Source of the DNA: Falsiroseomonas stagni DSM 19981
GTDB taxonomy: Bacteria; Pseudomonadota; Alphaproteobacteria; Acetobacterales; Acetobacteraceae
DNA: 64,000 bases
Direction: 5' to 3'
NCBI RefSeq assembly: GCF_900114315.1
Contig: NZ_FOSQ01000008.1
Coordinates: forward strand, 1 to 64,000
Made by a program: the position numbers and the translations under genes. Below the pieces are notes generated by a model. The model searched no databases and was not told the origin of the DNA. It saw nothing but the letters and a program-made list of their open reading frames with translations. Below, piece by piece: positions 1 through 64,000 of the stretch. Position 1 is the first letter of the stretch; every line of letters starts with the position of its first letter.

Positions 1-349
1 CTCGCCTTCAAGCGATTGAAATCCCTGCTGCACATCGACCGATTGCCCACCCGCACCGAGCGTGGATCGCAGAGTTGGCTCTACGCCCACCTCGTCCTGG
101 CCCTGCTCTGCGACGACCTCAGCCAGGATGTCCTGGAATCTTCCCCCTGAGGCGTTGCTCGACGACGCCTACACGCCCTCGCTCTGGGCCGTGCAGAAGA
201 TCGCGCTGATCGTCCTGCTCGGCACCGTCATCGGCACCGTCACCATCGCCGACATCCTGCATGCCAGCCCCAAGGCCCATCGCAGCCTCGCCAATGCGCC
301 ACGACGCCGAAAACCACACGTCAGCTACCCAGTCAGAAACCTATTTTAG
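1..349 (+). pseudogene. C-terminal remnant of an IS4-type transposase, frameshifted
   Basis: Reading from the first base, frame 1 gives a short peptide containing LKSLLHIDRLPTRTERGSQS and LVLALLCDDLSQ, which resembles the C-terminal end of DDE transposases of the IS4 group, and then meets a stop near position 148. The adjacent frame continues with DDAYTPSLWAVQKIAL and ends with an arginine-rich tail (LANAPRRRKPH) at 349, so one frameshift near 145-155 splits the product. The catalytic DDE residues would lie upstream, outside the window. No terminal inverted repeat could be identified. The remnant runs into the hairpin repeat at 357. The family call rests on remembered motifs, so a different DDE family is possible. 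Confidence 0.55.
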
Positions 350-356
350 CGCGTAT

Positions 357-423
357 GGGGGTCTCCCCCCCAGATCTTCCAGAGGGGGCGGATGGGGTAT
401 GGGGAAGGCAGCGCCTTCCCCAT
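357..423 (+). repeat. Multi-hairpin repeat, copy A
   Basis: This is a partial copy of the element also found at 12652-12782 and 22628-22758. It holds a GGGGG-TCT-CCCCC hairpin starting at 357, the linker CGGATGGGGT, and an 11-bp perfect stem (399-409 with 413-423) closed by the loop AGC. The ATG taken as the start of the following transporter gene overlaps the last two bases of the stem. The left part differs from the other two copies and includes a second C-run/G-run pairing around CAGATCTTCCAG. Confidence 0.75.
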
Positions 424-1315
424 GACACCCCTCACCGGCCCCGCCCTGTGGTGGCGCCTCCTCGTCATCGGCGGCCTCTGGGGTTCCTCCTTCCCCCTGC
501 TCCGCCTCGTAGCCATGGAGATGTCGCCCTTCGCCCTCGCCGCCTGCCGCGGCGGTTTCGCCGCACTCGGCGTGCTCGCCTTCCTGGCCGTGACGGGGCA
601 GTTGCGCGGCGGCGGCTGGGGCGTCTGGCGCGCGGCGCTCGTCCTCGGCACCTGCAATGGCTGGGTGCCCAATCTGCTGACGGCGCTGGCGCTGGACAGC
701 ATCGAGGCCGCGCCCGCCGCCCTCATCCATGCCGCGACGCCCTTGCAGGTGGCGCTGATGGCGGCCGTGCTGCTGCCGGGGGACCGGCCGGGCTGGCGCG
801 GCCTCGCGGGGCTGCTGGTCGGCTTCGTCGGCATCGCCGTCCTCCTCGGCCCGGCGGCGATCAACGGCAATGCCTCCTTCACCGGGGGGCTGCTGATCCT
901 GCTCTCCGGCGCCTCCTATGCTGCCGGCACGCTCTATGCCCGCATGGCCCGGCCCGGCGCCTCCGGCCAGTTGGTCCTGGGGCAGCAGGTGGTGTCGGGG
1001 CTGGTGGCGGCGCTGCTCTCCATCCCCTTCAGCGGCACCGGCGCCTATGACCAGCCGGCCTGGGTCTTCGGCGTGCTGGCCGTGCTCGGCATCCTCGCCT
1101 CCGCCATCCCGCTGACCATGTTCCTCCGGTTGCTGACGAAGGCCCGCGTCACGGATGCCGCCATGGTCGGCTACATCCAGCCGCCCTTCGCGGCCGGGGT
1201 CGGCGCCCTGCTGCTCGGCGAATGGCCGGCGCTGGGCGTGGTGGCGGGCGGCCTCATCGTCCTGGCCGGCGTCTGGCTCGCCACCTCCCGCCCCGCCGCC
1301 AGGGCCCCCGCCTGA
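422..1315 (+). CDS. EamA/DMT-family transporter
   Basis: This 297-residue, strongly hydrophobic protein has the two-fold repeat of about five helices typical of EamA (DUF6) transporters of the drug/metabolite superfamily. The WGSSFPLLRL signature is in the first helix, and a second EamA half runs from about residue 145 to the end. It probably exports an amino acid or small metabolite across the inner membrane; the substrate cannot be read from the sequence. The ATG at 422 starts directly before the hydrophobic domain. An in-frame ATG at 392 has a better purine run upstream, but its ten extra residues are encoded by the hairpin repeat, so I prefer 422. The gene stands alone, 61 bases before the next gene. 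Confidence 0.85.
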   Translation: MTPLTGPALWWRLLVIGGLWGSSFPLLRLVAMEMSPFALAACRGGFAALGVLAFLAVTGQLRGGGWGVWRAALVLGTCNGWVPNLLTALALDSIEAAPAALIHAATPLQVALMAAVLLPGDRPGWRGLAGLLVGFVGIAVLLGPAAINGNASFTGGLLILLSGASYAAGTLYARMARPGASGQLVLGQQVVSGLVAALLSIPFSGTGAYDQPAWVFGVLAVLGILASAIPLTMFLRLLTKARVTDAAMVGYIQPPFAAGVGALLLGEWPALGVVAGGLIVLAGVWLATSRPAARAPA

Positions 1316-1376
1316 CGCTTTACGCGCCCACCCTCGCCATGCGCTGATGCCTCCAACCAACCAGGGGAGGCGCGGC

Positions 1377-1778
1377 ATGCCCATCGGCGGGATCGAGCAC
1401 ATCAACATCTGGGCCGTCGACCTCGACGCCACCATCGCCTTCTACCGGAACGTGCTGGGGCTGGAGCAGGGCGACCGCCCGCCCTTCGATTTCCCAGGCG
1501 CCTGGCTCTATGCCGGCGGCGTGCCAGTCATCCACCTTGTCGGCCCCCGCGCCGCCGACGCCAACCGCCCGCCCCGCCGCGCCCAGCCCACCGGCCAGAT
1601 CGACCACGTGGCCTTGGCCGCCACCGGCCTGCCCGACATGCGCGCGCGCCTGAAGGCCCATGGCCTGGCCTTCCGCGAACAGGTGGTGCCGCGCGATGGC
1701 GTAACGCAGCTGTTCGTCACGGACCCCAACGGCGTGGTGCTGGAACTGAATTTTCCGGCCAGCGAGACGGGGGGCTGA
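1377..1778 (+). CDS. VOC (glyoxalase/dioxygenase fold) protein
   Basis: A 133-residue single-copy VOC domain protein made of paired beta-alpha-beta-beta-beta units. The usual metal-ligand positions are visible: His8 (IEHINIW), His77 (QIDHVAL) and Glu123 (VLELNF). The DPNGVVLELNF ending is characteristic of glyoxalase/bleomycin-resistance/dioxygenase relatives. The sequence does not tell lyase, dioxygenase or binding protein apart. AGGGGAGG ends a few bases before the ATG and supports the start. It probably acts in the cytoplasm as a dimer. Confidence 0.85.
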   Translation: MPIGGIEHINIWAVDLDATIAFYRNVLGLEQGDRPPFDFPGAWLYAGGVPVIHLVGPRAADANRPPRRAQPTGQIDHVALAATGLPDMRARLKAHGLAFREQVVPRDGVTQLFVTDPNGVVLELNFPASETGG

Positions 1779-1785
1779 GCGTCCC

Positions 1786-2571
1786 CTACCCCTCCCGCGG
1801 CTTCGCCGGCACCACCGACATCATCGCGTTCCGCCACGAAGGCGGCAGCGCCCCCACCACCCGCGCCACCGCATACAAGCGCCGCGGATAGGCCACCCGC
1901 ACCCGCCCCGCCGCGATCCCCGCCAGCGTCCGCGCCGCCGCCCGTTCGGGCGTCATCAGCAGCGGCATCGGGAAGGGGTTCCGCGCCGTCATCGCCGTGC
2001 GGATATAGCCCGGGCAGACCGCATGCAGCCGGATCCCCCGCGCCTTCTCGCTGGCATCCAGCGCCTCCGCCCATCGCTGCACCGCCGATTTGCTGGCGCA
2101 ATAGGCCGGCGCCCCCGGCGCCGCGACGAAGGCGGCGATGGAGGCGATGACGGCGATCCGCCCCCGCACGCCGCCCTCTCCCGGCGCCTGGGCGGCCATC
2201 AGCTCCATCGCCGGCAGCGCCGTATTCAGCACGCCGCCGAGGTTGGTGGCGAAGATCCGCTGCACCTGGTCCGCCGGCTCCGTCTGCCCGCCCGTGCCGC
2301 CCGAAACCCCCGCATTGGCGACCACCAGATCGAGCCTACCCGCCCCCGCCACCCAATCCGCCATGCCCGCCTGGTCCGTCACATCCAGCACCGCCGGGCT
2401 GACGGCGGCGCCCCGCGCCACGCAGGCCGCCGCCACCTGGTCCAGCCGCGCCGCGTCCCGCCCGGACAGATGCAGGGTCACCCCCGGCGCCGCGCAGGCC
2501 TCCGCCAGCGCCCTGCCGAGGCCGCCGGTCGCGCCGGTGATCATCACGTCACGCCACGGATATGCCGCCAC
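1786..2571 (-). CDS. Short-chain dehydrogenase/reductase
   Basis: A 261-residue classical SDR. The cofactor motif TGATGGLG lies at residues 12-19, the NAG motif at 86-88, and the catalytic Ser144, Tyr157 and Lys161 (YCASK) are all present. The alanine-rich C-terminal part carries a PERAA segment seen in membrane-associated SDRs of the YqjQ/DltE type. It should oxidise or reduce a hydroxyl/keto group with NAD(P)H; the substrate is unknown. It converges with the VOC gene (7 bases apart) and diverges from yicC, leaving only 35 bases between the two start codons. Confidence 0.88.
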   Translation of the reverse strand: MAAYPWRDVMITGATGGLGRALAEACAAPGVTLHLSGRDAARLDQVAAACVARGAAVSPAVLDVTDQAGMADWVAGAGRLDLVVANAGVSGGTGGQTEPADQVQRIFATNLGGVLNTALPAMELMAAQAPGEGGVRGRIAVIASIAAFVAAPGAPAYCASKSAVQRWAEALDASEKARGIRLHAVCPGYIRTAMTARNPFPMPLLMTPERAAARTLAGIAAGRVRVAYPRRLYAVARVVGALPPSWRNAMMSVVPAKPREG

Positions 2572-2606
2572 CTTGCCCTCCTCCGCCGCACGGGGGAAAA
2601 ACCCCC

Positions 2607-3512
2607 ATGAGCAAGCTCGCTTCGATGACCGGCTTCGCCCGAGAGGGCGGCACCCTGCCGGACGGCACCTCCTTCGTCTGGGAACTCCGCAGCGTCAACG
2701 GCCGGGGGCTGGACCTTCGGCTGCGCCTGCCGAACGGCCTGGATGCGCTGGAACCCGCGCTGCGGGAGGCGCTTTCCAAGCGCCTGAAGCGCGGCAATGT
2801 CTCCGCGACGCTCACCGTGAAGCGGGAGGAACGCGCCCCCCGCCTGACCCCCGACCCCGCCGCCCTCGAGCAGGCCATCGCCCTGGTGCTGTCCGTCGCC
2901 GCCCGCATCCCCGGCGCCGCGGCGCCGAGCCCCGAAGCCGTGCTCACCCTGCCCGGCGTGCTGCGCGCCGAGATCGTGGAGCCCGACGAGGCCGCCGAGG
3001 AAACCCGCCGCGCCGCGCTGGCCACCGCCTTCGCGACGACGCTCGATGGCCTCGTCGCCTCCCGCGCCCGCGAAGGCGCGCAACTCGCCACCATCCTGGC
3101 GACGCTGCTCGATGAGATCGCGTCGCTGCGCGAAGCCGCCGCCATCGAGGCCGCCGGCCAGCCCGCCGCCCAGCGCGCCCGCCTGATGGAGAATCTCGCC
3201 AACCTCCTCGGGGATGGCGACCTCCGCGCGCGCGTGCCGGAGGAACGGCTCGCCCAGGAAGTGGCGATGCTGGCGCAGCGATCCGATGTGCGGGAGGAGC
3301 TTGATCGCCTCTCCGCCCATATCAACGAGGCGCGGAGCCTGCTGAAATCCGGCGACGCCGTCGGCCGCAAGCTGGAATTCCTGACGCAGGAATTCGTGCG
3401 GGAGGCCAATACGCTGTGCAGCAAATCCGCCAGCACCGGCCTGACGCGCATCGGCCTCGACCTCAAGGCCGCGATCGAGCGGCTGCGCGAACAGGCGGCC
3501 AACGTCGAATGA
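2607..3512 (+). CDS. yicC: YicC/YloC-family endoribonuclease
   Basis: A 301-residue member of the YicC family, whose Escherichia coli member is an RNase implicated in RyhB small-RNA decay. The N-terminal MTGFAR and ELRSVNGRGLDLRLRLP motifs and the C-terminal block (REELDRLSAHI, GRKLEFLTQEFVREANTL, IERLREQAANVE) are clear family signatures. The ATG at 2607 is chosen because SMTGFAR must be near the N-terminus; an upstream in-frame start at 2562 would add a proline-rich leader. The gene is followed by gmk after a hairpin array. The yicC-gmk order is common in proteobacteria and supports both calls. Confidence 0.93.
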   Translation: MSKLASMTGFAREGGTLPDGTSFVWELRSVNGRGLDLRLRLPNGLDALEPALREALSKRLKRGNVSATLTVKREERAPRLTPDPAALEQAIALVLSVAARIPGAAAPSPEAVLTLPGVLRAEIVEPDEAAEETRRAALATAFATTLDGLVASRAREGAQLATILATLLDEIASLREAAAIEAAGQPAAQRARLMENLANLLGDGDLRARVPEERLAQEVAMLAQRSDVREELDRLSAHINEARSLLKSGDAVGRKLEFLTQEFVREANTLCSKSASTGLTRIGLDLKAAIERLREQAANVE

Positions 3513-3524
3513 ACCCTGGTCCTT

Positions 3525-3624
3525 GCGGATCGAAGCCGATCCGCCCTCAGACGCCGGCGCTTCGCTTGGCTTCGCCGGACTGCCGGCGGCGGCCATTCGG
3601 CCGCTCGCCCGCCTGCGGCGGGCG
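3525..3624. repeat. Array of short GC-rich hairpins between yicC and gmk
   Basis: Four inverted repeats lie head to tail. GCGGATCG pairs with CGATCCGC (3525-3532 with 3537-3544, loop AAGC). CCGGCG pairs with CGCCGG (3554-3559 with 3573-3578) around a GCTTCGC direct repeat. GCGGCC pairs with GGCCGC (3589-3604, loop ATTC). CGCCCGCC pairs with GGCGGGCG (3606-3613 with 3617-3624, loop TGC). None is followed by a T-run. The array may separate expression of yicC and gmk or be a mosaic of REP-like sequences. Confidence 0.7.
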
Positions 3625-3637
3625 CAGGTCGCCCTGA

Positions 3638-4279
3638 ATGGAATCGGTCATGACCCTCCCCGCCCGCCGCGGCATCTGCCTGGTCCTCGCCGCCGCCCCG
3701 GGAGGCGGCAAGACCAGCGTGTCGCGAAAAATCCTGGAGACGGAGCCCGACCTCTCCCTCTCCGTCAGCGCCACCACCCGCGCCCCCCGCCCGGCCGAGA
3801 CCGACGGCGTCCACTACTTCTTCAAGACGCCCGAGGCATTTGAAGAAATGGTCCAGCGCGATGAGCTGCTGGAACATGCCGGCTTCCTCGGCCGCCGCTA
3901 CGGCACGCCGCGCGGCCCGGTGGAGGCCGCGCTGGCGCAGGGCCGCGACGTGCTCTTCGACATCGAATGGCAGGGCCACCGCCAGCTGAAATCGAAGCTG
4001 CCGGAGGACGTGGTGGGCATCTTCCTGCTGCCTCCCTCCATGGAGGAACTGGAACGCCGCCTCCGCGGCCGGCAGCAGGAGAACGAGGCCGAGATCGTCA
4101 AGCGCCTGGCCATCGCGCGGGAGGAGATGACCCACTGGTCCGATTTCGACCATGTGCTGGTCAATCGCGATTTCGATGCCTGCGTCGCGGAAGTCCGCGC
4201 CATCCTCCATGCCGCGCGCACCACCCGCGTCCGCCAGCCCTGGCTTCCCGGCTTCGTCGACACGCTGCTGGGCCGGTAG
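3638..4279 (+). CDS. gmk: Guanylate kinase
   Basis: A 213-residue enzyme that converts GMP (or dGMP) to GDP with ATP, an essential step of purine nucleotide synthesis. The P-loop is APGGGKTS at about residues 20-27, slightly different from the usual GPSGxGKS. The GMP-binding signature SVSATTRAPRPAETDGVHYF, the DIEWQGHRQL segment and the VLVNRD segment follow in the expected order. The ATG at 3638 or the in-frame ATG at 3650 could be used; both leave a short N-terminal extension before the P-loop strand. It lies downstream of yicC and 6 bases before the AEC transporter gene. Confidence 0.95.
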   Translation: MESVMTLPARRGICLVLAAAPGGGKTSVSRKILETEPDLSLSVSATTRAPRPAETDGVHYFFKTPEAFEEMVQRDELLEHAGFLGRRYGTPRGPVEAALAQGRDVLFDIEWQGHRQLKSKLPEDVVGIFLLPPSMEELERRLRGRQQENEAEIVKRLAIAREEMTHWSDFDHVLVNRDFDACVAEVRAILHAARTTRVRQPWLPGFVDTLLGR

Positions 4280-4285
4280 CGCCGC

Positions 4286-5218
4286 ATGGGAGGCGTTGTC
4301 GAAGTCGTCCTCCCGGTCTTCGCCCTCATCGGCCTCGGCTTCATCGCCGGCCGCCGCGCCCTGCTGCCGCGCGCGGCCTTCGATGGCATGTCCGCCTTCG
4401 TCTTCGGCCTGGCCGCGCCCTCGCTCATCTTCCTCGGCGGCACCAGGCCGCATGACAGCGCCGGCGGCGCCGCGGCCGCGCTGCTGGCGGGCGGCGTGCT
4501 GGTCTTCTTCGCCGCCACCTGGGCGGGGCGGCGATTCTTCCGCATGGGGCTGTCGGAAGCCGCCCTCTTCGCGCTGGCCTGCGTCTTCGGCAATTCGCTG
4601 ATGATGGGCGTGCCGATCATCGTCGCCGCCTATGGCCAGGCGGGCGTGCCGCCCATGCTCGGCATCCTCGCCTTCCAGACCATGGTGCTGCTCGGCCTTG
4701 CCACCATCGTCACGGAGATGGGGCTGAACGAACAAGCCCCCTGGCGCCGCGTGCTGGTCACGACGGCACGCGGCGTGGCGCGCAACCCCGTGGTGATGGC
4801 GGTGGTCGCCGCGCTGGCCTGGACCATGCTCGGGCTCACCATGCCGGGGCCGATGCAGCGCACGCTGGAATTGCTGGGCGCGTCCACCCCCGCCGTCGCG
4901 CTGTTCTGCCTGGGCGGCGGGCTTTCCGCCATCAGCGGCCGCGCCATGTGGCAGGAAACGCTGACCATCATCACGGTGAAGCTCGTGGCGCTGCCGGGCC
5001 TGGTCTGGCTGATCGCCATCGCCATGGGCATCACGCCGATCGAGACCGCGGTCGCGGTCACCATGTCCGCGCTGCCCACCGGCGCCAACGCCTTCATCTT
5101 CGCCCGCCGCTACACGATCGGCATGGACCGCTCCGGCGCCGCCGTCGTCATCACCACCGCGCTGTCGGTGCTGACGCTGTCCGCCCTCATCGGCCATTTC
5201 AGGGGAGTGCTCCCGTGA
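4286..5218 (+). CDS. AEC (auxin efflux carrier) family transporter
   Basis: A 310-residue polytopic membrane protein of about ten helices. The layout matches AEC carriers: two halves of five helices, the motif FALIGLGFIAGRR near the N-terminus, and conserved polar spots such as GNSLMMGVPI in the middle and ALPTGANAFIFA near the C-terminus. Bacterial relatives include putative malonate or malate carriers. It overlaps the amidohydrolase gene by four bases (GTGA), so the two proteins are probably made together and the transporter may move that enzyme's substrate or product. Substrate specificity cannot be read from the sequence. Confidence 0.87.
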   Translation: MGGVVEVVLPVFALIGLGFIAGRRALLPRAAFDGMSAFVFGLAAPSLIFLGGTRPHDSAGGAAAALLAGGVLVFFAATWAGRRFFRMGLSEAALFALACVFGNSLMMGVPIIVAAYGQAGVPPMLGILAFQTMVLLGLATIVTEMGLNEQAPWRRVLVTTARGVARNPVVMAVVAALAWTMLGLTMPGPMQRTLELLGASTPAVALFCLGGGLSAISGRAMWQETLTIITVKLVALPGLVWLIAIAMGITPIETAVAVTMSALPTGANAFIFARRYTIGMDRSGAAVVITTALSVLTLSALIGHFRGVLP

Positions 5219-6606
5219 CCCTCATCATCGAGCCCGGCTGGGTCTGGGATGCCGACAATGGCCTGCGCACCGGCCATCACGTTGTCGTGCAGGGCGGCGC
5301 CATCGCCGATGTCACGCCGCACGCGCCGACCATGGACGCCGAACGCATCACCGCCCCCGATTCCCTGCTGATGCCGGGCCTCATCAACCTGCACAACCAC
5401 GCCATGTCAGGCCCACTCTTCCGCGGCCTGGCCGATGAACTCGCCCCGGGCGACCTGCCCGGCCACATCGTCTTCTCCCTGCTCATGCCGCTCGGTGATG
5501 TCGCGGCCGCGCTGATGACGGAGGAGGATATCGGCGATGCGGTGGAGATGGCGCTGCTGGAGGGGCTGCGCAGCGGCACCACCGGGCTGCTCGATGTCTA
5601 TCGCGTGCAGCAATGGCCCTTCATCGAACGCGCGAAGCGGATCGGGCTGCGAAGCTGGTCCTGCCCCTATCTGTTCAGCGAGACGGTCGGCATGGGCGCG
5701 GATGGCAGGCCCATCTACACGCCGACCGACAATACGGGGTTCGAGGCCACGCTGAAGCTCTTCGAACGCTTCGACGAGGGCAGGCATGGCGTGACGCGCG
5801 TGGGCTTCGGCCCGCATGGCCCGGACAGCAACACGCCCGATCTGCTGAAGCGCGTCGATGCCAAGGCGCGGGAGCTCGACACCATCGTCTCCATCCACGC
5901 CGCGCAGAACCTGATCGAGATCGAACGCGTGAAGGCGGCCCATGGCGTGGGCTCCATCGAACACCTCAAGCGCCTCAACCTGCTCCGCCCCGGCGTGGTG
6001 CTCGCGCATGGCATGTTCGCGACCGATGAGGAGATGGCGATGATCGCGCGCGAAGGCGCGGCGCTGGCCTCCTGCCCCCTCGCCTTCGCGCGCTCCGGCC
6101 GGTTCGTGCCGCTGGCGCGGATGGAGGCTTCGGGCCTTCGCCTCGGCATCGGCACGGATGGCGTGACGCTCGACATGCTGCACGAACTCCGCAGCGCCGC
6201 CGTCTTCGCCAAGGTGCAGTCCGGCACGCCGCACGCCCTCTCCGCGCCCCGCATCCTGCGTGCCGCAACGCGCGATGCGGCGCTGGCGCTGGGGCGGGAC
6301 GATCTCGGCCTGGTGGCGAAGGGGGCGCGGGCGGACCTCGTGATGTTCGACCTCGGCTCATCCCGCTACCAGCCGGTCTGGGACCCGCTGAAATCGCTCC
6401 TCACCAATGGCAGCGCGTCCGACCTGACGCTGGCGATGGTGGAGGGCCGCGTCCTGCTGCGCGACGGCCGCCCCACCACGGTGGACGCCGCATCCGTCAC
6501 GAAGCGCGGCCGCGCCGCGATCGAGCGCGTGTGGCGGGAGGCCGCGCGACGCGGTGCGATTCCGGCATCGATCGCCGCGCGGGCCGCGATACCGTTGCAG
6601 GGGTAG
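5215..6606 (+). CDS. Amidohydrolase (ATZ/TRZ/guanine-deaminase-like)
   Basis: A 463-residue metal-dependent hydrolase of the amidohydrolase superfamily. The first metal ligands are His60 and His62 (NLHNHAMSG); later ligands are in SIHAAQN, LAHGMFA and the aspartate of GIGTDG, followed by the usual C-terminal beta domain. Relatives deaminate or dechlorinate guanine, cytosine analogues, triazines or S-adenosylhomocysteine. The start is a GTG at 5215 whose TGA overlap with the AEC gene implies translational coupling. Upstream in-frame ATGs lie inside the AEC gene and were rejected. The downstream Bug protein may feed the same pathway. Confidence 0.88.
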   Translation: MTLIIEPGWVWDADNGLRTGHHVVVQGGAIADVTPHAPTMDAERITAPDSLLMPGLINLHNHAMSGPLFRGLADELAPGDLPGHIVFSLLMPLGDVAAALMTEEDIGDAVEMALLEGLRSGTTGLLDVYRVQQWPFIERAKRIGLRSWSCPYLFSETVGMGADGRPIYTPTDNTGFEATLKLFERFDEGRHGVTRVGFGPHGPDSNTPDLLKRVDAKARELDTIVSIHAAQNLIEIERVKAAHGVGSIEHLKRLNLLRPGVVLAHGMFATDEEMAMIAREGAALASCPLAFARSGRFVPLARMEASGLRLGIGTDGVTLDMLHELRSAAVFAKVQSGTPHALSAPRILRAATRDAALALGRDDLGLVAKGARADLVMFDLGSSRYQPVWDPLKSLLTNGSASDLTLAMVEGRVLLRDGRPTTVDAASVTKRGRAAIERVWREAARRGAIPASIAARAAIPLQG

Positions 6607-6649
6607 CGCCGATATCCCTACCCTCCCCGCCACAACGGGAGACACCGCG

Positions 6650-7636
6650 ATGACGCCTCGCCTGACGCGCCGGCTGCTGCTGGCCGCCACCACGCTGGCC
6701 GTGCCGGCCATCGCACACGCCCAGGCGCGCCGCCCGCTGCGCATCGTCATCCCCTTCCCGCCCGGCGGCGCGGTGGATGGGCTGGGCCGCGTGCTGGCGG
6801 ACCGGCTGGCGCCGGTGCTGGAGCAATCGGTGGTGGTGGACAACCGCAGCGGCGGCGGCGGGCTGATCGGCGCGGACGCCGTCGCCAAGGCGCCGCCGGA
6901 CGGCACCACCATCGGCGTGATCGGCGCCGCCACGCTCTGCGCCGCACCCTTCCTGCAGCAGACCATGCCCTTCGACGTGGCGCGCGACTTCCGCGCCATC
7001 AGCCAGATCAGCGACAGCGCCGTGCTGCTGGCCGTGAACAGCGAGGCCGCCACGCGGCGCGGCTGGACGGATTTGGGCAGCCTGCTGGCCTGGTGCCGCG
7101 CCAATCCCGGGCTCTTCAAGGTGGCCCATGCCGGCGCCGCCACCGTCAGCCACCTGACGCTGGCCGCGCTCTCCGCCCAATCCCGCGCGGAGTTCAACCA
7201 GATCCCCTATCGCGGCGGCGCGCAGATGACGGCCGATCTGCTGAACGGCACCATCGAGGGCAGCGCGGACCTGCCGACCGCCCTGGTGCCCCAGTTGGAA
7301 TCGGGACGCATCCGCATCCTCGGCACATCCTCGGGCCAGCGCCTCGGCATGCTGCCGGCCATCCCCGCCTTCAGCGAGACGCCGGGCCTCCAGGGCTTCG
7401 ACATCCGATCCTGGAACATGATCGTCACGGCGAGCGCGACGCCCGCGGCGGAAGTCGAGCGCATCGCCGCCGCCATCCGCCAGGTCGGCACGACGCAGTC
7501 CTTCAAGGACGCGCTGCGCCCGCTGGGCTACGACGCGGTGGTGAGCGAGAGCACCGCCGCCGCGGCCGCGCTGATCGCGTCGGAGACGCCGAAATGGCAG
7601 CGGCTGGTGGAGGTTTCGGGCGCACGGGTGAACTGA
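6650..7636 (+). CDS. Bug/TctC-family periplasmic binding protein
   Basis: A 328-residue secreted protein. An N-terminal signal peptide (TRRLLLAATTLAV, cleavage after AHA) is followed by the family hallmarks: IVIPFPPGGA, then VVVDNRSGGGGLIGADAVAKAPPDG, then IPYRGGAQM and DLPTAL. Bug proteins bind organic acids, amides or amino acids; the classical ones serve TctAB transporters, but no tctA or tctB gene is present nearby. GGGAG about 5-9 bases upstream supports the ATG at 6650. It follows the AEC/amidohydrolase pair by 43 bases and could deliver their substrate. Confidence 0.9.
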   Translation: MTPRLTRRLLLAATTLAVPAIAHAQARRPLRIVIPFPPGGAVDGLGRVLADRLAPVLEQSVVVDNRSGGGGLIGADAVAKAPPDGTTIGVIGAATLCAAPFLQQTMPFDVARDFRAISQISDSAVLLAVNSEAATRRGWTDLGSLLAWCRANPGLFKVAHAGAATVSHLTLAALSAQSRAEFNQIPYRGGAQMTADLLNGTIEGSADLPTALVPQLESGRIRILGTSSGQRLGMLPAIPAFSETPGLQGFDIRSWNMIVTASATPAAEVERIAAAIRQVGTTQSFKDALRPLGYDAVVSESTAAAAALIASETPKWQRLVEVSGARVN

Positions 7637-7657
7637 AGGGCTTCTCCCCTCACCCAA

Positions 7658-7684
7658 CCCTCTCCCCGCTGGGGAGAGGGCTTT
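7658..7684. terminator. Hairpin terminator-like repeat between convergent genes
   Basis: CCCTCTCCCC (7658-7667) pairs perfectly with GGGGAGAGGG (7671-7680) around the loop GCT and is followed by CTTTT. It sits between two converging Bug genes and could stop transcription from the plus strand. The preceding CTCACCCAACCC context is of a kind repeated in many proteobacterial genomes. Confidence 0.7.
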
Positions 7685-7696
7685 TCGAGTCCAAGA

Positions 7697-8680
7697 TCAA
7701 TCCGCTGTCGCCCCCACCGCCTGGATCACCGTCCGCCACCTCGCGCTCTCGGCGGCCATGAACTCGGCAAACTCCACCCGCCCCATACGCCGCGGCACCG
7801 ATCCGCCCGCCATGATCCGGTCCCGCAGGCCCTGGTCCTCCATCGCCGCCAGCAATTCCGTCTCCAGCCTGGCCAGGATCGGCTCCGGCACACCCGTCGG
7901 CGTGCACAGCCCGAACCAGCCGGTGGAGACGATGTCCACGCCCTGCTGCTGCATCGTCGGCAGGTCCGGGAAGGCCGCGACGCGGTCCGCGCCACTCACG
8001 GCAATGGCCCGCATCCGGCCCGTCTGCGCCATCTGCGTCACGGCGGAGATGGACTGGAACAGCATGTCGATCCGGCCCTCGATCAGGTCCGTGTTCATCT
8101 GCCCGCTGTTCGTATAGGGCAGGTGCTGCATCGCCAGGCCCGTGATCACCTGGAACTGGCTGCCCGCCAGGTGCTGCGACGACCCCGCGCCCACCGATCC
8201 GAAATTGATCGGCCGGTTCTGCGCCCGCGCCCAGGCGATGAATTGCTGGAGGTTCTGCGCCGGCACCGAAGGCGGGATCACCACGATGTTCGGCACCAGC
8301 GCGATCATGCCGACCGCGGCGAAATCCTTCTCCGGGTCGAACTGCATGTTGCGATAGAGCCACTTGTTCGCGGCATTCGCGGCGATGGAGGCCAGCCCCA
8401 CCGTGTAGCCATCCGGCGCGGCACGGGCGACCGCCGTCATGCCGATATTGGTCCCCGCGCCCGGCCGGTTGTCCACGACCACCGGCTGCCCGAGTCTCGC
8501 CTGCATGCGGTCCCCGACGAGCCTGGACAGCACATCCCCCGCGCCGCCCGCCGGGCCGGGGTTGATCCAGCGGATGGGGCGGTTCGGCCAATCGGCCTGC
8601 GCGCGCGCCACCCCCGGCAGCAGGGCCGCGCTACCGGCGGCCAACAGGGCGCCACGCCGCGTCAGCATGGGCTGGGACAT
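7697..8680 (-). CDS. Bug/TctC-family periplasmic binding protein
   Basis: A 327-residue Bug protein. The twin-arginine-like N-terminus (LTRRGALLAAGSAALL, cleavage near ARA) precedes WPNRPIRWINPGPAGGAGD, VVVDNRPGAGTNIG, a conserved APDGYTVGL, LPYTNSGQ and LIEGRIDMLF. The usual IPYRG motif is changed to LPYTNS and the ligand loop reads NPGPAGGAGD instead of PFPPGG, so its ligand may differ from that of the neighbouring Bug proteins. The ATG at 8680 is chosen because it begins the signal peptide. It diverges from the arylmalonate-decarboxylase-like gene and may bind that enzyme's substrate. Confidence 0.88.
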   Translation of the reverse strand: MSQPMLTRRGALLAAGSAALLPGVARAQADWPNRPIRWINPGPAGGAGDVLSRLVGDRMQARLGQPVVVDNRPGAGTNIGMTAVARAAPDGYTVGLASIAANAANKWLYRNMQFDPEKDFAAVGMIALVPNIVVIPPSVPAQNLQQFIAWARAQNRPINFGSVGAGSSQHLAGSQFQVITGLAMQHLPYTNSGQMNTDLIEGRIDMLFQSISAVTQMAQTGRMRAIAVSGADRVAAFPDLPTMQQQGVDIVSTGWFGLCTPTGVPEPILARLETELLAAMEDQGLRDRIMAGGSVPRRMGRVEFAEFMAAESARWRTVIQAVGATAD

Positions 8681-8834
8681 CGTCTCTGTGCTCCTGGAAC
8701 CTTGCCGCGGAGGGTGGGGTTGTATCCCACCCCTGTGCAAGACCGCCAGGACGGTAAATCATCACGCCGCCGGCCGGCCCCTGCCACGCACCGTGGCAGG
8801 CTGCCCGCCGGGTTAGCGGAATGGAGAGCCTCCG
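8681..8834. promoter_or_regulatory. Divergent promoter region with two palindromes
   Basis: The 154 bases between the divergent Bug and decarboxylase-like genes hold two perfect inverted repeats: GGGTGGG/CCCACCC (8712-8718 with 8726-8732) and CTGCCACG/CGTGGCAG (8781-8788 with 8792-8799). Either could be an operator controlling both genes. No regulator gene is adjacent and no sigma-70 promoter is obvious. Confidence 0.45.
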
Positions 8835-9581
8835 ATGGGTGACGTGCTGGGCTGGCGCTGCAAGTTCGGGGTGATGGGCCCCTCCACCAATACGGTGGTG
8901 CAGCCGGATTACGACATGATGCGCCCCGCGGGCGTCACCAACCACTACAGCCGCATCTACACCCCCAATGCCGATGCCATCTCCAACGAGACCTTCCTCG
9001 CCGGCGCGCGCCTGATCGGCAACAACACGCTGGATGCCGTGAAATCCGTCATGACCTGCAAGCCGGACCATCTGGTCATGGGCATGTCGGCGGTCACCTT
9101 CTTCGACGGCGCCAAGGGCGCGGATGCCTTCGTGAAGCAGGTGGAGGATGTCTCCGGCCTGAAGATCAGCGTCGGCAGCCATTCCTGCACCGCCGCGATG
9201 AACGCCTATGGCGGCGTGAAGAACATCTCCATCATGTCTCCCTACTGGCCGGCCATGAACGAACAGGTGGCGCGCTACTTCACCGACATGGGCTTCACGG
9301 TGAAGAAGGACATCGCGATGCACTGCCCGTCCTGGACCGGCATCGCGGAAGTCACGCCGAAGCAGTGCGTGGACGCCATCAAGGCCATCGATGGCGATGA
9401 TGTGGACGCCATCGTCCAGGTCGGCACCAACCTGTCGATGGTGAAGCTGGCCGTGATGGCGGAGATGTGGCTCGGCAAGCCCGTCATCGCCATCAACACC
9501 GCCACCTACTGGCACGCGCTCCGCACCATGGGCATCCAGGACAAGGTCGCGGGCTGCGGCCCGCTGCTCGAACGCTTCTGA
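8835..9581 (+). CDS. Arylmalonate decarboxylase / maleate isomerase-like protein
   Basis: A 248-residue member of the Asp/Glu racemase superfamily, closest in layout to maleate cis-trans isomerases and arylmalonate decarboxylases: GVMGPSTNTVVQPDY at the N-terminus, then LVMGMSAVTFFDG (81-92), SVGSHSCTA (113-120) and VQVGTNLSM (195-202). The two positions that carry catalytic cysteines in maleate isomerase (residues near 84-86 and 196-198) are occupied by Met-Ser-Ala and Val-Gly-Thr, so a normal thiol mechanism looks unlikely. The start has TGGAGAG upstream. Divergence from a Bug gene suggests a role in using an organic acid taken up from outside. Confidence 0.75.
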   Translation: MGDVLGWRCKFGVMGPSTNTVVQPDYDMMRPAGVTNHYSRIYTPNADAISNETFLAGARLIGNNTLDAVKSVMTCKPDHLVMGMSAVTFFDGAKGADAFVKQVEDVSGLKISVGSHSCTAAMNAYGGVKNISIMSPYWPAMNEQVARYFTDMGFTVKKDIAMHCPSWTGIAEVTPKQCVDAIKAIDGDDVDAIVQVGTNLSMVKLAVMAEMWLGKPVIAINTATYWHALRTMGIQDKVAGCGPLLERF

Positions 9582-9636
9582 AACCACCCGCCGCGCGCGG
9601 CGTTTCGTCCATGCATCCTTCCAGGAAGCGTGAGAG

Positions 9637-9909
9637 GTGGAACGCCGCCGCTTTCTCCTCGCCGGCCTCGCCGGCACCCTGGCTCGCCCCGCCGATGCCG
9701 CGCGCAGCACGCCCCCGCCGGAGATGACCCGGCCGGAGGAACTCCTGCTGGGCGATGTCGAGGCGACGGTGGAGGATATCCAGTACGGCCCGCCCGGCCG
9801 CGGGCGGGGTCGCCGCCACCGCTGCCGGATCGAGACCCGCCGCGTGCCCTTCCGGGACCGCCGGGGCCGCCTGCGCTACCGCATCCTGGAACGCGAGGTC
9901 TGCCGGTAG
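9637..9909 (+). CDS. Small secreted protein of unknown function
   Basis: A 90-residue protein starting at GTG. Its N-terminus MERRRFLLAGLAGTLA resembles a short Tat or Sec signal with a likely cleavage after ADA. The mature part is highly charged, with an arginine/glycine stretch (GPPGRGRGRRHRCRIETRR) and RVPFRDRRGRLRYRILEREVC at the end, including two cysteines. I do not recognise a family. Its length, coding bias and signal-like start argue that it is real, but it could be a chance frame. It ends 3 bases before a converging SDR gene. Confidence 0.5.
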   Translation: MERRRFLLAGLAGTLARPADAARSTPPPEMTRPEELLLGDVEATVEDIQYGPPGRGRGRRHRCRIETRRVPFRDRRGRLRYRILEREVCR

Positions 9910-9912
9910 GCC

Positions 9913-10692
9913 CTACAGGTTCCGCCGCGCCGCCCGCAGCGTCGGCAGCCCGATGCCGGTGGATTGGAACCCGCCATCCACCGCCAGCACCTGGCCGGTG
10001 ATATAGGACGCCTTGTCGCTCGCCAGGAAGAAGATGGCCTCCGCCAATTCCTCCTCCAGCCCGTAGCGGTTCAGCGGGATCGCATCATGGTAGTCGCGCC
10101 GGATTTCCGGCGTGTGCACCGCCTTGGCCATGGCGGTATCCACCGGCCCCGGCGCCACCGCATTCACCCGGATGCCGAGGCTGGCCAGTTCCGCCGCCTG
10201 CTGCTTCGTCAGATGCGCCAGCGCCGCCTTGCTGGTCCCATAGGCGACCCGCAGCGTGGAGGCCCGCAGGCCGGAGATGGAGGTGATGTTCACCACCGCG
10301 CCGCCGCCCCCTTCCGCCATGATCGGCGCCGCCGCCTGCACCATCAGGAACGGCCCCGTCAGGTTCACCGCGAGCACGCGGTTCCATTCCTCCAGCGTGG
10401 TGTCGAGGATCGGCTTGAACACCGCCGTGCCGGCATTGTTCACCAGCGCGTCGATGCGCCCGAAATGCCGCGCCGCGCCCTGCACGGAAGCCGTGACCGC
10501 CACGGGATCCGCGACATCACAGACCAGCGCCAGCGTGTCGTCCGGCGCGGCCAGCGCCGCCATGGCGGTATCCAGCAGCGCGGCATCGACATCGAGCAGC
10601 GCGACGCGCCAGCCCTCCGCCAGGAAGCGCTTCGCGGTGGCAAGGCCGATGCCCCGCCCCGCGCCCGTCACCAGCGCGACCGGTGATGCCAT
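9913..10692 (-). CDS. Short-chain dehydrogenase/reductase
   Basis: A 259-residue classical SDR with TGAGRGIG (9-16), NNAG (85-88) and catalytic Ser138, Tyr151 and Lys155. It ends with the common SDR tail SYITGQVLAVDGGF. Proteins of this build include 3-oxoacyl-ACP reductases, sugar-alcohol dehydrogenases and many others, so the substrate stays open. GGAGGAAA about 6-13 bases upstream of the ATG at 10692 fixes the start and rules out a longer form beginning at 10722. It follows htpG on the same strand, separated by a strong hairpin. Confidence 0.9.
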   Translation of the reverse strand: MASPVALVTGAGRGIGLATAKRFLAEGWRVALLDVDAALLDTAMAALAAPDDTLALVCDVADPVAVTASVQGAARHFGRIDALVNNAGTAVFKPILDTTLEEWNRVLAVNLTGPFLMVQAAAPIMAEGGGGAVVNITSISGLRASTLRVAYGTSKAALAHLTKQQAAELASLGIRVNAVAPGPVDTAMAKAVHTPEIRRDYHDAIPLNRYGLEEELAEAIFFLASDKASYITGQVLAVDGGFQSTGIGLPTLRAARRNL

Positions 10693-10711
10693 GGCGATGT
10701 TTCCTCCGTGT

Positions 10712-10739
10712 CCCCGCGCCATCGAACCATGGCGCGGGG
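10712..10739 (-). terminator. Hairpin downstream of htpG
   Basis: CCCCGCGCCAT (10712-10722) pairs perfectly with ATGGCGCGGGG (10729-10739), an 11-bp stem with a six-base loop. It lies 13 bases after the htpG stop and 20 bases before the SDR start. There is no T-run, so it may be an RNA-stabilising or pausing hairpin rather than a full intrinsic terminator. Confidence 0.5.
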
Positions 10740-10752
10740 GCGGCCGGAAGCC

Positions 10753-12582
10753 TTACAGGGCCAGCGCCGCCGCCACCCGCTTCGCGAAGCCCACGGGGTC
10801 CCGCGGCACGTCGCCATCCTGCAGCCGCGCCAGATCCAGCAGCAGCCCGGCTTCCTCCTTGAGGTCCGCCTCCCCCGCCGCCTTCTCCGCCAGCTTGCGG
10901 ATCAGGGGATGGCGCGGGTTGATCTCCAGGATCGGCGCCCCCGCCCCCGCCGCGCGGCCCGCGCGCTTCAGCAGGCGCTGCATCTGCAGATCGGGCCCGT
11001 ATTCCGGCGCGGCCAGCACCACGGCGCTGTCCACCAGGCGGTCGGTCGCGCGCACCTCGCTCACATCCTCGCCCAGTGCGTCCTTCACCAGCGGCAGCAG
11101 GCGGGACATATCCGCGGCCTCCGCCAGCTCCGCCGCATCCCCCGCCACCTTGGACAGGTCGATACTGCCCTGGGTGATGCTGCGCAGCTTCTTGTCCTCG
11201 AAGCTGTCGAGGCGTTCCGGCCAGAAGGCGTCGATATTCTCCGCCATCAGCAGCACCTCCACGCCCTTGGCGCGGAAGCCTTCCAACTGCGGGGAATTGG
11301 CGAGAGCGGCGGCGTCGTCACCCGCGAGGTAGTAGATCGCCTCCTGCCCCTCCTTCATCCGCGCGACGTAATCCGCCAGCGTGGTCCAGCCTTCCACGGC
11401 GGATGACTTGAAGCGCAGCAGCCCCGCGAGGTCCTTGCGGTGCTCCGCATCCTCCCAGACGCCTTCCTTCAGGACCGGGCCGAAATTCTCGTAGAACTTC
11501 GTGTATTCCCCGGCATCCTTGGCCCGCGTCTTGAGTTCCGAGATCACGCGGTTCGTCACCGCGCGGCGGATGCGCGCCAGGACCGGCGTCGCCTGCAGCA
11601 TCTCCCGCGACACGTTCAGCGGCAGGTCTTCCGTGTCCACCACGCCATGCACGAAGCGCAGCCAGGGCGGCAGCAGCTCGGCCTCGTCCGTGATGAACAT
11701 GCGGCGGACATGCAGCCGAACCTTGCTGTCGCGTTCCCCCTCCACGGCCTGGAAGGGCTTCATCCCGGGGATGAAGAGCAGCGCGGTGAAGTCGATCTGC
11801 CCTTCCGCCCGCCAATGCAGCGTCGCCCAGGGTTCGTCGAAGACATGGCCGAGGTGGCGGTAGAATTCCGTGTAGCGTTCCGGCGTGATTTCCGACTTCG
11901 GCTTGCGCCACAGCGCCGTGCCCTCGTTGGCCGGCTCATCCGTGCCGTCGCGGGCGACGGTGATGGGGATGGTGATGTGGTCGGCCCATTTGCGGATGAT
12001 CGACTGCAGCCGGAAGGGCTCCAGGAACTCCGTCGCGTCTTCCTTCATGTGCAGCACGATGTCGGTGCCGGCTTCCGCGCGCTCCGCCGGCGCCAGCGTG
12101 TATTCGCCGCGGCCATCGGAAGCCCAGAGCCAGGCTTCCTCGCTGCCCGCGCGGCGCGACGTCACCTCCACCCGGTCCGCCACCATGAAGGCGGAATAGA
12201 AGCCGACGCCGAACTGGCCGATCAGGCTCGGCTTGTCCGCTGCCTGGCTTTCCGACAGCGACTTCGCGAAGGCCAGCGTGCCGGACCTGGCGATGGTACC
12301 GAGGTGCTGGGCCAGGTCCGCCTTGGACATGCCGATGCCGGTGTCGCTGATGGTCAGCCGCCGGCCTTCCTTGTCCGGCACCACGCGCAGGCTGGCATCG
12401 CCCGGCAGCATGAGGCTGGCATCCGACAGCGCCTCGAACCGCCGGCGGTCCACCGCATCGGCGGCATTGGCAACGAGTTCGCGGAGGAAGATCTCGCGCT
12501 CGGAATAGAGGGCATGGACGACGAGATCGAGAAGGCGCCCGACCTCGGCGCCGAATTCATGCCGTTCCACGGTCTCGCTCAT
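10753..12582 (-). CDS. htpG: Molecular chaperone HtpG (Hsp90)
   Basis: A 609-residue cytoplasmic Hsp90. The ATPase domain carries [21 protein letters not shown] (about 30-50), [11 protein letters not shown] and [11 protein letters not shown]; the middle domain has LFIPG and the arginine-bearing [11 protein letters not shown]; the C-terminal dimerisation domain follows, without the eukaryotic MEEVD tail. It helps fold and remodel client proteins under stress, usually with DnaK. The length is normal for the family. AGGGGAC upstream of the ATG supports the start. The upstream region contains hairpin repeat copy B rather than an obvious heat-shock promoter. Confidence 0.97.
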
Positions 12583-12651
12583 GGTGATGTCCCCTGTGGT
12601 GAGAATTCTGGGCGGGCGGCGATATGCGGGGCCGCGGGCCTGGTTTCAACC

Positions 12652-12782
12652 GTGGGGGAACGCCGTTCCCCCACACCCCCATGCCAAGGGGCAGCGGCCC
12701 CTTGGAACCCTCCAATTGACGATGGTCCAGGAGGCTCTGCCTCCTGGCGGATGGGGTCCGGGGAAGGCAGCGCCTTCCCCGG
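12652..12782 (+). repeat. Multi-hairpin repeat, copy B
   Basis: Four perfect hairpins follow one another: GTGGGGGAAC/GTTCCCCCAC with loop GCC (12652-12674), CCAAGGGGC/GCCCCTTGG with loop AGCG (12684-12705), CCAGGAGGC/GCCTCCTGG with loop TCT (12727-12747), and CCGGGGAAGGC/GCCTTCCCCGG with loop AGC (12758-12782). The linkers CAATTGACGATGGT and GGATGGGGT match copy C at 22628-22758, while stem bases differ in compensating pairs. The element ends two bases from the stop codon of the MaoC/Pta gene. Confidence 0.85.
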
Positions 12783-12784
12783 AA

Positions 12785-14071
12785 TCACCCCGCCACCAGC
12801 CTCAGCAACGCCGCCGATGCCAACCGGCTGTTCGCATCATCGCTCCGGCTCGTCAGCGCCATCGGCACCCGCAGCCCCAGCACGATCCCCGCACTCGCCG
12901 CGCCGCCGAGCAGGGCCAGCTGCTTCGCCAGCATGTTCCCCGATTCGATATCCGGGCAGACCAGCACATCCGCCCGCCCCGCCACCGCGCTGACGATCCC
13001 CTTCGCCTTCGCCGCGGCGACGGACACCGCATTGTCGAAGGCCAGCGGCCCATCCAGCAACGCGCCCGTGATCTGACCGCGATCCGCCATCTTGCAGAGC
13101 GCGGCGGCATGCAGCGTGGAGACCATCTTCGCCGTCACCGTCTCCACCGCCGAAAGAAGTGCCACGCGCGGCAACTCCACCCCCATCGCGGCGGCCAGCG
13201 CGATCGCGTTGCGGATGATGTCCGCCTTGGCGTCCAGGTCGGGATCGATGTTGATCGCGGCATCGGTGATGATCAGCGGCCGCGGATAGAGCGGCGCATC
13301 CATGACGAAGCAGTGGGAAACGCGGCGTTCGGTCCGCAGCCCGGCCTCCCGCGCCAGCGCCGCGCCCATCAATTCGTCGGTGTGCAGGCTGCCCTTCATC
13401 AGCGCGGCCGCCCGCCCCTCGCTCACCAGGCGCACCGCGACCTCCGCGCTCGCATGGCTGTGGGGCGTGGCGACGATCTCGAAGGCCGAGAGGTCCATCC
13501 CCTCCGCCGCCGCCCGGATGCGCGCCTCCGGCCCCACCAGGATCGGCGTGATCAGCCCGTGGCTCGCCGCCAGCAGCGCGCCACGCAGGCTTTCGGCGTC
13601 GCAGGGATGCGCGACCGCGGTCGGCACCGGCGGCCGCCCCGCGCAACGCGCCAGCAGCGCCGCCAGCATCCGGCGGGGCTGCGTGCCGAAGGGGCCAGTA
13701 AGGTCGCCGCGCCGCTCCGTGGGTTCCGACAGTTCCGCGAAGCCCGTCAGGATGGGCGATCCATCGGCATGGCGCACGGCGCAGTACAGATGGACGACGC
13801 CCGGATTGGACGGCGCCTCCACCTCCGCGGTGATCACCACCTCATCCCCTTCGGCCAGGGTGCCGGTGAAGGAAAAATCCTCTCGCAGCAGGCGGCAGCC
13901 CGGCCCTGGCAGGCGGGTCAGCAGCAGGCGCGTCATCAGCGTGGCGGCGGCGCGCACCGCCAGCGCCGGGTCGTCGGACCCGATCAGCGCCGCGACGGGC
14001 GCGAGTTCGGACGCCAGCACAAGGTGGGTGACGCTGTCGCGCGTGCCGGCGGGGAACAGGGTGGCGGTCAT
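12785..14071 (-). CDS. MaoC-like hydratase / phosphate acetyltransferase fusion
   Basis: A 428-residue protein. Residues 1 to about 130 resemble a degenerate MaoC/hot-dog dehydratase domain (ATLMTRLLLTRLPGPG, GDEVVITAEV). Residues from about 150 onward match the phosphate acetyl/butyryltransferase fold (HGLITPILVG, LMKGSLHTDELM, ALLDGPLAFDNAV, VLVCPDIESGNMLAKQL). Similar bifunctional enoyl-CoA hydratase/phosphate acetyltransferase proteins are annotated in alphaproteobacteria. It may exchange acetyl-CoA and acetyl phosphate; no acetate kinase is adjacent. The start overlaps the gpsA stop by four bases (ATGA), so it is the last gene of a rlmJ-gpsA operon. Confidence 0.85.
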   Translation of the reverse strand: MTATLFPAGTRDSVTHLVLASELAPVAALIGSDDPALAVRAAATLMTRLLLTRLPGPGCRLLREDFSFTGTLAEGDEVVITAEVEAPSNPGVVHLYCAVRHADGSPILTGFAELSEPTERRGDLTGPFGTQPRRMLAALLARCAGRPPVPTAVAHPCDAESLRGALLAASHGLITPILVGPEARIRAAAEGMDLSAFEIVATPHSHASAEVAVRLVSEGRAAALMKGSLHTDELMGAALAREAGLRTERRVSHCFVMDAPLYPRPLIITDAAINIDPDLDAKADIIRNAIALAAAMGVELPRVALLSAVETVTAKMVSTLHAAALCKMADRGQITGALLDGPLAFDNAVSVAAAKAKGIVSAVAGRADVLVCPDIESGNMLAKQLALLGGAASAGIVLGLRVPMALTSRSDDANSRLASAALLRLVAG

Positions 14072-15054
14072 TCGTCTCTCCGGGGCCGGGCCAGCAGCCG
14101 CCCCATCGCTTCCGCCACCGTCAGCTTCCCCGCGAGAAGGTCCGCCACCGCCGCGCCGATCGGCAGTTCCACCCCCGCCGCCGCGGCGCGCGCGACCAGG
14201 GCTGGCGCCGTCGCCACCCCCTCCGCCACGCCCACCCGCGTCGCCAGCGCTGCCTCCAGCCCCACGCCGCGCCCGAGTTCCATGCCGAGGGAGGTGTTCC
14301 GGCTGCCCGGCCCCGTCGTCGTCAGCAGCAGATCGCCGAGGCCCGACAGCCCCGCCGCCGTCTCCGCCCGCCCGCCCAGTGCCACCGCCAGGCGCGACAA
14401 TTCCGCGAGGCCCCGCGTGACCAGCGCCGCCCGCGCATTCTCCCCGAGCCCCGCGCCGATCACCGCGCCGGCGGCGATGGCGATCACGTTCTTGGCCGCG
14501 CCGCCGACCTGCACGCCCATCGGGTCATCCCCACCATACAGGCGGAAACCGGCGGTGCCGAGCCGCTCCGCCGCCAACGCCCGCAGCCCCACATCCCGGC
14601 TGGCGATGACGGCGGCGGCGGGCAGGCCCTTGGCGACCTCATGCGCGAAATTCGGCCCCGACAGCACGGCGGTGGTGGCGGCTGGGCGGAGCTTTTCCAG
14701 GATCTCCAGCGGCAGCAGCAGCGTCCCCCGCTCCACCCCCTTGGCGCAGACGACCAGCTTGGCGCCGGTATCCGGCAGGGCTTCAAGCGTCGCGCGCAGA
14801 TGCTGCGCCGGCACCACGAGCAGCCACAGATCGGCCCCCGCCAGCGCCGCGGGATCGGCCGTCACCTGGATGGCGGGGTGCAGCGCCAGCCCCGGCAGGT
14901 AGCGCGCATTCTCCCGCCCCGCCTGGATCGCCGCCGCCCGCGCCGCATCCCGCGCCCAGAGCGTGACGTCATTCCCCGCCCGCGCCGCCTGCTGCGCCAG
15001 CGCCGTCCCCCAGGCGCCCGCGCCGAGCACCGCGATCCGGCCTGAGCCCTGCAT
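14068..15054 (-). CDS. gpsA: Glycerol-3-phosphate dehydrogenase [NAD(P)+]
   Basis: A 328-residue cytoplasmic enzyme that reduces dihydroxyacetone phosphate to sn-glycerol 3-phosphate for phospholipid synthesis. The Rossmann motif GAGAWGTALA is at residues 11-20, GPNFAHEVAKGLPAA lies in the middle, and the catalytic lysine is in VGGAAKNVIAIAAG. A C-terminal helical domain with GLSGLGDLLLTTTGPGSRN completes the family pattern. The start at 15054 puts the cofactor motif at the normal distance; a longer frame upstream lies inside rlmJ. It is 8 bases after rlmJ and overlaps the MaoC/Pta gene. Confidence 0.96.
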   Translation of the reverse strand: MQGSGRIAVLGAGAWGTALAQQAARAGNDVTLWARDAARAAAIQAGRENARYLPGLALHPAIQVTADPAALAGADLWLLVVPAQHLRATLEALPDTGAKLVVCAKGVERGTLLLPLEILEKLRPAATTAVLSGPNFAHEVAKGLPAAAVIASRDVGLRALAAERLGTAGFRLYGGDDPMGVQVGGAAKNVIAIAAGAVIGAGLGENARAALVTRGLAELSRLAVALGGRAETAAGLSGLGDLLLTTTGPGSRNTSLGMELGRGVGLEAALATRVGVAEGVATAPALVARAAAAGVELPIGAAVADLLAGKLTVAEAMGRLLARPRRDE

Positions 15055-15062
15055 GAAATCCC

Positions 15063-15890
15063 CTATTCCGGCGTCACGCGGGTGATCCCCGCACCGGCCC
15101 CATCCTCGCCGCGGGAAAGCCGGGGCAGCAAGCCGCGCAATATGACAGCGGCCTGCTCCTCGAAGCCGAAGGGTGCGTTGGCCACCAGAAGCCCGCAGCC
15201 ATTGAGGCGCGTGGGGTCCAGCGGCTCCCGGATCACGATCTCGGCCGCGATGCAATCCGGCACGGCGGCGTCCTGAAGGGCGTGGTGGAAGGCGCGCACC
15301 GGCGCGCGGTGCTTCACCGGATACCAGGCGGCGATGATGCCCGCGCGGAAGCGGTGGCGCAGCCGGGCGATGGCGGCGGCCAGGCGGTCGAACTCGCCCT
15401 CCTGCTCGAAGGGCGGGTCGATCAGCACCAGGCCGCGGCGTTCCGGGAAGGGCGTCAGCGCCTCGATCGCCTCCCAGGCGTCGCGCCGGTGCACCGCCAC
15501 CTGGGCGTCGCCCCGGTAGCGGGCGCGCAGCGTCGCGTGGTCCTCCGGGTGCAGTTCACACAGCACCAGCCGGTCCTCCGGCCGCAGCAGCGCCCGCGTG
15601 ATGGCCGGCGATCCGGGATATCCGCCCGGATAGCCCAGCGCCTCGATCAACTGGAGATAATCGGCCAGCGCCGGGTCATCCGCCCCGGAGACCCGCCCGA
15701 TCCCCTCCCGCCATTCCCCCGTGCGCTGCGGCTCCGGCGCGGAGAGGTCGTAGCTGCCGATCCCCGCATGGGTATCCAGCACGCGGAAGGGCTTGGGCTT
15801 GGCCAGCAGCCCGCGCAGCAGCGCCACCAGCAGCGCGTGCTTGGCGACGTCGCAGAAATTCCCGGCGTGGAAGGCGTGGCGGTAATTCAC
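15063..15890 (-). CDS. rlmJ: 23S rRNA (adenine-2030 N6) methyltransferase RlmJ
   Basis: A 275-residue SAM-dependent enzyme that methylates A2030 of 23S rRNA. The start MNYRHAFHAGNFCDVAKHA is the family hallmark; the SAM-binding DTHAGIGSYDL, the ELHPED segment and the catalytic DPPFE motif are all present. It ends with about 15 extra residues after the usual family end. It leads the rlmJ-gpsA-MaoC/Pta operon and diverges from the toxin-antitoxin pair. Confidence 0.95.
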   Translation of the reverse strand: MNYRHAFHAGNFCDVAKHALLVALLRGLLAKPKPFRVLDTHAGIGSYDLSAPEPQRTGEWREGIGRVSGADDPALADYLQLIEALGYPGGYPGSPAITRALLRPEDRLVLCELHPEDHATLRARYRGDAQVAVHRRDAWEAIEALTPFPERRGLVLIDPPFEQEGEFDRLAAAIARLRHRFRAGIIAAWYPVKHRAPVRAFHHALQDAAVPDCIAAEIVIREPLDPTRLNGCGLLVANAPFGFEEQAAVILRGLLPRLSRGEDGAGAGITRVTPE

Positions 15891-15970
15891 GCCGCGGGGC
15901 TAGCGCCGGGCCCAAGGGGGCGCAAGGCAGGGCGGCGCAACCCGCTGGACCCTTGCCGGCCGGCACCGTA

Positions 15971-15988
15971 TCCGGATATGTTTCCGGA
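15971..15988. promoter_or_regulatory. Putative antitoxin operator: two TCCGGA palindromes
   Basis: The self-complementary hexamer TCCGGA occurs at 15971-15976 and 15983-15988, twelve bases apart, in the short gap before the antitoxin gene. The whole block also reads as a larger inverted repeat. Toxin-antitoxin operons are often repressed by their antitoxin at such sites; that role is inferred here. Confidence 0.45.
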
Positions 15989-16008
15989 AATAAAGGAGGC
16001 CCTGTTCC

Positions 16009-16281
16009 ATGGCGCCTGGCGCTCACCTGGCCGCCCACCGTCGCCGCCAGCGCAGCCGCGGCCTGCAGCGGCTGGAAGTGCAGGTCCGCGTCGAGGATGC
16101 CGCCCTGGTCCGGGCCATCGTCGCGGCGCTGGCCGATCCCGCCCAGGCCGAGGCGGTACGCGCCTCCCTGCACGATCGCTTCGCGCCCCGCCCCGGCCTC
16201 AAGGCGCTGCTCGAGGCCGCGCCGCTTGACGGCATCGACCTCGACCGCCCGCGCGACACGGGGCGGGAGACGGTGTTCTGA
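16009..16281 (+). CDS. Probable antitoxin of a VapBC-type module
   Basis: A 90-residue basic protein directly upstream of a PIN toxin. It contains LQRLEVQVRVEDAALVRAIVAALADP and a C-terminal LKALLEAAPLDGIDLDRPRDTGRE segment; similar proteins precede PIN toxins in other alphaproteobacteria. No classical AbrB, ribbon-helix-helix or Phd motif is clear, so the DNA-binding part is uncertain. AGGAGG at 15994-15999 fixes the ATG at 16009. Its TGA overlaps the apparent toxin start, typical of coupled toxin-antitoxin genes. Confidence 0.7.
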   Translation: MAPGAHLAAHRRRQRSRGLQRLEVQVRVEDAALVRAIVAALADPAQAEAVRASLHDRFAPRPGLKALLEAAPLDGIDLDRPRDTGRETVF

Positions 16282-16697
16282 CCTGGCTGGTCGACACCAA
16301 CGTCATTTCCGAGATCCGCAAGGGCGCGCGCGGCCATCCCGGCGTCGCCGCCTGGTGGCAGGGCGTGCGGGAGGAAGACCTCTTCCTGAGCGTGCTGACA
16401 CTCGGGGAAATCCGGCGCGGCATCGAGGGCGTGCGCCCGCGGGATCCCGCCAAGGCGGAGGCGCTGCAGCGCTGGCTGGCCGCCGTCACGGGCGGTTTCG
16501 CGGCGCGCATTCTGCCGGTGGATGCGCGCGTGGCGGATGAATGGGGCCGGATCAACGCCGGCCGCAGCGTGCCTGTCATCGACGGGTGGATCGCCGCCAC
16601 GGCGATCGTCCACGGCCTGGTGCTGGTGACGCGAAATGTGGGGGATGTGGAGGGGCTGGGCGTCAGGACGCTCAACCCCTTCACCGCCGGGCGCTGA
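16278..16697 (+). CDS. PIN-domain ribonuclease toxin (VapC/FitB type)
   Basis: A 139-residue PIN domain with the full acidic set: Asp6 (LVDTNVISE), Glu44 (LTLGEIRRGIE), Asp102 (PVIDGWIAATA) and Asp123 (TRNVGDVEGL). PIN toxins cut RNA, often tRNA or rRNA, and are blocked by the upstream antitoxin. There is no ATG, GTG or TTG in this frame between the in-frame stop at 16227 and position 16365, and a start at 16365 would delete the first catalytic aspartate. I therefore place the start at the CTG at 16278, which overlaps the antitoxin stop (CTGA). The start is inferred. Confidence 0.8.
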   Translation: MTWLVDTNVISEIRKGARGHPGVAAWWQGVREEDLFLSVLTLGEIRRGIEGVRPRDPAKAEALQRWLAAVTGGFAARILPVDARVADEWGRINAGRSVPVIDGWIAATAIVHGLVLVTRNVGDVEGLGVRTLNPFTAGR

Positions 16698-16698
16698 G

Positions 16699-16856
16699 AC
16701 CAACGGCCCGATGGACTGACATGCGGCCGGCGCAGCCGGCCAAAGCCGCGAATGCGGCCCGCCGCCAGTGCGGCGAGCCAAGGCCGCGGAGCGGCCGCCC
16801 GGCGCTTGAGGGCACTAAAAAGATACCAACGAGTCGCTGCAAGCGGCCGTTGGTAT
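16699..16856. repeat. Hairpin array flanked by inverted ends
   Basis: ACCAACGGCC at 16699-16708 is the exact reverse complement of GGCCGTTGGT at 16845-16854. Between them lie hairpins at 16725-16741 (loop GCA), 16745-16758 (loop GAAT), 16760-16775 (loop CAGT) and 16782-16796 (loop GGA). The right end is itself a near-perfect 34-base palindrome (16823-16856) with ATACCAACG/CGTTGGTAT arms. The layout recalls a small non-autonomous mobile or REP-type element inserted after the toxin gene. Confidence 0.7.
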
Positions 16857-16858
16857 GA

Positions 16859-17068
16859 CTACCGCGCCGTCACGGCCCCGCCCACCGCGCCGAGCCCGCC
16901 GCCCACCAGGGCGCCCGTGCCCGCATTGCCGGACAGCGACCCCACCGCCGCGCCCGCGCCGGCGCCCAGCAGGCCGCCGCTCACCGCCCGGCTCCCGGGC
17001 GAGGATCCGCAGGCCGCGACGGCAAGCACCAGCGCGACAGCCATCATGAACCGGGGTGCGAAACGCAT
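16859..17068 (-). CDS. Small glycine-zipper lipoprotein
   Basis: A 69-residue protein with a signal peptide ending in the lipobox LAVAAC, so the cysteine at about residue 20 should be lipidated. The rest is a glycine/alanine-rich zipper (GGLLGAGAGAAVG, GALVGGGLGAVGGAV) able to insert in or pack against membranes, as in small outer-membrane lipoproteins of the YMGG type. TGGAGGAT upstream fixes the ATG at 17068. It lies between the hairpin array and tsaD, on the tsaD strand, 62 bases after the tsaD stop. Confidence 0.8.
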   Translation of the reverse strand: MRFAPRFMMAVALVLAVAACGSSPGSRAVSGGLLGAGAGAAVGSLSGNAGTGALVGGGLGAVGGAVTAR

Positions 17069-17130
17069 CGGCGTATCCTCCATACCTGTGCGGTGGTGGA
17101 ACGCACGGCGCGCGATAAGGCTCCCTGGGC

Positions 17131-18195
17131 TCACACGGCGGTGACGGAAAGCTCCGCAAGCGGCCAGCGCGGCCGCGGCGCCTGGTCCAGTTCGTCGGTC
17201 AGGCCGAGGCGCAGCCGCTCGATCCCCGCCCAGGCGATCATCACGGCGTTGTCGGTGCAAAGCCGGATCGGCGGCGCCACCAGCGGCAGGCCGGCCTTCG
17301 CCGCCACCGCCGCCAGCGCGCTCCGGATGCCCTTGTTGGCCGCGACACCCCCCGCCACCACCAGCGCCGTCGCATCCGGCGCCATGGCCAGCGCATGCGC
17401 CGCCCGGTCCGCCAGCGTGGCGGCGACGGCGGCCTGGAACCCCGCCGCCACATCCGCCCGCCCCCGCTCGTCCAGCCCTTTCGCGACGATATTCGCCACC
17501 GCCGTCTTCAGCCCGCTGAAGGAGAAGTCGCAGCCCGGCCGTCCCATCAGCGGCCGCGGCAGCGCGAAGCGCGCGGGGTCACCCGAGGCCGCCAGCCGTT
17601 CCAGATGCGGCCCGCCCGGCCAGGGCAGCCCCAGCAGCTTGGCGGATTTGTCGAAGGCCTCGCCCACCGCGTCATCCAGCGTGGTGCCGAGCCTCACATG
17701 CCGGCCCACCCCCTCCACCCTGACGCATTGGCAATGCCCGCCCGACAGCAGCATCAGCAGGTAGGGGAATTCCAGCCCACCCGCATGCACCCCCGCCTTG
17801 AAGACACCGGGAAGGCGCGGCGTCAGCGCATGCCCCTCCAGGTGGTTGATGCCGAGGAAGGGCACCCCCGCCGCCAGCGCCATCCCCTTGCCGAGCGTGG
17901 CGCCCACGATCAGCCCGCCGATCAGCCCCGGCCCGGCCGTCGCCGCCACCGCCGCCAACCCGTCCGGCCCAATGCCCGCCTCCGCCATCACCCGCCGCAC
18001 CAGCCCCGGCAGATGCGCCAGATGGGCGCGCGCCGCGATCTCCGGCACCACCCCGCCATAGGGGGTGTGGTCCTCCAGCTGGGAGAGCACGGCCTCCGCC
18101 AGGATCGTCCCATCCGCCCGCAGCAGCGCCGCCGCCGTCTCGTCGCAGGAGGATTCGAGGCCCAGCACCACGTCACTGTCCCGCAACGTCCGCAT
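17131..18195 (-). CDS. tsaD: tRNA threonylcarbamoyladenosine (t6A) synthesis protein TsaD
   Basis: A 354-residue ASKHA-fold protein that, with TsaB and TsaE, transfers threonylcarbamoyl to A37 of ANN-decoding tRNAs. The [14 protein letters not shown] start, the metal-binding histidines His118 and His122 (INHLEGHAL), the [14 protein letters not shown] segment, [11 protein letters not shown] and [12 protein letters not shown] are all present. The frame stays open far upstream, but those residues are antisense to hemC. The ATG at 18195 gives the usual N-terminus; an ATG at 18231 would add 12 residues. It diverges from hemC. Confidence 0.95.
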
Positions 18196-18322
18196 GGGTT
18201 TCGTCGCCTGCACCACTTCCGCCTTCCCCATACCGGGCCTATGTCCCGCCGCCATGTCGGTAGCCCATCCCTCGGCCGCATCCCAGCCCGGCCCGCCCCA
18301 CCATGCCGCGGTCAAGCCGCAT

Positions 18323-19276
18323 ATGCGCTCGCTCCCGCTGCGCGTCGGCACGCGGGGCTCCCCGCTCGCGCTTTGGCAGACCCGCCACTTCCTCGACCTC
18401 ATCACCCGCTTCTGCCCGGTGCTGCGGGATGCCAAGGCGTTCGAGGAACACGCCATCACCACCTCCGGCGACCGGATCCAGGACAAGCGCCTGGCCGATA
18501 TCGGCGGCAAGGGCCTCTTCGCCAAGGAAATCCATGAGGCCCTGTCCGACGGAAGGATCGACTTCGCCGTCCACAGCCTGAAGGATCTGGAGACGGAGAT
18601 GCCGCCCGGCATCGTCCTCGCCTGCACCCTGAAGCGGGAGGATGCGCGCGATGCCCTGATCCTCGGCCCGTCCTGCAATCCGCCCGATCCCTCCGACCCC
18701 TTCGCCTGCCTGCCCGCCGGCGCCGTCATCGGCACCGCCTCCGTCCGCCGCCAGTCCCAGATCCTGCATGCCCGCCCGGATTTGCGGGTGGAGATGATCC
18801 GCGGCAACGTCCAGACGCGCCTCGCCAAGGTCCGCGACCCCGGTGGCCCCACCGCCTCCCTCCTGGCGCTGGCCGGCCTCCGCCGCCTCGGCCTGGAAGT
18901 CGAGGCCGGCGTGGTGATCGACCCGGACGCCATGGTCCCCGCCGCCGGCCAGGGCATCGTCGGCGTCACCGTCCGTGCCGATGACGTCGAACTGCACGAA
19001 CTCCTATCCGGCATCGAGGACCGGGAAGCGAAGGCCGTCTCCTCCGCCGAACGCGCCCTGCTCGCGGCGCTCGACGGGTCCTGCCGCACCCCCATCGGCG
19101 GCCATGCCCGCCTGCTGCCGGATGGCCGCCTGCACCTGACGGGCCTGGTCGCCCGCGCCGATGGGTCCTTCCTGCTGAAGCGCAGCCTGCACGGCGCGGC
19201 GGCCGATGCGGCGCGGATCGGGCGCGAACTGGGCGACAGCCTCCGCCGCGACAGCCCGGCCGACATCTTCGGGTGA
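18323..19276 (+). CDS. hemC: Hydroxymethylbilane synthase (porphobilinogen deaminase)
   Basis: A 317-residue cytoplasmic enzyme joining four porphobilinogen units into hydroxymethylbilane in heme and corrin synthesis. It shows [14 protein letters not shown] (8-20), the catalytic aspartate in HSLKDLE (Asp88), [13 protein letters not shown], and the dipyrromethane-cofactor cysteine Cys254 in [13 protein letters not shown]. The ATG at 18323 places RVGTRGS at its normal position. hemC overlaps hemD by four bases (GTGA) and heads the hemC-hemD-Mic60-hemY operon. Confidence 0.97.
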
Positions 19277-20019
19277 ACCCCGTGGCGCCGCGCCAGGTGC
19301 TGGTGACGCGGCCGGAGCCGGGGGGCGAGGAGACCGCCGCCCGCCTCCGCGCCCTCGGCCTCACGCCGGTGCTGGCCCCGGCGCTGGTGCTGCAGCCCCG
19401 CCCCTTCGCGGCCCCGCGCGCCCAGGCCATCCTCATCACCAGCCGCGCCGCCGCCCGGGCCCTGCGGCCCATGCCGCTTCCCCTTCTCGCCGTCGGCGAA
19501 GCCTCCGCCGCCGCCGCGCGGGATGCCGGTTTCGCGGATGTGACCGCCGCCGCCGGCACGGCCGCCGATCTCGCCCGGCTCGCGGCCGAACGCCTGCGCC
19601 CGCAGGCCGGCCCCCTGCTGCTCGCGGTCGGCGAAGGCTACGCCCTTGATCTGGCGGCGGACCTCCGCGCGCGCGGCTTCCGCATCCTCCGCCGCATCGC
19701 CTATCGCGCCGTGCCGGCCCTGACACTGCCGGAAGCCTGTCACGAAACCCTGTCCCGCGGAAAACCGGGGAAAATCCTGTTCCACTCGCCTCGCTCCGCC
19801 GCCTGTGCCATCACCCTGCTCCAAGCCGCCGGCCATGCGGCAACCCTGGCGGGGATGGAGGCGTTCGCGATCAGCCAGCGGGTGGCGGATGCCGCCGCGG
19901 CCGCGATCGCCCCCCTCACCTTCCGGGCGGTCCATGTCGCCGGCCGGCCCAGTGAAGACGCCTTGCTGGCGCTGCTGTCAGGCGGCGCCGCGGAACCAGC
20001 CCCGCCAGGAGCATCATGA
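19273..20019 (+). CDS. hemD: Uroporphyrinogen-III synthase
   Basis: A 248-residue protein that closes hydroxymethylbilane to uroporphyrinogen III with inversion of ring D. HemD sequences are poorly conserved, but [22 protein letters not shown] at the N-terminus, [27 protein letters not shown], and the C-terminal ILFHSPRSA and [13 protein letters not shown] segments match the two-lobed family pattern. The GTG start overlaps the hemC stop, and the gene overlaps the next one by ATGA, so all three are translationally coupled. Position directly after hemC is strong support. Confidence 0.93.
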
Positions 20020-21347
20020 GCGCCCCTCCCCCGCCCGCCTCCCTCCAGGACCGTCTTCGCCGCCTTCGGCTGGACCCCGCCGCCCTGCCCATCGCCGTGG
20101 CTGGCGTGGTGCTGGTCGGCGCCGTGGCCTGGCTGATCGCCCGCCCGCTGCCGGCCCCCACGCCCCCCGCCAACCCCCTGGCGGCGGAGGTCGCGGAACT
20201 CCGCGCCCAGTTGCAGCAGGTCGCCGGCCTCGACCGGCGCCTGGCGGCGCTGGAAGGCACCACCGCCCGCATCGCCGGCCTCGAGGCCCTGCCGCCGCGC
20301 ATCGCCGCCCTGGAAGGCCTGACCCAGCGCGTCACGGGCCTCGAAGCCCGCCCGCCCGTCGATCTCGCGCCGCTGCGCGACCAGGCCGCGGAAGCCGAAC
20401 GCCGCGCCGCCGCGCTGGAGGAGAAGCTGGCCGGCGTGGAACGCATCGCCCGCGACACCGCCGCCCGCCCCGCCATCGATCCCACCCAGCTCGCCGCCCG
20501 CGGCGCGGTGGAAGCGCTGAGCCAGCGCCTCGATCGCCTCTCCGACCGCACCGAAACCTCCATCCGCCAGGATGAGGCCCGCGCCGCCGCCGCCGCCACG
20601 CGGATCGAGGCGCTGGCGCGCGAAGCCGCAGCCCGCGACACCGCGCTGGAACAGGCCCAGGCCCAGGCCAGCCAGCGCATCGGCGCGACGGAAGCCGCGC
20701 TCGCCGGCCGCATCGCCGCGCTGGACCCGCGCCTCGCTGCCCTCGAACAGACCATCGCGACCCGCACCGCCACGCTGGAACAGGCGATCGCCGCCCGTGC
20801 CGCCGCCGCGGAAGCCCAGGCCGCCCGGCTCGTCGCTTTGGAAGGCGCGGCGCAGCGCCTTGCCGCCCTGGAAGGCCGGGCCGGCCGGATGGCCACCATC
20901 GATGCGCTGCGCGCCACGCTCGAAGCCGGCCGCCCCCTCGGCGGGGCGCTCGCCGGCCTGCGCGACGCGCCGGAGGCCCTGACCCGCTTCGCCACCGCGG
21001 CGCCACCCACCGAATCCGCGCTCCGCCTGGCCTTCGAGGACGCCGCCCGCGCCGGCCGCGCCGCCAGCGAACCGGCCCGCGAAGGGGCCGGCGTGCTGGA
21101 CAGCGCCGTCAGCCGCCTCTCCGGCCTCGTCACCGTCCGCCGGGGGGAGGACGTCCTCTGGGGCGATGCCGCCGCGGCGGAGATCGAGCGCGCCCGCCGC
21201 GCGCTGGAGGCCGGCGACCTCGAAGGCACCATCCAGCGCCTCGCCCGCCTCTCCGCCCCGGCGAAGGAGGCGATGCGCGGCTGGATCAGCCAGGCCGAGG
21301 CGCTGGTCGCGGCGCGCGCCGCGCTCCGCACCCTGGCCGCCGGCTGA
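20016..21347 (+). CDS. Mitofilin/Mic60-like inner-membrane protein
   Basis: A 443-residue protein with one membrane segment (about 24-42), a short proline-rich linker, a long alanine-rich coiled coil (about 55-320, many ALE heptads) and a C-terminal block containing VSRLSGLVTVRRGEDV and ARRALEAGDLEGTIQRLARL. This order and the C-terminal motif match alphaproteobacterial mitofilin (Mic60, COG4223) proteins, relatives of the mitochondrial crista-junction protein, often encoded among heme genes. It is likely to shape or tether the inner membrane. The ATG overlaps the hemD stop; hemY follows after 10 bases. Confidence 0.85.
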   Translation: MSAPPPPASLQDRLRRLRLDPAALPIAVAGVVLVGAVAWLIARPLPAPTPPANPLAAEVAELRAQLQQVAGLDRRLAALEGTTARIAGLEALPPRIAALEGLTQRVTGLEARPPVDLAPLRDQAAEAERRAAALEEKLAGVERIARDTAARPAIDPTQLAARGAVEALSQRLDRLSDRTETSIRQDEARAAAAATRIEALAREAAARDTALEQAQAQASQRIGATEAALAGRIAALDPRLAALEQTIATRTATLEQAIAARAAAAEAQAARLVALEGAAQRLAALEGRAGRMATIDALRATLEAGRPLGGALAGLRDAPEALTRFATAAPPTESALRLAFEDAARAGRAASEPAREGAGVLDSAVSRLSGLVTVRRGEDVLWGDAAAAEIERARRALEAGDLEGTIQRLARLSAPAKEAMRGWISQAEALVAARAALRTLAAG

Positions 21348-21357
21348 GGACGCCGCG

Positions 21358-22620
21358 ATGCGCAGCGCCCTCCTCTACCTGGTCCTGCTCGCCGGCGGCA
21401 CGGCCGGCATCCTCTGGCTCGCCCGTCTGGGTGGTGCGGTCGAAATCCGCGTGGCGGATGCGGAAATCCTGGTCAGCCTGCCGGTGGCGCTTCTGCTGCT
21501 GGCGGTGCTGTTCGCGGTCCTGCATTTGCTGCTGTCCCTCATCTCCTGGCTCCGCCGCCTGCCCGGCCGCCTCCGCGCCAACCGCGCGGCCAAGCACCGG
21601 GTGGATGGCGATGCCGCCCTGACCCGCGCCCTGATCGCACTCGCCGCCGGCACGCCCGACGTCGCGCGCATCGAGGTGAAGCGCGCCCGCAAGGGCCTGG
21701 GCGACACGCCCCAGACCCTGCTGCTGGCCGCCGAGGCCGAGCGCCTGGCAGGGCGGGAGGATGCGGCCGCCGAGGTCTTCCAGGCCCTCGCCGCCCGCCC
21801 CGATGCCCGCTTCCTGGGGCTTCGCGGCCTGCTCCGCCAGGCCATCCAGCGGGAGGATTGGCCGACCGCCCAGCGCCTGGCGCGCGAAGCGGAAGCCGCC
21901 CAGCCCGGCGCCGCCTGGCTGCGCCAGGAACGGGAGACGCTGGCGCTGCGCACCCGGGACTGGCGTGAAGCCCTGTCCCTGGCCGCGCCGGGGCCGACCC
22001 AGGCCGGGCTCGCGCTGGCCGCCGCCCAGCAGGAACCCGACCCCGCCCGCGCGATCGAGCTGGAACGCCAGGCCTTCCAGGCGGACCCCGCCTTCGCCCC
22101 GGCCGCGCTGGCCTTCGCCGCCCGGCTGCGCGCCGCCGGCAGCCCGCGCCGCGCGCGCGCCACGCTGGAACAGGCATGGGCCGCCCGGCCGCACCCCGAC
22201 CTGGCGCGCGACTACCTGCTGGAGGAGACGGACCCGCTGCACCACGTTAAGGCGGTGGAGGTGCTGATCCACAACAACACCAAGCACCCCGAAAGCCACC
22301 TGCTGATGGGCCGCGCCGCGCTGGCCGCCGGGCTGACCGGCCGCGCGCGGACGGAACTCGACGCCCTCGTCGCCTCCGGCCGGGCCGACCGGCGCGCCTA
22401 CCTGGCGCTGTGCGACCTGGAGGAGGTGGAGAAGGGCGAGCTGCCGGAAGGCCGCGCCGCCCAGGCGCGCTGGCTGCGGGCGGCCGCGACGGCGGCGCCG
22501 GAGCCGCGCTGGCGGTGCTCCTCCTGCGGGACGGACCATGCGGATTGGGCGCCGGCCTGCCCGGCGTGCAATTCGGTGGGCACGATCGGGTGGACGAGCC
22601 CGCAGCAGTTGCCGGTCTGA
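21358..22620 (+). CDS. hemY: HemY-like membrane protein with TPR and zinc ribbon
   Basis: A 420-residue protein with two N-terminal membrane helices (about 4-24 and 42-64), then TPR-like alpha-helical repeats across the middle. It ends with a four-cysteine ribbon, CSSCG then CPAC, in a WRC...GW context. This is the HemY N-domain family found next to hemC/hemD; it is not the protoporphyrinogen oxidase of Bacillus with the same name. Its role in heme synthesis is not defined, and a scaffold for heme enzymes is a plausible inference. The ribbon is typical of alphaproteobacterial members. Confidence 0.88.
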   Translation: MRSALLYLVLLAGGTAGILWLARLGGAVEIRVADAEILVSLPVALLLLAVLFAVLHLLLSLISWLRRLPGRLRANRAAKHRVDGDAALTRALIALAAGTPDVARIEVKRARKGLGDTPQTLLLAAEAERLAGREDAAAEVFQALAARPDARFLGLRGLLRQAIQREDWPTAQRLAREAEAAQPGAAWLRQERETLALRTRDWREALSLAAPGPTQAGLALAAAQQEPDPARAIELERQAFQADPAFAPAALAFAARLRAAGSPRRARATLEQAWAARPHPDLARDYLLEETDPLHHVKAVEVLIHNNTKHPESHLLMGRAALAAGLTGRARTELDALVASGRADRRAYLALCDLEEVEKGELPEGRAAQARWLRAAATAAPEPRWRCSSCGTDHADWAPACPACNSVGTIGWTSPQQLPV

Positions 22621-22627
22621 GTGGCCC

Positions 22628-22758
22628 GCAGGGGGGCGCCGCCCCCCTGCACCCCCCGCCAGGGTCCAGCCGGACCCTGGACGGGGGGCAATTGATGATG
22701 GTCCAGGGGGGTCTCCCCCCTGGCGGATGGGGTATGGGGAAGGCAGCGCCTTCCCCAT
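22628..22758 (+). repeat. Multi-hairpin repeat, copy C
   Basis: Four hairpins follow one another: GCAGGGGGGC/GCCCCCCTGC with loop GCC (22628-22650); a long stem with CCCCCCG and CCAGGGTCC arms paired across the loop AGCC with one bulged A (22652-22688); CCAGGGGGG/CCCCCCTGG with loop TCT (22703-22723); and ATGGGGAAGGC/GCCTTCCCCAT with loop AGC (22734-22758). It begins 8 bases after the hemY stop and ends 24 bases before the ureohydrolase start, so it may separate their transcription. Confidence 0.85.
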
Positions 22759-22782
22759 CAAGCCCCCAGGACCATCCCATCC

Positions 22783-23745
22783 ATGGATTTCCCCCAGCCC
22801 CTCGACGGCGCCATCACCCCGCGCTTCGCCGGCCCCGTCACCTTCATGCGCCTGCCGCAGATCGAGGACGCCACCCAGGTCGATATCGGCCTTCTCGGCG
22901 TGCCCTTCGACCTCGGCACCACCAACCGTTCGGGCCCCCGCCATGGCCCGCGGGAAATCCGCAACGTCTCCTCCATCATCCGCCGCGCCCATCCCGTGAC
23001 GCGGGTGGAGCCCTGCCGCCTGGCCCGCGTGGCCGATGTCGGCGACACGCCGACCAACCCGGCGGACCTGATGCAGTCCCTGCGGATGATCGAGGATCGC
23101 GTGGCGGAAATCCGCGCGACCGGCGCCTGGACCCTGGCGCTGGGCGGCGACCACCTGATCTCCCTGCCCATCCTGCGCGGCATCCATCGCGCCAGGCCCG
23201 ATCTCGGCCCCATCGGCATGGTGCATTTCGATGCCCATTCCGACACCAACGACACCTATTTCGGCGGCGCCCGCTTCACCCATGGCACGCCCTTCCGCCG
23301 CGCGATCGAGGAAGGGCTGCTCGACCCCGCCCGCATCGTGCAGATCGGCATCCGCGGTTCGCTGTTCGATGCGACGGACATGCACTGGGCGCGCGACCAG
23401 GGCGTGCGCATCATCACCATCGAGGAATTCCAGGACCTCGGCATCGATGCGACGATGGCGGAGGCGCGGCGCGTGGTCGGCGACCGGCCCTGCTACCTGA
23501 CCTTCGACGTCGATTGCCTGGACCCCGCCTTCGCGCCGGGCACCGGCACGCCGGAGATCGGCGGGCTGATGCCGCGGGAGGCGCAGCGCATGATCCGTGC
23601 CCTGCGCGGCCTGCCCATCATCGGCGCCGATGTGGTGGAAGTGGCCCCCCCCTTCGATGTCGGCAACGCCACCGCGCTGATCGCGGCGACGATGATGTTC
23701 GAGATCCTGTGCCTGATGGCGGAAGCACGGGTCACGGAACCGTAG
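22783..23745 (+). CDS. Agmatinase/guanidino-acid ureohydrolase family enzyme
   Basis: A 320-residue manganese hydrolase of the arginase/agmatinase family, which releases urea from a guanidino compound. Metal ligands are visible at His124 (GGDH), Asp150, His152 and Asp154 (FDAHSDTND), and Asp242 and Asp244 (FDVDCLDP), followed by APGTGTPEIGG. The sequence is of the SpeB type, but relatives act on agmatine, guanidinobutyrate, guanidinopropionate or proclavaminate, so I leave the substrate open. A Bug binding protein follows 54 bases downstream and could deliver the substrate. Confidence 0.9.
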   Translation: MDFPQPLDGAITPRFAGPVTFMRLPQIEDATQVDIGLLGVPFDLGTTNRSGPRHGPREIRNVSSIIRRAHPVTRVEPCRLARVADVGDTPTNPADLMQSLRMIEDRVAEIRATGAWTLALGGDHLISLPILRGIHRARPDLGPIGMVHFDAHSDTNDTYFGGARFTHGTPFRRAIEEGLLDPARIVQIGIRGSLFDATDMHWARDQGVRIITIEEFQDLGIDATMAEARRVVGDRPCYLTFDVDCLDPAFAPGTGTPEIGGLMPREAQRMIRALRGLPIIGADVVEVAPPFDVGNATALIAATMMFEILCLMAEARVTEP

Positions 23746-23799
23746 CACCGGCGCGCAAATTGCTAGGCTAGACGGGCAATCCCCTGAGGATATCCCCGC

Positions 23800-24735
23800 G
23801 TGCGATCCCTGCTTGCCGGCCTGCTGCTGTCCGTGTTCGCCATCGGAAGCGCGCAGGCGCAATCCCCCATCACCATCGTGGTGAATTTCGGCGCCGGCGG
23901 CAGCGCGGACCGCATGGCGCGCCTGGTCGCGCCGGGCATGGCGGATATCCTCGGCGCGCAGGTGGTGGTGAAGAACAGCGCCGGCGCGGCGGGCGCCATC
24001 GGCGCGCAGGAAGTGGCGCGCGCCAGGCCCGATGGCACGACGCTGCTGCTGAGCACGAGCGGCCCCATGGTCATCCAGCCGCATTTCCGGGCAGACCTGC
24101 CCTATCGCCTCGCGGATTTCGCGCCGATCTGCCTGCTGGGCGACGCGCCGGTGATGATGATGGCCGCCCCCGTCAGCGGCCTGCGCAGCGCGGCCGATGT
24201 GGTGGCCCGCGCCCGGGCTGCGAATGGCGGCTTCAACTACGGCTCCGCCGGCCCCGGTTCCATCCCGCACATCGTCATGGCCGCGATGGCGCAGCGCGCC
24301 GGCGTGCCGATGACGCACATCCCCTTCCGCGGCAGCGCGGAGGCGATCATCGCCCTGCTGCGCGACGATGTCTCCATCTACGCCGACCTGCCGGGCGGGC
24401 TTCGCGCCAACAACCTGGTCGGCATCGGCGTGATGGCGGAACAGCGGACGGCCGAATTCCCGGACCTGCCGACGCTCCGCGAACAGGGCTTCGACCTGGT
24501 CTATTCGATCTGGGCCGGGCTCTACGCCCCCGCCGCGACGCCGCCGGCCTTCCTGGCCCGCGCGGAGGCCGCCTGCCAGCAGGCGCTCCGCAGCCCCGCC
24601 GCCATCGAGGGCTTCGCCCGCCTCTCCACCCCCATCACCTTCCGCGGCCAGCGCGATTTCGCCGCCTTCCAGCAGGCGGAATCCGAGAAGTTCCGTGCCG
24701 TGGTGCAGGCCGCGGGCATCCGCCCGGGCGATTGA
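23800..24735 (+). CDS. Bug/TctC-family periplasmic binding protein
   Basis: A 311-residue Bug protein starting at GTG. The signal peptide MRSLLAGLLLSVFAIGSAQAQ is followed by ITIVVNFGAGGSADRMARLVAPGM, VVVKNSAGAAGAIGAQEVARARPDG, IPFRGSAEA and DLPGG. The first loop (NFGAGGSAD) departs from the usual PFxPGGxxD. GAGGA upstream supports the GTG. It probably forms a unit with the ureohydrolase gene. No membrane partner gene is near. Confidence 0.88.
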   Translation: MRSLLAGLLLSVFAIGSAQAQSPITIVVNFGAGGSADRMARLVAPGMADILGAQVVVKNSAGAAGAIGAQEVARARPDGTTLLLSTSGPMVIQPHFRADLPYRLADFAPICLLGDAPVMMMAAPVSGLRSAADVVARARAANGGFNYGSAGPGSIPHIVMAAMAQRAGVPMTHIPFRGSAEAIIALLRDDVSIYADLPGGLRANNLVGIGVMAEQRTAEFPDLPTLREQGFDLVYSIWAGLYAPAATPPAFLARAEAACQQALRSPAAIEGFARLSTPITFRGQRDFAAFQQAESEKFRAVVQAAGIRPGD

Positions 24736-24827
24736 TGCGTCGCGGCAAAACGTAACAGGCATGGTTCGCACGCAGTTAATGGTTCCCAGTGAGGTTCCGG
24801 ATACCGCCCATCATTCCGGAAACCCCG

Positions 24828-26816
24828 ATGCGCCTGCGTCTCGCAGCCCTGCTTCCCACCCTGGTCGGCCTCGTGGCCCTGCTCGCCCTCGGCTCCACCG
24901 GCTTCGGTGCGCTGTCGCTGCGCCAGGCCTCCGAGTCGCTGGACCGCGTCTCGCATGAGGCGCTGGAGCCGATGGTGCATCTGAAGGCGCTGTCGGACGC
25001 CTATGCCGTCAGCGTCGTCGATGCCTCCCACAAGGTGCGCAATGGCGGCTTCACCTGGGAGGAAGGCGCGCAGGCGCTGGCGGATGCGACCGGCATCATC
25101 GACCGCGCCTGGCGCGCCGTCTCCACCATGGAACTCTCCCCGGCCAGCGCGGGGCCGATGGCCGATGCCCGCACGCGAATCGCCGCCGCGCAGCGCCTGC
25201 TGGCGGATGTCACGATCATCGTGCGGGACCGGGACGCGGCGCGGCTCGATTCGCTGGTGCGCGAACGCCTCTACCCCGCCATCGACCCGCTGACCGAATC
25301 GATCGGCCTGCTGCTGGATGCGCAGATCGCCAGCAGCGGCACGCTGGTCACCGCCGCGCTGGCGGAAGCGCGGGATGATGTGTGGGTCGCGGTCGCGCTG
25401 CTGGCGGCGATGCTGGCGCTGCTGGTCGGCGTGGCCACCATCATCGTGCTGCGCGTGACGCGCCCCATCACCCAGGTCACCAACGCCACCCGCATGCTGG
25501 CCGCCGGCCGCCTGGACGCCACCATCCCGCATGGCGCGCGGGCGGACGAGGTCGGCGAACTCGCCCGCGCCGTCATCGTCTTCCAGGGCGGGCTGCAGGA
25601 AGCCGAGGCCGCCCGCACCGCGCAGGCCGAAGCCCGCACCCGCGCGGAAGCGGACCGCGCCGCGGCGCTGCAGGACATGGCGGAGAAGGTGGAGGCCGAG
25701 ACCGGCCAGGCCGTCGACCTCGTCGCCACCCAGATGGCCGCCATCGCCCGCGACACCCTGGCCATGGCGGATACCGCCAACCTCGTCTCCACCGAAAGCG
25801 GCGCCGTCCGCCAGGCGGCCGGGGAGGCGCAGGCGAATGTCCAGACCGTCGCCGCCGCCACCGAGGAACTCGGCGCCTCCATCCGGGAGATCGTCGTCCA
25901 GGTCACCAACACCGCCAACGCCACCCGCAAGGCCGCCACCCGCGGCCAGGAAGGCCGCGCGAGCATCGAGGCCCTGTCGCGGGAGGTGGAGCGAATCGGC
26001 GGCGTCGCGCGCCTGATCGCCGACATCGCCGGCCAGACCAACCTCCTCGCCCTGAATGCCACCATCGAGGCCGCGCGCGCCGGCGATGCCGGCAAGGGCT
26101 TCGCGGTGGTGGCCAATGAGGTGAAGACGCTCGCCGCCCAGACCGCCAAGGCGACGGAGGACATCGCCCGCCAGGTGGAGGAAGTGACCCGCGCCACGGA
26201 GAGCACCGTCAGCGTCGTGACGGAGATGGCCGATGCGGTGGCGGAGGTGAACGGCGCCGCCGGCGCCATCGCCGCGGCGATGGAGGAACAGGGCGCCGCG
26301 ACGCAGGAAATCGCCCGCGCCATCGGCCTCGCCTCCCAGGCCGCGGGCAGCGTCAATGACGGCATCGCCCGCGTCGCCGGCCAGGTGGCGGATACGGGCA
26401 TCCGCGCCGTGCAGCTGCGCGAAGGCGCCGCCGCCGCCAGCGATGCGGTGGGCGGGCTGCGCGGCAAGCTGGTGAAGGTGGTGCGCCAATCGGCGCCGGA
26501 GGTCGACCGGCGTTCCGCGCCGCGCTTCCCCGCCGACATGCCCGCGCAGCTGCGCCTGCCGAACGGCGCCATCCGCACCGTGACGGTGATCGACCTGTCC
26601 CTGACCGGCTGCGCGCTGGATGCCGGCGCGACCCTGCCGCCCGTCGGCTCCACCGTCGCCCTGCAGCTGGCTCAGCCCGGAACAGGCTTCAGCGGGCAGG
26701 CCCTCGTCGTCGGCGCCGAGGGAAGGCTGCGGCTCTGCTTCATGTCGCTGGATGAGGCGCAGCGCGCGGCGCTGGCCCGCATCATCGCCATCGTCGCCGC
26801 GAAGCAGGCGGCGTGA
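24828..26816 (+). CDS. Methyl-accepting chemotaxis protein with C-terminal PilZ domain
   Basis: A 662-residue chemoreceptor. A membrane helix (about 5-28) precedes a helical periplasmic domain of the four-helix-bundle type, then a second membrane helix near 186-208, a HAMP linker ([14 protein letters not shown]) and the coiled-coil signalling domain with the hairpin-tip region [20 protein letters not shown]. After about residue 560 comes a PilZ-like domain with RRSAPR and DLSLTG, the two motifs that bind cyclic di-GMP. The receptor could thus join ligand sensing to c-di-GMP. An upstream GTG at 24789 is possible, but the ATG at 24828 begins the signal anchor. Confidence 0.9.
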
Positions 26817-26820
26817 GGCG

Positions 26821-26850
26821 AAGGCGGCGGGCTGTCCGGCCCGCCGCCTT
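26821..26850. terminator. Bidirectional hairpin terminator candidate
   Basis: AAGGCGGCGGGC (26821-26832) pairs perfectly with GCCCGCCGCCTT (26839-26850), a 12-bp stem with a six-base loop, placed between the converging chemoreceptor and aldolase genes. There is no long T-run on either side. Confidence 0.6.
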
Positions 26851-26856
26851 CCGCCA

Positions 26857-27612
26857 TCAACCCTTCGCGACCGCGACCTGCGCCTTCGCCGCCGTCAGCA
26901 TCAGGCCGCTGTCGTTCATGATGGTCGCCAGGTTGAACCCGCGCTCGAACATCTCCTTCGAGTACTGGCCCGTCATGGTGTGGATGCCGACCTTCACGCC
27001 CGCCGCCTGCGCGGTGGTGCGGATCCTGTCCAGCACCGCCAGGAATTCGGGCTCCCGCCGGTCCTGCAGCGGCGCCATGCCGAGCGAGAGGCTGAGGTCG
27101 GACGGGCCGATATAGATCGCATCCACGCCGGGCACCCGCACGATGGCTTCGAGGTTATCGAGCGCCGTCTTCGTCTCGATCATCGGGATCACCAGCACGT
27201 CGTCATTCGCCGCGTCGGTGTCGGCCGCGGCGCCGTAGATGCCGGACCGGATCGGGCCGAAGCTGCGCGTGCCCTTCGGCGGATAGCGGCAGAAGGACAC
27301 CAGGTCCCGCGCCTCCTTCTCCGTGTTCACCATCGGGCAGATTACGCCCTTGGCGCCGCCATCCAGCACCTTGCCGATGATCCCCGGCTCGTTCCACGGC
27401 ACCCGCACCATCGGCGTCACGCCGTGCGGCTGCATGCCCTGGAAGCAGGCGACCATGGACATGTAGTCCTGCACGCCGTGCTGGATATCGACCGTCAGGC
27501 TGTCCCAGCCCGCCTGAGCCATCACCTCGGCCGTGAAGCCGCTCGGGATGGCGAGCCACCCGTTGACCACCGGCTTCCCCGCCGCCCAGGCCGCCTTGAC
27601 GCCATTTGCCAT
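26857..27612 (-). CDS. HpcH/HpaI-type aldolase
   Basis: A 251-residue class II pyruvate-type aldolase of the HpcH/HpaI (GarL-like) family. It has the TIM-barrel signatures WDSLTVDIQHGVQDY, MVRVPWNEPGIIGKVLDGGAKGVICPMVN, FGPIRSGIYG, PMIETKTALDNL and GVDAIYIGPSDLSLSLG, with the acidic metal ligands in PMIE and IGPSD. Such enzymes cleave 2-keto-3-deoxy or 4-hydroxy-2-oxo acids to pyruvate and an aldehyde. The ATG at 27612 begins the conserved domain; an upstream ATG at 27654 would add an unlikely leader. It diverges from the FAD oxidase gene, and the two may share a 2-hydroxy/keto acid pathway. Confidence 0.9.
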   Translation of the reverse strand: MANGVKAAWAAGKPVVNGWLAIPSGFTAEVMAQAGWDSLTVDIQHGVQDYMSMVACFQGMQPHGVTPMVRVPWNEPGIIGKVLDGGAKGVICPMVNTEKEARDLVSFCRYPPKGTRSFGPIRSGIYGAAADTDAANDDVLVIPMIETKTALDNLEAIVRVPGVDAIYIGPSDLSLSLGMAPLQDRREPEFLAVLDRIRTTAQAAGVKVGIHTMTGQYSKEMFERGFNLATIMNDSGLMLTAAKAQVAVAKG

Positions 27613-27780
27613 TGGATTTCCGTCCCCCCTTTGGGTTGTATGATGACAGGACAAGTGGGGACGCTAGGCCCGTGCCGGGGGCAGCGTCAACGCAGCCTCC
27701 ACGCCTTTGCCGAGCCGCCTTGCGCATGGCAGGGTGGCACCCTGGGCAGGCCGGGTTGGCCCGTCCCCCCGGAGCTTCCG
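27613..27780. promoter_or_regulatory. Divergent promoter region, aldolase / FAD oxidase
   Basis: The 168-base gap has a TTGT...ACAA imperfect palindrome (27636-27639 with 27651-27654) around TATGATGACAGG, which could be an operator or a promoter -10 region. A CAGGGT/ACCCTG hairpin with loop GGC lies at 27730-27744. A Shine-Dalgarno-like GGAGC precedes the FAD oxidase ATG. No regulator gene is adjacent. Confidence 0.3.
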
Positions 27781-29175
27781 ATGAACACCATCTCCCCCCG
27801 CCCCGTGGATGCCGTCATCGCCGCCGCCAGCGCCTTCCTCGGCGACCGCATGACCACCAATGGCGCCATCCGCGAACAGCACAGCCATGGGGAGGACAGT
27901 TCAACGCCGACGCTGCCGGACGCCGTCGCCTTCGTCGAGACCACGGAGGAAGTCAGCCGCCTCCTCGCCCTCTGCCACCAGCACGGCGTGCCCGTGGTGC
28001 CCTTCGGCGCCGGCACCAGCCTGGAAGGGCATGTGAACCCCGTCCGCGCCGGCATCTCGCTCGACCTCTCCCGCATGACCGCGGTGCTGGAGGTGAACGA
28101 CCAGGACATGGATTGCCTGATCGAGCCGGGCGTCACCCGCCAGCAGCTCAATGAATTCCTGCGCGACAAGGGCCTGTTCTTCCCCGTCGATCCCGGCAGC
28201 CACTGCACCATCGGCGGCATGGTCGCGACGCGCGCTTCCGGCACCAATGCCGTGCGCTACGGCACGATGCGGGAGAATGTGCTGGGGCTGGAGGTCGTCC
28301 TCGCCGATGGCCGCGTGATCCAGACCGGCGGCCGCACCCGCAAGGCCGCCAACGGCTACGACCTCACGCGCCTTTTCATCGGCAGCGAGGGCACGCTCGG
28401 CGTCGTCACCAAGGTGCGGCTGCGCCTGCATGGCATCCCGGAGGCGATGAGCAGCGCCGTCGTCCAGTTCCCGACTCTGGCCGGCGCCGTGGAGAGCACG
28501 ATCCAGGTCATGCAGATGGGCATCCCCGTCGCGCGGATCGAACTGCTCGACGACGACATGATGGCCGCCGCCATCGCCTTCTCGAAGCTGGAAGGTTTTC
28601 TGCCGTCCACCACTCTCTTCCTCGAATTCCACGGCACGGAAGCCGGCGTGAAGGAACAGGCGGAACTGGTGGAGGCGATCACCACCGAACACGGCGGCAG
28701 CGACTTCCGCTGGGCGACGGATCCCGCCGAGCGCGCCAAGCTGTGGAAGGCCCGCCACGACAGCTACTGGGCCGGCGTCGCCTGGATTCCCGGCCGCCGC
28801 GCGCTGACCACCGATGTCTGCGTCCCCATCTCCCGCCTCACCGAAGCGCTCGTCGGCGCGAAGGAGGAAGCGAAGGCGCTCGGCCACACCACCTGCATCG
28901 TCGGCCATGTCGGCGACGGCAATTTCCACCAGATGGTGCTCTACGATCCGAATGATCCAAAGGGCCTCGAAGGCGCCTGGGACATGGACCGGCGCATCGT
29001 CGCGCGCGGCATGGCGCTGGGCGGCACCTGCTCCGGCGAACACGGTATCGGCCTCGGCAAGCGCGAATTCCTCGAAGCCGAGCATGGGATCGAGGCGCTG
29101 GCGGTGATGCGCAGCCTGAAGGCGACGCTCGACCCCAAGGGCATCATGAATCCCGGGAAGATGTTCCGGAACTGA
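27781..29175 (+). CDS. FAD-linked 2-hydroxyacid oxidase/dehydrogenase (GlcD/DLD type)
   Basis: A 464-residue flavoprotein of the vanillyl-alcohol-oxidase fold. The FAD-binding part has VVPFGAGTSLEGH, PGSHCTIGGMVATRASGTNAV and RKAANGYDLTRLFIGSEGTLG. The C-terminal substrate part carries GHVGDGNFH and the CSGEHGIGLGKR block of the FAD-oxidase C family. Relatives oxidise D-lactate, glycolate or D-2-hydroxyglutarate. It lacks the iron-sulfur C-terminus found in GlpC-like fusions. The ATG at 27781 gives the normal family length. A hairpin after the stop and a divergent aldolase gene frame it as a single transcription unit. Confidence 0.92.
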   Translation: MNTISPRPVDAVIAAASAFLGDRMTTNGAIREQHSHGEDSSTPTLPDAVAFVETTEEVSRLLALCHQHGVPVVPFGAGTSLEGHVNPVRAGISLDLSRMTAVLEVNDQDMDCLIEPGVTRQQLNEFLRDKGLFFPVDPGSHCTIGGMVATRASGTNAVRYGTMRENVLGLEVVLADGRVIQTGGRTRKAANGYDLTRLFIGSEGTLGVVTKVRLRLHGIPEAMSSAVVQFPTLAGAVESTIQVMQMGIPVARIELLDDDMMAAAIAFSKLEGFLPSTTLFLEFHGTEAGVKEQAELVEAITTEHGGSDFRWATDPAERAKLWKARHDSYWAGVAWIPGRRALTTDVCVPISRLTEALVGAKEEAKALGHTTCIVGHVGDGNFHQMVLYDPNDPKGLEGAWDMDRRIVARGMALGGTCSGEHGIGLGKREFLEAEHGIEALAVMRSLKATLDPKGIMNPGKMFRN

Positions 29176-29184
29176 ACGGCATTT

Positions 29185-29209
29185 CCGCCTCCCCCCGCGG
29201 GGGAGGCGG
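29185..29209 (+). terminator. Hairpin after the FAD oxidase gene
   Basis: CCGCCTCCCCC (29185-29195) pairs perfectly with GGGGGAGGCGG (29199-29209) around the loop CGC. It starts 10 bases after the stop and lies before the MFS gene on the same strand. No T-run follows, so termination may be partial. Confidence 0.55.
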
Positions 29210-29235
29210 CACGAACGAAGAAACCAGGAAACGCC

Positions 29236-30441
29236 ATGCCCGCCACGCCCGTCGCGCTGGCCATCCTGCTGCTCTGCACCGGCCACATCTTCTCCAACGC
29301 CGCGCGCACGCTGCCGGCCGTCGCGGTGGATGTGCTGACGCGCGACCTCGGCATCACCGCCACCGAACTCGCCCAGATCACCGGCATCTTCCCCGCCGCC
29401 TTCGCCGCCGTGATGATCCCGGTCGGCATCGCGCTGGATCGCTACGGCGTGAAACGCACCAACCTCTTTCTCCTCACCGTCGCGGGCTGCGGCGCCGTCA
29501 TGGCGGCGCTGGCCACCGGCCCCTGGTCCATGGCCCTCGCCCAGGCCGTGCTCGGCGCCGGCTGCTCCGGCATGCTGATGTGCCCCATCACCTTCGCCGC
29601 CCGCGCCCTCACCGCCCCGCGCTTCGCCGTCTGGTCCGGCATCATCCAGGCCACCGGCAATACCGGCATGCTGCTTTCCGCCAGCCCGCTCGCTTTGCTG
29701 ATCGAGGCCGTGGACTGGCGCGCCGGCTTCTGGGCCTGCGGGGCCATCGCCGCCCTCGCCATCGCCCTCGTCGCCCTCCTCGTCCCCTCCGACCGTCCTG
29801 CCCCCACGCCGCGCCGCGGCCTGGCGCATGATCTGCGGGAGGTCGGGCGCGTGGCCCTCACCCCCGGGCTGCGCGGCGTCATGGTCTTCACCTTCGCCAG
29901 CTTCGCCGCCGTGCTCGGCGTGCGCGGCCTCTGGGGCGGGCCCTGGCTGATGGAGGTGAAGGGCCTGGACCGCATCACCGCCGGCAATGTCCTGCTGGCC
30001 TGCACGGTCGCGCTGACCATCGGCCCGGCCCTCGCCGGCCTCCTCCTCAAGCGCATCGGCCATGCGCCGGCGCTGATGACCATCAGCCACCTGACCTGCG
30101 CCGGCCTCATCGCGCTGATCGTGGCCGGCGGCCCCATCGCGGGCTTCCTCGGCCTGCCCGCCATGCCGGTCGCCTGGGACCTGGTGCTGCTGGTGCTGTT
30201 CGGCGCCATCATCTCCTTCCAGGTCCTCGCCTTCTCCCTCGTGCGCGGCGCGGTGCCGCCGGAACAGACCGGGCGCGCGCTGTCCTGCGCCAACCTCAGC
30301 TTCTTCTTCGGCGCTGCGGTGCTGCAGGGCCTCTCCGGCCTGGTCGCGGGCTGGGGCGGCAATGGCGCGGCACTGCTGACCTTCGCGGTGGCGCTGGTGA
30401 TCTGTTCGCTGGGCTTCTGGGTGCTGCGCCCGGGCCGCTGA
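29236..30441 (+). CDS. MFS transporter
   Basis: A 401-residue major facilitator with about twelve helices. The N-terminal half has the cytoplasmic-loop motif GIALDRYGVKRTN (a GxxxDRxGxR variant) after helix 2, and a long middle loop around residues 185-200 separates the halves. The family includes metabolite and drug exporters of the CynX/NarK sort; the substrate is not evident. The ATG at 29236 directly begins the first helix and has AGGAAA upstream. Its position after the FAD oxidase is compatible with a hydroxyacid or aromatic-acid carrier, but that is only inferred. Confidence 0.88.
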   Translation: MPATPVALAILLLCTGHIFSNAARTLPAVAVDVLTRDLGITATELAQITGIFPAAFAAVMIPVGIALDRYGVKRTNLFLLTVAGCGAVMAALATGPWSMALAQAVLGAGCSGMLMCPITFAARALTAPRFAVWSGIIQATGNTGMLLSASPLALLIEAVDWRAGFWACGAIAALAIALVALLVPSDRPAPTPRRGLAHDLREVGRVALTPGLRGVMVFTFASFAAVLGVRGLWGGPWLMEVKGLDRITAGNVLLACTVALTIGPALAGLLLKRIGHAPALMTISHLTCAGLIALIVAGGPIAGFLGLPAMPVAWDLVLLVLFGAIISFQVLAFSLVRGAVPPEQTGRALSCANLSFFFGAAVLQGLSGLVAGWGGNGAALLTFAVALVICSLGFWVLRPGR

Positions 30442-30511
30442 TCCCATTGTGGCAAGTGGCGCGGCCGCCCTGCGCCCCGCTAGCCTGCGGCCGCAAGGGA
30501 CGGAGGCGGCG

Positions 30512-30667
30512 ATGGGAAAACTCGCAAAAACCCTTATCCTGGCGGCCATCCTGGCGGTGGCGATCATCGGAGGCCACCAGGGCCTAGTCGTCGCCGCGCG
30601 GGGCACGGCCGGCGACAGCCTCGCCACCCCTGCCCGCGCCACCTGCGGCGCCTGCCACGCGCGCTGA
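30512..30667 (+). CDS. 51-residue membrane-anchored protein with terminal CXXCH
   Basis: A very small protein with one membrane segment (about residues 5-25) followed by a short periplasmic tail that ends CGACHAR. The CXXCH motif (encoded at 30644-30658) is the covalent heme-attachment site of c-type cytochromes, but no room remains for a cytochrome fold or a distal methionine ligand. GGAGG upstream supports the ATG at 30512. I know no family for it. It could be a mini heme carrier, a redox or metal peptide, or a truncated cytochrome remnant. It sits between an MFS and a stress-protein gene. Confidence 0.6.
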   Translation: MGKLAKTLILAAILAVAIIGGHQGLVVAARGTAGDSLATPARATCGACHAR

Positions 30668-30725
30668 GCCCCCCCGTGTCGCCGCGCCCCGTTCCGCGTT
30701 ACGCTGGGCTGGAGGGAGACACACC

Positions 30726-31562
30726 ATGCTGCGCAGCATCCTGGTCGCGCTGGACGATACGCCCGGCGCCCAATCCGCCCGCGACGCCGCCTTCGCGCTG
30801 GCCCGCCGCACCGGCGCCGCGCTGACGGCCGCCGTGGTGCTGGACAATCCGCACACCCGCAGCGACCACGAATTCGTCCCCCTGGGCGGCGCCGCCTTCA
30901 AGGCACGCCGGGACGAGGCGCTCGCCGCCCGCGCGGAAGCCGATGCCGCCGCCGCCCTCGCCGCCTGCGCCGCCGCCGCCGGCGAGACGCCCTACACCGA
31001 ACTCCGCCTGACGGACGCCCCCGAACCCGCGCTGCTGCGCGCCGGCGCCACGCATGACCTGGTGGTGATCGGCCGGGACAGCACGCTCGGCCGCGAACAG
31101 GTGGAGGACAACGTCGCCCCCGTCATCGAGCACCTGCTGATGGACGGCGCCCGCCCCCTGCTGGTGGTGCCGCCCGGCGCCACGTTCGGCACGGAAGGCC
31201 CCGTGCTGGTCGGCTATGACGCCTCCCTGCCCGCCATGGCCGCCTTGCAGCTCTTCGCCCTGCTCGGCCTGGCGGAGGGCTCGCTTGTCCGTGTGGCTTC
31301 CGCCGCCGCGGACCGGGACAGCGCCGTCGCCATGGCCGAGGAAGCCTGCACCTTCCTGCGCCGCCACGGGATCGATGCCACGCCCCTGCCGCTGGTCGGC
31401 GGCCGCCCGGCGGACCTGCTGCTGGCGGAGGCCGAGGGGCTGGGCGCGCGGCTGATGGTGCTGGGCGCCTTCGAGGAAAGCGGGCTGCGGCGGCTGGTGA
31501 CCGGCAGCGCGACGCATGTGCTGCTGCGCGACGCGCGCTGCCCGGTGTTCATCCACCATTGA
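30726..31562 (+). CDS. Universal stress protein, tandem UspA domains
   Basis: A 278-residue protein with two UspA-like domains. The first starts with SILVALDDTPGA and includes HDLVVIGRDSTLG. The second starts near residue 155 with GPVLVGYDASLPA and ends with ARLMVLGAFEESGLRRLVTGSATHVLLRDARCPVFI, the usual nucleotide-binding G-(2)-G-(9)-S/T type of end. Such proteins bind ATP or act as stress chaperone-like factors. AGGGAGA upstream fixes the ATG. It follows the CXXCH miniprotein and stands alone otherwise. Confidence 0.9.
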   Translation: MLRSILVALDDTPGAQSARDAAFALARRTGAALTAAVVLDNPHTRSDHEFVPLGGAAFKARRDEALAARAEADAAAALAACAAAAGETPYTELRLTDAPEPALLRAGATHDLVVIGRDSTLGREQVEDNVAPVIEHLLMDGARPLLVVPPGATFGTEGPVLVGYDASLPAMAALQLFALLGLAEGSLVRVASAAADRDSAVAMAEEACTFLRRHGIDATPLPLVGGRPADLLLAEAEGLGARLMVLGAFEESGLRRLVTGSATHVLLRDARCPVFIHH

Positions 31563-31647
31563 GGGGGTGGCGATGGCGGGAGGCGGCCACCGAATCACCC
31601 TCCCGGGATGAGCCCGGACGCCGAGCGCCAACCGGCGGCGCCGAAAG

Positions 31648-32913
31648 CTACCGCCAGAAGCGCTGGGGGATGCCCTCGGGCGCGGACTCGCCCCAGGGCA
31701 GAGGGTCGGCACCGACGATGGACGCGCGCATGGAGGGCGGCAGGCGCGCGTCGAAGTCCACATAGCGTTCCGCGTACCGAAGCAGGTCGAAGTCCCACGT
31801 GACGGAGGGCTGGTCGCCTGGCCCGGGCAAGGCGCCGAGCTGGAAGCGGAACTCCGACCGGCGATAGAACCCCGCGGCCCACCGCTCTCGAATGTCAGCC
31901 AGCAGGTCGTAGTCCTCAGCGTCGATCTCGCACGACCAGACGGCCCTGCGGTCGGCGCCGTAGGGCAGCCATGTGCAGGGCCCGCCGCGCCAGAAGATGT
32001 ACAGGGCAGTGGCACGGTCGCAATCCGGCTGCTGGATGATCCAGCGGAGCATCGGCTGCGCGACGTCCCAATTGGCGTCGAGGGCGAAGCGGTGCCAATC
32101 CGCCGGCCCGGACGCGCCCGACAGCAGCCAGGCGGCGAACCGGGCCTCGGCGGAGTCCGACCGTTCACGATCATGGGCAAAGGCACGCAGTTCGGCCGCG
32201 GCGTCCCGCGGCCAGGGCGCCATCGGCCGATCGGCGAGCCACGCCTGTTCCTGGCGAAGGTCCAGATCGCGGCCGGGCCACGCCTGCGTCTCGCGCCACA
32301 GCGTTTCGGGGATCCCCCAGTCGGTCGGCCCGACCTCGGCGGCGCGGCCGGGCACGGCGATGCGGAACTCGGGCGGGATCGCCTGCTCGACCGCCCCGCG
32401 GCCATGGGTTCGCTCCAGGCCGCGAAAGTCCGTCCTGTTCACCCAGAACGAGGGATTTTCGGCCAGCCCGTGCCGCGCGAAGCCGCGGCCCCGAAAGCGT
32501 TCGAGGATATCCGCGCGCACCTCGCGCCGGTACCGCACCACGGGATGGTCGTGCGGCCAGCCGCTGGGATGGCGGTCGCCCGGCGCCGGGGTCTTCGCCT
32601 GCGCCCTCCAGAACTGCCACCACGGACGCCCCGGTGGCATGTCGGCAAGGCCCATCTCGGGGGATGCGTGCCAGAACAGCGCGACCGCCGTCGCCCAATC
32701 GCATGCGGGGTGCCGGGCGATCCAGCGCGCCACCGGCCAGAGCATGCGCGGAGCGACGCCGTGGGCGAGCACGTGCAGATCGTCCGCACTCGCCTTGCCG
32801 GAAAGGAGCCAGGCGGCAACGGCGCGCCGGATGCGCTCGGCGCCGTACTTTCCCGGCAGGTCCAGCCAGGGGGAGATCAGCGCGTCGGGATCGGACGGGT
32901 GCGGGGCTGCCAT
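31648..32913 (-). CDS. Protein with duplicated DUF4274-like domain
   Basis: A 421-residue, tryptophan-rich cytoplasmic protein without signal or membrane segments. Two similar modules occur: AAWLLSGKASADDLHVLAHG with ARWIARHPACDWATAVALFW near the N-terminus, and AAWLLSGASGPADWHRFALD with LRWIIQQPDCDRATALYIFW in the middle. Each is followed by a cysteine-aspartate-rich segment, in keeping with DUF4274. The middle and C-terminal thirds are less clear. Function is unknown; related domains occur in toxin-immunity neighbourhoods, but no toxin gene is adjacent. Base use looks less extreme than in neighbouring genes, so it may have been acquired. Confidence 0.75.
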   Translation of the reverse strand: MAAPHPSDPDALISPWLDLPGKYGAERIRRAVAAWLLSGKASADDLHVLAHGVAPRMLWPVARWIARHPACDWATAVALFWHASPEMGLADMPPGRPWWQFWRAQAKTPAPGDRHPSGWPHDHPVVRYRREVRADILERFRGRGFARHGLAENPSFWVNRTDFRGLERTHGRGAVEQAIPPEFRIAVPGRAAEVGPTDWGIPETLWRETQAWPGRDLDLRQEQAWLADRPMAPWPRDAAAELRAFAHDRERSDSAEARFAAWLLSGASGPADWHRFALDANWDVAQPMLRWIIQQPDCDRATALYIFWRGGPCTWLPYGADRRAVWSCEIDAEDYDLLADIRERWAAGFYRRSEFRFQLGALPGPGDQPSVTWDFDLLRYAERYVDFDARLPPSMRASIVGADPLPWGESAPEGIPQRFWR

Positions 32914-33120
32914 GCAGGCGGATCTAGCAATCCCGCCGCCTCCCGTCAGTAAAGGCCGCGGAACCCACCATCAACGCGCACCACCGCACGAGGCACGGCG
33001 CTGTCGGTGACGCAGTGGAGCGCGTGTCCGAAGGCTGCGACAGCGTGGCGCGAATGCCTTGATTCGGTCGGCACCAGCCACCCGCCTCCCCTCATACCCA
33101 AGCCCTGCGCGCCCCGCCCC

Positions 33121-34548
33121 TCATCGCAGTCCCCGCAGCACCCCCGCCAGCACCGCCACACCCCGCTCGATCGCCGCCACCTCCACCCCCGCATACCCCA
33201 TCACCAGCCCGACGCGCCCCGGCACCCCTTCGGCGTGCAGCGGCGTCACCGGATGCACCCCCACCCCCGCCGCCCGCGCCGCCTTCACCAGCACCGCCTC
33301 CTGTTCCGGCCGCACATCCAGCAGCCACACCACCACATGCAGCCCGGCCGCCGCGCCCTCCACCACCGCCGCATCGCCGAGATGCGTCGCCAGCGCCGCC
33401 AGCAGTGCCGAGCGCCTCTCCCCGTTCAGGCGCCGCGCCCGGCGGATATGGCGCTCATGGGCCCCGCTCTCGATCAGCGTCGCCAGCGCCTCCTGCTCCA
33501 GCCCCGGCGCATGCCGGTCTGCCAGTTGCTTCGCCCGCACGAAGGTCTCCGCCAGCGCCGGCGGCACCACCAGCCACCCCAGGCGCAGCGTCGGCGACAG
33601 GGTCTTGGACACGGTGCCGAGGTAGAGCACACGCCCCTCTTCATCCATCACCTGCAAGGGCGGCACCGGGGCGATGTCGTAGCGGTATTCGCTGTCGTAA
33701 TCGTCCTCGATCACATGCGCGCCGCACCGTCCCGCCCAGGCCAGCAACTCCCGCCGCCGCGCGGCGGACAGCACGCCGCCCAGCGGGTATTGGTGCGATG
33801 GCGTGGCATAGGCCAGCCGCGCTTGCGGCAGGTCAGTGGTCCGCAGCCCCTCCGCATCCACCGGCACCGGGATCACGCGGGCGCCCAGCGCCTCGAACAC
33901 CTGGCGCGCCAGGGCATAGCCGGGTTCCTCCATCGCGACCCCGTCGGCGGGGTCCGCCAGCAGCCGCGCGCAGAGGTCGATCCCCTGCTGCGACCCGTTC
34001 ACGATGATGATCTGCGATGGCGTGCAGCGCAGCCCGCGGGCGCGCCACAGATAGCCCTGCAAGGCCTGGCGCAGCCGGGGCGAACCCGCGGGGTCGCCAT
34101 AGCGCAGGATGGCGGGCGGCCGCAGCAGCGCCGCCGTCACCGCCTTGCGCCAGGCCCGAAGGGGAAAATCCCGCGCCGAGAGTTCGCCGTAGCGGAAATC
34201 CGCCACCAGCCCGTCCATCCCCGGCGCGGGCGCCGGCGGCAGCGCGGCCAGGCGCCGGCCGAAGGCGGAAAGCCGTCCCTTCGCATCCCGCGTCGCCTCC
34301 GGCACCGCGCCCGCCGTGCCACGCCCCAGCCCCGCCGCGACCCGCGCCCGCGTCCCCTGCCGGACCTCCAGGTAGCCTTCCGCGATCAATTGCTCATAGG
34401 CGGCGGTGACGGTGGTGCGGGACACCCCCCATTCCGCCGCCAGCGCGCGGGTGGAAGGCAGCCGCGCCCCCGGCCCGTCCAGCCCGGACTCGATCCGCTG
34501 CCGGATGGAGGCCACGATCCGCTGCCCGATACCCGCCGCCTCGCCCAT
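33121..34548 (-). CDS. MocR/PdxR-type GntR regulator with aminotransferase-like domain
   Basis: A 475-residue regulator. A GntR winged helix (about 1-75, with RLPSTRALAAEWGVSRTTVTAAYEQLIAEGYLEVRQG) is joined to a fold-type I aminotransferase-like domain with VIEDDYDSEYRYD and the PLP lysine in LGTVSKTLSPTLRLGWLV. MocR proteins sense PLP or an amino compound and often control the divergent gene. I chose the ATG at 34548 because the ATG at 34584 would place repeated operator-like sequences inside the gene. An open frame continuing upstream is antisense to paiB. It diverges from paiB-lysE. Confidence 0.92.
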   Translation of the reverse strand: MGEAAGIGQRIVASIRQRIESGLDGPGARLPSTRALAAEWGVSRTTVTAAYEQLIAEGYLEVRQGTRARVAAGLGRGTAGAVPEATRDAKGRLSAFGRRLAALPPAPAPGMDGLVADFRYGELSARDFPLRAWRKAVTAALLRPPAILRYGDPAGSPRLRQALQGYLWRARGLRCTPSQIIIVNGSQQGIDLCARLLADPADGVAMEEPGYALARQVFEALGARVIPVPVDAEGLRTTDLPQARLAYATPSHQYPLGGVLSAARRRELLAWAGRCGAHVIEDDYDSEYRYDIAPVPPLQVMDEEGRVLYLGTVSKTLSPTLRLGWLVVPPALAETFVRAKQLADRHAPGLEQEALATLIESGAHERHIRRARRLNGERRSALLAALATHLGDAAVVEGAAAGLHVVVWLLDVRPEQEAVLVKAARAAGVGVHPVTPLHAEGVPGRVGLVMGYAGVEVAAIERGVAVLAGVLRGLR

Positions 34549-34550
34549 CC

Positions 34551-34599
34551 AACTGGCCCACCCGAATCGTCGAAAACTGGCCATTCCTTCTGGACCATT
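34551..34599. promoter_or_regulatory. Putative MocR operator: three CTGG-type repeats
   Basis: AACTGGCCCA (34551-34560), AACTGGCCATT (34575-34585) and TTCTGGACCATT (34588-34599) are similar direct repeats between the MocR and PaiB start codons. Direct repeats of this kind, with CTGG/GGACCA cores, are typical binding sites of MocR-type regulators. Control of both divergent genes is inferred. Confidence 0.5.
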
Positions 34600-34632
34600 C
34601 GCGCCGCATAGACCACGGCGAAGGAGCATTCG

Positions 34633-35268
34633 ATGTACACGCCCCCCGCCTTCCGGATGGACGACCTGCCCGGCCTGCACGGCACCATGCGCGATGCCGG
34701 CCTGGCGAACCTGCTCACCGCCACGCCAGCGGGCCTGGTCGCCACCCCCCTGCCCCTGTTCCTGGACCCCGATGACGGCCCCTTCGGCACGCTGCACGGC
34801 CATCTGGCCCGCGCCAACCCGCAATGGCGGACGCCGGCCCAGGGCGATGCGATGGCCCTGTTCATGGGGCCGGACGCCTATGTCAGCCCCTCCTGGTACC
34901 CGTCCAAGCAGGAACACCACCGCGTCGTCCCCACCTGGAACTACGTCGCCGTCCACGCCTATGGCCCGGTCGAGTTCTACGAGGATCCGGACCGCCTGCT
35001 GGCGCTGGTGACGACGCTGACGCGGCGGCATGAGGAGCCCCGCGCCACGCGCGGCGCCGTCCCCTGGGCGGTGTCGGACGCGCCGGCCGATTTCATCCAG
35101 GGCCAGTTGAAGGGCATCGTCGGGCTGCGCCTGCCGATCACGCGGCTGGAGGGCAAGCGCAAGCTCAGCCAGAACCGCAACGCCGCGGACCGCGCGGGGG
35201 TGCGGGACGCGCTGGCCGCCAGCGACCGCCCGGCGGATCGCGCCGTGGCCGCGGTGATGCCGGAATGA
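34633..35268 (+). CDS. PaiB-like FMN-binding protein
   Basis: A 211-residue protein of the PaiB/FMN-binding split-barrel family, named negative transcriptional regulators after Bacillus PaiB. Conserved parts are TATPAGLVATPLPLFLD, GPDAYVSPSWYPSK, VPTWNYVAVHAYG, GIVGLRLPITRLEGKRKLSQNR. Many homologues lie beside a divergent MocR regulator, as here. The role is more likely flavin or heme-linked enzymology or detoxification than direct DNA binding. GAAGGAG upstream supports the ATG, and the stop overlaps the LysE start (ATGA). Confidence 0.92.
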   Translation: MYTPPAFRMDDLPGLHGTMRDAGLANLLTATPAGLVATPLPLFLDPDDGPFGTLHGHLARANPQWRTPAQGDAMALFMGPDAYVSPSWYPSKQEHHRVVPTWNYVAVHAYGPVEFYEDPDRLLALVTTLTRRHEEPRATRGAVPWAVSDAPADFIQGQLKGIVGLRLPITRLEGKRKLSQNRNAADRAGVRDALAASDRPADRAVAAVMPE

Positions 35269-35888
35269 TGGAAGCGCTGCCCCTCTTCCTCGCCGCCGCG
35301 CTGCTGCTGGCGGTCACGCCCGGGCCGGGGCTGTTCTACGTCGCGGCGCGGACGCTGGCGGGCGGGCGGGCGGAGGGCATCGCCAGCAGCCTCGGCACCG
35401 GCATCGGCGGCATGGCGCATGTCCTGGCCGGCAGCCTCGGCGTCTCCGCCCTGGTCCTGGCGAGTGCGGAGCTGTTCACGGCGCTGAAGCTTGTGGGTGC
35501 GCTGTACCTCGTCTGGCTGGGCTGGCGCGCCATCCGCACCGCCCGCGCCGAGGCCCTGCCCGGCACGCCCCCCATCGGCCCCCGCCGCGCCTTGCGGGAG
35601 GGGGTGGTGGTGGAGGCGCTGAACCCCAAGACGGCGGCCTTCTTCCTCGCCTTCATCCCGCAATTCGTGGACCCCGCGGCGGGCCATGCCGGCGTCCAGT
35701 TCGTGGTGCTGGGCACGGTGTCGGTGCTGCTGAACACGCTGGCGGATGTCGCGGTGGCGCTGGCAGCCGGAAGGCTGCGGGACGGCGCGGCGGCCAGGCC
35801 CACCCTGGTGCGTCGGCTGCGGGAGGCCTCGGGCGCGGCGATGATCGCGCTCGGCCTGGGGCTGGCGGTGGCGAAGCGGCCAGGCTGA
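35265..35888 (+). CDS. LysE/RhtB-family amino acid exporter
   Basis: A 207-residue membrane protein of about six helices. The start ALPLFLAAALLLAVTPGPGLFYVAARTLAGGR, with the TPGPG motif, and the central LNPKTAAFFLAFIPQFVDP motif are diagnostic of the LysE/RhtB family. It exports an amino acid or derivative with proton coupling. Its overlap with paiB implies joint expression under the MocR regulator, which hints at export of an amino compound sensed by that regulator. Confidence 0.92.
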   Translation: MMEALPLFLAAALLLAVTPGPGLFYVAARTLAGGRAEGIASSLGTGIGGMAHVLAGSLGVSALVLASAELFTALKLVGALYLVWLGWRAIRTARAEALPGTPPIGPRRALREGVVVEALNPKTAAFFLAFIPQFVDPAAGHAGVQFVVLGTVSVLLNTLADVAVALAAGRLRDGAAARPTLVRRLREASGAAMIALGLGLAVAKRPG

Positions 35889-35984
35889 GAAAAGGGTGGC
35901 GCCAGGGTTTTGTTCCCTTTATGTTCGATCACGGCACCGCCACGGATGCGTCCGCTGTCCCGCCCCCCCCCCGCGAAAACGGTG

Positions 35985-36029
35985 CTAAACGCGCATAAGC
36001 GGCATAATCGGCTTAAACGGGTTAGCGAC
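35985..36029. repeat. Five-copy degenerate 9-bp tandem array
   Basis: Consecutive 9-mers read CTAAACGCG, CATAAGCGG, CATAATCGG, CTTAAACGG and GTTAGCGAC, an approximate consensus CNTAANCGG. The array is AT-richer than its surroundings and lies in the 148-base gap between the converging LysE and CaiB genes, 7 bases from the CaiB stop. The repeat pitch is close to one helical turn; function is unknown. Confidence 0.6.
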
Positions 36030-36036
36030 TAAAAAG

Positions 36037-37227
36037 TCACACCCCGCCCGTGATCACACCCGCCGCCCGCAGCGCGGCGATCTCCGCCTCCGAATACCCC
36101 AGCTCCGCCGCGATCGCCGCGCCATCCGCCCCCGGCGGCCGCAGATCCCCCGCGCCGCCGGGGCGGGCGCCATCGATGGACACCGGCAGCGCCGGCAGCT
36201 TGATGGGCCTGCCATCCGGCAAGGTCATCGGCACCAGCCCGCCCGATCCGTTGAGGTGCGGGTCGTCGAACAGTTCCGCCGGCCGCCCGATCGGCGCGAA
36301 GGGCAGGCCGAGCGCCTCGCACTTCGCCATCAACTCGGCCTTGGTGTAGGCGGCCAGTGCCGCGGCGATGCGGGGAATGGTCCGCGCCCGCGCCTCCACC
36401 CGCTGGTTCTTGGTGGCGAGCGTGGGGTCGGTGGCCATGTCCTCCAGCCCGAAGGCGTTGCAGAAGATGGGCCAGGAGGTGTCGGTGACGACGCCCACGA
36501 AGACCTGGCCGCCATCGGCCGTGTCGAAGATGTCGTAGACCGGCCAGGCCGGCAGGCGGGTCGACATGGGCGGCGGCTCGACGCCCGTCATATGCGCCTG
36601 CGCCATGTGCTGGGACATCAGCAGCGCCACCGATTCGAACAGCCCCGCCTGTACATGCCCGCCGCGGCCGGTGCTCTCCCGCTCCCGCAGCGCGGACAGG
36701 ATCGCGACGGTCACGGACAGCCCGCCCATGATGTCGATCACGCTGCTGCCCGCGCGCAGCGGCCGCCCGGTGGGCCCGGTCATGTAGGCCAGGCCGCCCA
36801 TCATCTGCACCACCTCGTCGAGTGCCGTCCGGTGCTCATAGGGGCCGGGCAGGAACCCCTTGCAGGAGGCATAGACAAGCCCCGGATTGACCTTGGCCAG
36901 GTCCTCATACCCCAGGCCGAGCTTCGCCATGGCGCCGGGCCGGAAATTCTCCACCAGCACATCCGCCCGCGCCGCCAGCCGCTGGACCAGCGCCAGCCCC
37001 TCCGGCGCCTTCATGTCGACGCAGAGGCTGCGCCGCCCGCGCCCGAAGGCCGCGTAGAAGCCGGTGCCGGACCCCGTCAGGCGGCGCGTCGAATCGCCCG
37101 CCGGCGCGGGCTCCACCTTGATGACCTCCGCCCCCAGATCGGCCAGCGCCATGCCGGCGGAGGGGCCCATGATCATGTGGGTGAATTCCAGCACGCGCAG
37201 GCCGGCCAGCGGGGTGGGGGAGGTCAT
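36037..37227 (-). CDS. CaiB/BaiF-family CoA transferase
   Basis: A 396-residue class III CoA transferase. The order GLRVLEFTHMIMGPSAGMALADLGAEVIKVE, DVLVENFRPGAMAKLGLGYEDL, the catalytic aspartate in ALDEVVQMMGGL, and the C-terminal CEALGLPFAPI are clear. Family members move CoA between carboxylic acids such as carnitine, formate/oxalate, bile acids or 2-methylacyl compounds; the substrate is not evident here. Nearby genes for a Bug protein, an SMP-30 protein and a LeuCD-like hydro-lyase suggest a carboxylic-acid degradation locus. It diverges from the Bug gene. Confidence 0.92.
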   Translation of the reverse strand: MTSPTPLAGLRVLEFTHMIMGPSAGMALADLGAEVIKVEPAPAGDSTRRLTGSGTGFYAAFGRGRRSLCVDMKAPEGLALVQRLAARADVLVENFRPGAMAKLGLGYEDLAKVNPGLVYASCKGFLPGPYEHRTALDEVVQMMGGLAYMTGPTGRPLRAGSSVIDIMGGLSVTVAILSALRERESTGRGGHVQAGLFESVALLMSQHMAQAHMTGVEPPPMSTRLPAWPVYDIFDTADGGQVFVGVVTDTSWPIFCNAFGLEDMATDPTLATKNQRVEARARTIPRIAAALAAYTKAELMAKCEALGLPFAPIGRPAELFDDPHLNGSGGLVPMTLPDGRPIKLPALPVSIDGARPGGAGDLRPPGADGAAIAAELGYSEAEIAALRAAGVITGGV

Positions 37228-37409
37228 CGGTCGTTCCTTCTCGTCCCGATTATCGGCCCTCAGGCGATCCGGTCATAGACCAGGTGCAGTGCGTCTGCGG
37301 GGCGCCACGACGCGCCAGTGGAAGAAGGCGGGCATGGGATGACCCCGCATCGGGCATGACAGGCCGACAGGCGCCGCTCTACGCTCCCGCCAAAATCGGA
37401 GGAACCGCC

Positions 37410-38273
37410 ATGGCCACGCGCCGCAGCCTGCTCGCCCTTCTGTTACTGCCGGCGCCGGCCCTGGCGCAGCGGCCTGCGGGCTACCCGAACCGGCCCATCC
37501 GCCTGGTGGTGCCCTTCGCCCCCGGCGGCGCGATCGGCGCGGCACAGGTGGTGCAGGCCCCGGCGGATGGCCACACGCTGCTGTTCGACAGCGCCAGCTT
37601 CGTCGTCGCGCAATTCATTCACCGCAACCTGTCCTTCGACTACGAACGAGACTTCGCCCCGGTCGGCACCGTGGCCGACGTGCCCTACCTGCTCGGCGTC
37701 GCGCGGGGGCGGGGGATCACCGACATCGCCTCCTTCCTCGCCGCGGCGCGGGCGGCGCCGGGCGGGCTGTCCTACGGCTCCCCGGGCGTCGGCAGCGTCG
37801 GGCACCTCGCCGGCGTCATGCTGGCGCACCGGTCGGGCGTGCGGCTGGAACACGTGCCCTATCGCGGCGGCGCGGAGGCCGCGCGGGACCTCGCGGCGGG
37901 GACGCTCGATGCCGCCATCATCTCCGGCAATTCGCTCAACCCGCTGGCGGAGGGCGGCCGCGCCGTCATCATCGGCACCACGAATGCGGCGGGGATCGGC
38001 ACCCACCCCTCCATCGCCGCCCAGGGCTTTCCCGGCTTCGATCTCACCAGTTGGAACGCCCTGTTCTGCCGTGCCGGCACGCCGGAACCCATCCGCCGCG
38101 CGCTGGAGGAGGCGGTGAACCACGCGACCTCCGACGCCGAGTTGCGCGCCCGCTACGCCGCCGCGGGGGCCGATGCGACAGCGGCCGAGGCCGATGCGCT
38201 CGGCGCCCGCCTGGTCCGCGAACGCGCCCTGATCCGCGACCTGATCCGGGAGACCGGGATCAGCCTGGGCTAG
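37410..38273 (+). CDS. Bug/TctC-family protein with internal in-frame deletion
   Basis: A 287-residue Bug-like protein with a signal peptide (MATRRSLLALLLLPAPALA). VVPFAPGGA at residues 33-41 is followed at once by IGAAQVVQAPADG; in the four other Bug proteins here about 31 residues, containing the helix and the VVxNR strand, lie between these motifs. The remaining parts (LSYGSPGVGSVGHLAG, VPYRGGAEAARDL) are intact and the frame is open. The deletion removes part of the ligand pocket, so the protein may be inactive or altered. CGGAGGA upstream fixes the ATG at 37410. Confidence 0.85.
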   Translation: MATRRSLLALLLLPAPALAQRPAGYPNRPIRLVVPFAPGGAIGAAQVVQAPADGHTLLFDSASFVVAQFIHRNLSFDYERDFAPVGTVADVPYLLGVARGRGITDIASFLAAARAAPGGLSYGSPGVGSVGHLAGVMLAHRSGVRLEHVPYRGGAEAARDLAAGTLDAAIISGNSLNPLAEGGRAVIIGTTNAAGIGTHPSIAAQGFPGFDLTSWNALFCRAGTPEPIRRALEEAVNHATSDAELRARYAAAGADATAAEADALGARLVRERALIRDLIRETGISLG

Positions 38274-38310
38274 GCGTCTGATCCGCGGAGGCGTCAGCCG
38301 CAGCGGTGAA

Positions 38311-39204
38311 TCAGCCGCCCGGCACCGGGATCTCCGCCGCCAGCAGGCTGCCCGACTGGCTTTCCGTGATCACCAGCGTCCGCCCATCCGGCGCGAAGGT
38401 GCAGTTCGTCGGCATGCGCCCGAAGCCCGTGCAGTCGATCCGATGGGTGCAGAGGCCATGCGCATCCACCACCCAGACCTGGCCATGGCCGGGATTGGCG
38501 ACGAACAGCCGGTCATGCGCATCGACGGCCAGGCCATCGGGGCCCGAGGTGCCGGCCGGGATGCGGAAGAACAGGTTCGCCTTCGCCACCACCGCATCCG
38601 GCCGCAGCACGAAGCGCCAGATCTCGCAGGACCGCGTCATCGCCACCATCAGATGCGTGCCGGCGCGGTTCATCACCAGGCCATTCGGGCTCGGCCCATT
38701 GGTGATGAGCTTGTCCATCCGCCCATCGGGATGCAGTCGCCAGACGCGCCCTGACGGGTCCTGCAGCCCGGTCTGCCCCTGGTCCGTGAACACCACGCCG
38801 CCATCCGGCAGCAGGACCAGGTCGTTGATCCCGCGGAACCCCTCGCTGAGGATCGTCTCCAGCAGCGGCGCCATGGCCCCCGCCACGGGATCGAGCGTCA
38901 GAAGCCCGTGGCGGTAATCCGCCACCAGCAGGTCATCGCCGCGCGCCGCCAGCCCGTTCGGCCAGCCCTCGTATTCCGCCACCACCTCCCAGTGCGAACC
39001 GGAGACCCGGAAGACCCGGCCATGCGGGATGTCGGTGCAATAGAGGTTCCCCGCCGCATCGAAGCATGGCCCTTCGAGGAAACTGTCCACCGCCTGCCCG
39101 GCGCGGTTGGCATCCGCCCAGGCGGTCGGCCGCAGCCGGCGCAGCGCGTCCGGCAGGCGGGAGAGGAGGGAGGGCTGGATCAGCTTGGGCGGGTCGGTCC
39201 ACAT
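38311..39204 (-). CDS. SMP-30/gluconolactonase-like beta-propeller protein
   Basis: A 297-residue six-bladed propeller protein of the SMP-30/gluconolactonase/LRE-like family. The signatures are FLEGPCFDAAGNLYCTDIPHGRVFRV, GINDLVLLPDGGVVFTDQ, SPNGLVMNRAGTHLMVAMT and GPDGLAVDAHDRLFVANPGHGQVWV. Conserved Glu, Asn and Asp residues that bind the divalent metal are present. Members hydrolyse sugar or other lactones. The ATG at 39204 avoids a leader overlapping the divergent LeuC-like gene. It may open a lactone in the same carboxylic-acid locus. Confidence 0.88.
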   Translation of the reverse strand: MWTDPPKLIQPSLLSRLPDALRRLRPTAWADANRAGQAVDSFLEGPCFDAAGNLYCTDIPHGRVFRVSGSHWEVVAEYEGWPNGLAARGDDLLVADYRHGLLTLDPVAGAMAPLLETILSEGFRGINDLVLLPDGGVVFTDQGQTGLQDPSGRVWRLHPDGRMDKLITNGPSPNGLVMNRAGTHLMVAMTRSCEIWRFVLRPDAVVAKANLFFRIPAGTSGPDGLAVDAHDRLFVANPGHGQVWVVDAHGLCTHRIDCTGFGRMPTNCTFAPDGRTLVITESQSGSLLAAEIPVPGG

Positions 39205-39265
39205 GCGCGGCACCCTGCCCCGCCCCCCTCTTGCCGTCCAGCGGGGCCGGGGCCAAGGTCCGCCC

Positions 39266-40639
39266 ATGGGAAGAACGCTGTTTCAGAAGATCTGGGATGC
39301 CCATGTCGTGCATGCGCGCGATGACGGGCTCGTGCTGCTCTACATCGACCGGCACTATTTCCACGAAGGCAGCTTCCACGCCTTCAACATGCTGCGCGCC
39401 CGCGGCATCCCGGTGCGGCGACCGGACCTCAGCTTCGGCTTCGGGGACCACTATGTCCCCACCAATGCCCGCCGCACGGATGCGGTGCAGGACCCCGAGA
39501 TCCGCGGCATCATCGAGACCTTCGAGCAGAATGCCCGCGCGCATCGCATCCGCGCCTTCGACCTGGCCGATCCCGACCAGGGCATCGTCCATGTCGCCGG
39601 CCCCGAGCAGGGCCTGACCCTGCCGGGCATGACGGTGGTGTGCGGCGACAGCCACACCTCGACGCATGGCGCCCTCGGCGCGCTGGCCTTCGGCATCGGC
39701 GCGAGCGAGGTCGCGCATGTGCTGGCGACACAGACCATCTGGCAGACCCAGCCCCGCCAGATCCGCGCGAACTTCGAGGGTCGGCTGCCCGCGGGCAGCA
39801 CCGCGAAGGACATGGCCCTCGCGCTGATCGCCAGGATCGGCACCGGCGGCGGCCTCGGCGGCGCCATCGAATTCGCGGGCAGCGCCGTTCGGGCCTTGTC
39901 CGTGGAGGGCCGCCTGACGCTCTGCAACATGGCGATCGAGGCCGGCGCCCGAACCGGCATGGTGGCCCCCGATGCCATCACCGCCGCCTGGCTGAAGGGC
40001 CGCCCCCATGCGCCGGCGGCGCCCGATCCCGCCTGGGCCGCGCTGGCCACCGATGCCGATGCCGCCTTCGACCGGGAGGTGACGCTCGACGCCGCCACCA
40101 TCACGCCCATGGCCACCTGGGGCACCAGCCCGGAGGAAGCCGTGGCACTCTCCGCCCGCGTGCCCCGGCTGGAGGAGGCGCCGGACGAGGCGCGCGCGCG
40201 GGCCTGGAAGCGGAGCCTCGACTACATGGGCCTCCAGGGCGGGGAGGCGATGGCCGATGTGCGCGTCGATCGCGTCTTCCTGGGATCCTGCACCAATTCG
40301 CGGCTGGAGGACCTTCGCGCCGCCGCCGATGTCCTGAAGGGGCGGAAGATCGCCGTGCCGATGCTGGTCTCCCCGGGTTCCTCGGCGACCAAGCGGCAGG
40401 CGGAGGCCGAGGGGCTGGACCGCATCTTCCTCGAGGCCGGCGCGCGGTGGGAGGAGAGCGGCTGCTCGCTCTGCGTCTCCATGAACGGGGAGAGCGTGGG
40501 GGAAGGCGAACGCTGCGCCTCCACCTCCAACCGCAACTTCGCCGGGCGCCAGGGCCGGGGCGCCCGGACGCATCTGGTGTCGCCCGCTTCCGCCGCGGCT
40601 TCCGCCCTGGCCGGTCGCCTGATGCAGGCAGGGAACTGA
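39266..40639 (+). CDS. LeuC-like (aconitase family) hydro-lyase, large subunit
   Basis: A 457-residue member of the 3-isopropylmalate dehydratase/homoaconitase family. The iron-sulfur cysteines lie in LGSCTNSR and SGCSLCVSM, with GDSHTSTHGALGALAFGIG and STSNRNFAGRQG as further landmarks. Two segments depart from ordinary LeuC: HEGSFHAFNML (usually HEVTSPQAFEGL) and the GFGDHYVPT segment (usually TMDHNVPT). No leuB lies adjacent. It may dehydrate or isomerise another 2-substituted malate. The leucine pathway itself remains possible. The start at 39266 gives the family N-terminus. Confidence 0.85.
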   Translation: MGRTLFQKIWDAHVVHARDDGLVLLYIDRHYFHEGSFHAFNMLRARGIPVRRPDLSFGFGDHYVPTNARRTDAVQDPEIRGIIETFEQNARAHRIRAFDLADPDQGIVHVAGPEQGLTLPGMTVVCGDSHTSTHGALGALAFGIGASEVAHVLATQTIWQTQPRQIRANFEGRLPAGSTAKDMALALIARIGTGGGLGGAIEFAGSAVRALSVEGRLTLCNMAIEAGARTGMVAPDAITAAWLKGRPHAPAAPDPAWAALATDADAAFDREVTLDAATITPMATWGTSPEEAVALSARVPRLEEAPDEARARAWKRSLDYMGLQGGEAMADVRVDRVFLGSCTNSRLEDLRAAADVLKGRKIAVPMLVSPGSSATKRQAEAEGLDRIFLEAGARWEESGCSLCVSMNGESVGEGERCASTSNRNFAGRQGRGARTHLVSPASAAASALAGRLMQAGN

Positions 40640-40642
40640 GCA

Positions 40643-41248
40643 ATGCCCGAGCCTTTCACGACGCTGACCGCCATCGCCGCGCCGCTCGACATGCCGAATG
40701 TCGATACGGACCAGATCATGCCCGCCCGCTTCATGCGCCGGCCGCGGGATGAACGCTACGTCGCCTACGGCTTCCACGACCTCCGCTTCACGCCGGAGGG
40801 CGCGACACGGCCCGACTTCATTCTCAACCAGCCGCCCTTCCACCAGGCCGGCATCCTCGTGGCCAGCCGTAATTTCGGCGTAGGGTCATCGCGGGAAGCG
40901 GCGGTCTATGCGCTGCTGGCGATGGGCTACCGCGCCGTGGTGGCGGAGAGCTTCGGTGACATCTTCTTCAGCAACGCGCTGAAGAACGGCCTGCTGCCGG
41001 TGAAGCTGCCGGAGTCGACAGTTAACGCGCTGCGCGATGCCGTCGCGGCTGCGCCCGGTGCAACGATCCGTGTCGATCTGCAACGCCAAATCCTGACAGG
41101 CCCCGACGGCACGGAGCACGGCTTCACCGTGCCGCCCTTCGCGCGGGACTGCCTGCTGCGCGGCCTGGACGAGATCGGGCTGACGCTGACGCTGGCCGAC
41201 CGGATCACGGCCTTCGAGACTTCAAGGGCGCCACTCGCCGCTGGGTAG
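40643..41248 (+). CDS. LeuD-like hydro-lyase, small subunit
   Basis: A 201-residue small subunit that pairs with the LeuC-like protein 3 bases upstream. It carries MPNVDTDQIMPARFM, GVGSSREAAVYALLAMGYRAVVAESFGDIFFSNALKNGLLPVKL and a short C-terminal beta part, all typical of LeuD. The active-site SRE (substrate-binding arginine) is in GVGSSRE; the residue after it is alanine where LeuD usually has His or Pro. This difference supports a substrate other than isopropylmalate, though the link is inferred. The two genes form a simple operon. Confidence 0.9.
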   Translation: MPEPFTTLTAIAAPLDMPNVDTDQIMPARFMRRPRDERYVAYGFHDLRFTPEGATRPDFILNQPPFHQAGILVASRNFGVGSSREAAVYALLAMGYRAVVAESFGDIFFSNALKNGLLPVKLPESTVNALRDAVAAAPGATIRVDLQRQILTGPDGTEHGFTVPPFARDCLLRGLDEIGLTLTLADRITAFETSRAPLAAG

Positions 41249-41308
41249 TAACATTCACGAAACTTGACGCGCGGACGGCGAGGCGCCCAGAACCGATCCA
41301 ATTGTCGG

Positions 41309-42490
41309 ATGGTGCCCATGCGTCTTGCCCGCCTCGCCGCGCCCAGCGCGGCCCTCCTCCTCCTCCTGTCGGGCGCGCCATCGCTCGCGCAGCCCGGGCC
41401 CGGCGGGCCGCCCGCCGTGGGCGTGGTCACCGTCGAACGGCGACCGGTGACGGAAAGCACCGAATTCGTCGGCCGGGTGGAGGCGCCGGAGCGCGTGGAA
41501 CTCCGCGCCCGCGTCACCGGCTTCCTGCAGGAACGCCTGTTCCGGGAAGGGCAGGAGGTGAAGGCGGGGGACGTGCTGTTCCGCCTGGAACGCGCGCCCT
41601 TCGAGGCCGAGGTCGCCCGCGCCCAGGCGACCGTCGCCTCCGCCGAGGCCGAGTTGCAGAACGCCAACATCTCCCTCGCCCGCGCGCGCGAACTGGTCCG
41701 CACCTCCGCCGGCACGCAGGTGCGGGTCGATGACGCGACGGCGGCGCAGCGTTCGGCCCAGGCCTCGCTGCTCGGCGCGCAGGCGCAGCTGCGGGTGGCG
41801 CAGATCAACCTGGGCTACACGGAGATCTCGGCACCGGTAGACGGCAAGATCGGGCGCTCGACCTTCTCCGTCGGCTCCGTCGTCGGGCCGAGCAGCGACC
41901 CGCTGGCCACCATCGTGAGCCAGGACCCGATGCGCATCGCCTTCCCGGTCAACCTGCGCACCGGCACCGAATTGCGCGACCGCTACGCCAGCCGCGGCGG
42001 CGCCGACGCCACGCGGGTGCGCATCCGCCTGGTGACGGGCGCCATCTACGGCCAGGTCGGCCGGATCGACTTCATCGACACGCAGGTGGACCGCAACACC
42101 GACACGATCCTGGTGCGGGCGCTGATCCCGAACCCGCCGAGGCCCGGCCCCGGCACCGGCACGGAAGGTGGCGTCGACCGCGAATTGATCGACGGCATGT
42201 TCGTGAACGTCTTCGTGGAGGGTGCCGAGCCCGTCTCCACCGTCGTCATCCCGCGCAGCGCCGTGCTGCAGGACCAGCAGGGCAACTACGTCTTCGCCCT
42301 GGACGCGGAGAACAAGGCCGCCCGCCGGCCCGTGACCCTCGGCCGCAGCATCGCCGACCAGGTGGTGATCGAGCGTGGGCTGGAGGGCGGGGAACGCGTG
42401 GTGGTGGAAGGCGTGCAGCGCGTGCGCCCGGGCCAGCCCGTGCAGCCCGGACCGGCCACCGCGCCGCTGCGCGCCCCCGGCCGGGGCTGA
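41309..42490 (+). CDS. RND efflux periplasmic adaptor (MFP)
   Basis: A 393-residue membrane-fusion protein. A Sec signal peptide ([24 protein letters not shown], no lipobox cysteine) precedes the beta-barrel and lipoyl half ([32 protein letters not shown]), a helical hairpin rich in ALA (about 85-165), the second lipoyl half ([16 protein letters not shown]), and a membrane-proximal barrel with [19 protein letters not shown]. It links the RND pump to an outer-membrane channel. A second ATG at 41318 is also possible. The permease gene begins 6 bases downstream. Confidence 0.92.
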
Positions 42491-42496
42491 TCCACC

Positions 42497-45400
42497 ATGA
42501 TCTCCTCCGTCTTCGTCGACCGGCCGCGGCTGGCCATCGTCATCTCCATCGTGATGACGCTGGCCGGCGCGCTGGCCATGCTGCGCATTCCCGTCGCGCA
42601 GTTCCCGGACATCGTGCCGCCGCAGGTGCAGGTCAGCACCTCATACCCCGGCGCCTCCGCCTCCGTCGTCGAATCGACGGTCGCGCAGGTGATCGAAAGC
42701 GCCGTGAATGGCGTGGAGGGCATGATCTACATGTCCTCCAACAGCGCCAATGACGGCACCTATGCGCTCAACGTCTCCTTCGCGCTCGGCACCAATGCCG
42801 ACATCGCGACGGTGAACGTGAACAACCGCGTGCAATCCGCGCTGGCGCGATTGCCTCAGGAAGTGCAGCGCCAGGGCGTCACGGTGCGCAAGCAGTCATC
42901 GGCCGTGTTGCAGTTCCTGACGGTGACGTCGTCCAACCCGGCGCATGATCCGCTGTATCTGTCCAACTACGTCACCATCAACATGCTGGACCGGCTGGCG
43001 CGCGTGCCGGGCATCGGCTCCGTCTCCATGTTCGGGGCCATGGATTATTCCATGCGCATCTGGTTCGAGGTGGACAAGTTGATCAGCCTGAACCTGACGC
43101 CGTCCGACGTGGTGGCGGCGGTGCAGGCGCAGAATGTGCAGGCGGCCGTGGGCCGCATCGGCGCCAGGCCGATCAGCGACGACCAGCAGTTCCAGTTCAA
43201 CCTGCAGACCCAGGGAAGGCTTTCGACGCCGGAGGAATTCGGCAACATCGTCATCCGCGCCAACGCGCAGGGCAGCCTGCTGCGGCTGCGGGACGTGGCG
43301 CGCGTCGAACTCGGCGCGGCGCGGATGGACACGGAAAGCCGGCTGAACGGCCAGCCCGCCATCACGCTCGGCGCCTACCTCGCCCCCGGCGCCAATGCCG
43401 TGGCCGCCGCCAGCGCGCTGACCCGCACCTTGCAGGAGATGAATGCGCGCTTCCCCGAGGGGATGCGCACGGAAGTGTTCTACGACACCTCCACCTTCGT
43501 CACCGACACGATCCATGAGGTCATCAAGACCCTGTTGGAGGCCTTCGTGCTGGTGGTGCTGGTGGTGCTGCTGTTCCTCGGCAGCTTCCGCGCCACCATC
43601 ATCCCCGTCATCGCCGTGCCGGTCAGCCTGATCGCGACCTTCGCGGTGCTGCTGGTGGTGGGCTTCTCCGCCAACACCGTGTCGCTGCTCGCCATGGTTC
43701 TCGCCATCGGCATCGTCGTCGATGACGCCATCGTGGTGGTGGAGAATGTCGAGCGCGTGATGGAGGAGGAGCCGGAGCTTTCGCCGGCCGAGGCCACCAA
43801 GAAGGCGATGGCGCAGATCACCGCGCCGATCATCGCCATCACGCTCGTGCTGCTCTCCGTATTCGTGCCCGTGGGCTTCATCCCCGGGCTGTCGGGCGCG
43901 CTGTTCGCCCAGTTCGCCGTCACCGTATCCGTCGCCATGGTGATTTCCGCCATCAATGCGCTGACCCTGTCGCCCGCGCTCTGCGCCGTCTTCCTGCGGC
44001 CGCATCACGGCCCGCGGAAGGGCGTGCTGGCGGCGGTGATGCGGGGCATCGACTGGGTGCGGGACGGCTACGGCAACATCGTCGCCAGGCTGGTGCGGCT
44101 GTCGATCCTGTCCCTGGTGCTGACGGCGGTGTTCATGGGCGGCGTCGCCTACCTCGCGGGCAAGACACCCGCGGGCTTCCTGCCGGAGGAAGACCAGGGC
44201 GCCTTCTTCGTGCAGATGCAGCTGCCCCAGGGCGCATCGCTGTCGCGCACCCGCGCGGCGGTGGAGCAGGTGGAGGCGATCATCAAGCCCGTGCCGGGGG
44301 TGGAGCGCGTGCTGGCGATCGTCGGCTTCAGCCTGATCGATGGCGGCGCGCAGTCCAACGCCGCCTTCATCGTCGTCCGCATGAAGCCCTTCGCGGACCG
44401 CACCACGGCGCAGGAAAGCGTGTTCAGCGCCATCCGCACCGTCTTCGGCGCGACGCAGCAGGTGCGGGCGGCGAATACCTTCGCCTTCAACATCCCGCCC
44501 ATCATCGGATTGGGCACCGGTGCCGGCTTCCAGTACCAGTTGCAGAACCTGGAAGGCCGCCCGCCGGAGGAGATGGCCAGCGCCATGCTCGGCGTCGTCG
44601 TCGCCGCCAACCAGGACCCACGCCTCCAGGCCGTCTTCTCCACCTTCGCCGCCAACAACCCGTCCCTGTTCCTGGATGTGGACCGGGACAAGGCGCAGGC
44701 GCTGGGCGTGCGGATCAGCGACATCTTCGCCGCGCTGCAGACCACGCTCGGCGGCTTCTACGTCAACGACTTCAACTATTTCGGCCGGTCCTGGCAGGTG
44801 AACATCCAGGCCGAGGCGACGGACCGGGACGACATTCCCGACATCTGGCGCATCCATGTCCGCAACGCGGCCGGGGAGATGGTGCCGCTGCGTTCCGTCG
44901 CCGATATCCGCGTGGTGCTCGGCCCGCAGACCATCAGCCGCTACAACAACGTCCGCAGCGTCTCCATCAACGGCGCGCCGCGGCCGGGCATCTCCTCCGG
45001 CGATGCGCTGACGGCGATGGAGCAGTTGTCGGACCGCGTGCTGCCGCAGGGCTATGGCTATGAATGGACCGGCACGGCGTTCCAGGAGAGGCTGGCGAGC
45101 GGCCAGACGGGGACGATCCTCGCCCTCGCGCTGCTCTTCGCCTACCTGTTCCTGGTGGCGCTGTATGAGAGCTGGGTGATCCCGATCCCGGTGCTGACCT
45201 CCATCGCGGTCGGCGTTCTGGGGTCCTTCGCGGCCATCGGGATCGCGGGCCTGTCGCTCGATGTCTATGCGCAGATCGGGCTGGTGGTGCTGATCGCGCT
45301 GGCCGCCAAGAACGGCATCCTCATCATCGAATTCGCGAAGGAGAAGCGCGAGGCCGGGATGTCGATCCAGGAGGCCGCGGTGATGGGCGCCAGGCTCCGC

Positions 45401-45634
45401 TTCCGCGCGGTGATGATGACCTCGATCGCCTTCGTGCTCGGCCTGGTGCCGCTGGTGATCGCGACGGGGGCAGCGAGTGCATCCCGCCGCGCGGTGGGCA
45501 TGCCAGTCTTCGGCGGGATGCTCGCGGCTTCCATCATCGGCATCTTCATGATCCCGATGCTCTACGTGGTGTTCCAGACGATGCGGGAATGGGTGAAGGC
45601 GCGCTTCGCGGGCACGCCGAAGACGCATGCCTGA
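42497..45634 (+). CDS. RND multidrug efflux permease (HAE1 type)
   Basis: A 1045-residue proton-driven exporter of the AcrB/HAE1 type, with twelve membrane helices and two large periplasmic loops. Landmarks are the N-terminal [20 protein letters not shown] helix, the RND motif Asp409-Asp410 in [56 protein letters not shown] and the C-terminal [21 protein letters not shown]. It probably exports drugs, bile-like or aromatic compounds. The adaptor precedes it, but no TolC-type channel or TetR regulator gene lies in the neighbourhood. Confidence 0.96.
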
Positions 45635-45658
45635 ACACGGCTGGATCGTGCCCTGGGG

Positions 45659-46432
45659 CTACCGCCGGTAGCCCCAGATCGCGAAGATGCGGTGCGGCAC
45701 CACCAGCGGGTCGGGCCCGAAGCGCTGGTCGAGCAGCGTGGCGAGTTCGGCATCGAAGCGCGCCACCGCATCGCCCCCCAGCGCACCACCCACCCCGGCG
45801 GAGGCGCGGACCCGACCGCGCCAATCCTCCCGGCTGTACAGCGCTTCATGGTCGAAGCCGGCAAAGCCGATGTCGCGGAACCCAGCGAGCGACAGGTCGC
45901 CCGCCCAGGCGGGGTAGAAGCCCGTGCCGTTTCCCATCCGCCAGCGCGGGTTGTGGGCCTCGATCAGCCATTCGGTCGCATGCGCGACGCTGCCGGGCAG
46001 CGGCAGCCAGTCATAGTGGCAGATCACCACCGCGCCGCCGGGCTTCAGCACACGGCCCGCTTCCGCCGCCGCCAGGCCGCGGTCGAACCAGTGCCAGCAC
46101 TGGCCGGCGATCACGAGGTCGAAGCCCTCGCCGGGCTGGCCCGTGCGTTCCGCCAGGCCTTCCACGAAGCGGGCGCGATCGGCCAGGCCCTCCTCCGCCG
46201 CCAGGCGCCGCGCGGCGGCGATCTGGCCGGGGGCGGGATCGAGACCCAGCACCGCCGCGCCCCGCGCCGCCAGGCCGCGCGCCAGCGTGCCGGTGCCGGT
46301 GCCGAGGTCCAGCACCGTCGCCCCATCGCGGAGCAGCCCCTCGCGCGCCAGCAGGTCGAAGAAGCGCGGCGGGAAGCCCTGGCGGTGGCGGGCGTAATCG
46401 GCGCTGGTCAGGCTCCAATCGGGATTCGTCAT
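45659..46432 (-). CDS. Class I SAM-dependent methyltransferase
   Basis: A 257-residue methyltransferase of the Methyltransf_11/UbiE type. Motif I is VLDLGTGTGTLARGLA (about 40-55), with the second strand VLGLDPAPGQIAAAR, motif II DLVIAGQCWHWFD and LKPGGAVVICHYDWLP after it. The substrate is not known. Its start overlaps the stop of the upstream glycosyltransferase (ATGA), so it is the last gene of a three-gene unit and may methylate a product of the two transferases. It converges with the RND permease gene 24 bases away. Confidence 0.88.
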   Translation of the reverse strand: MTNPDWSLTSADYARHRQGFPPRFFDLLAREGLLRDGATVLDLGTGTGTLARGLAARGAAVLGLDPAPGQIAAARRLAAEEGLADRARFVEGLAERTGQPGEGFDLVIAGQCWHWFDRGLAAAEAGRVLKPGGAVVICHYDWLPLPGSVAHATEWLIEAHNPRWRMGNGTGFYPAWAGDLSLAGFRDIGFAGFDHEALYSREDWRGRVRASAGVGGALGGDAVARFDAELATLLDQRFGPDPLVVPHRIFAIWGYRR

Positions 46433-47007
46433 CGGCGGGCTTTCGTCAGGGCGGCCAGGTCGGCGGCGGTATCGACATCCCGCAGGGTGCGGAGCGTCGC
46501 AACCCGGCGGCCTTTGCAATTGGCGATGGTGTCGGCCAGCGCGTGGCGGGTGGACCAGCGCACGGCGACGAAGGGGGTGGCGGGACGGCGGGGGCCGAGG
46601 CCGACCAGCCAGTAGCCGCCATCCCGCGCCGGGCCGAAGACGGCATCCGCCCGGCCGAGCGCCCGGAACCCCGCCGCGATGTCGCTGGCCGCGATGCCCG
46701 GGATGTCGCTGCCCACCAGCACGCAGCGGCGATACGGGCGCATGGCGCGCGCCATCCGCTGGCCGAGGTCGCCCCGCCCCTGCCTCACGCGGGGCACCGG
46801 CACCGGCCAGCGGGCGGGCGCATGGTCCGGCGTGGCGGCGATCACCGTCCGCCAGCGCCGGTCCCGCGCCGTGGCGCGCAGCACGGCGGTGAGCTGGCCG
46901 ACATAGAAGCGCAGCGCCGCCCGGTCGCCGATGCCGCGCGCCAGGCGCCGCTTCACCGCACCGAGTCGCGGCGCGCGCGCGAAGATCACCAGCGTGTCGC
47001 CCCTCAT
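46429..47007 (-). CDS. DUF2064/TIGR04282-type glycosyltransferase
   Basis: A 192-residue protein of the group once called rSAM/selenodomain-associated transferase 1 (TIGR04282), a nucleotide-transferase-like fold. It shows LVIFARAPRLGAVKRRLA, GDLGQRMARAM, VLVGSDIPGI, AVFGPARDGGYWLVGL and TLRTLRDVDTAADL, the motifs of the family. Members are linked to arsenosugar or other modified-sugar assembly. It overlaps both neighbours by four bases. The GTA-like metal-binding aspartates are within VGSDIPG and DVDTAADL. Confidence 0.9.
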   Translation of the reverse strand: MRGDTLVIFARAPRLGAVKRRLARGIGDRAALRFYVGQLTAVLRATARDRRWRTVIAATPDHAPARWPVPVPRVRQGRGDLGQRMARAMRPYRRCVLVGSDIPGIAASDIAAGFRALGRADAVFGPARDGGYWLVGLGPRRPATPFVAVRWSTRHALADTIANCKGRRVATLRTLRDVDTAADLAALTKARR

Positions 47008-47675
47008 CCCCGTCCCCGATAGATGCGCTGGATGGTGGCGGGGCTGACGCCGACGAACCAGAGGGCGAGGCAGGTCAGGTTGCGGGCGGAGCGGCGCAGA
47101 TAGCCATCCCGGCGGAATCGCGCGGCACTCGTCATCGCCGCCACGTCCATCGCGCCGATCCGCGCGCGGCCGAGGCGGCGCACCAGGTCCACATCCTCCA
47201 TCAGCGGCAGCGGGCGCATGCCGCCGGCGGCGCGCAGCAGGTCCCGGTGGATCAGCAGCCCCTGGTCGCCATAGGGCAGGCCGAGCACCCGGCAGCGCCA
47301 GGCAACGGCGCGTTCCAGGCGGCGGGCGGCGGGCGACTCGTCATCGAGGGCAAAGCGGAAGTGCCAGGCGCGAACGGGGTCGCGCATTGCGATCCGGACA
47401 GCGTCCTGCCAGCCGGGCGCGAGCCGCGTATCGGCATGCAGCAGCAGCAGCCAGGGGCCCGTCGCGGCCTCGATTCCCGCGGCAATCTGGCTGCCGCGGC
47501 CGCGCGGCGCCTGGACCACGCGGGCGCCGGCGGCTGCCGCCACCGCCGCCGTCCCGTCGGTGCTGCCGGCATCGGCGACGGTGATGTCCTGCCCGGCCAG
47601 CACCGCCAGCGTGCCGGGCAGCGTGGCGGCGGCATGCAGCGCGGGGATGACAATGGACAGCCCCTCAATTCGCAT
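47004..47675 (-). CDS. TIGR04283-type family 2 glycosyltransferase
   Basis: A 223-residue GT-A glycosyltransferase of the rSAM/selenodomain-associated transferase 2 type (TIGR04283). LSIVIPALHAAATLPGTLAVL, the metal motif VADAGSTDGTAAVAAAAGARVVQAPRGRGSQ, LLLHADTRLAPGWQDAV and LPYGDQGLLIHRDLLR..MEDVDLVRRL support the call. The ATG at 47675 is at the normal family start; a longer frame upstream overlaps the radical SAM gene. It pairs with the TIGR04282 transferase, a pairing seen in arsenosugar-type clusters, but the usual radical SAM partner ArsS is not adjacent. Confidence 0.9.
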   Translation of the reverse strand: MRIEGLSIVIPALHAAATLPGTLAVLAGQDITVADAGSTDGTAAVAAAAGARVVQAPRGRGSQIAAGIEAATGPWLLLLHADTRLAPGWQDAVRIAMRDPVRAWHFRFALDDESPAARRLERAVAWRCRVLGLPYGDQGLLIHRDLLRAAGGMRPLPLMEDVDLVRRLGRARIGAMDVAAMTSAARFRRDGYLRRSARNLTCLALWFVGVSPATIQRIYRGRG

Positions 47676-47725
47676 TTTGTTCTTGACGCACTGCCCGGGG
47701 ATACCCCACCTTCCGCGAGAACAAA
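47676..47725. promoter_or_regulatory. Divergent promoter with TTTGTTCT inverted repeat
   Basis: TTTGTTCT (47676-47683) is the exact reverse complement of AGAACAAA (47718-47725) in the 73-base gap between the glycosyltransferase and radical SAM genes. TTGACG at 47683-47688 could be a -35 box. The inverted repeat may bind a regulator of both directions; its wide spacing (34 bases) makes a simple dimer site doubtful. Confidence 0.35.
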
Positions 47726-47748
47726 CCAGGAAATCGAAGGATCCGACG

Positions 47749-48885
47749 ATGCCTGATGGGGGAGCCTCCGCAATGCCCTCCCTGGCCCGCAAGGGCCGGG
47801 GCGCCGTCACCAATCCCGGCGTGCGCTATGAAAGCACGCGGACGGAGGCCTGGGATGATGGCTGGGGCACGCTGGCCGCGGAATTCGCGGACATGCCGCC
47901 GTTGCCGACCACGCTGACGAAGGACCACGCGAAATCCGCGCTGTCCTGGAACGACAGCCCGGATATCGGCTTCGACCGCTCGCTGAACCCCTATCGCGGC
48001 TGCGAGCATGGCTGCGTCTACTGCTATGCGCGCCCCGCCCATGCCTATGTCGGCATGTCCCCCGGCCTCGATTTCGAGACCCGGCTGATGTTCAAGCCGG
48101 AGTTGCCGGCGCTGCTGGAGAAGGAGCTTTCCAAGCCGGGCTACGAGGCAAAGCCGGTGGCGCTGGGGGCGAACACCGACCCCTACCAGCCCGTTGAGCG
48201 GACATTGGGGATCACGCGCCGCACGCTGGAGATCCTGGAAAAATTCGGCCACCCCGTGACCATCGTGACCAAGGGCGCGGGGGTTGTGCGGGACATCGAC
48301 ATCCTCCAGCGGCTCGCGGCGCGGAACCTGGTGCATGTCTGCCTCTCCGTCACCACGCTGGACATGAAGCTGGCGCGGGTGATGGAGCCGCGGGCGGCAT
48401 CGCCGCTGAAGCGCCTTGGCGCCATCACCGAACTGGCCAAGGCCGGCATCCCCGTGGGCGTGCTGGCGGCGCCGATGATCCCGGGGCTGAACGACGCGGA
48501 GATGGAGCGCATCCTGGAAGCCAGCGCGCGCGCCGGCGCAACCCGGGCCGGCTATGTGCTGCTGCGCCTGCCGCTCGAGATCAAGGCGATGTTCGAGGCT
48601 TGGCTGGCCGAGCACCACCCCGAACGCGCCGCCCGCGTGCTGGCTTTGGTGCGGGAGACGCGGGGCGGGCGGCTCTATGATGCCCGCTTCGGCGCGCGGC
48701 AGACCGGCACCGGCCCCTATGCCGATCTGCTGGCGCAGCGCTTCAAGCTGGCGTTGCGCCGCTTCGGCCTGGATGGCCGCGGCTATACCGGCCGGGCCGT
48801 CCAGAACAGCTTCAGCGCGTCGCTGGACTGCACGCAGTTCAAGGTGCCGGGCGCCATGGCGGCGAGGCAGCTGGAGCTGCTGTAG
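47749..48885 (+). CDS. PA0069-type radical SAM protein (spore photoproduct lyase-like)
   Basis: A 378-residue radical SAM enzyme. The cluster motif is YRGCEHGCVYCYARP (CxxxCxxC), followed by the SplB-like core LGANTDPYQPVERTLGITRRTLEILEKFGHPVTIVTKGAGVVRDIDIL, SVTTLDMKLARVMEPRAASPLKRLGAI and LAAPMIPGLNDAEM. This matches the PA0069 family, whose function is not settled. AAGGAT supports the ATG at 47749; the in-frame ATG at 47773 is the alternative. It diverges from the glycosyltransferase operon. Confidence 0.9.
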   Translation: MPDGGASAMPSLARKGRGAVTNPGVRYESTRTEAWDDGWGTLAAEFADMPPLPTTLTKDHAKSALSWNDSPDIGFDRSLNPYRGCEHGCVYCYARPAHAYVGMSPGLDFETRLMFKPELPALLEKELSKPGYEAKPVALGANTDPYQPVERTLGITRRTLEILEKFGHPVTIVTKGAGVVRDIDILQRLAARNLVHVCLSVTTLDMKLARVMEPRAASPLKRLGAITELAKAGIPVGVLAAPMIPGLNDAEMERILEASARAGATRAGYVLLRLPLEIKAMFEAWLAEHHPERAARVLALVRETRGGRLYDARFGARQTGTGPYADLLAQRFKLALRRFGLDGRGYTGRAVQNSFSASLDCTQFKVPGAMAARQLELL

Positions 48886-48888
48886 CGT

Positions 48889-50550
48889 CTACCCCTTCCG
48901 GCGCCGGAAGGCCGTGACCTGTAGGGCGGAGGCATGGACATGCACCACCGCCGGCACGGTCCGCGGCGCCAGCGCGGCGTCGAGAACCGGGCCGATATCG
49001 TCTTCGGTGCGGATGGTGAACCCCTCCGCCCCGAAGGCGCGGCCCCAGGCGGCGAAATCGGGATTCACGAGGTCCGCGGCATTGGCGAAGGGCCGGCCAG
49101 GGTAGCGGTTCTCGTGATGCATGCCGATGGAGCCATAGGTCCGGTTGTCCGGGATCAGCAGCACCGGCGAGGCGCCGTGGCGCATGGCGGTGGCGATCTC
49201 ATTCCCCGTCATCAGCGCGCCGCCATCGCCCGCCACGGCGATCACCTGGCGGCCGGGGTGGCGGATGCTGGCGGCGACGGCCATCGGCATCCCCGCCCCC
49301 ATGCCGCCGACGGCGGAACCGAGGAAGATCTGCCCCGGCCGGAAGGGGATGTGCCGGTGGACGAAGCTCGTGAAATTGCCGGCATCCGTGGTCAGCACGG
49401 CATCGGCCGCCATGCGTTCGGCGACGCCGACGCAGACGGCGGCAAAGTTCACCCCATCCGGCGCGGCTTCCCAGCTCGGCACCGTCAGCTCCCGGTGGAT
49501 GGCGTGCAGCCGGGCGATCCAGGCGCAGCGGCCCGAGGGATACGCCGGCTTGCGTTCCAGCAGCGCCGCCACCACCGCGGCCGGATCGGCGCAGATGGCG
49601 AGGTCCGCGCGCCAGACGCGGTTCAGCTCTGAGGGGTCCGGCCAGACATGCACGAAGGGCATCTGCGGGTCGGGCGCCGTCGGCCAGGTCCAGGACTGGC
49701 TGACCACATCGGTCATGCGTTCGCCGAGTGCGACCAGCAGATCGGCCTCCCGCATCTCCGCCATCAGCCGCGGCTGCACGCGGTTGCCGACATAGCCGGC
49801 GTAGTTCGCGTGGTGGCTGTCGAACAGATGCGGCCGGCGATGGGTCGGGGAGACGGGGAGGCTCCAGGCCTCCGCGAAGCGCCGGAGCGAATCCAGCGTC
49901 TCCGGCGGCCCATCCATCGCGCCGCCCACCAGCACCAGCGGGCGCTGCGCCGCGGCCAGGCGCTGCGCCAGATCGTCCATCTGCGCGGGTGAAGGCCCGG
50001 GCGTGGCGCGGGGGCGCGGCCTGGCCAGGGGCAGGTCGTCCGCGGCCTCGTCCAGCACATCCTCGGGGAAGACCACGGCGACGGGGCCAGGGGTGCCGGA
50101 TTCGGCCAAATGGAAGGCGCGGGCCATCGCCTCGCTGGCCTGGCTCGGCAGATCGACGTTGATCACCGCCTTGGTGATGTCGGCCAGCAGCTTGCCGTAG
50201 TCATGTTCCTGGAGCGCGTTGCGCCCGCGTTCACGGCGCTCCACCTGGCCGATCAGCAGCACCATAGGCACCGCATCGTGATGCGCCGTGTGCAGCCCGA
50301 TCATGGCGTTGGAGACGCCGGGCCCGCGGGAGACGAGGCAGACCCCCGCCTTGCCCGCGCGCATCCGCCCATCCGCCACCGCCATATAGGCGGCGCCACC
50401 CTCATGCCGGCAGACCACCAGCTTCAGCTGCGGCACATCGACCAGCGCATCCGTCAGGCCGAGGAAACTCTCCCCCGGAACGCAATACATCAGGTCCACG
50501 CCCTGTGCGGCGAGGCTTTCCGCGACCAGGCGACCGACGCTGCGCCCCAT
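48889..50550 (-). CDS. Thiamine-pyrophosphate enzyme (acetolactate-synthase-like)
   Basis: A 553-residue TPP-dependent enzyme. The N-terminal domain has the catalytic glutamate in YCVPGESFLGLTDAL; the middle FAD/NAD-like domain and the C-terminal TPP domain with VAVAGDGGALMTGNEIATAMRHGASPVLLIPDNRTYGSIG follow. It resembles acetolactate synthase large subunits and related 2-keto acid decarboxylases or carboligases. There is no IlvH-type small subunit nearby. It is the last gene of a five-gene overlapping operon and probably acts on the keto acid made by the aminotransferase one gene upstream. The start shares one base with the upstream stop. Confidence 0.9.
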   Translation of the reverse strand: MGRSVGRLVAESLAAQGVDLMYCVPGESFLGLTDALVDVPQLKLVVCRHEGGAAYMAVADGRMRAGKAGVCLVSRGPGVSNAMIGLHTAHHDAVPMVLLIGQVERRERGRNALQEHDYGKLLADITKAVINVDLPSQASEAMARAFHLAESGTPGPVAVVFPEDVLDEAADDLPLARPRPRATPGPSPAQMDDLAQRLAAAQRPLVLVGGAMDGPPETLDSLRRFAEAWSLPVSPTHRRPHLFDSHHANYAGYVGNRVQPRLMAEMREADLLVALGERMTDVVSQSWTWPTAPDPQMPFVHVWPDPSELNRVWRADLAICADPAAVVAALLERKPAYPSGRCAWIARLHAIHRELTVPSWEAAPDGVNFAAVCVGVAERMAADAVLTTDAGNFTSFVHRHIPFRPGQIFLGSAVGGMGAGMPMAVAASIRHPGRQVIAVAGDGGALMTGNEIATAMRHGASPVLLIPDNRTYGSIGMHHENRYPGRPFANAADLVNPDFAAWGRAFGAEGFTIRTEDDIGPVLDAALAPRTVPAVVHVHASALQVTAFRRRKG

Positions 50551-51506
50551 CACTCCGCCGCCTGCCGCGCGGTTTCGGCGCCATAAATCGGCGTGAGCCA
50601 ATGCCGGTACTTCTCGACCTTGCCGCGCACCACGTCGAAGTAGATCTGCTGAAGCTGCCGCGTGATGGCGCCGGGCTTGCCGCCACCGATGTCGTAATGG
50701 TCGATGGAGGCGATGGGCAGGACCTCCGCCCCGCTGCCGCAGAAGAAGGCTTCCTCGCAGACGTACAATTCCGACCGATCGATGTCGCGCTCCACCACCG
50801 TCAGGCCGAGTTCGCGCTCCGCCAGTTCCATCACCGTCTCCCGCGTGATGCTCTCCAGGATGTCGGCGGTGACGGGCGGCGTGATGAGCTTGCCGCGGCG
50901 GACGATCATGATGCAGGCGCCAGGGCCTTCCGCGACCTTGCCGGCGGCGTTGAGCATGACCGGCGGGCCGAAGCCGTTCAGCCGTGCCTCGACATAGGCG
51001 AGCCGCGAATTGTGGTAGTTGCTGCCGGCCTTGATGCGGGAAGGCGAGGCCATGTCGCTGTTGCGCCGCCAGGTGCTGACGCAGGATTTCACGCCGGTCT
51101 CGATGGTGGGCTTGGAGGGCATCGGGAAGGCGAGGATGAAGAAGCCCGTGCGGATCTCGCTCGGCAGGTAATGCGTGAGTTCGCCCTCGGCGAAGTAGAC
51201 GACGGGGCGGTAGTGGATGTTCTCCCGGTAGCCGCAGGCGCGGATGAGGTCGAGGGACGCGGCCTCAATCTGCTCATCGCTGTAGGGCACGGCCATCCGC
51301 ATGATGTGTGCGCCCTGGCGGAGCCGCGCGATGTGGTCGGCGTGGCGGAAGGCGTAGAGCTGGCCTTCATCGGGGTTCCAATAGGCGCGGATGCCCTCGA
51401 ACACATTCTCACCGCGCAGTACGGCTTCGGTGGAGATGTGGATCGTCGCGTCGCTCCACGGCACCAGCTTGCCATCGAGCCATGCATGGCTGGCGGATTT
51501 GGTCAT
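50550..51506 (-). CDS. Branched-chain-type aminotransferase (class IV)
   Basis: A 318-residue PLP enzyme of fold type IV, closest to branched-chain amino acid transaminases. The PLP lysine is Lys159 in SRIKAGSNYHNSRLAYVEA; other landmarks are LRGENVFEGIRAY, NAAGKVAEGPGACIMIV and EEAFFCGSGAEVLPI. It exchanges amino and keto groups with 2-oxoglutarate or another partner. Its genomic setting between HyuA and a TPP enzyme suggests that it handles a specific amino acid rather than general leucine metabolism. It overlaps hyuA by four bases. Confidence 0.92.
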   Translation of the reverse strand: MTKSASHAWLDGKLVPWSDATIHISTEAVLRGENVFEGIRAYWNPDEGQLYAFRHADHIARLRQGAHIMRMAVPYSDEQIEAASLDLIRACGYRENIHYRPVVYFAEGELTHYLPSEIRTGFFILAFPMPSKPTIETGVKSCVSTWRRNSDMASPSRIKAGSNYHNSRLAYVEARLNGFGPPVMLNAAGKVAEGPGACIMIVRRGKLITPPVTADILESITRETVMELAERELGLTVVERDIDRSELYVCEEAFFCGSGAEVLPIASIDHYDIGGGKPGAITRQLQQIYFDVVRGKVEKYRHWLTPIYGAETARQAAE

Positions 51507-53578
51507 GGGGCGTTTCCCTGGATGTCGATGAGGATGTTGCCGTGGCTGTCGGCCATGAAGGTCGCGTCGGGGCCGATGACGATGGTGGATTCGCGTTCCT
51601 CCACCACCGCGGGGCCCGCATGGCGTTCGCCGGGGCGCAGGCGGTAGCGGTCATGCACCCGGCAGGGCGCCATGCCGGTCTCGGGAAACCAGACCGGGCG
51701 CTCGCCCTTCAGCGAAGCGCCGTCACCGCTGGCGCTGGCCTCCGGCACGGAGGGGCGGGAGGCGGTGGCGTTGAGGCGCCAGGACAGCACCTCCATCGGC
51801 ACCCCCGTGATGCGCCGGTCGAAGAGGCGCTGGTAGGTGTCGAGGAAGGCGGCCTCGACGCTGGCGGCATCGATGGCATCGGGCAGCGGCACGGCGATGT
51901 CGAAGCCCTGGCCGGCGTAGCGCATGTCCACGCTGCGGCGGAAGGTGACGTCACCGGGCGCGGCGCCCGCATCCTCCAGCATGGCGCGGGCCTCGGCCTC
52001 CATCGCCGCGAAGCGCTCCGCGATGGCGGTCCAGTCCACGGCGTTGAGGCGCTGCACGCCGGATCGCACGAGATCGATGGCCGGCGCGGCGACGAGGAAG
52101 CCGAGCGCGGAGGCGACGCCAGCGCCCTGCGGCACGATCACCCGTGACAGCTTCAGCAGTTTTGCCAATCCATAGGCGTGCACCGGGCCCGCACCGCCGA
52201 AGGCGAGCATGGCGTAGCGGCGGGGGTCCCTGCCCTTCTCCGCCACATACATGCGCGTCGCCGCCGCCATGTTCTCGTTCACGATGGCATGGATGCCGGC
52301 CGCGGCTTCGAGCACGGAGATGCCGAGCGGGCGCGCCAGGTGCTCCTCCATCGCGCGTTCCACCGCGCCGCGATCCAGCGCCATCTCCCCGCCGAGGAAG
52401 TATTCGGGGGAGAGGTAGCCCAGCAGCAGGTCGGCATCCGTGACCGTGGGATGCGTGCCGCCGCGGGCGTAGCAGACGGGGCCGGGGACAGAGCCCGCGC
52501 TTTCAGGACCGACCGTCAGCAGCCCCATGGCGCTGACCTGCGCGATGGAGCCGCCGCCGGCGCCGATCTCGATCAGGTCGATCACCGGCACCTTCAGCGG
52601 CAGGCCCGATCCCTTGCGGAAGCGGCGGACGCGCGCGGCCTCGAAGGTCGAGGAATGCTCGGCCTCCCCCTTCTCCACCAGGCACATCTTGGCCGTGGTG
52701 CCGCCCATGTCGAAGGAGATCATGTCGGCGACGCCGGCGATGCGACCGTGATGCATCGCCGCCGTGGCACCGGCCGCGGGGCCGCTTTCGATCAGCTGCA
52801 CCGGGTTGGCGCGGGCATAGCCGACGGTCGCGATCCCGCCGGCCGACAGCATGAGATGCAGCGGCCCGCCGAGGCCCTTCGCCTTCAGCGCGGCTTCCAG
52901 CACCGCGAGGTAGCGGTCCATCAGCGGCGTGACATAGGCGTTCACGCAGGCGGTGTTCGCCCGCTCATATTCGCGGATCTCCGGCGCCACGTCGGAGGAG
53001 AGCGTGACGGGCACGCCGTGCAGTTCTTCCGCCAGGATCGCGCCGGCGCGGCGTTCATGGCTGGCATCAAGGTAGCTGTGCAGGAAGCAGACCGCGACGG
53101 CCTCCACGCCCTGCGCCTTCAGCGCGCGGGCGGCATCGCGCACCTCATCCTCCGCCAGCGCCAGGCGTTCGGTGCCATGCGCGTCATGGCGCTGCGTCAC
53201 CGCGATCCGGCGCGGGCGCGGGACCAAGGGCTCCGGCTTGTCGAGGAAGAGGTCGTAGAGGTCGTAGCGCATCTCCCGCCCCATCTCGAGGCTGTCGCGG
53301 AAGCCGCGCGTGGTGACCAGGCCGATGCGCGCGCCCTTGCGCTCGATCACGATGTTGGTGACCAGCGTGGTGCCGTGGACGATCTGGCGCACATCGCCGA
53401 AGCCGACGCCCGCTTCCGCCAGCAGCCGGTCCAGCCCTTCCAGAATGGCGCGGCCGGGATCGTCCGGGGTGGTCAGGCGCTTGCCGGTCAGGACGCGTGC
53501 ACGCGCCTCATCGACCAGCACGAAATCGGTGAAGGTGCCGCCGACATCGACACCGACGCGGATAGGAGGAACGGTCAT
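51503..53578 (-). CDS. hyuA: HyuA: hydantoinase/oxoprolinase family A subunit
   Basis: A 691-residue ASKHA-type ATPase subunit of N-methylhydantoinase/5-oxoprolinase enzymes. The start VGVDVGGTFTDFVLVDE, the IVHGTTLVTNIVIERKGA region, DMGGTTAKM and the C-terminal AVVEERESTIVIGPDA match the family. The enzyme uses ATP to hydrolyse a lactam or imide; acetone and acetophenone carboxylases are distant relatives, so the exact reaction is open. HyuB is two genes upstream, split from HyuA by a Bug gene, with four-base overlaps at each joint. Confidence 0.92.
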   Translation of the reverse strand: MTVPPIRVGVDVGGTFTDFVLVDEARARVLTGKRLTTPDDPGRAILEGLDRLLAEAGVGFGDVRQIVHGTTLVTNIVIERKGARIGLVTTRGFRDSLEMGREMRYDLYDLFLDKPEPLVPRPRRIAVTQRHDAHGTERLALAEDEVRDAARALKAQGVEAVAVCFLHSYLDASHERRAGAILAEELHGVPVTLSSDVAPEIREYERANTACVNAYVTPLMDRYLAVLEAALKAKGLGGPLHLMLSAGGIATVGYARANPVQLIESGPAAGATAAMHHGRIAGVADMISFDMGGTTAKMCLVEKGEAEHSSTFEAARVRRFRKGSGLPLKVPVIDLIEIGAGGGSIAQVSAMGLLTVGPESAGSVPGPVCYARGGTHPTVTDADLLLGYLSPEYFLGGEMALDRGAVERAMEEHLARPLGISVLEAAAGIHAIVNENMAAATRMYVAEKGRDPRRYAMLAFGGAGPVHAYGLAKLLKLSRVIVPQGAGVASALGFLVAAPAIDLVRSGVQRLNAVDWTAIAERFAAMEAEARAMLEDAGAAPGDVTFRRSVDMRYAGQGFDIAVPLPDAIDAASVEAAFLDTYQRLFDRRITGVPMEVLSWRLNATASRPSVPEASASGDGASLKGERPVWFPETGMAPCRVHDRYRLRPGERHAGPAVVEERESTIVIGPDATFMADSHGNILIDIQGNAP

Positions 53579-54543
53579 TCAGGCTTGATCCCCGCAGCCT
53601 GCACGACTTCGCCCCAGCGGCGCGTCTCCGAAGCCAGCAGCGCGCGGAACTCGGCGGGGCCGAGCGCCAGGCGATTGAGGCCGAGCGCGGGCAGGCGCGC
53701 TGTCATGGCCTCGCTGGCCATGGAGGCCTCGATGGCCGTGACCAGCTGCGCCAGCACGGGATCGGGGATGCCGAGCGGGCCGAGCACGCCCCACCAGAAG
53801 CCGGAGACGAGATCGACGCCCTGCTCCTTCAGCGTCGGCACGTCGGGCATGGCGGCGATGCGCTGTTCGGACGCCACCCCGATGACACGGATCTGGCCGG
53901 ACTGGACGAGGGGCGCGGCCGTGGCGAGCGCCATGATCGTCGCCTGCACCGTCCCCGCCAGCACGTCCTGCACCGCCGGCGCCGCGCCGCGATAGGGCAC
54001 ATGCGTGACGCGCACGCCGGCCCTCATCTGCAGCAGTTCCAGGATCAGGTGCGTGGAGCTGGCGACGCCCGCGGAGGCGAAGTCGATCGCCGCCGGATTG
54101 GCGCGCGCGGCGGCGAGCAATTCGCCCAAGGTTCTGAAACGCGACTGCCCGCCAACCACCACCAGGGCGGGCGCAATGGCGAGGGCCGCGACTGGGGAAA
54201 AATCCCGCGCGGCATCGAAGGGCGCGGGGCGGCCACCGGCGACCTGCACGGCGGGGATGGTCGCCAAGGGTGTGTCGCCCAGCAGCAGCGTCGTGCCGTC
54301 CGGCGCGCTGCGCATCACCGCCTCCGCCCCGATCTGGCTGCCGGCGCCGGCGCGGTTCTCCACCACCACGGGCTGGCCGAGCCGTTCCGTTAGTGGCACG
54401 GAGAGCAGCCGCGCCAGCGTGTCGGAGCCCCCGCCAGCGGCGAAGGGCACGATCAACCGCACGGGCCGCGTGATCTGCGCCCGCGCCACGGCAGGCGCGA
54501 ACAGCGCGCTGGCCACCAAGGCACGGCGCGTGATGGTCATCAT
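53575..54543 (-). CDS. Bug/TctC-family periplasmic binding protein in the Hyu operon
   Basis: A 322-residue Bug protein with signal peptide (TITRRALVASALFAPAVARAQ), then PVRLIVPFAAGGGSDTLARLLS, VVVENRAGAGSQIGAEAVMRSAPDG, VPYRGAAPAVQDVLAGTVQAT and AAMPDVPTLKEQGVDLV. It probably binds the substrate of the HyuA/HyuB enzyme in the periplasm. It lies between hyuB and hyuA and overlaps both by four bases (ATGA), so the three are one translational unit. Confidence 0.92.
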   Translation of the reverse strand: MMTITRRALVASALFAPAVARAQITRPVRLIVPFAAGGGSDTLARLLSVPLTERLGQPVVVENRAGAGSQIGAEAVMRSAPDGTTLLLGDTPLATIPAVQVAGGRPAPFDAARDFSPVAALAIAPALVVVGGQSRFRTLGELLAAARANPAAIDFASAGVASSTHLILELLQMRAGVRVTHVPYRGAAPAVQDVLAGTVQATIMALATAAPLVQSGQIRVIGVASEQRIAAMPDVPTLKEQGVDLVSGFWWGVLGPLGIPDPVLAQLVTAIEASMASEAMTARLPALGLNRLALGPAEFRALLASETRRWGEVVQAAGIKPE

Positions 54544-56192
54544 GGCGTCACCCCGTAATCCCGTTGCGCCCCTTCGGGCGAGACATAGCCATCCGCCAGG
54601 TCGCGCTTCACCGCCGCCGGATCGCGCGCGCGCGGGTCGCCATAGCCGCCGCCACCGCCGAGATGCATCAGCAGCCGGTCGCCCGGTTGCAGCGTGCTGC
54701 GGGACTTCGGATGCGGCTTGCGGCCATCCTGCAATTGCACCAGCGCCGGCGCGCCGGCCTCCCCACCATCCAGCCCGCCCGCGGGGTGCTTCATGCGGTC
54801 GGCGATGAGGGAGAGGCGCACGCTCTCCTGCGTCATCACCTCCAGCTCGATCTCCTGGCCGAGGCCGCCGCGGAACTGGCCGGGGCCGCCGCTGTCGGGC
54901 ATCAGATCCTTCTTCCACACCAGGATCGGCGCCGATGCCTCGAAGGCCTCGATGGAGCCGGAGCCGGAATTGGTGGGGAAGGCGGTGGTGTTGAGGCCAT
55001 CGCGATGCGCCGCAGCCCCCATGCCGCCGCTGCCGAACAGCACCTGGCTGAAGCGGTCGCCGTTGTTGTCCCGCCCCGTATAGACCGGGCGCGGCGCGGG
55101 GCTGGCGCTGTCCGCCACCACCATCCCCGGCACGATCTGCGCCAGGCACTGATACAGCGCGCCGGACAGGAACAGCCCCGTCAGGTGCCGCGCATTCACC
55201 GCCGCGGGCCAGCGCGGGTTGAGGATGCTGCCCTCCGGCGCTGCCACGCTGACGGCGCGGTAGCTGCCCTCGTTCCGCGGCGTCAGCGGGTCCAGCGCGC
55301 ATTTCAGCGGATAGACGGTGTAGGCGTAGGTGTAGTTCATCACGCTGTTGAGGCCGCGCGCGATCTGGGGCGAGGTGCCAGCGTAGTCGACGGAAAGCTG
55401 GTCGCCCGCGATGGTCAGCGCGCATTGGATGCGCGTCTCCTGGTCTTCGTACCCGTCGGCGTAGACGGTGCCGTGCCAGGTGCCGTCCGGCAGCGCGGCG
55501 ATCGCCTTGCGCATGGCCGCATCCGCGCGGGCTTGCAGCGTGGCGGAGAGCGCGACCAGATCCTCCAGCCCCGTATCGTCCAGGAATTCCAGCACGCGCC
55601 GCGCGCAGACGCTGGTGGCCGTCACCTGCGCCTGGATGTCGCCCATCACCTGGTCCGGCACGCGGACATTGCCGCGGATGATGCGGGCGAGTTCGCGATT
55701 CTCCTTGCCCTCGATCAGGAATTTGGAGGGCGGGATGCGCAGCCCTTCCTCGAACACCTCCGTGCAATCCGCCGACCACAAGGTGCCACCGATATCGGGC
55801 ATGTGGGACGTGGCACCGGCAAACCCCACCAGCTTGTCCCCGCGAAAGATCGGCTGGGCCATGGTGATGTCGAGGAGATGGCCCGTGCCCATCCAGGGGT
55901 CGTTGGTGATCAGGCAGTCGCCCGGCCGCAACTCCGCCAGCGGGATTTCCGCCAGCATGTGGCGCAGCGTCTTCGGCAGTAGGCCGACGAAGCTCGGGAT
56001 GCCGATGCTGTTCTCCGCCAGGCTGTTGCCCTCCGCGTCCATGAGCACCGTCGCGAAATCATTGGATTCGCGGACGATGGTGGAGAAGGAGGTGCGGAGC
56101 AGCGCGGCCGCGGCCTCATCCGCCATGGAGATCAGCCGGCTCCAGAGGATCTGGAGCGTGACAGGATCGAAGGCGGGGCCTTGGGCGGTCAT
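54540..56192 (-). CDS. hyuB: HyuB: hydantoinase/oxoprolinase family B subunit
   Basis: A 550-residue subunit of the hydantoinase B/oxoprolinase family. Landmarks are FDPVTLQILWSRLISMADEAAAALLRTSFSTIVRES, DFATVLMDAEGNSLAEN, the GDCLITNDPWMGTGHLLD motif, the later NSGSGSIEAFEA and the terminal GGGGGYGDPRARDP block. It acts with HyuA to open a cyclic amide with ATP. AAGGACG upstream supports the ATG at 56192, ahead of which 77 bases separate it from the divergent LysR gene. It heads the five-gene operon. Confidence 0.92.
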   Translation of the reverse strand: MTAQGPAFDPVTLQILWSRLISMADEAAAALLRTSFSTIVRESNDFATVLMDAEGNSLAENSIGIPSFVGLLPKTLRHMLAEIPLAELRPGDCLITNDPWMGTGHLLDITMAQPIFRGDKLVGFAGATSHMPDIGGTLWSADCTEVFEEGLRIPPSKFLIEGKENRELARIIRGNVRVPDQVMGDIQAQVTATSVCARRVLEFLDDTGLEDLVALSATLQARADAAMRKAIAALPDGTWHGTVYADGYEDQETRIQCALTIAGDQLSVDYAGTSPQIARGLNSVMNYTYAYTVYPLKCALDPLTPRNEGSYRAVSVAAPEGSILNPRWPAAVNARHLTGLFLSGALYQCLAQIVPGMVVADSASPAPRPVYTGRDNNGDRFSQVLFGSGGMGAAAHRDGLNTTAFPTNSGSGSIEAFEASAPILVWKKDLMPDSGGPGQFRGGLGQEIELEVMTQESVRLSLIADRMKHPAGGLDGGEAGAPALVQLQDGRKPHPKSRSTLQPGDRLLMHLGGGGGYGDPRARDPAAVKRDLADGYVSPEGAQRDYGVTP

Positions 56193-56269
56193 GCGGCGTC
56201 CTTGGTGGTTGGCGCGCAGTCTGGGGCGGGGCTGGCGGGGGGGAAAGGCGCGGGATAGGCTCGTCAGCC

Positions 56270-57166
56270 ATGAGTTCAGCTCAAGGCATGGCCGGGTTGC
56301 CGTTGCAGGCACTCAGGGCCTTCGATGCGGCGGCGCGGCACCTCAACATGGCCCGCGCGGCGGCGGAGCTTGGCGTGACGCAGGGCGCCATCAGCCGGCA
56401 GGTCAAGGCGCTGGAGGAAAGGCTGGCGGAGCCACTCTTCACCCGGGGCCCGCGCGGGTTGCGGCTGACCGAGGCAGGCGACGTCCTGGCGGATTACGCC
56501 AGGCGGGGGCTGGAGACGCTGGAGAGCGGGCTGTTCCGCATCGGCCAGCCGCGCAGCCGCACGACGCTGGTCGTCAACGCCGCGCGCAGCTTCGCCATGC
56601 GGGTGCTGGCGCCGCGCATCGGCGATTTCGCCCGCGCCCATCCCTGGATCGACCTGCGGCTGGAAACGCATCGCTACTTCGCGCAGCTGCACGGCGCGGA
56701 TGTCGATGTCGCGATCCGCACGGGGAACGGGGACTGGCCGGACTACGTCGTGCGGCGCCTGACGCGGGAGCAGATGCTGCCGGTCTGCACGCCGGCGCTG
56801 CGTACCACCCTGCCGGATGACGCCACCGCCGCCCTGCCGCGCGCGACGCTGCTGCATTACGCGGAACGCCCGTATTGGCGAAGCTGGGCGGAAGCCGCGG
56901 GGATCGACGCTGGCCTCGTCGCCGCCGGCCCGCGCTTCGATGAGACGGCGATGGCGCTGGCCGCCGCCGAGGCCGGCCAGGGAATCGGCATCGGCTGGGG
57001 CGTGCTGGTGCGGGACGCCATCGCGGAGGGCCGCCTGGTGCGGGCCTTCGACGGCGTGATGGAGGATGGCACGGGCTACCATTTGGTGATGACGGAAATG
57101 GCGGCGCGACGATCCACCGTGCAGGCGTTTTCGGAATGGCTGGCGCGGAGCCTGGGCACGGATTAG
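56270..57166 (+). CDS. LysR-family transcriptional regulator (GcvA type)
   Basis: A 298-residue LysR regulator. The N-terminal winged helix (about 10-70) has LQALRAFDAAARHLNMARAAAELGVTQGAISRQVKALEERL; the effector domain follows with FARAHPWIDLRLETH and VAIRTGNG, of the GcvA/AmpR kind. It diverges from the Hyu operon across 77 bases, the usual LysR arrangement, so it probably controls that operon in response to its substrate. Its stop codon overlaps that of the converging MFS gene. Confidence 0.93.
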   Translation: MSSAQGMAGLPLQALRAFDAAARHLNMARAAAELGVTQGAISRQVKALEERLAEPLFTRGPRGLRLTEAGDVLADYARRGLETLESGLFRIGQPRSRTTLVVNAARSFAMRVLAPRIGDFARAHPWIDLRLETHRYFAQLHGADVDVAIRTGNGDWPDYVVRRLTREQMLPVCTPALRTTLPDDATAALPRATLLHYAERPYWRSWAEAAGIDAGLVAAGPRFDETAMALAAAEAGQGIGIGWGVLVRDAIAEGRLVRAFDGVMEDGTGYHLVMTEMAARRSTVQAFSEWLARSLGTD

Positions 57167-58398
57167 CGCAGCGCGGTATTGGCCGGCGCGTCGGAGGGCC
57201 AGAGATGCCGGCGCCAATGCAGCGCGATCGCCCCCGTGCAGATCAGCCCGAGCCCGGCATACATCGTGATGGTGCGCGTGAAGCCCATCCATTCGATAAG
57301 CGGCCCCGCCACCACCAGCCCGAGCGGCAGCCCATAGACCGCCAGGATCCGCAGCCCCATCACGCGGCCCCGGAAGCGTTCCTCCGCGCAGCGCAGCAGG
57401 ATCACGGACATGGGCACGAGAGCAAAACTCTGCACGAAGCCGGCCAGGCCCATCAGCACCAGGCCCGTGCGGGGATCGGTGACGGTGGCGAAGGCGATCA
57501 GCAGGGGGAACCAGATGGCGCAGGCCACCAGCATCACGCGTCCCGGATAGGCCACGCCGCCGCGCCCGATCATCACGATCGACCCCAGCAACCCGCCGCC
57601 CGCGAAGCAGGCGATGAGGTAGCCGAGCACGGTGCGGTCCACGCCATAGACCTCCCGCGCCACATAGGGCAGCAGCCCGCCAGAGACGGGATAGGCGAGC
57701 AGATTCACCAGGAAGGCCAGCAGGATCGCCGCCATCAGCGGCGGGGTTTCCCGCAGATGGCCGAAGCCGTCGCGCAATTCCCGCAAGGGGGAGGCCGGTG
57801 CCGACGTGATGCGCCGTGGCGCCGGCACCGCCAGCGTCAGGCCAAGGCTCGTCAGGTACAGCCCCACGACGACGCAATAGGTCGCACCGATGCCGAGCAT
57901 CGCCACAAGCCCCGCCCCCGCCAGCGCGCCCATCACGCGCGCCGTGTCCGCGGTGGTGCGGGAAATGCCCATCGCGGCCGGCATCTGCACCGCGGGCACG
58001 CTGGCCGCGATCAGCGCGTTGCGCATGCCCATGTCGGAAGGCCGCACCAGCCCCGCCACCGCGGCCACCGCCATCACCGCCACCGGCGTCATCGCCCCCG
58101 TCAGTGCCATCACGCCGATGACGGAAGCCAGCACCGCATAGAGCCCGCGCATGACGCACAGCACGCCGCGATGGCCCAGCCGGTCGCCCATCACGCCGAA
58201 CATGGGCGACACCAGCGTGCCGAGATACTGCACGGAGGCGAAGGCGGTCAGCCACACGACCGATCCCGTGCTGACCAGGATGTACCAGCCCAGCACCAGG
58301 GTCTCGATCTCGAAGCCCCAGGATGTGGCGATATCGGCGGGGAATTGCCGCCGGAATCCCTTCTGGCGGAAGGGCGCCAGGCCGGGCAGGCGCATCAT
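57163..58398 (-). CDS. MFS transporter
   Basis: A 411-residue major facilitator of about twelve helices with an N-terminal cytoplasmic tail (FRQKGFRRQFPADIATSWGF). It resembles the enterobactin-exporter/EntS-like MFS_3 group: the loop motif GVMGDRLGHRGVL after helix 2 and LLRCAEERFRGRVMGLR in the second half. The substrate is unknown. The first two codons are both ATG; no clear Shine-Dalgarno precedes them. The TTAG sequence at 57163-57166 forms the stop codons of both this gene and the converging LysR gene. Confidence 0.87.
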   Translation of the reverse strand: MMRLPGLAPFRQKGFRRQFPADIATSWGFEIETLVLGWYILVSTGSVVWLTAFASVQYLGTLVSPMFGVMGDRLGHRGVLCVMRGLYAVLASVIGVMALTGAMTPVAVMAVAAVAGLVRPSDMGMRNALIAASVPAVQMPAAMGISRTTADTARVMGALAGAGLVAMLGIGATYCVVVGLYLTSLGLTLAVPAPRRITSAPASPLRELRDGFGHLRETPPLMAAILLAFLVNLLAYPVSGGLLPYVAREVYGVDRTVLGYLIACFAGGGLLGSIVMIGRGGVAYPGRVMLVACAIWFPLLIAFATVTDPRTGLVLMGLAGFVQSFALVPMSVILLRCAEERFRGRVMGLRILAVYGLPLGLVVAGPLIEWMGFTRTITMYAGLGLICTGAIALHWRRHLWPSDAPANTALR

Positions 58399-58445
58399 GC
58401 GCGCGCACCGGCGCCTGCGCGCCCTGCCCGTGTCGTTTCCTCCGT

Positions 58446-58469
58446 CATTCCGCGCAGTATGCGGGAATG
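58446..58469. terminator. Imperfect hairpin after the decarboxylase gene
   Basis: CATTCCGC pairs with GCGGGAATG, one base bulged, across a GCAGTAT loop, 12 bases past the stop of the oxaloacetate-decarboxylase-like gene on the minus strand and before the MFS start. It may end that transcript. No T-run follows. Confidence 0.3.
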
Positions 58470-58480
58470 GCGGCGCGCGC

Positions 58481-59341
58481 CTACCCCCCGAGGAAGTCGC
58501 GGATCGCCGCGTCGTAATGCGCCTCGCGCTGCAACCGCTTCATGGTCGCGCCATCGGCGATGCCCGGCAGGTCCTTGGGCGCGGTGCCATCGCGCAACGC
58601 CTGCAGCGTGTCCCGCATGGCCTTCACCGCGGCGGGGAAGGTGTGGTGGCCCTGCAGCGCCACGCGCGCGCCATGCGCCGCCAGCACGGCCGCGCCGCCG
58701 ATCCCCGCCTTGGCGCTGCCGACCAGCAGCGGCAGGCCCGTCGCATCCCGCAGCGCATCCAACTGCGCCAGATCGGACAGCCCCGTGACGAAGATGCCGT
58801 CGGCACCGGCCCCTGCATAGGCGCGGGCACGGGCAATCGCGTCCTCCGTGGAGGTGACACCCAGCGCGCCAGTCCGCGCCACGATGACGAGCGAAGGATC
58901 GCTCCGCGCCGCCAGCGCCGCGCGGATCTTGCCCAGTCCTTCCTCCAGCGGCAGCAGCGCCGTGGCGTCGGGGCCGAAGGGGCGGGGCAGCAGCGTGTCC
59001 TCGATGGTCAGCGCCGCGACGCCGGCGGCTTCCAGTTCCTCCACCGTGCGCATCACGTTCAGCGCATTGCCGAAGCCGTGGTCCGCATCCACCAGCAGCG
59101 GCGGCGCGCCGCCGCGCGTGATGCGCCGCACCAAATCGGCCAGTTCCGTCAGCGTCAGGATGATGTGGTCCGGCGCGCCGAGCACGGCCTGCGAGGCGAC
59201 GGAGCCGCCCAGGATCGCTGTCTCGAACCCGATCTCGGCGGCGATGCGGCCGGAGATGGCATCGAAGACGGAGGCGGGGTGCACGCAGGAATCCCCCGCC
59301 AGGATGGCGCGGAAGGCCTGGCGGCGTGCTGTGGCGTTCAT
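58481..59341 (-). CDS. Oxaloacetate decarboxylase-like (ICL/PEP mutase family)
   Basis: A 286-residue enzyme of the isocitrate lyase/phosphoenolpyruvate mutase superfamily, closest in motif to the PA4872-type oxaloacetate decarboxylases: CVHPASVFDAISGRIAAEIGFETAILGGSVASQAVLGAPDHI, PLLVDADHGFGNALNVMRTVEELEAAGVAALTIEDTLLP, and LVIVARTGA. The metal-binding aspartates are in VDADHG. It should decarboxylate oxaloacetate or split a related 2-oxo acid. CAGGGAA upstream supports the ATG at 59341; a start at 59380 would lack one. It follows degP on the same strand. Confidence 0.88.
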   Translation of the reverse strand: MNATARRQAFRAILAGDSCVHPASVFDAISGRIAAEIGFETAILGGSVASQAVLGAPDHIILTLTELADLVRRITRGGAPPLLVDADHGFGNALNVMRTVEELEAAGVAALTIEDTLLPRPFGPDATALLPLEEGLGKIRAALAARSDPSLVIVARTGALGVTSTEDAIARARAYAGAGADGIFVTGLSDLAQLDALRDATGLPLLVGSAKAGIGGAAVLAAHGARVALQGHHTFPAAVKAMRDTLQALRDGTAPKDLPGIADGATMKRLQREAHYDAAIRDFLGG

Positions 59342-59384
59342 GGAAATTCCCTGCCTGGATGATCCGGCCAGGGTAGCCACGGGA

Positions 59385-59408
59385 GGGGCGGGGCCGGAAC
59401 CCCGCCCC
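59385..59408 (-). terminator. Hairpin after degP
   Basis: GGGGCGGGG (59385-59393) pairs with CCCCGCCCC (59400-59408) around a six-base loop, directly after the degP stop at 59415 on the minus strand. It likely ends or stabilises the degP transcript, although there is no T-run. Confidence 0.5.
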
Positions 59409-59414
59409 CCTTCG

Positions 59415-60902
59415 TCAGCCCGCGTTCAGCGGCAGGGCGATGAAGGCTCGCCCGCCATCCCGCACCACCTGAAGCGCGATGGCCGGGCGGCCGGCGCTGC
59501 GGGCGGCGGCGACGGCCTCCGTCACATCCTGTGGGCGGCGCACCTCACGCTCCCCGGCGCGCAGGATCACGTCACCCGCCTGCATCCCGCGCGTGGCGGC
59601 GATGCTGCCGGGCTCCACCGCGGCCACCGTCACGCCATCGCCCGCCTTGCCGGTGGACAGGCGCAGGCCGAGCGAGGCCTGGCGCGGCGCCTCCGCCCCG
59701 CCGGCGCGGGCTTCCTGCCGCGGCGCCTCCCGCTGGCCGAGCGTCACCGCCTGGTCCACCCGCTGGCCGTCGCGCAGCAGGGTCAGGGTCGCGGTGCTGC
59801 GGGGGGAGGCCTCGGCCACCGCGATCGCCAGGTCCCGCGCCGCGGCAACCGGGCGGCCACCGATGCCCACCACCACGTCGCCGGGCTTAACGCCGGCCTG
59901 GGCCGCGGGGCTGCCGGGCTCCACCCCCGCCACCAGCACGCCGCGCGTATCCGGCAGGCGCAGCGCGCTGGCCAGTTCCGCGTTCAGCGGCTGCATGGAA
60001 ACACCGAGCCAGCCGCGGGCCACGCGGCCATCCTGCTGGAGGTCCGTGATGACGTGCCGCGCCATCCGCGCCGGCACCGCGAAGCCGATGCCGACATTGC
60101 CGCCCGCCGGCGCGTAGATGGCGGTGTTGATGCCCACGACCTCCCCATTCGCATTGAACAGTGGGCCGCCGGAATTGCCGGGATTGATCGGCGCATCGGT
60201 CTGGATGAAGTCGTCATAGGGGCCCGCGCCGATCTGGCGGCCGCGGGCGGAGACGATGCCCGCCGTCACGCTGCCGCCCAGGCCGAAGGGATTGCCCATG
60301 GCCACCACCCAGTCGCCGACGCGAAGCTGGTCGCTGTCGCCCCAGGTCACGGCGGGCAACGGGCCACCGGCCTCCACCTTCAGCAGCGCGAGGTCCGTCT
60401 GCGGGTCCGTGCCGATCACGCGCGCCGGCAATTCGCGGCCATCGGTCAGCTCCACCTTCACGGAGGAAGCGTCGCCGACCACGTGGTTGTTGGTGACGAT
60501 GTAGCCCGCGGCATCGATGATGAAGCCGCTGCCCTGGCCGACGCTCCGGCGCTGCTCCCCGCGCTGTTCCCCCCTGGGGGCGCGCTGCCCGCGCTCGAAC
60601 TGCCGGAAGAATTGTTCCAGTGGCGTGCCGCGAAGCTCCGGCGGGATCTCGACCGAGGCCGGCGTCGCCTCCACCTGGCCCGTCACGGTCACGCGCACGA
60701 CGGAGGGCGCGACGCGGGCGGCGAGATCGGCAAAGCCCTGCGGGCCGCGCTGGTGCGGCAGGACGATGGCGGGGGTGGTGGGCGCGGCGGGCTGGGCGCG
60801 CAGCGGCAGCGTCGTGAGCGCCGTGGTGCCGAGGGCCAGGGCCAGGAAACCGGCGGCCCAGAGGCGGCGTGTCTTACGGGCGGGCTGGGTCTTGTCACTC
60901 AT
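59415..60902 (-). CDS. DegP/HtrA-like periplasmic serine protease
   Basis: A 495-residue protease with a signal sequence (WAAGFLALALGTTALTTLPLRAQ), a chymotrypsin-like domain and two PDZ domains. The catalytic triad is His140 (VTNNHVV), Asp170 (TDLALLK) and Ser244 (NPGNSGGPL). The first PDZ starts near RGWLGVSMQPL, the second near ASLGLRLST. A low-complexity RGEQRGEQRR loop lies ahead of the protease core. It degrades or refolds misfolded envelope proteins. It diverges from a two-component system, which may control it. Confidence 0.95.
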   Translation of the reverse strand: MSDKTQPARKTRRLWAAGFLALALGTTALTTLPLRAQPAAPTTPAIVLPHQRGPQGFADLAARVAPSVVRVTVTGQVEATPASVEIPPELRGTPLEQFFRQFERGQRAPRGEQRGEQRRSVGQGSGFIIDAAGYIVTNNHVVGDASSVKVELTDGRELPARVIGTDPQTDLALLKVEAGGPLPAVTWGDSDQLRVGDWVVAMGNPFGLGGSVTAGIVSARGRQIGAGPYDDFIQTDAPINPGNSGGPLFNANGEVVGINTAIYAPAGGNVGIGFAVPARMARHVITDLQQDGRVARGWLGVSMQPLNAELASALRLPDTRGVLVAGVEPGSPAAQAGVKPGDVVVGIGGRPVAAARDLAIAVAEASPRSTATLTLLRDGQRVDQAVTLGQREAPRQEARAGGAEAPRQASLGLRLSTGKAGDGVTVAAVEPGSIAATRGMQAGDVILRAGEREVRRPQDVTEAVAAARSAGRPAIALQVVRDGGRAFIALPLNAG

Positions 60903-61018
60903 GGTAGATCCCTCTGCGAAGCGTCCATCCCCGTGTGGGGTGGCGTGCCCTGGAGGTAGCGGGTCGCCCTCACGGGCTGTTCGCGGCAGGCATACGGATT
61001 GGTAAGGAGGCGCGGGGG

Positions 61019-61693
61019 TTGCGGATCCTGCTGGTGGAGGATGATGCGGCCACGGCCGCCGACATCGCCCGCGCGCTGGGCGGCGCGGGGCACCTGGTCA
61101 GCCATGTCGCCGATGGCAGGCAGGGGCTGATGGAGGCGATCGGCGGGGGGTTCGAGGTGCTGGTGGTGGACCGGATGCTGCCGGGCCTCGATGGGTTGGG
61201 CCTGATCCGCGCGCTGCGGGCCGCCGGCATCGCCACCCCCGCCCTGATGCTGACCGCGCGCGGGTCGCTGAATGACCGCGTGGAGGGGCTGGATGCCGGC
61301 GCCGATGACTATCTCCCGAAGCCCTTCGCACTGCCGGAGCTGCTGGCGCGGGTCCATGCGCTGGGTCGCCGCCCCGCGGTGATGGCGCCGGAGGCGACGG
61401 TGCTGCGCGTCGCCGAGCTGGAGATGGACCTGCTGCGCCGCACCGTGACGCGGGCGGGGCAGCGGATCGAGTTGCAGCCTCGGGAATGGCGATTGCTGGA
61501 ATACCTGATGCGCCATGCCGGCCGCGTCGTCACACGCTCCATGCTGCTGGAAGGCGTGTGGGACATCCATTTCGATCCGCGCACCAGCGTCGTGGAGACC
61601 CATGTCAGCCGGCTGCGCGCCAAGCTCGGCGAACCGGATCTGATCCAGACGCTGCGCGGCGCGGGCTATACGATCCGGCCGCCTGACGCATGA
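61019..61693 (+). CDS. OmpR-family response regulator
   Basis: A 224-residue regulator with a receiver domain (phosphorylation at Asp51 in VLVVDRMLPGLDG, switch residue in LMLTARG, Lys101 in LPKPF) and a winged-helix DNA-binding domain (VVTRSMLLEGVWDIHFDPRTSVVETHVSRLRAKL). No ATG or GTG fits the family start; a TTG at 61019 follows AAGGAGG by eight bases and gives the expected RILLVEDDA start. A longer frame from 60935 would add a nonhomologous leader. It overlaps the kinase gene by four bases (ATGA). Confidence 0.92.
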   Translation: MRILLVEDDAATAADIARALGGAGHLVSHVADGRQGLMEAIGGGFEVLVVDRMLPGLDGLGLIRALRAAGIATPALMLTARGSLNDRVEGLDAGADDYLPKPFALPELLARVHALGRRPAVMAPEATVLRVAELEMDLLRRTVTRAGQRIELQPREWRLLEYLMRHAGRVVTRSMLLEGVWDIHFDPRTSVVETHVSRLRAKLGEPDLIQTLRGAGYTIRPPDA

Positions 61694-62988
61694 ACGCGCT
61701 GCGCCGCTGGGCCGGCACCACGGGCTTTCGCGTGACCCTGCTGCACCTGGCGCTGACGCTGCTCGGCACGGCGCTGCTGGCGGGCATCGGCTACTGGGCG
61801 ACGTCGCGCTTCGCCGTGCGGCAGATCGCGGCCGAGATCGAGCGCGATGTCGGCGTGCTGCTGAACGCGGCGCGGATCGGCGGCGTGCCGTCGCTGGCCC
61901 TGTCGATCGAGGCGCGGATCGCGGCCGATCGCAGCGGGACGCAGTTCTTCCTGCTGGCCGGCGCCGATGGCGGGCGCATCGCCGGCAACCTGGCCAGCGC
62001 GCCGCACCAGGCGGGCTGGGCGAGCATCGAGGTCGATACCGCGCGGGAGGACAGCGTGATGCTGGCCTTCGGCACCGCCTTGCCCGCCAACCACTTCCTG
62101 CTGGTGGGGCGGGATCTGGCGCCGGTGCGGGCGCTGGAGGCGCAACTGCTGGGCGCGGCGGGCTGGGTCGGTGGCGCGGCCATCCTGCTGGCGCTGGGCG
62201 GGGGCCTGCTGGTCGGGCGCGGCGTCGCCCGCCGCGCCGCCAGCATGGAACGCGCCCTGGCGCTGGTGGAGGAAGGGCGGATGGAGACGCGCCTCACCGC
62301 CCGCCCCGGCGGCGACGAATTCGACCGCCTGGCGCGGCGCGTGAACGCCACGCTGGACCGGCTGCAACTGACCATGGCGGCGCTCCGCCAGGTCAGCGAC
62401 GACATCGCCCATGACCTCCGCACACCCCTCACGCGTCTCCGCCGCCGGCTGGAATCGATGGAGGGGGCGGAGGAAGCCGTCGCGGAATGCGACCGCATCC
62501 TCGACATCTTCGCCGCCCTGCTGCGCATCGCGGAGGTGGAGAGCGGCGCCCGCCGCGCCGCTTTCGCGCCCGTGGCGCTGGACGAGGTCTGCGCGACCGT
62601 CGCCGAACTCTACGCCCCCGCGGCGATGGAGCGCGGGCAGATCCTGGTGGCGCAGATCGACCATGGGCAGACCATCCAGGGCGACCGCGAATTGCTGACG
62701 CAGATGCTGGCGAATCTGGTGGAGAACGCGATCCGCCACGGCCGCGCGGATGGCACGGTGCGCCTGGCGCTGGAGGATCGCGCGATCACCGTCGCGGATG
62801 ATGGGCCGGGCATCCCCGCGGAAGCGCGCGACCTGGTCTTCCGGCGCTTCCACCGGCTCGATGCCTCCCGCACCACGCCGGGCACGGGGCTCGGGCTGGC
62901 CCTGGTGGCGGCGGTGGCGGCGTTGCACGGGCTCCGCATCACGCTGGAGGATGCGGGCCCTGGGCTCAGGGTGCGTCTGGCGTGGTGA
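61690..62988 (+). CDS. Sensor histidine kinase (EnvZ/OmpR class)
   Basis: A 432-residue kinase. Two membrane helices (about 15-35 and 155-177) frame a periplasmic sensor region, followed by HAMP, a dimerisation box with the phosphorylated His241 (VSDDIAHDLRTPLTRLRRRLE), and an HATPase domain with Asn346 (NLVENAIRHG), DDGPGIP and GTGLGLALV. It should phosphorylate the response regulator encoded just upstream. The signal is unknown; the divergent protease gene hints at envelope stress. Its last 23 bases overlap the converging FkbM gene. Confidence 0.95.
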   Translation: MNALRRWAGTTGFRVTLLHLALTLLGTALLAGIGYWATSRFAVRQIAAEIERDVGVLLNAARIGGVPSLALSIEARIAADRSGTQFFLLAGADGGRIAGNLASAPHQAGWASIEVDTAREDSVMLAFGTALPANHFLLVGRDLAPVRALEAQLLGAAGWVGGAAILLALGGGLLVGRGVARRAASMERALALVEEGRMETRLTARPGGDEFDRLARRVNATLDRLQLTMAALRQVSDDIAHDLRTPLTRLRRRLESMEGAEEAVAECDRILDIFAALLRIAEVESGARRAAFAPVALDEVCATVAELYAPAAMERGQILVAQIDHGQTIQGDRELLTQMLANLVENAIRHGRADGTVRLALEDRAITVADDGPGIPAEARDLVFRRFHRLDASRTTPGTGLGLALVAAVAALHGLRITLEDAGPGLRVRLAW

Positions 62989-63766
62989 GGGGCGGCGGGT
63001 CCTGCTGCGCCTGCGCCAGCCGGACCAGGGTGCGGTTCTCCGCCGGCACCGCCAGGAAGTCGAACACGCCGGGCAGGCGATCCGCGCGCAGGAAGCGGTC
63101 CTTCACGCGCAGCGGATTGCCGATGATGTCGAACAGCACGTAGCGACGCGCCTCGAACCAGTCGAAGACCGCGGCGGGATCGACGCCGTAGACGCCATAG
63201 GCGCGGCGGCCGAATTCGAAGCTGATGGCGGGACGGTGGCGTTCCAGAAGCCCTTCCGCCCCCCGCAGCGCATCGAATTCCCCCCCTTCGATGTCGAGCT
63301 TGATGTAGGCGAGGCTGGGCAGATGCGGCAGCAGCCAGTCGAGGCGCACGGTATGCACGCCGATGCGCCGCGTGGTGACATCGGGCTGGTCGTAGTCCCG
63401 CTGGCGCAGGCCGCTATAGCCCGGCGCTTCCACCGCGATGATGAATTCGGCGATGCCGTTCTCCGCCGCCGCCGCGCATTCATGCAGCATCACGAAGGAC
63501 AGCGCCGGATCGGCGGCGATGCGATCCCGCAGCGCGGCCGCCATCTCCGGATTGGGCTCGATCGCATGCAGCGCGGCGCCGGGGCCGGCGATGGCGGCGG
63601 CGATCGGGATGGTGTGCTTGCCCTTGAAGGCGCCGACATCGACCGCCGTGTCGCCCGGCTTGAGGAAGCCGGTGTAGAAGCGGCGGAGCAGCGCCTCGAA
63701 ATCCGGCGGATCGCCGGCCTGGCGGCGATCCCGCAGCGCGCGATACTGCTCGGCCAGCGACGCCAT
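62966..63766 (-). CDS. FkbM-family methyltransferase
   Basis: A 266-residue SAM-dependent methyltransferase of the FkbM family. Motif I is DTAVDVGAFKGKHTIPIAAAI, followed by HAIEPNPEMAAALRDRI, and the central LAYIKLDIEGGEFDALRGAEGLLERHRPAISFEF is the family signature. Such enzymes often methylate sugars or polyketides. The ATG at 63766 shares one base with the stop of the upstream gene, so coupling with the partial gene at the edge is likely. The 3' end overlaps the kinase gene antisense by 23 bases. Confidence 0.9.
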   Translation of the reverse strand: MASLAEQYRALRDRRQAGDPPDFEALLRRFYTGFLKPGDTAVDVGAFKGKHTIPIAAAIAGPGAALHAIEPNPEMAAALRDRIAADPALSFVMLHECAAAAENGIAEFIIAVEAPGYSGLRQRDYDQPDVTTRRIGVHTVRLDWLLPHLPSLAYIKLDIEGGEFDALRGAEGLLERHRPAISFEFGRRAYGVYGVDPAAVFDWFEARRYVLFDIIGNPLRVKDRFLRADRLPGVFDFLAVPAENRTLVRLAQAQQDPPPLTTPDAP

Positions 63767-64000
63767 CAGGGGAAGACCACGTTCACCAGTTGGCAGGTGT
63801 CGACGGCGCGGCGTTCCTCCGGCCTTCCATCCATCCAGACGATGCGGATGTCGTTCACGCAATCGCCCTGCGGCAGTTGCACCGGCAGGTGCTGGCCGAT
63901 GGGCAGGGTATTCTGGCCCAGCCGGTCCGGCCCCCAGTCATTGTCGCGGGAGGAGGAGACATAGATCTCCCGGATCTGCGCGCGGCCGCGATTGACCAGG
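63766..64000 (-). CDS. Partial CDS, C-terminal end of an unrecognised protein
   Basis: The frame enters from beyond the right edge of the window and ends at 63766. The visible 78 or so residues include IREIYVSSSRDNDWGPD, GDCVNDIRIVW and a terminal DTCQLVNVVFP, with two cysteines that could form a disulfide. I recall small periplasmic proteins with similar WG..D and CxxDI motifs but cannot name a family. The stop overlaps the FkbM start by one base (TGATG), so the two are likely cotranscribed. Confidence 0.7.
   Translation of the reverse strand, partial: LVNRGRAQIREIYVSSSRDNDWGPDRLGQNTLPIGQHLPVQLPQGDCVNDIRIVWMDGRPEERRAVDTCQLVNVVFP

Follow-up and report, generated by a model that had tools for sequence, protein, structure and literature searches.

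A dispersed twin-hairpin repeat family resembling REP/BIME elements near gene 3' ends in Falsiroseomonas stagni

RESULTS

Hairpin units in the window

The window, the whole 64,000-nt stretch of DNA analyzed here (contig NZ_FOSQ01000008.1 of F. stagni DSM 19981, positions 1 to 64,000), contains three copies, A, B and C, of an intergenic hairpin element (Table 1). Copy B is flanked by the stop codon of a phosphotransacetylase-like gene (12785-14071, minus strand), which lies 2 nt from the end of the right outer hairpin, and on the other side by the start of an Hsp90 gene. Copy C lies between a HemY-like gene (gene end 22620), with its left outer hairpin starting 7 nt past the stop codon, and an arginase-family gene starting at 22783. 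Copy A is partial, retaining the final hairpin and part of the third, because the end of an insertion sequence (IS) directly adjoins it on the left.

By direct reading, B (12652-12782) and C (22628-22758) each consist of two facing twin-hairpin units, the unit being an outer hairpin, a CCCC-type linker and an inner hairpin. The left unit of B has the outer hairpin GTGGGGGAAC-gcc-GTTCCCCCAC and the inner hairpin CCAAGGGGC-agcg-GCCCCTTGG, and its right unit has the inner hairpin CCAGGAGGC-tct-GCCTCCTGG and the outer hairpin CCGGGGAAGGC-agc-GCCTTCCCCGG. The corresponding hairpins of C are GCAGGGGGGC-gcc-GCCCCCCTGC (left outer), CCAGGGTCC-agcc-GGACCCTGG (left inner), CCAGGGGGG-tct-CCCCCCTGG (right inner) and ATGGGGAAGGC-agc-GCCTTCCCCAT (right outer). 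The loops, linkers and paired stem differences of B, C and A were as the original prediction had described them. With up to two mismatches, GGAAGGCAGCGCCTTCC occurred three times in the window against 0.03 expected; the window copies are far beyond chance.

Folding of B and C was better than in all 200 shuffles on both strands (z of -7.0 and -6.2 for B, and -6.1 and -6.6 for C). The folds predicted for B had the two linkers paired with each other and, on the plus strand, the two inner arms as well, suggesting that an inverted pair can also form one large stem between its two outer hairpins.

Table 1. Positions of the hairpin units and of the adjoining insertion sequence in the window
Feature	Position	Strand	Basis or remark
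Right end of insertion sequence in the copy A hairpin	1..356	+	Junction uncertain by ~3 nt
A, one unit lacking its 5' part at the IS junction	357..423	+	Direct reading
B left unit, outer hairpin, 10 bp, loop GCC	12652..12674	-	Direct reading
B left unit, linker ACCCCCATG; partner of right linker in predicted fold	12675..12683	-	Reading and fold
B left unit, inner hairpin, 9 bp, loop AGCG	12684..12705	-	Direct reading
B spacer between units, with CAATTGACGATGGT tail of right unit	12706..12726	.	Direct reading
B right unit, inner hairpin, 9 bp, loop TCT	12727..12747	+	Direct reading
B right unit, linker CGGATGGGGT	12748..12757	+	Direct reading
B right unit, outer hairpin, 11 bp, loop AGC	12758..12782	+	Direct reading
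C left unit, outer hairpin, 10 bp, loop GCC	22628..22650	-	Direct reading
C left unit, linker ACCCCCCG	22651..22658	-	Direct reading
C left unit, inner hairpin, 9 bp, loop AGCC	22659..22680	-	Direct reading
C spacer between units, with CAATTGATGATGGT tail of right unit	22681..22702	.	Direct reading
C right unit, inner hairpin, 9 bp, loop TCT	22703..22723	+	Direct reading
C right unit, linker CGGATGGGGT	22724..22733	+	Direct reading
C right unit, outer hairpin, 11 bp, loop AGC	22734..22758	+	Direct reading

A dispersed family of two-hairpin units

BLAST with copy B produced at least 57 matches in its own genome (40 of 162 first-look candidates scored), some of them opposite-strand matches to the same palindromes. 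A covariance model made from 18 copies of the right half of B/C was run on 1.2 Mb of this 6.38-Mb genome and gave 112 matches at E≤1. Seventy-seven were taken into the site set, the remainder being mostly either weaker matches or echoes, one hairpin long, of stronger ones, and removal of overlaps and of matches below 21 bits left 63 units distributed over 47 sites. Fifty-nine of the 63 scored at least 28 bits; the doubtful low-scoring units at C22:203974, C22:415841, C22:141974 and C19:229530 were kept. Extrapolation from these 1.2 Mb to the whole genome gives roughly 300 units. The REP-type dispersed multi-hairpin element put forward in the original prediction is thus a family of many copies, and not of the few that had been named as contrary evidence.

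The sites comprised 31 single units and 16 inverted pairs, and the head-to-head order was identical in all 16 pairs, with the outer hairpins outside. Because of the single-unit sites and the uniformity of the pairs, a unit comprises two hairpins, and B and C are each a pair of units; of the four-hairpin outline first proposed, the hairpins stand, while the true unit is half of it. A unit is about 66 nt long, with an outer G-run/C-run hairpin, an oriented linker (e.g., ACCCCATCCG when read from the outer side inward) and a CCARGG..CCYTGG hairpin on the inside. Parsing succeeded for 49 of the 63 units and distinguished 18 inner stems, nine stem types accounting for 40 of the 49. The outer loop was AGC or GGC in 41 of these units and the reverse (GCT or GCC) in none.

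The covariance model matched all 14 other genomes of the genus and 11 of 20 genomes from other genera of Acetobacteraceae, and none of 24 genomes from other alphaproteobacterial families, counts that are floors since the filters were strict and at most 88 candidates were scored per genome. An exact pattern of fixed linker plus stem base returned 69 stretches from named genomes, every one belonging to Falsiroseomonas algicola, Roseomonas ponticola or one of two Acetobacteraceae MAGs (the F. stagni genome itself possibly being outside this search). A plasmid-borne family and a phage element were both rejected: the only plasmid match to B covered 45% of it, on a Roseomonas plasmid, and there was no phage match to B.

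Position relative to genes

Genes were called with a home-made gene caller, by which the genome is 91 to 94% coding. The position of the copies relative to genes, which the original prediction had named as something to look at, proved to be mostly at gene 3' ends: 23 of 46 sites were between convergent genes, 19 between tandem genes and 4 between divergent genes (copy A was excluded, having no left gene). Among gaps of 25 to 600 nt, the element was held by 23/74 convergent, 18/338 tandem and 3/145 divergent ones (Fisher P = 6e-11 for convergent versus the rest and P = 0.002 for divergent versus the rest). At 38 of the 47 sites a stop codon lay within 30 nt of the element's edge or was overlapped by up to 40 nt. 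When the 60 stop-to-edge distances below 60 nt were considered, 37 fell between -3 and +6 nt and nine were exactly -3, meaning that the stop codon overlaps the first or last three letters of the unit. The small gaps of so densely coding a genome partly force this placement. Tandem sites were nearer the stop than the start in 14 of 18 usable cases (P = 0.03; 19 in all, 1 dropped), and single units at tandem sites did not clearly favor one orientation with respect to the gene (by hand count, 6 had the inner and 4 the outer hairpin first). The element was present in 12 of 26 convergent gaps of 60 to 89 nt and in none of 15 gaps of 25 to 59 nt. A further 67 of 155 convergent neighbors overlap or are at most 12 nt apart and carry no element; being too close to hold one, they indicate that no hairpin is needed there.

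BIMEs are bound by gyrase and IHF, and paired inverted units could likewise act at the DNA level, as putative cruciforms or protein-binding sites (gyrase, IHF) between convergent genes. The inverted pairs, the two-strand symmetry and the convergent enrichment are in keeping with such a role, which we nevertheless consider improbable, given that convergent sites made up 16 of 30 single-unit sites and 7 of 16 paired sites, indicating that the pairing of units is not tied to convergence.

No terminator-like site was found at B or C. None of the 63 units had TTTT within 8 nt past its outer hairpin, and one had it within that distance past its inner hairpin (4 of 63 when the distance past the inner hairpin was extended to 22 nt). 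With U runs directly behind the hairpins nearly absent, the element is not a canonical intrinsic terminator.

Orthologous sites in relatives

Three relatives (G005, G012 and G013) were compared at the F. stagni sites, with flanks about 77 to 96% identical. By hand count, units were present in 38 of 62 ortholog comparisons and another hairpin family in 9, while 6 places were bare, 4 gave no parsed unit, 4 were rearranged and 1 was a false-positive site; by eye, C22:70122, scored as having no parsed unit, holds a composite, and C19:229530, scored as rearranged, holds a unit. Site B has a pair in F. stagni only and a single unit in each of the three relatives. Site C has a pair in G005 and G013, in which the first outer and second inner hairpins are replaced, and the other hairpin family, CCCTC(T)CCC/GGGGAGGG, in G012. 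At C19:171318, the stop codons are joined directly in G005 and G013, while F. stagni and G012 have one unit; no target-site duplication was evident at this one clean bare site.

A survey of convergent gaps against G005 covered 54 gaps with an ortholog and 27 without, and the presence of a hairpin was conserved (16/19 against 7/35). The hairpin family differed in 3 of the 16 kept gaps, indicating that one family does replace another where a hairpin is retained, though not as a rule. A different palindromic family (CCCTCTCCCC/GGGGAGAGGG and CCCTCCCCCGC/GCGGGGGAGGG) was seen in relatives at the orthologs of C19 positions 22627, 85302, 108818, 177492, 192006 and 210305, where F. stagni has units.

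Search for a mobilizing transposase

The original prediction had considered mobilization by a distant Y1/RAYT transposase. No Y1/RAYT gene (PF01797) was found in any of the 15 genus genomes, including that of F. stagni, while 5 of 14 control genomes were positive; this part of the prediction was therefore not borne out for the genome or the genus. More generally, the family might be a non-autonomous mobile element of the REP/MITE type that a transposase acting in trans places next to stop codons, its 3' location being tolerated rather than functional. The clean stop-to-stop junction at C19:171318, the 6 bare comparisons of 62 and the occupation of convergent gaps of 60 to 89 nt but not of 25 to 59 nt argue for this. 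We regard it as doubtful in view of the negative transposase search (which covered the Y1 type only), the lack of an evident target-site duplication and the retention of a unit in 38 of 62 comparisons, which record presence or absence and not the direction of gain or loss.

In the IS end adjoining copy A, nucleotides 1 to 147 of the window code for a fragment that weakly resembles PF01609 (E = 0.011, which falls short of the curated cutoff). Among the matches listed for the IS right end in F. stagni (40 of 165 candidates scored), 4 of 4 (window 1-356, L252, L254 and L255) sit in twin-hairpin stems, at most about 5 nt from the loop, each at a contig end and with the junction uncertain by about 3 nt. 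The right end had no match in 14 other genomes of the genus, and nearly the same query gave matches in F. stagni.

Covariation and turnover of the stems

Eighteen copies, 17 of them distinct, were aligned with MAFFT; 98.8% of the cells were paired against 92.7% in shuffles, and 26 cells were changed on both sides against 8.2 in shuffles. One of five measures, the number of further pair types, was not above the shuffles (8 against 6.6, with 82 of 500 reaching 8). A second set consisted of copies found by their linker letters and kept if they had at least 7 of 9 pairs. It retained 19 of 28 anchors in F. stagni (mean of 8.89 pairs, against 8.11 for the best of 1,000 permutations) and 13 of 19 in relatives (8.92 against 8.46). 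Overall, 32 of the 47 anchors had 8 or 9 of 9 pairs, 15 (9 from F. stagni and 6 from relatives) had 4 or fewer, and none had 5 to 7; those with 4 or fewer are probably chance anchors. The covariation is real and lies above the controls used (permutations and slides), which supports the original prediction, whose contrary outcome of no supported covariation did not occur.

Orthologous inner stems were then compared in 30 nonindependent comparisons at 17 sites, a set biased toward paired stems by the requirement for at least 7 of 9 pairs and including comparisons of unlike architecture (C19:12651, C19:135026 and C22:4737). Ten stems were identical, 17 had changed with every pair intact and 3 had a mismatch. 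The 40 pairs changed on both sides comprised 27 CG<->GC, 9 AT<->GC and 4 GC<->TA changes. In the 49 of 63 units parsed, which were chosen for pairing, there were 10 mismatches in 970 cells, too few for an asymmetry between G-U and A-C mismatches to tell RNA from DNA selection. Neighboring hairpins changed independently: at C19:22627, the first outer and second inner hairpins differ in G005 and G013, with the first inner hairpin unchanged and the core of the second outer hairpin kept, and the change affected only the inner stem at C38:9719 and the outer stem plus linker at C19:177492.

It had been argued that paired change with fixed loops means that folding is selected. The paired change was found, but selection on folding is not established by it, since the changes are mostly C-G/G-C swaps between recurrent types with few intermediates. 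A structured RNA kept by ordinary compensatory mutation, because the RNA of the 3' untranslated region must fold, would account for the strong pairing and covariation, the position downstream of genes, the very stable folds and the single orientation of the outer loops. It sits less easily with the 27 of 40 double changes that are CG<->GC and not favored by a G-U path (although AT pairs are rarer anyway in a 71% GC genome), the absence of linker-anchored copies with 5 to 7 pairs, and the coverage of 40 of 49 parsed units by nine stem types. Nor did an Rfam family match: of 4,227 models, none reached its gathering score in the window and none reached E≤1 in 12600-22800. On balance, we think a selected structured RNA rather unlikely.

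Double transversions, few intermediates, recurrent stems and independent hairpins are hard to obtain by point mutation and RNA selection alone. The predominance of CG<->GC swaps, the few recurrent stem types and the independence of neighbors suggest that DNA-level replacement or arm copying is no worse an explanation, and perhaps a better one, than stepwise selection on RNA. An exchange of blocks among family members fits the stem patterns, from which we infer it, and template switching fits the stem changes in part; no loop inversion was seen in twin-hairpin copies. Covariation arising mainly from such DNA-level turnover, by sister copies overwriting one hairpin at a time or by template switching, without RNA selection, has in our judgment a little less than an even chance.

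DISCUSSION

Relation to known repeat families

The twin-hairpin family is dispersed and noncoding and resembles REP/BIME elements in kind. According to the sections of Di Nocera et al. (2013, PMC3733652) used here, which deal with the GTAG and CGTC superfamilies, REPs are short, extragenic, high-copy palindromes near gene 3' ends, mostly between convergent or tandem genes, and often form head-to-head dimers, also of unlike partners; here, 16 of 47 sites are inverted pairs. The present unit differs in having two hairpins and an oriented linker. RAYT-associated GTAG REPs differ further, the present family having neither a conserved end tag nor a RAYT gene in 15 genus genomes; GTAG occurs inside 5 of 63 units, with no conserved GTAG tag, and the linker variant CGGTAGGGG contains GTAG. 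In the same sections, CGTC REPs are described as having an unpaired CGTC tag, a stem of 8 to 9 bp starting with A/T pairs and a CCA tail, and as missing from Acetobacteraceae (PMC3733652), whereas by eye the stems described here begin with CC, and on one strand a variable CGTC-like string follows the inner stem on its 3' side. Since the general REP/BIME features are present and the defining features tested for the GTAG/RAYT and CGTC kinds are lacking, we regard the family as a new REP/BIME-like variant. RIME, other alphaproteobacterial mosaic elements and DUS-type inverted-repeat terminators are also paired palindromes at gene ends. No description of the twin-hairpin family was found among the papers listed in open-access searches on palindromic or intergenic repeats of Acetobacteraceae, Roseomonas or alphaproteobacteria.

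REPs can also be targets of insertion sequences, as set out in the portion of Tobes and Pareja (2006, PMC1525189) cited here, and an IS likewise lies in hairpins of this family; unlike the REP-IS pairs of that account, it is known only from its right end at contig ends.

A model for the role and turnover of the hairpins

From their position, two-way symmetry and stability, the hairpins probably serve as putative two-way 3'-end hairpins. Transcripts of the upstream gene, or of both genes at convergent sites, would run into the hairpins, which might stop 3'-to-5' decay, read-through or both, in either direction. Individual hairpins may be overwritten as blocks by copies of other family members through recombination or gene conversion or, alternatively, be recopied arm to arm by template switching. 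By either route the stems would stay paired while their sequence turns over. A joint explanation, combining a REP/BIME-like family, a 3'-end hairpin role and block replacement or arm recopying of hairpins, is the one we favor with moderate confidence.

The passages of Monttinen and Löytynoja (2022, PMC8794818) that bear on this report that template switching yields multibase compensated changes in RNA genes. Compensated changes of several stem pairs are common to those hairpins and the present ones (PMC8794818), which differ in being intergenic repeats with no loop inversion seen and with a pool of sister copies that offers donors.

If hairpins are exchanged as blocks, covariation can arise in repeat families without RNA function. 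Base-pair covariation usually counts as a strong argument for a functional RNA structure, and in the twin-hairpin family it does not prove RNA function. If DNA-level turnover is indeed the cause, such repeats would naturally turn up as false positives when RNAs are sought by covariation, and would offer a bacterial test bed for the template-switch model. Acetobacteraceae, reported to be without CGTC REPs in the sections of the 2013 survey used here (PMC3733652), have their own set of some hundreds of gene-end hairpins, whose orthologous sites can be compared directly.

Variant architectures

Two further arrangements were observed. A subfamily with an insert of about 15 nt (like CAGATCTTCCAGAGG) in the inner stem is represented by copy A (window 353-423) and by the 81-nt matches L034, L053 and L077. 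Composite sites with a third, longer palindrome between two units were seen at C19:157679, C19:188007, C22:70122 and C22:383440, and the central palindrome at C19:157679 (L078) and C22:383440 (L050) has several compensated pair differences between closely related species.
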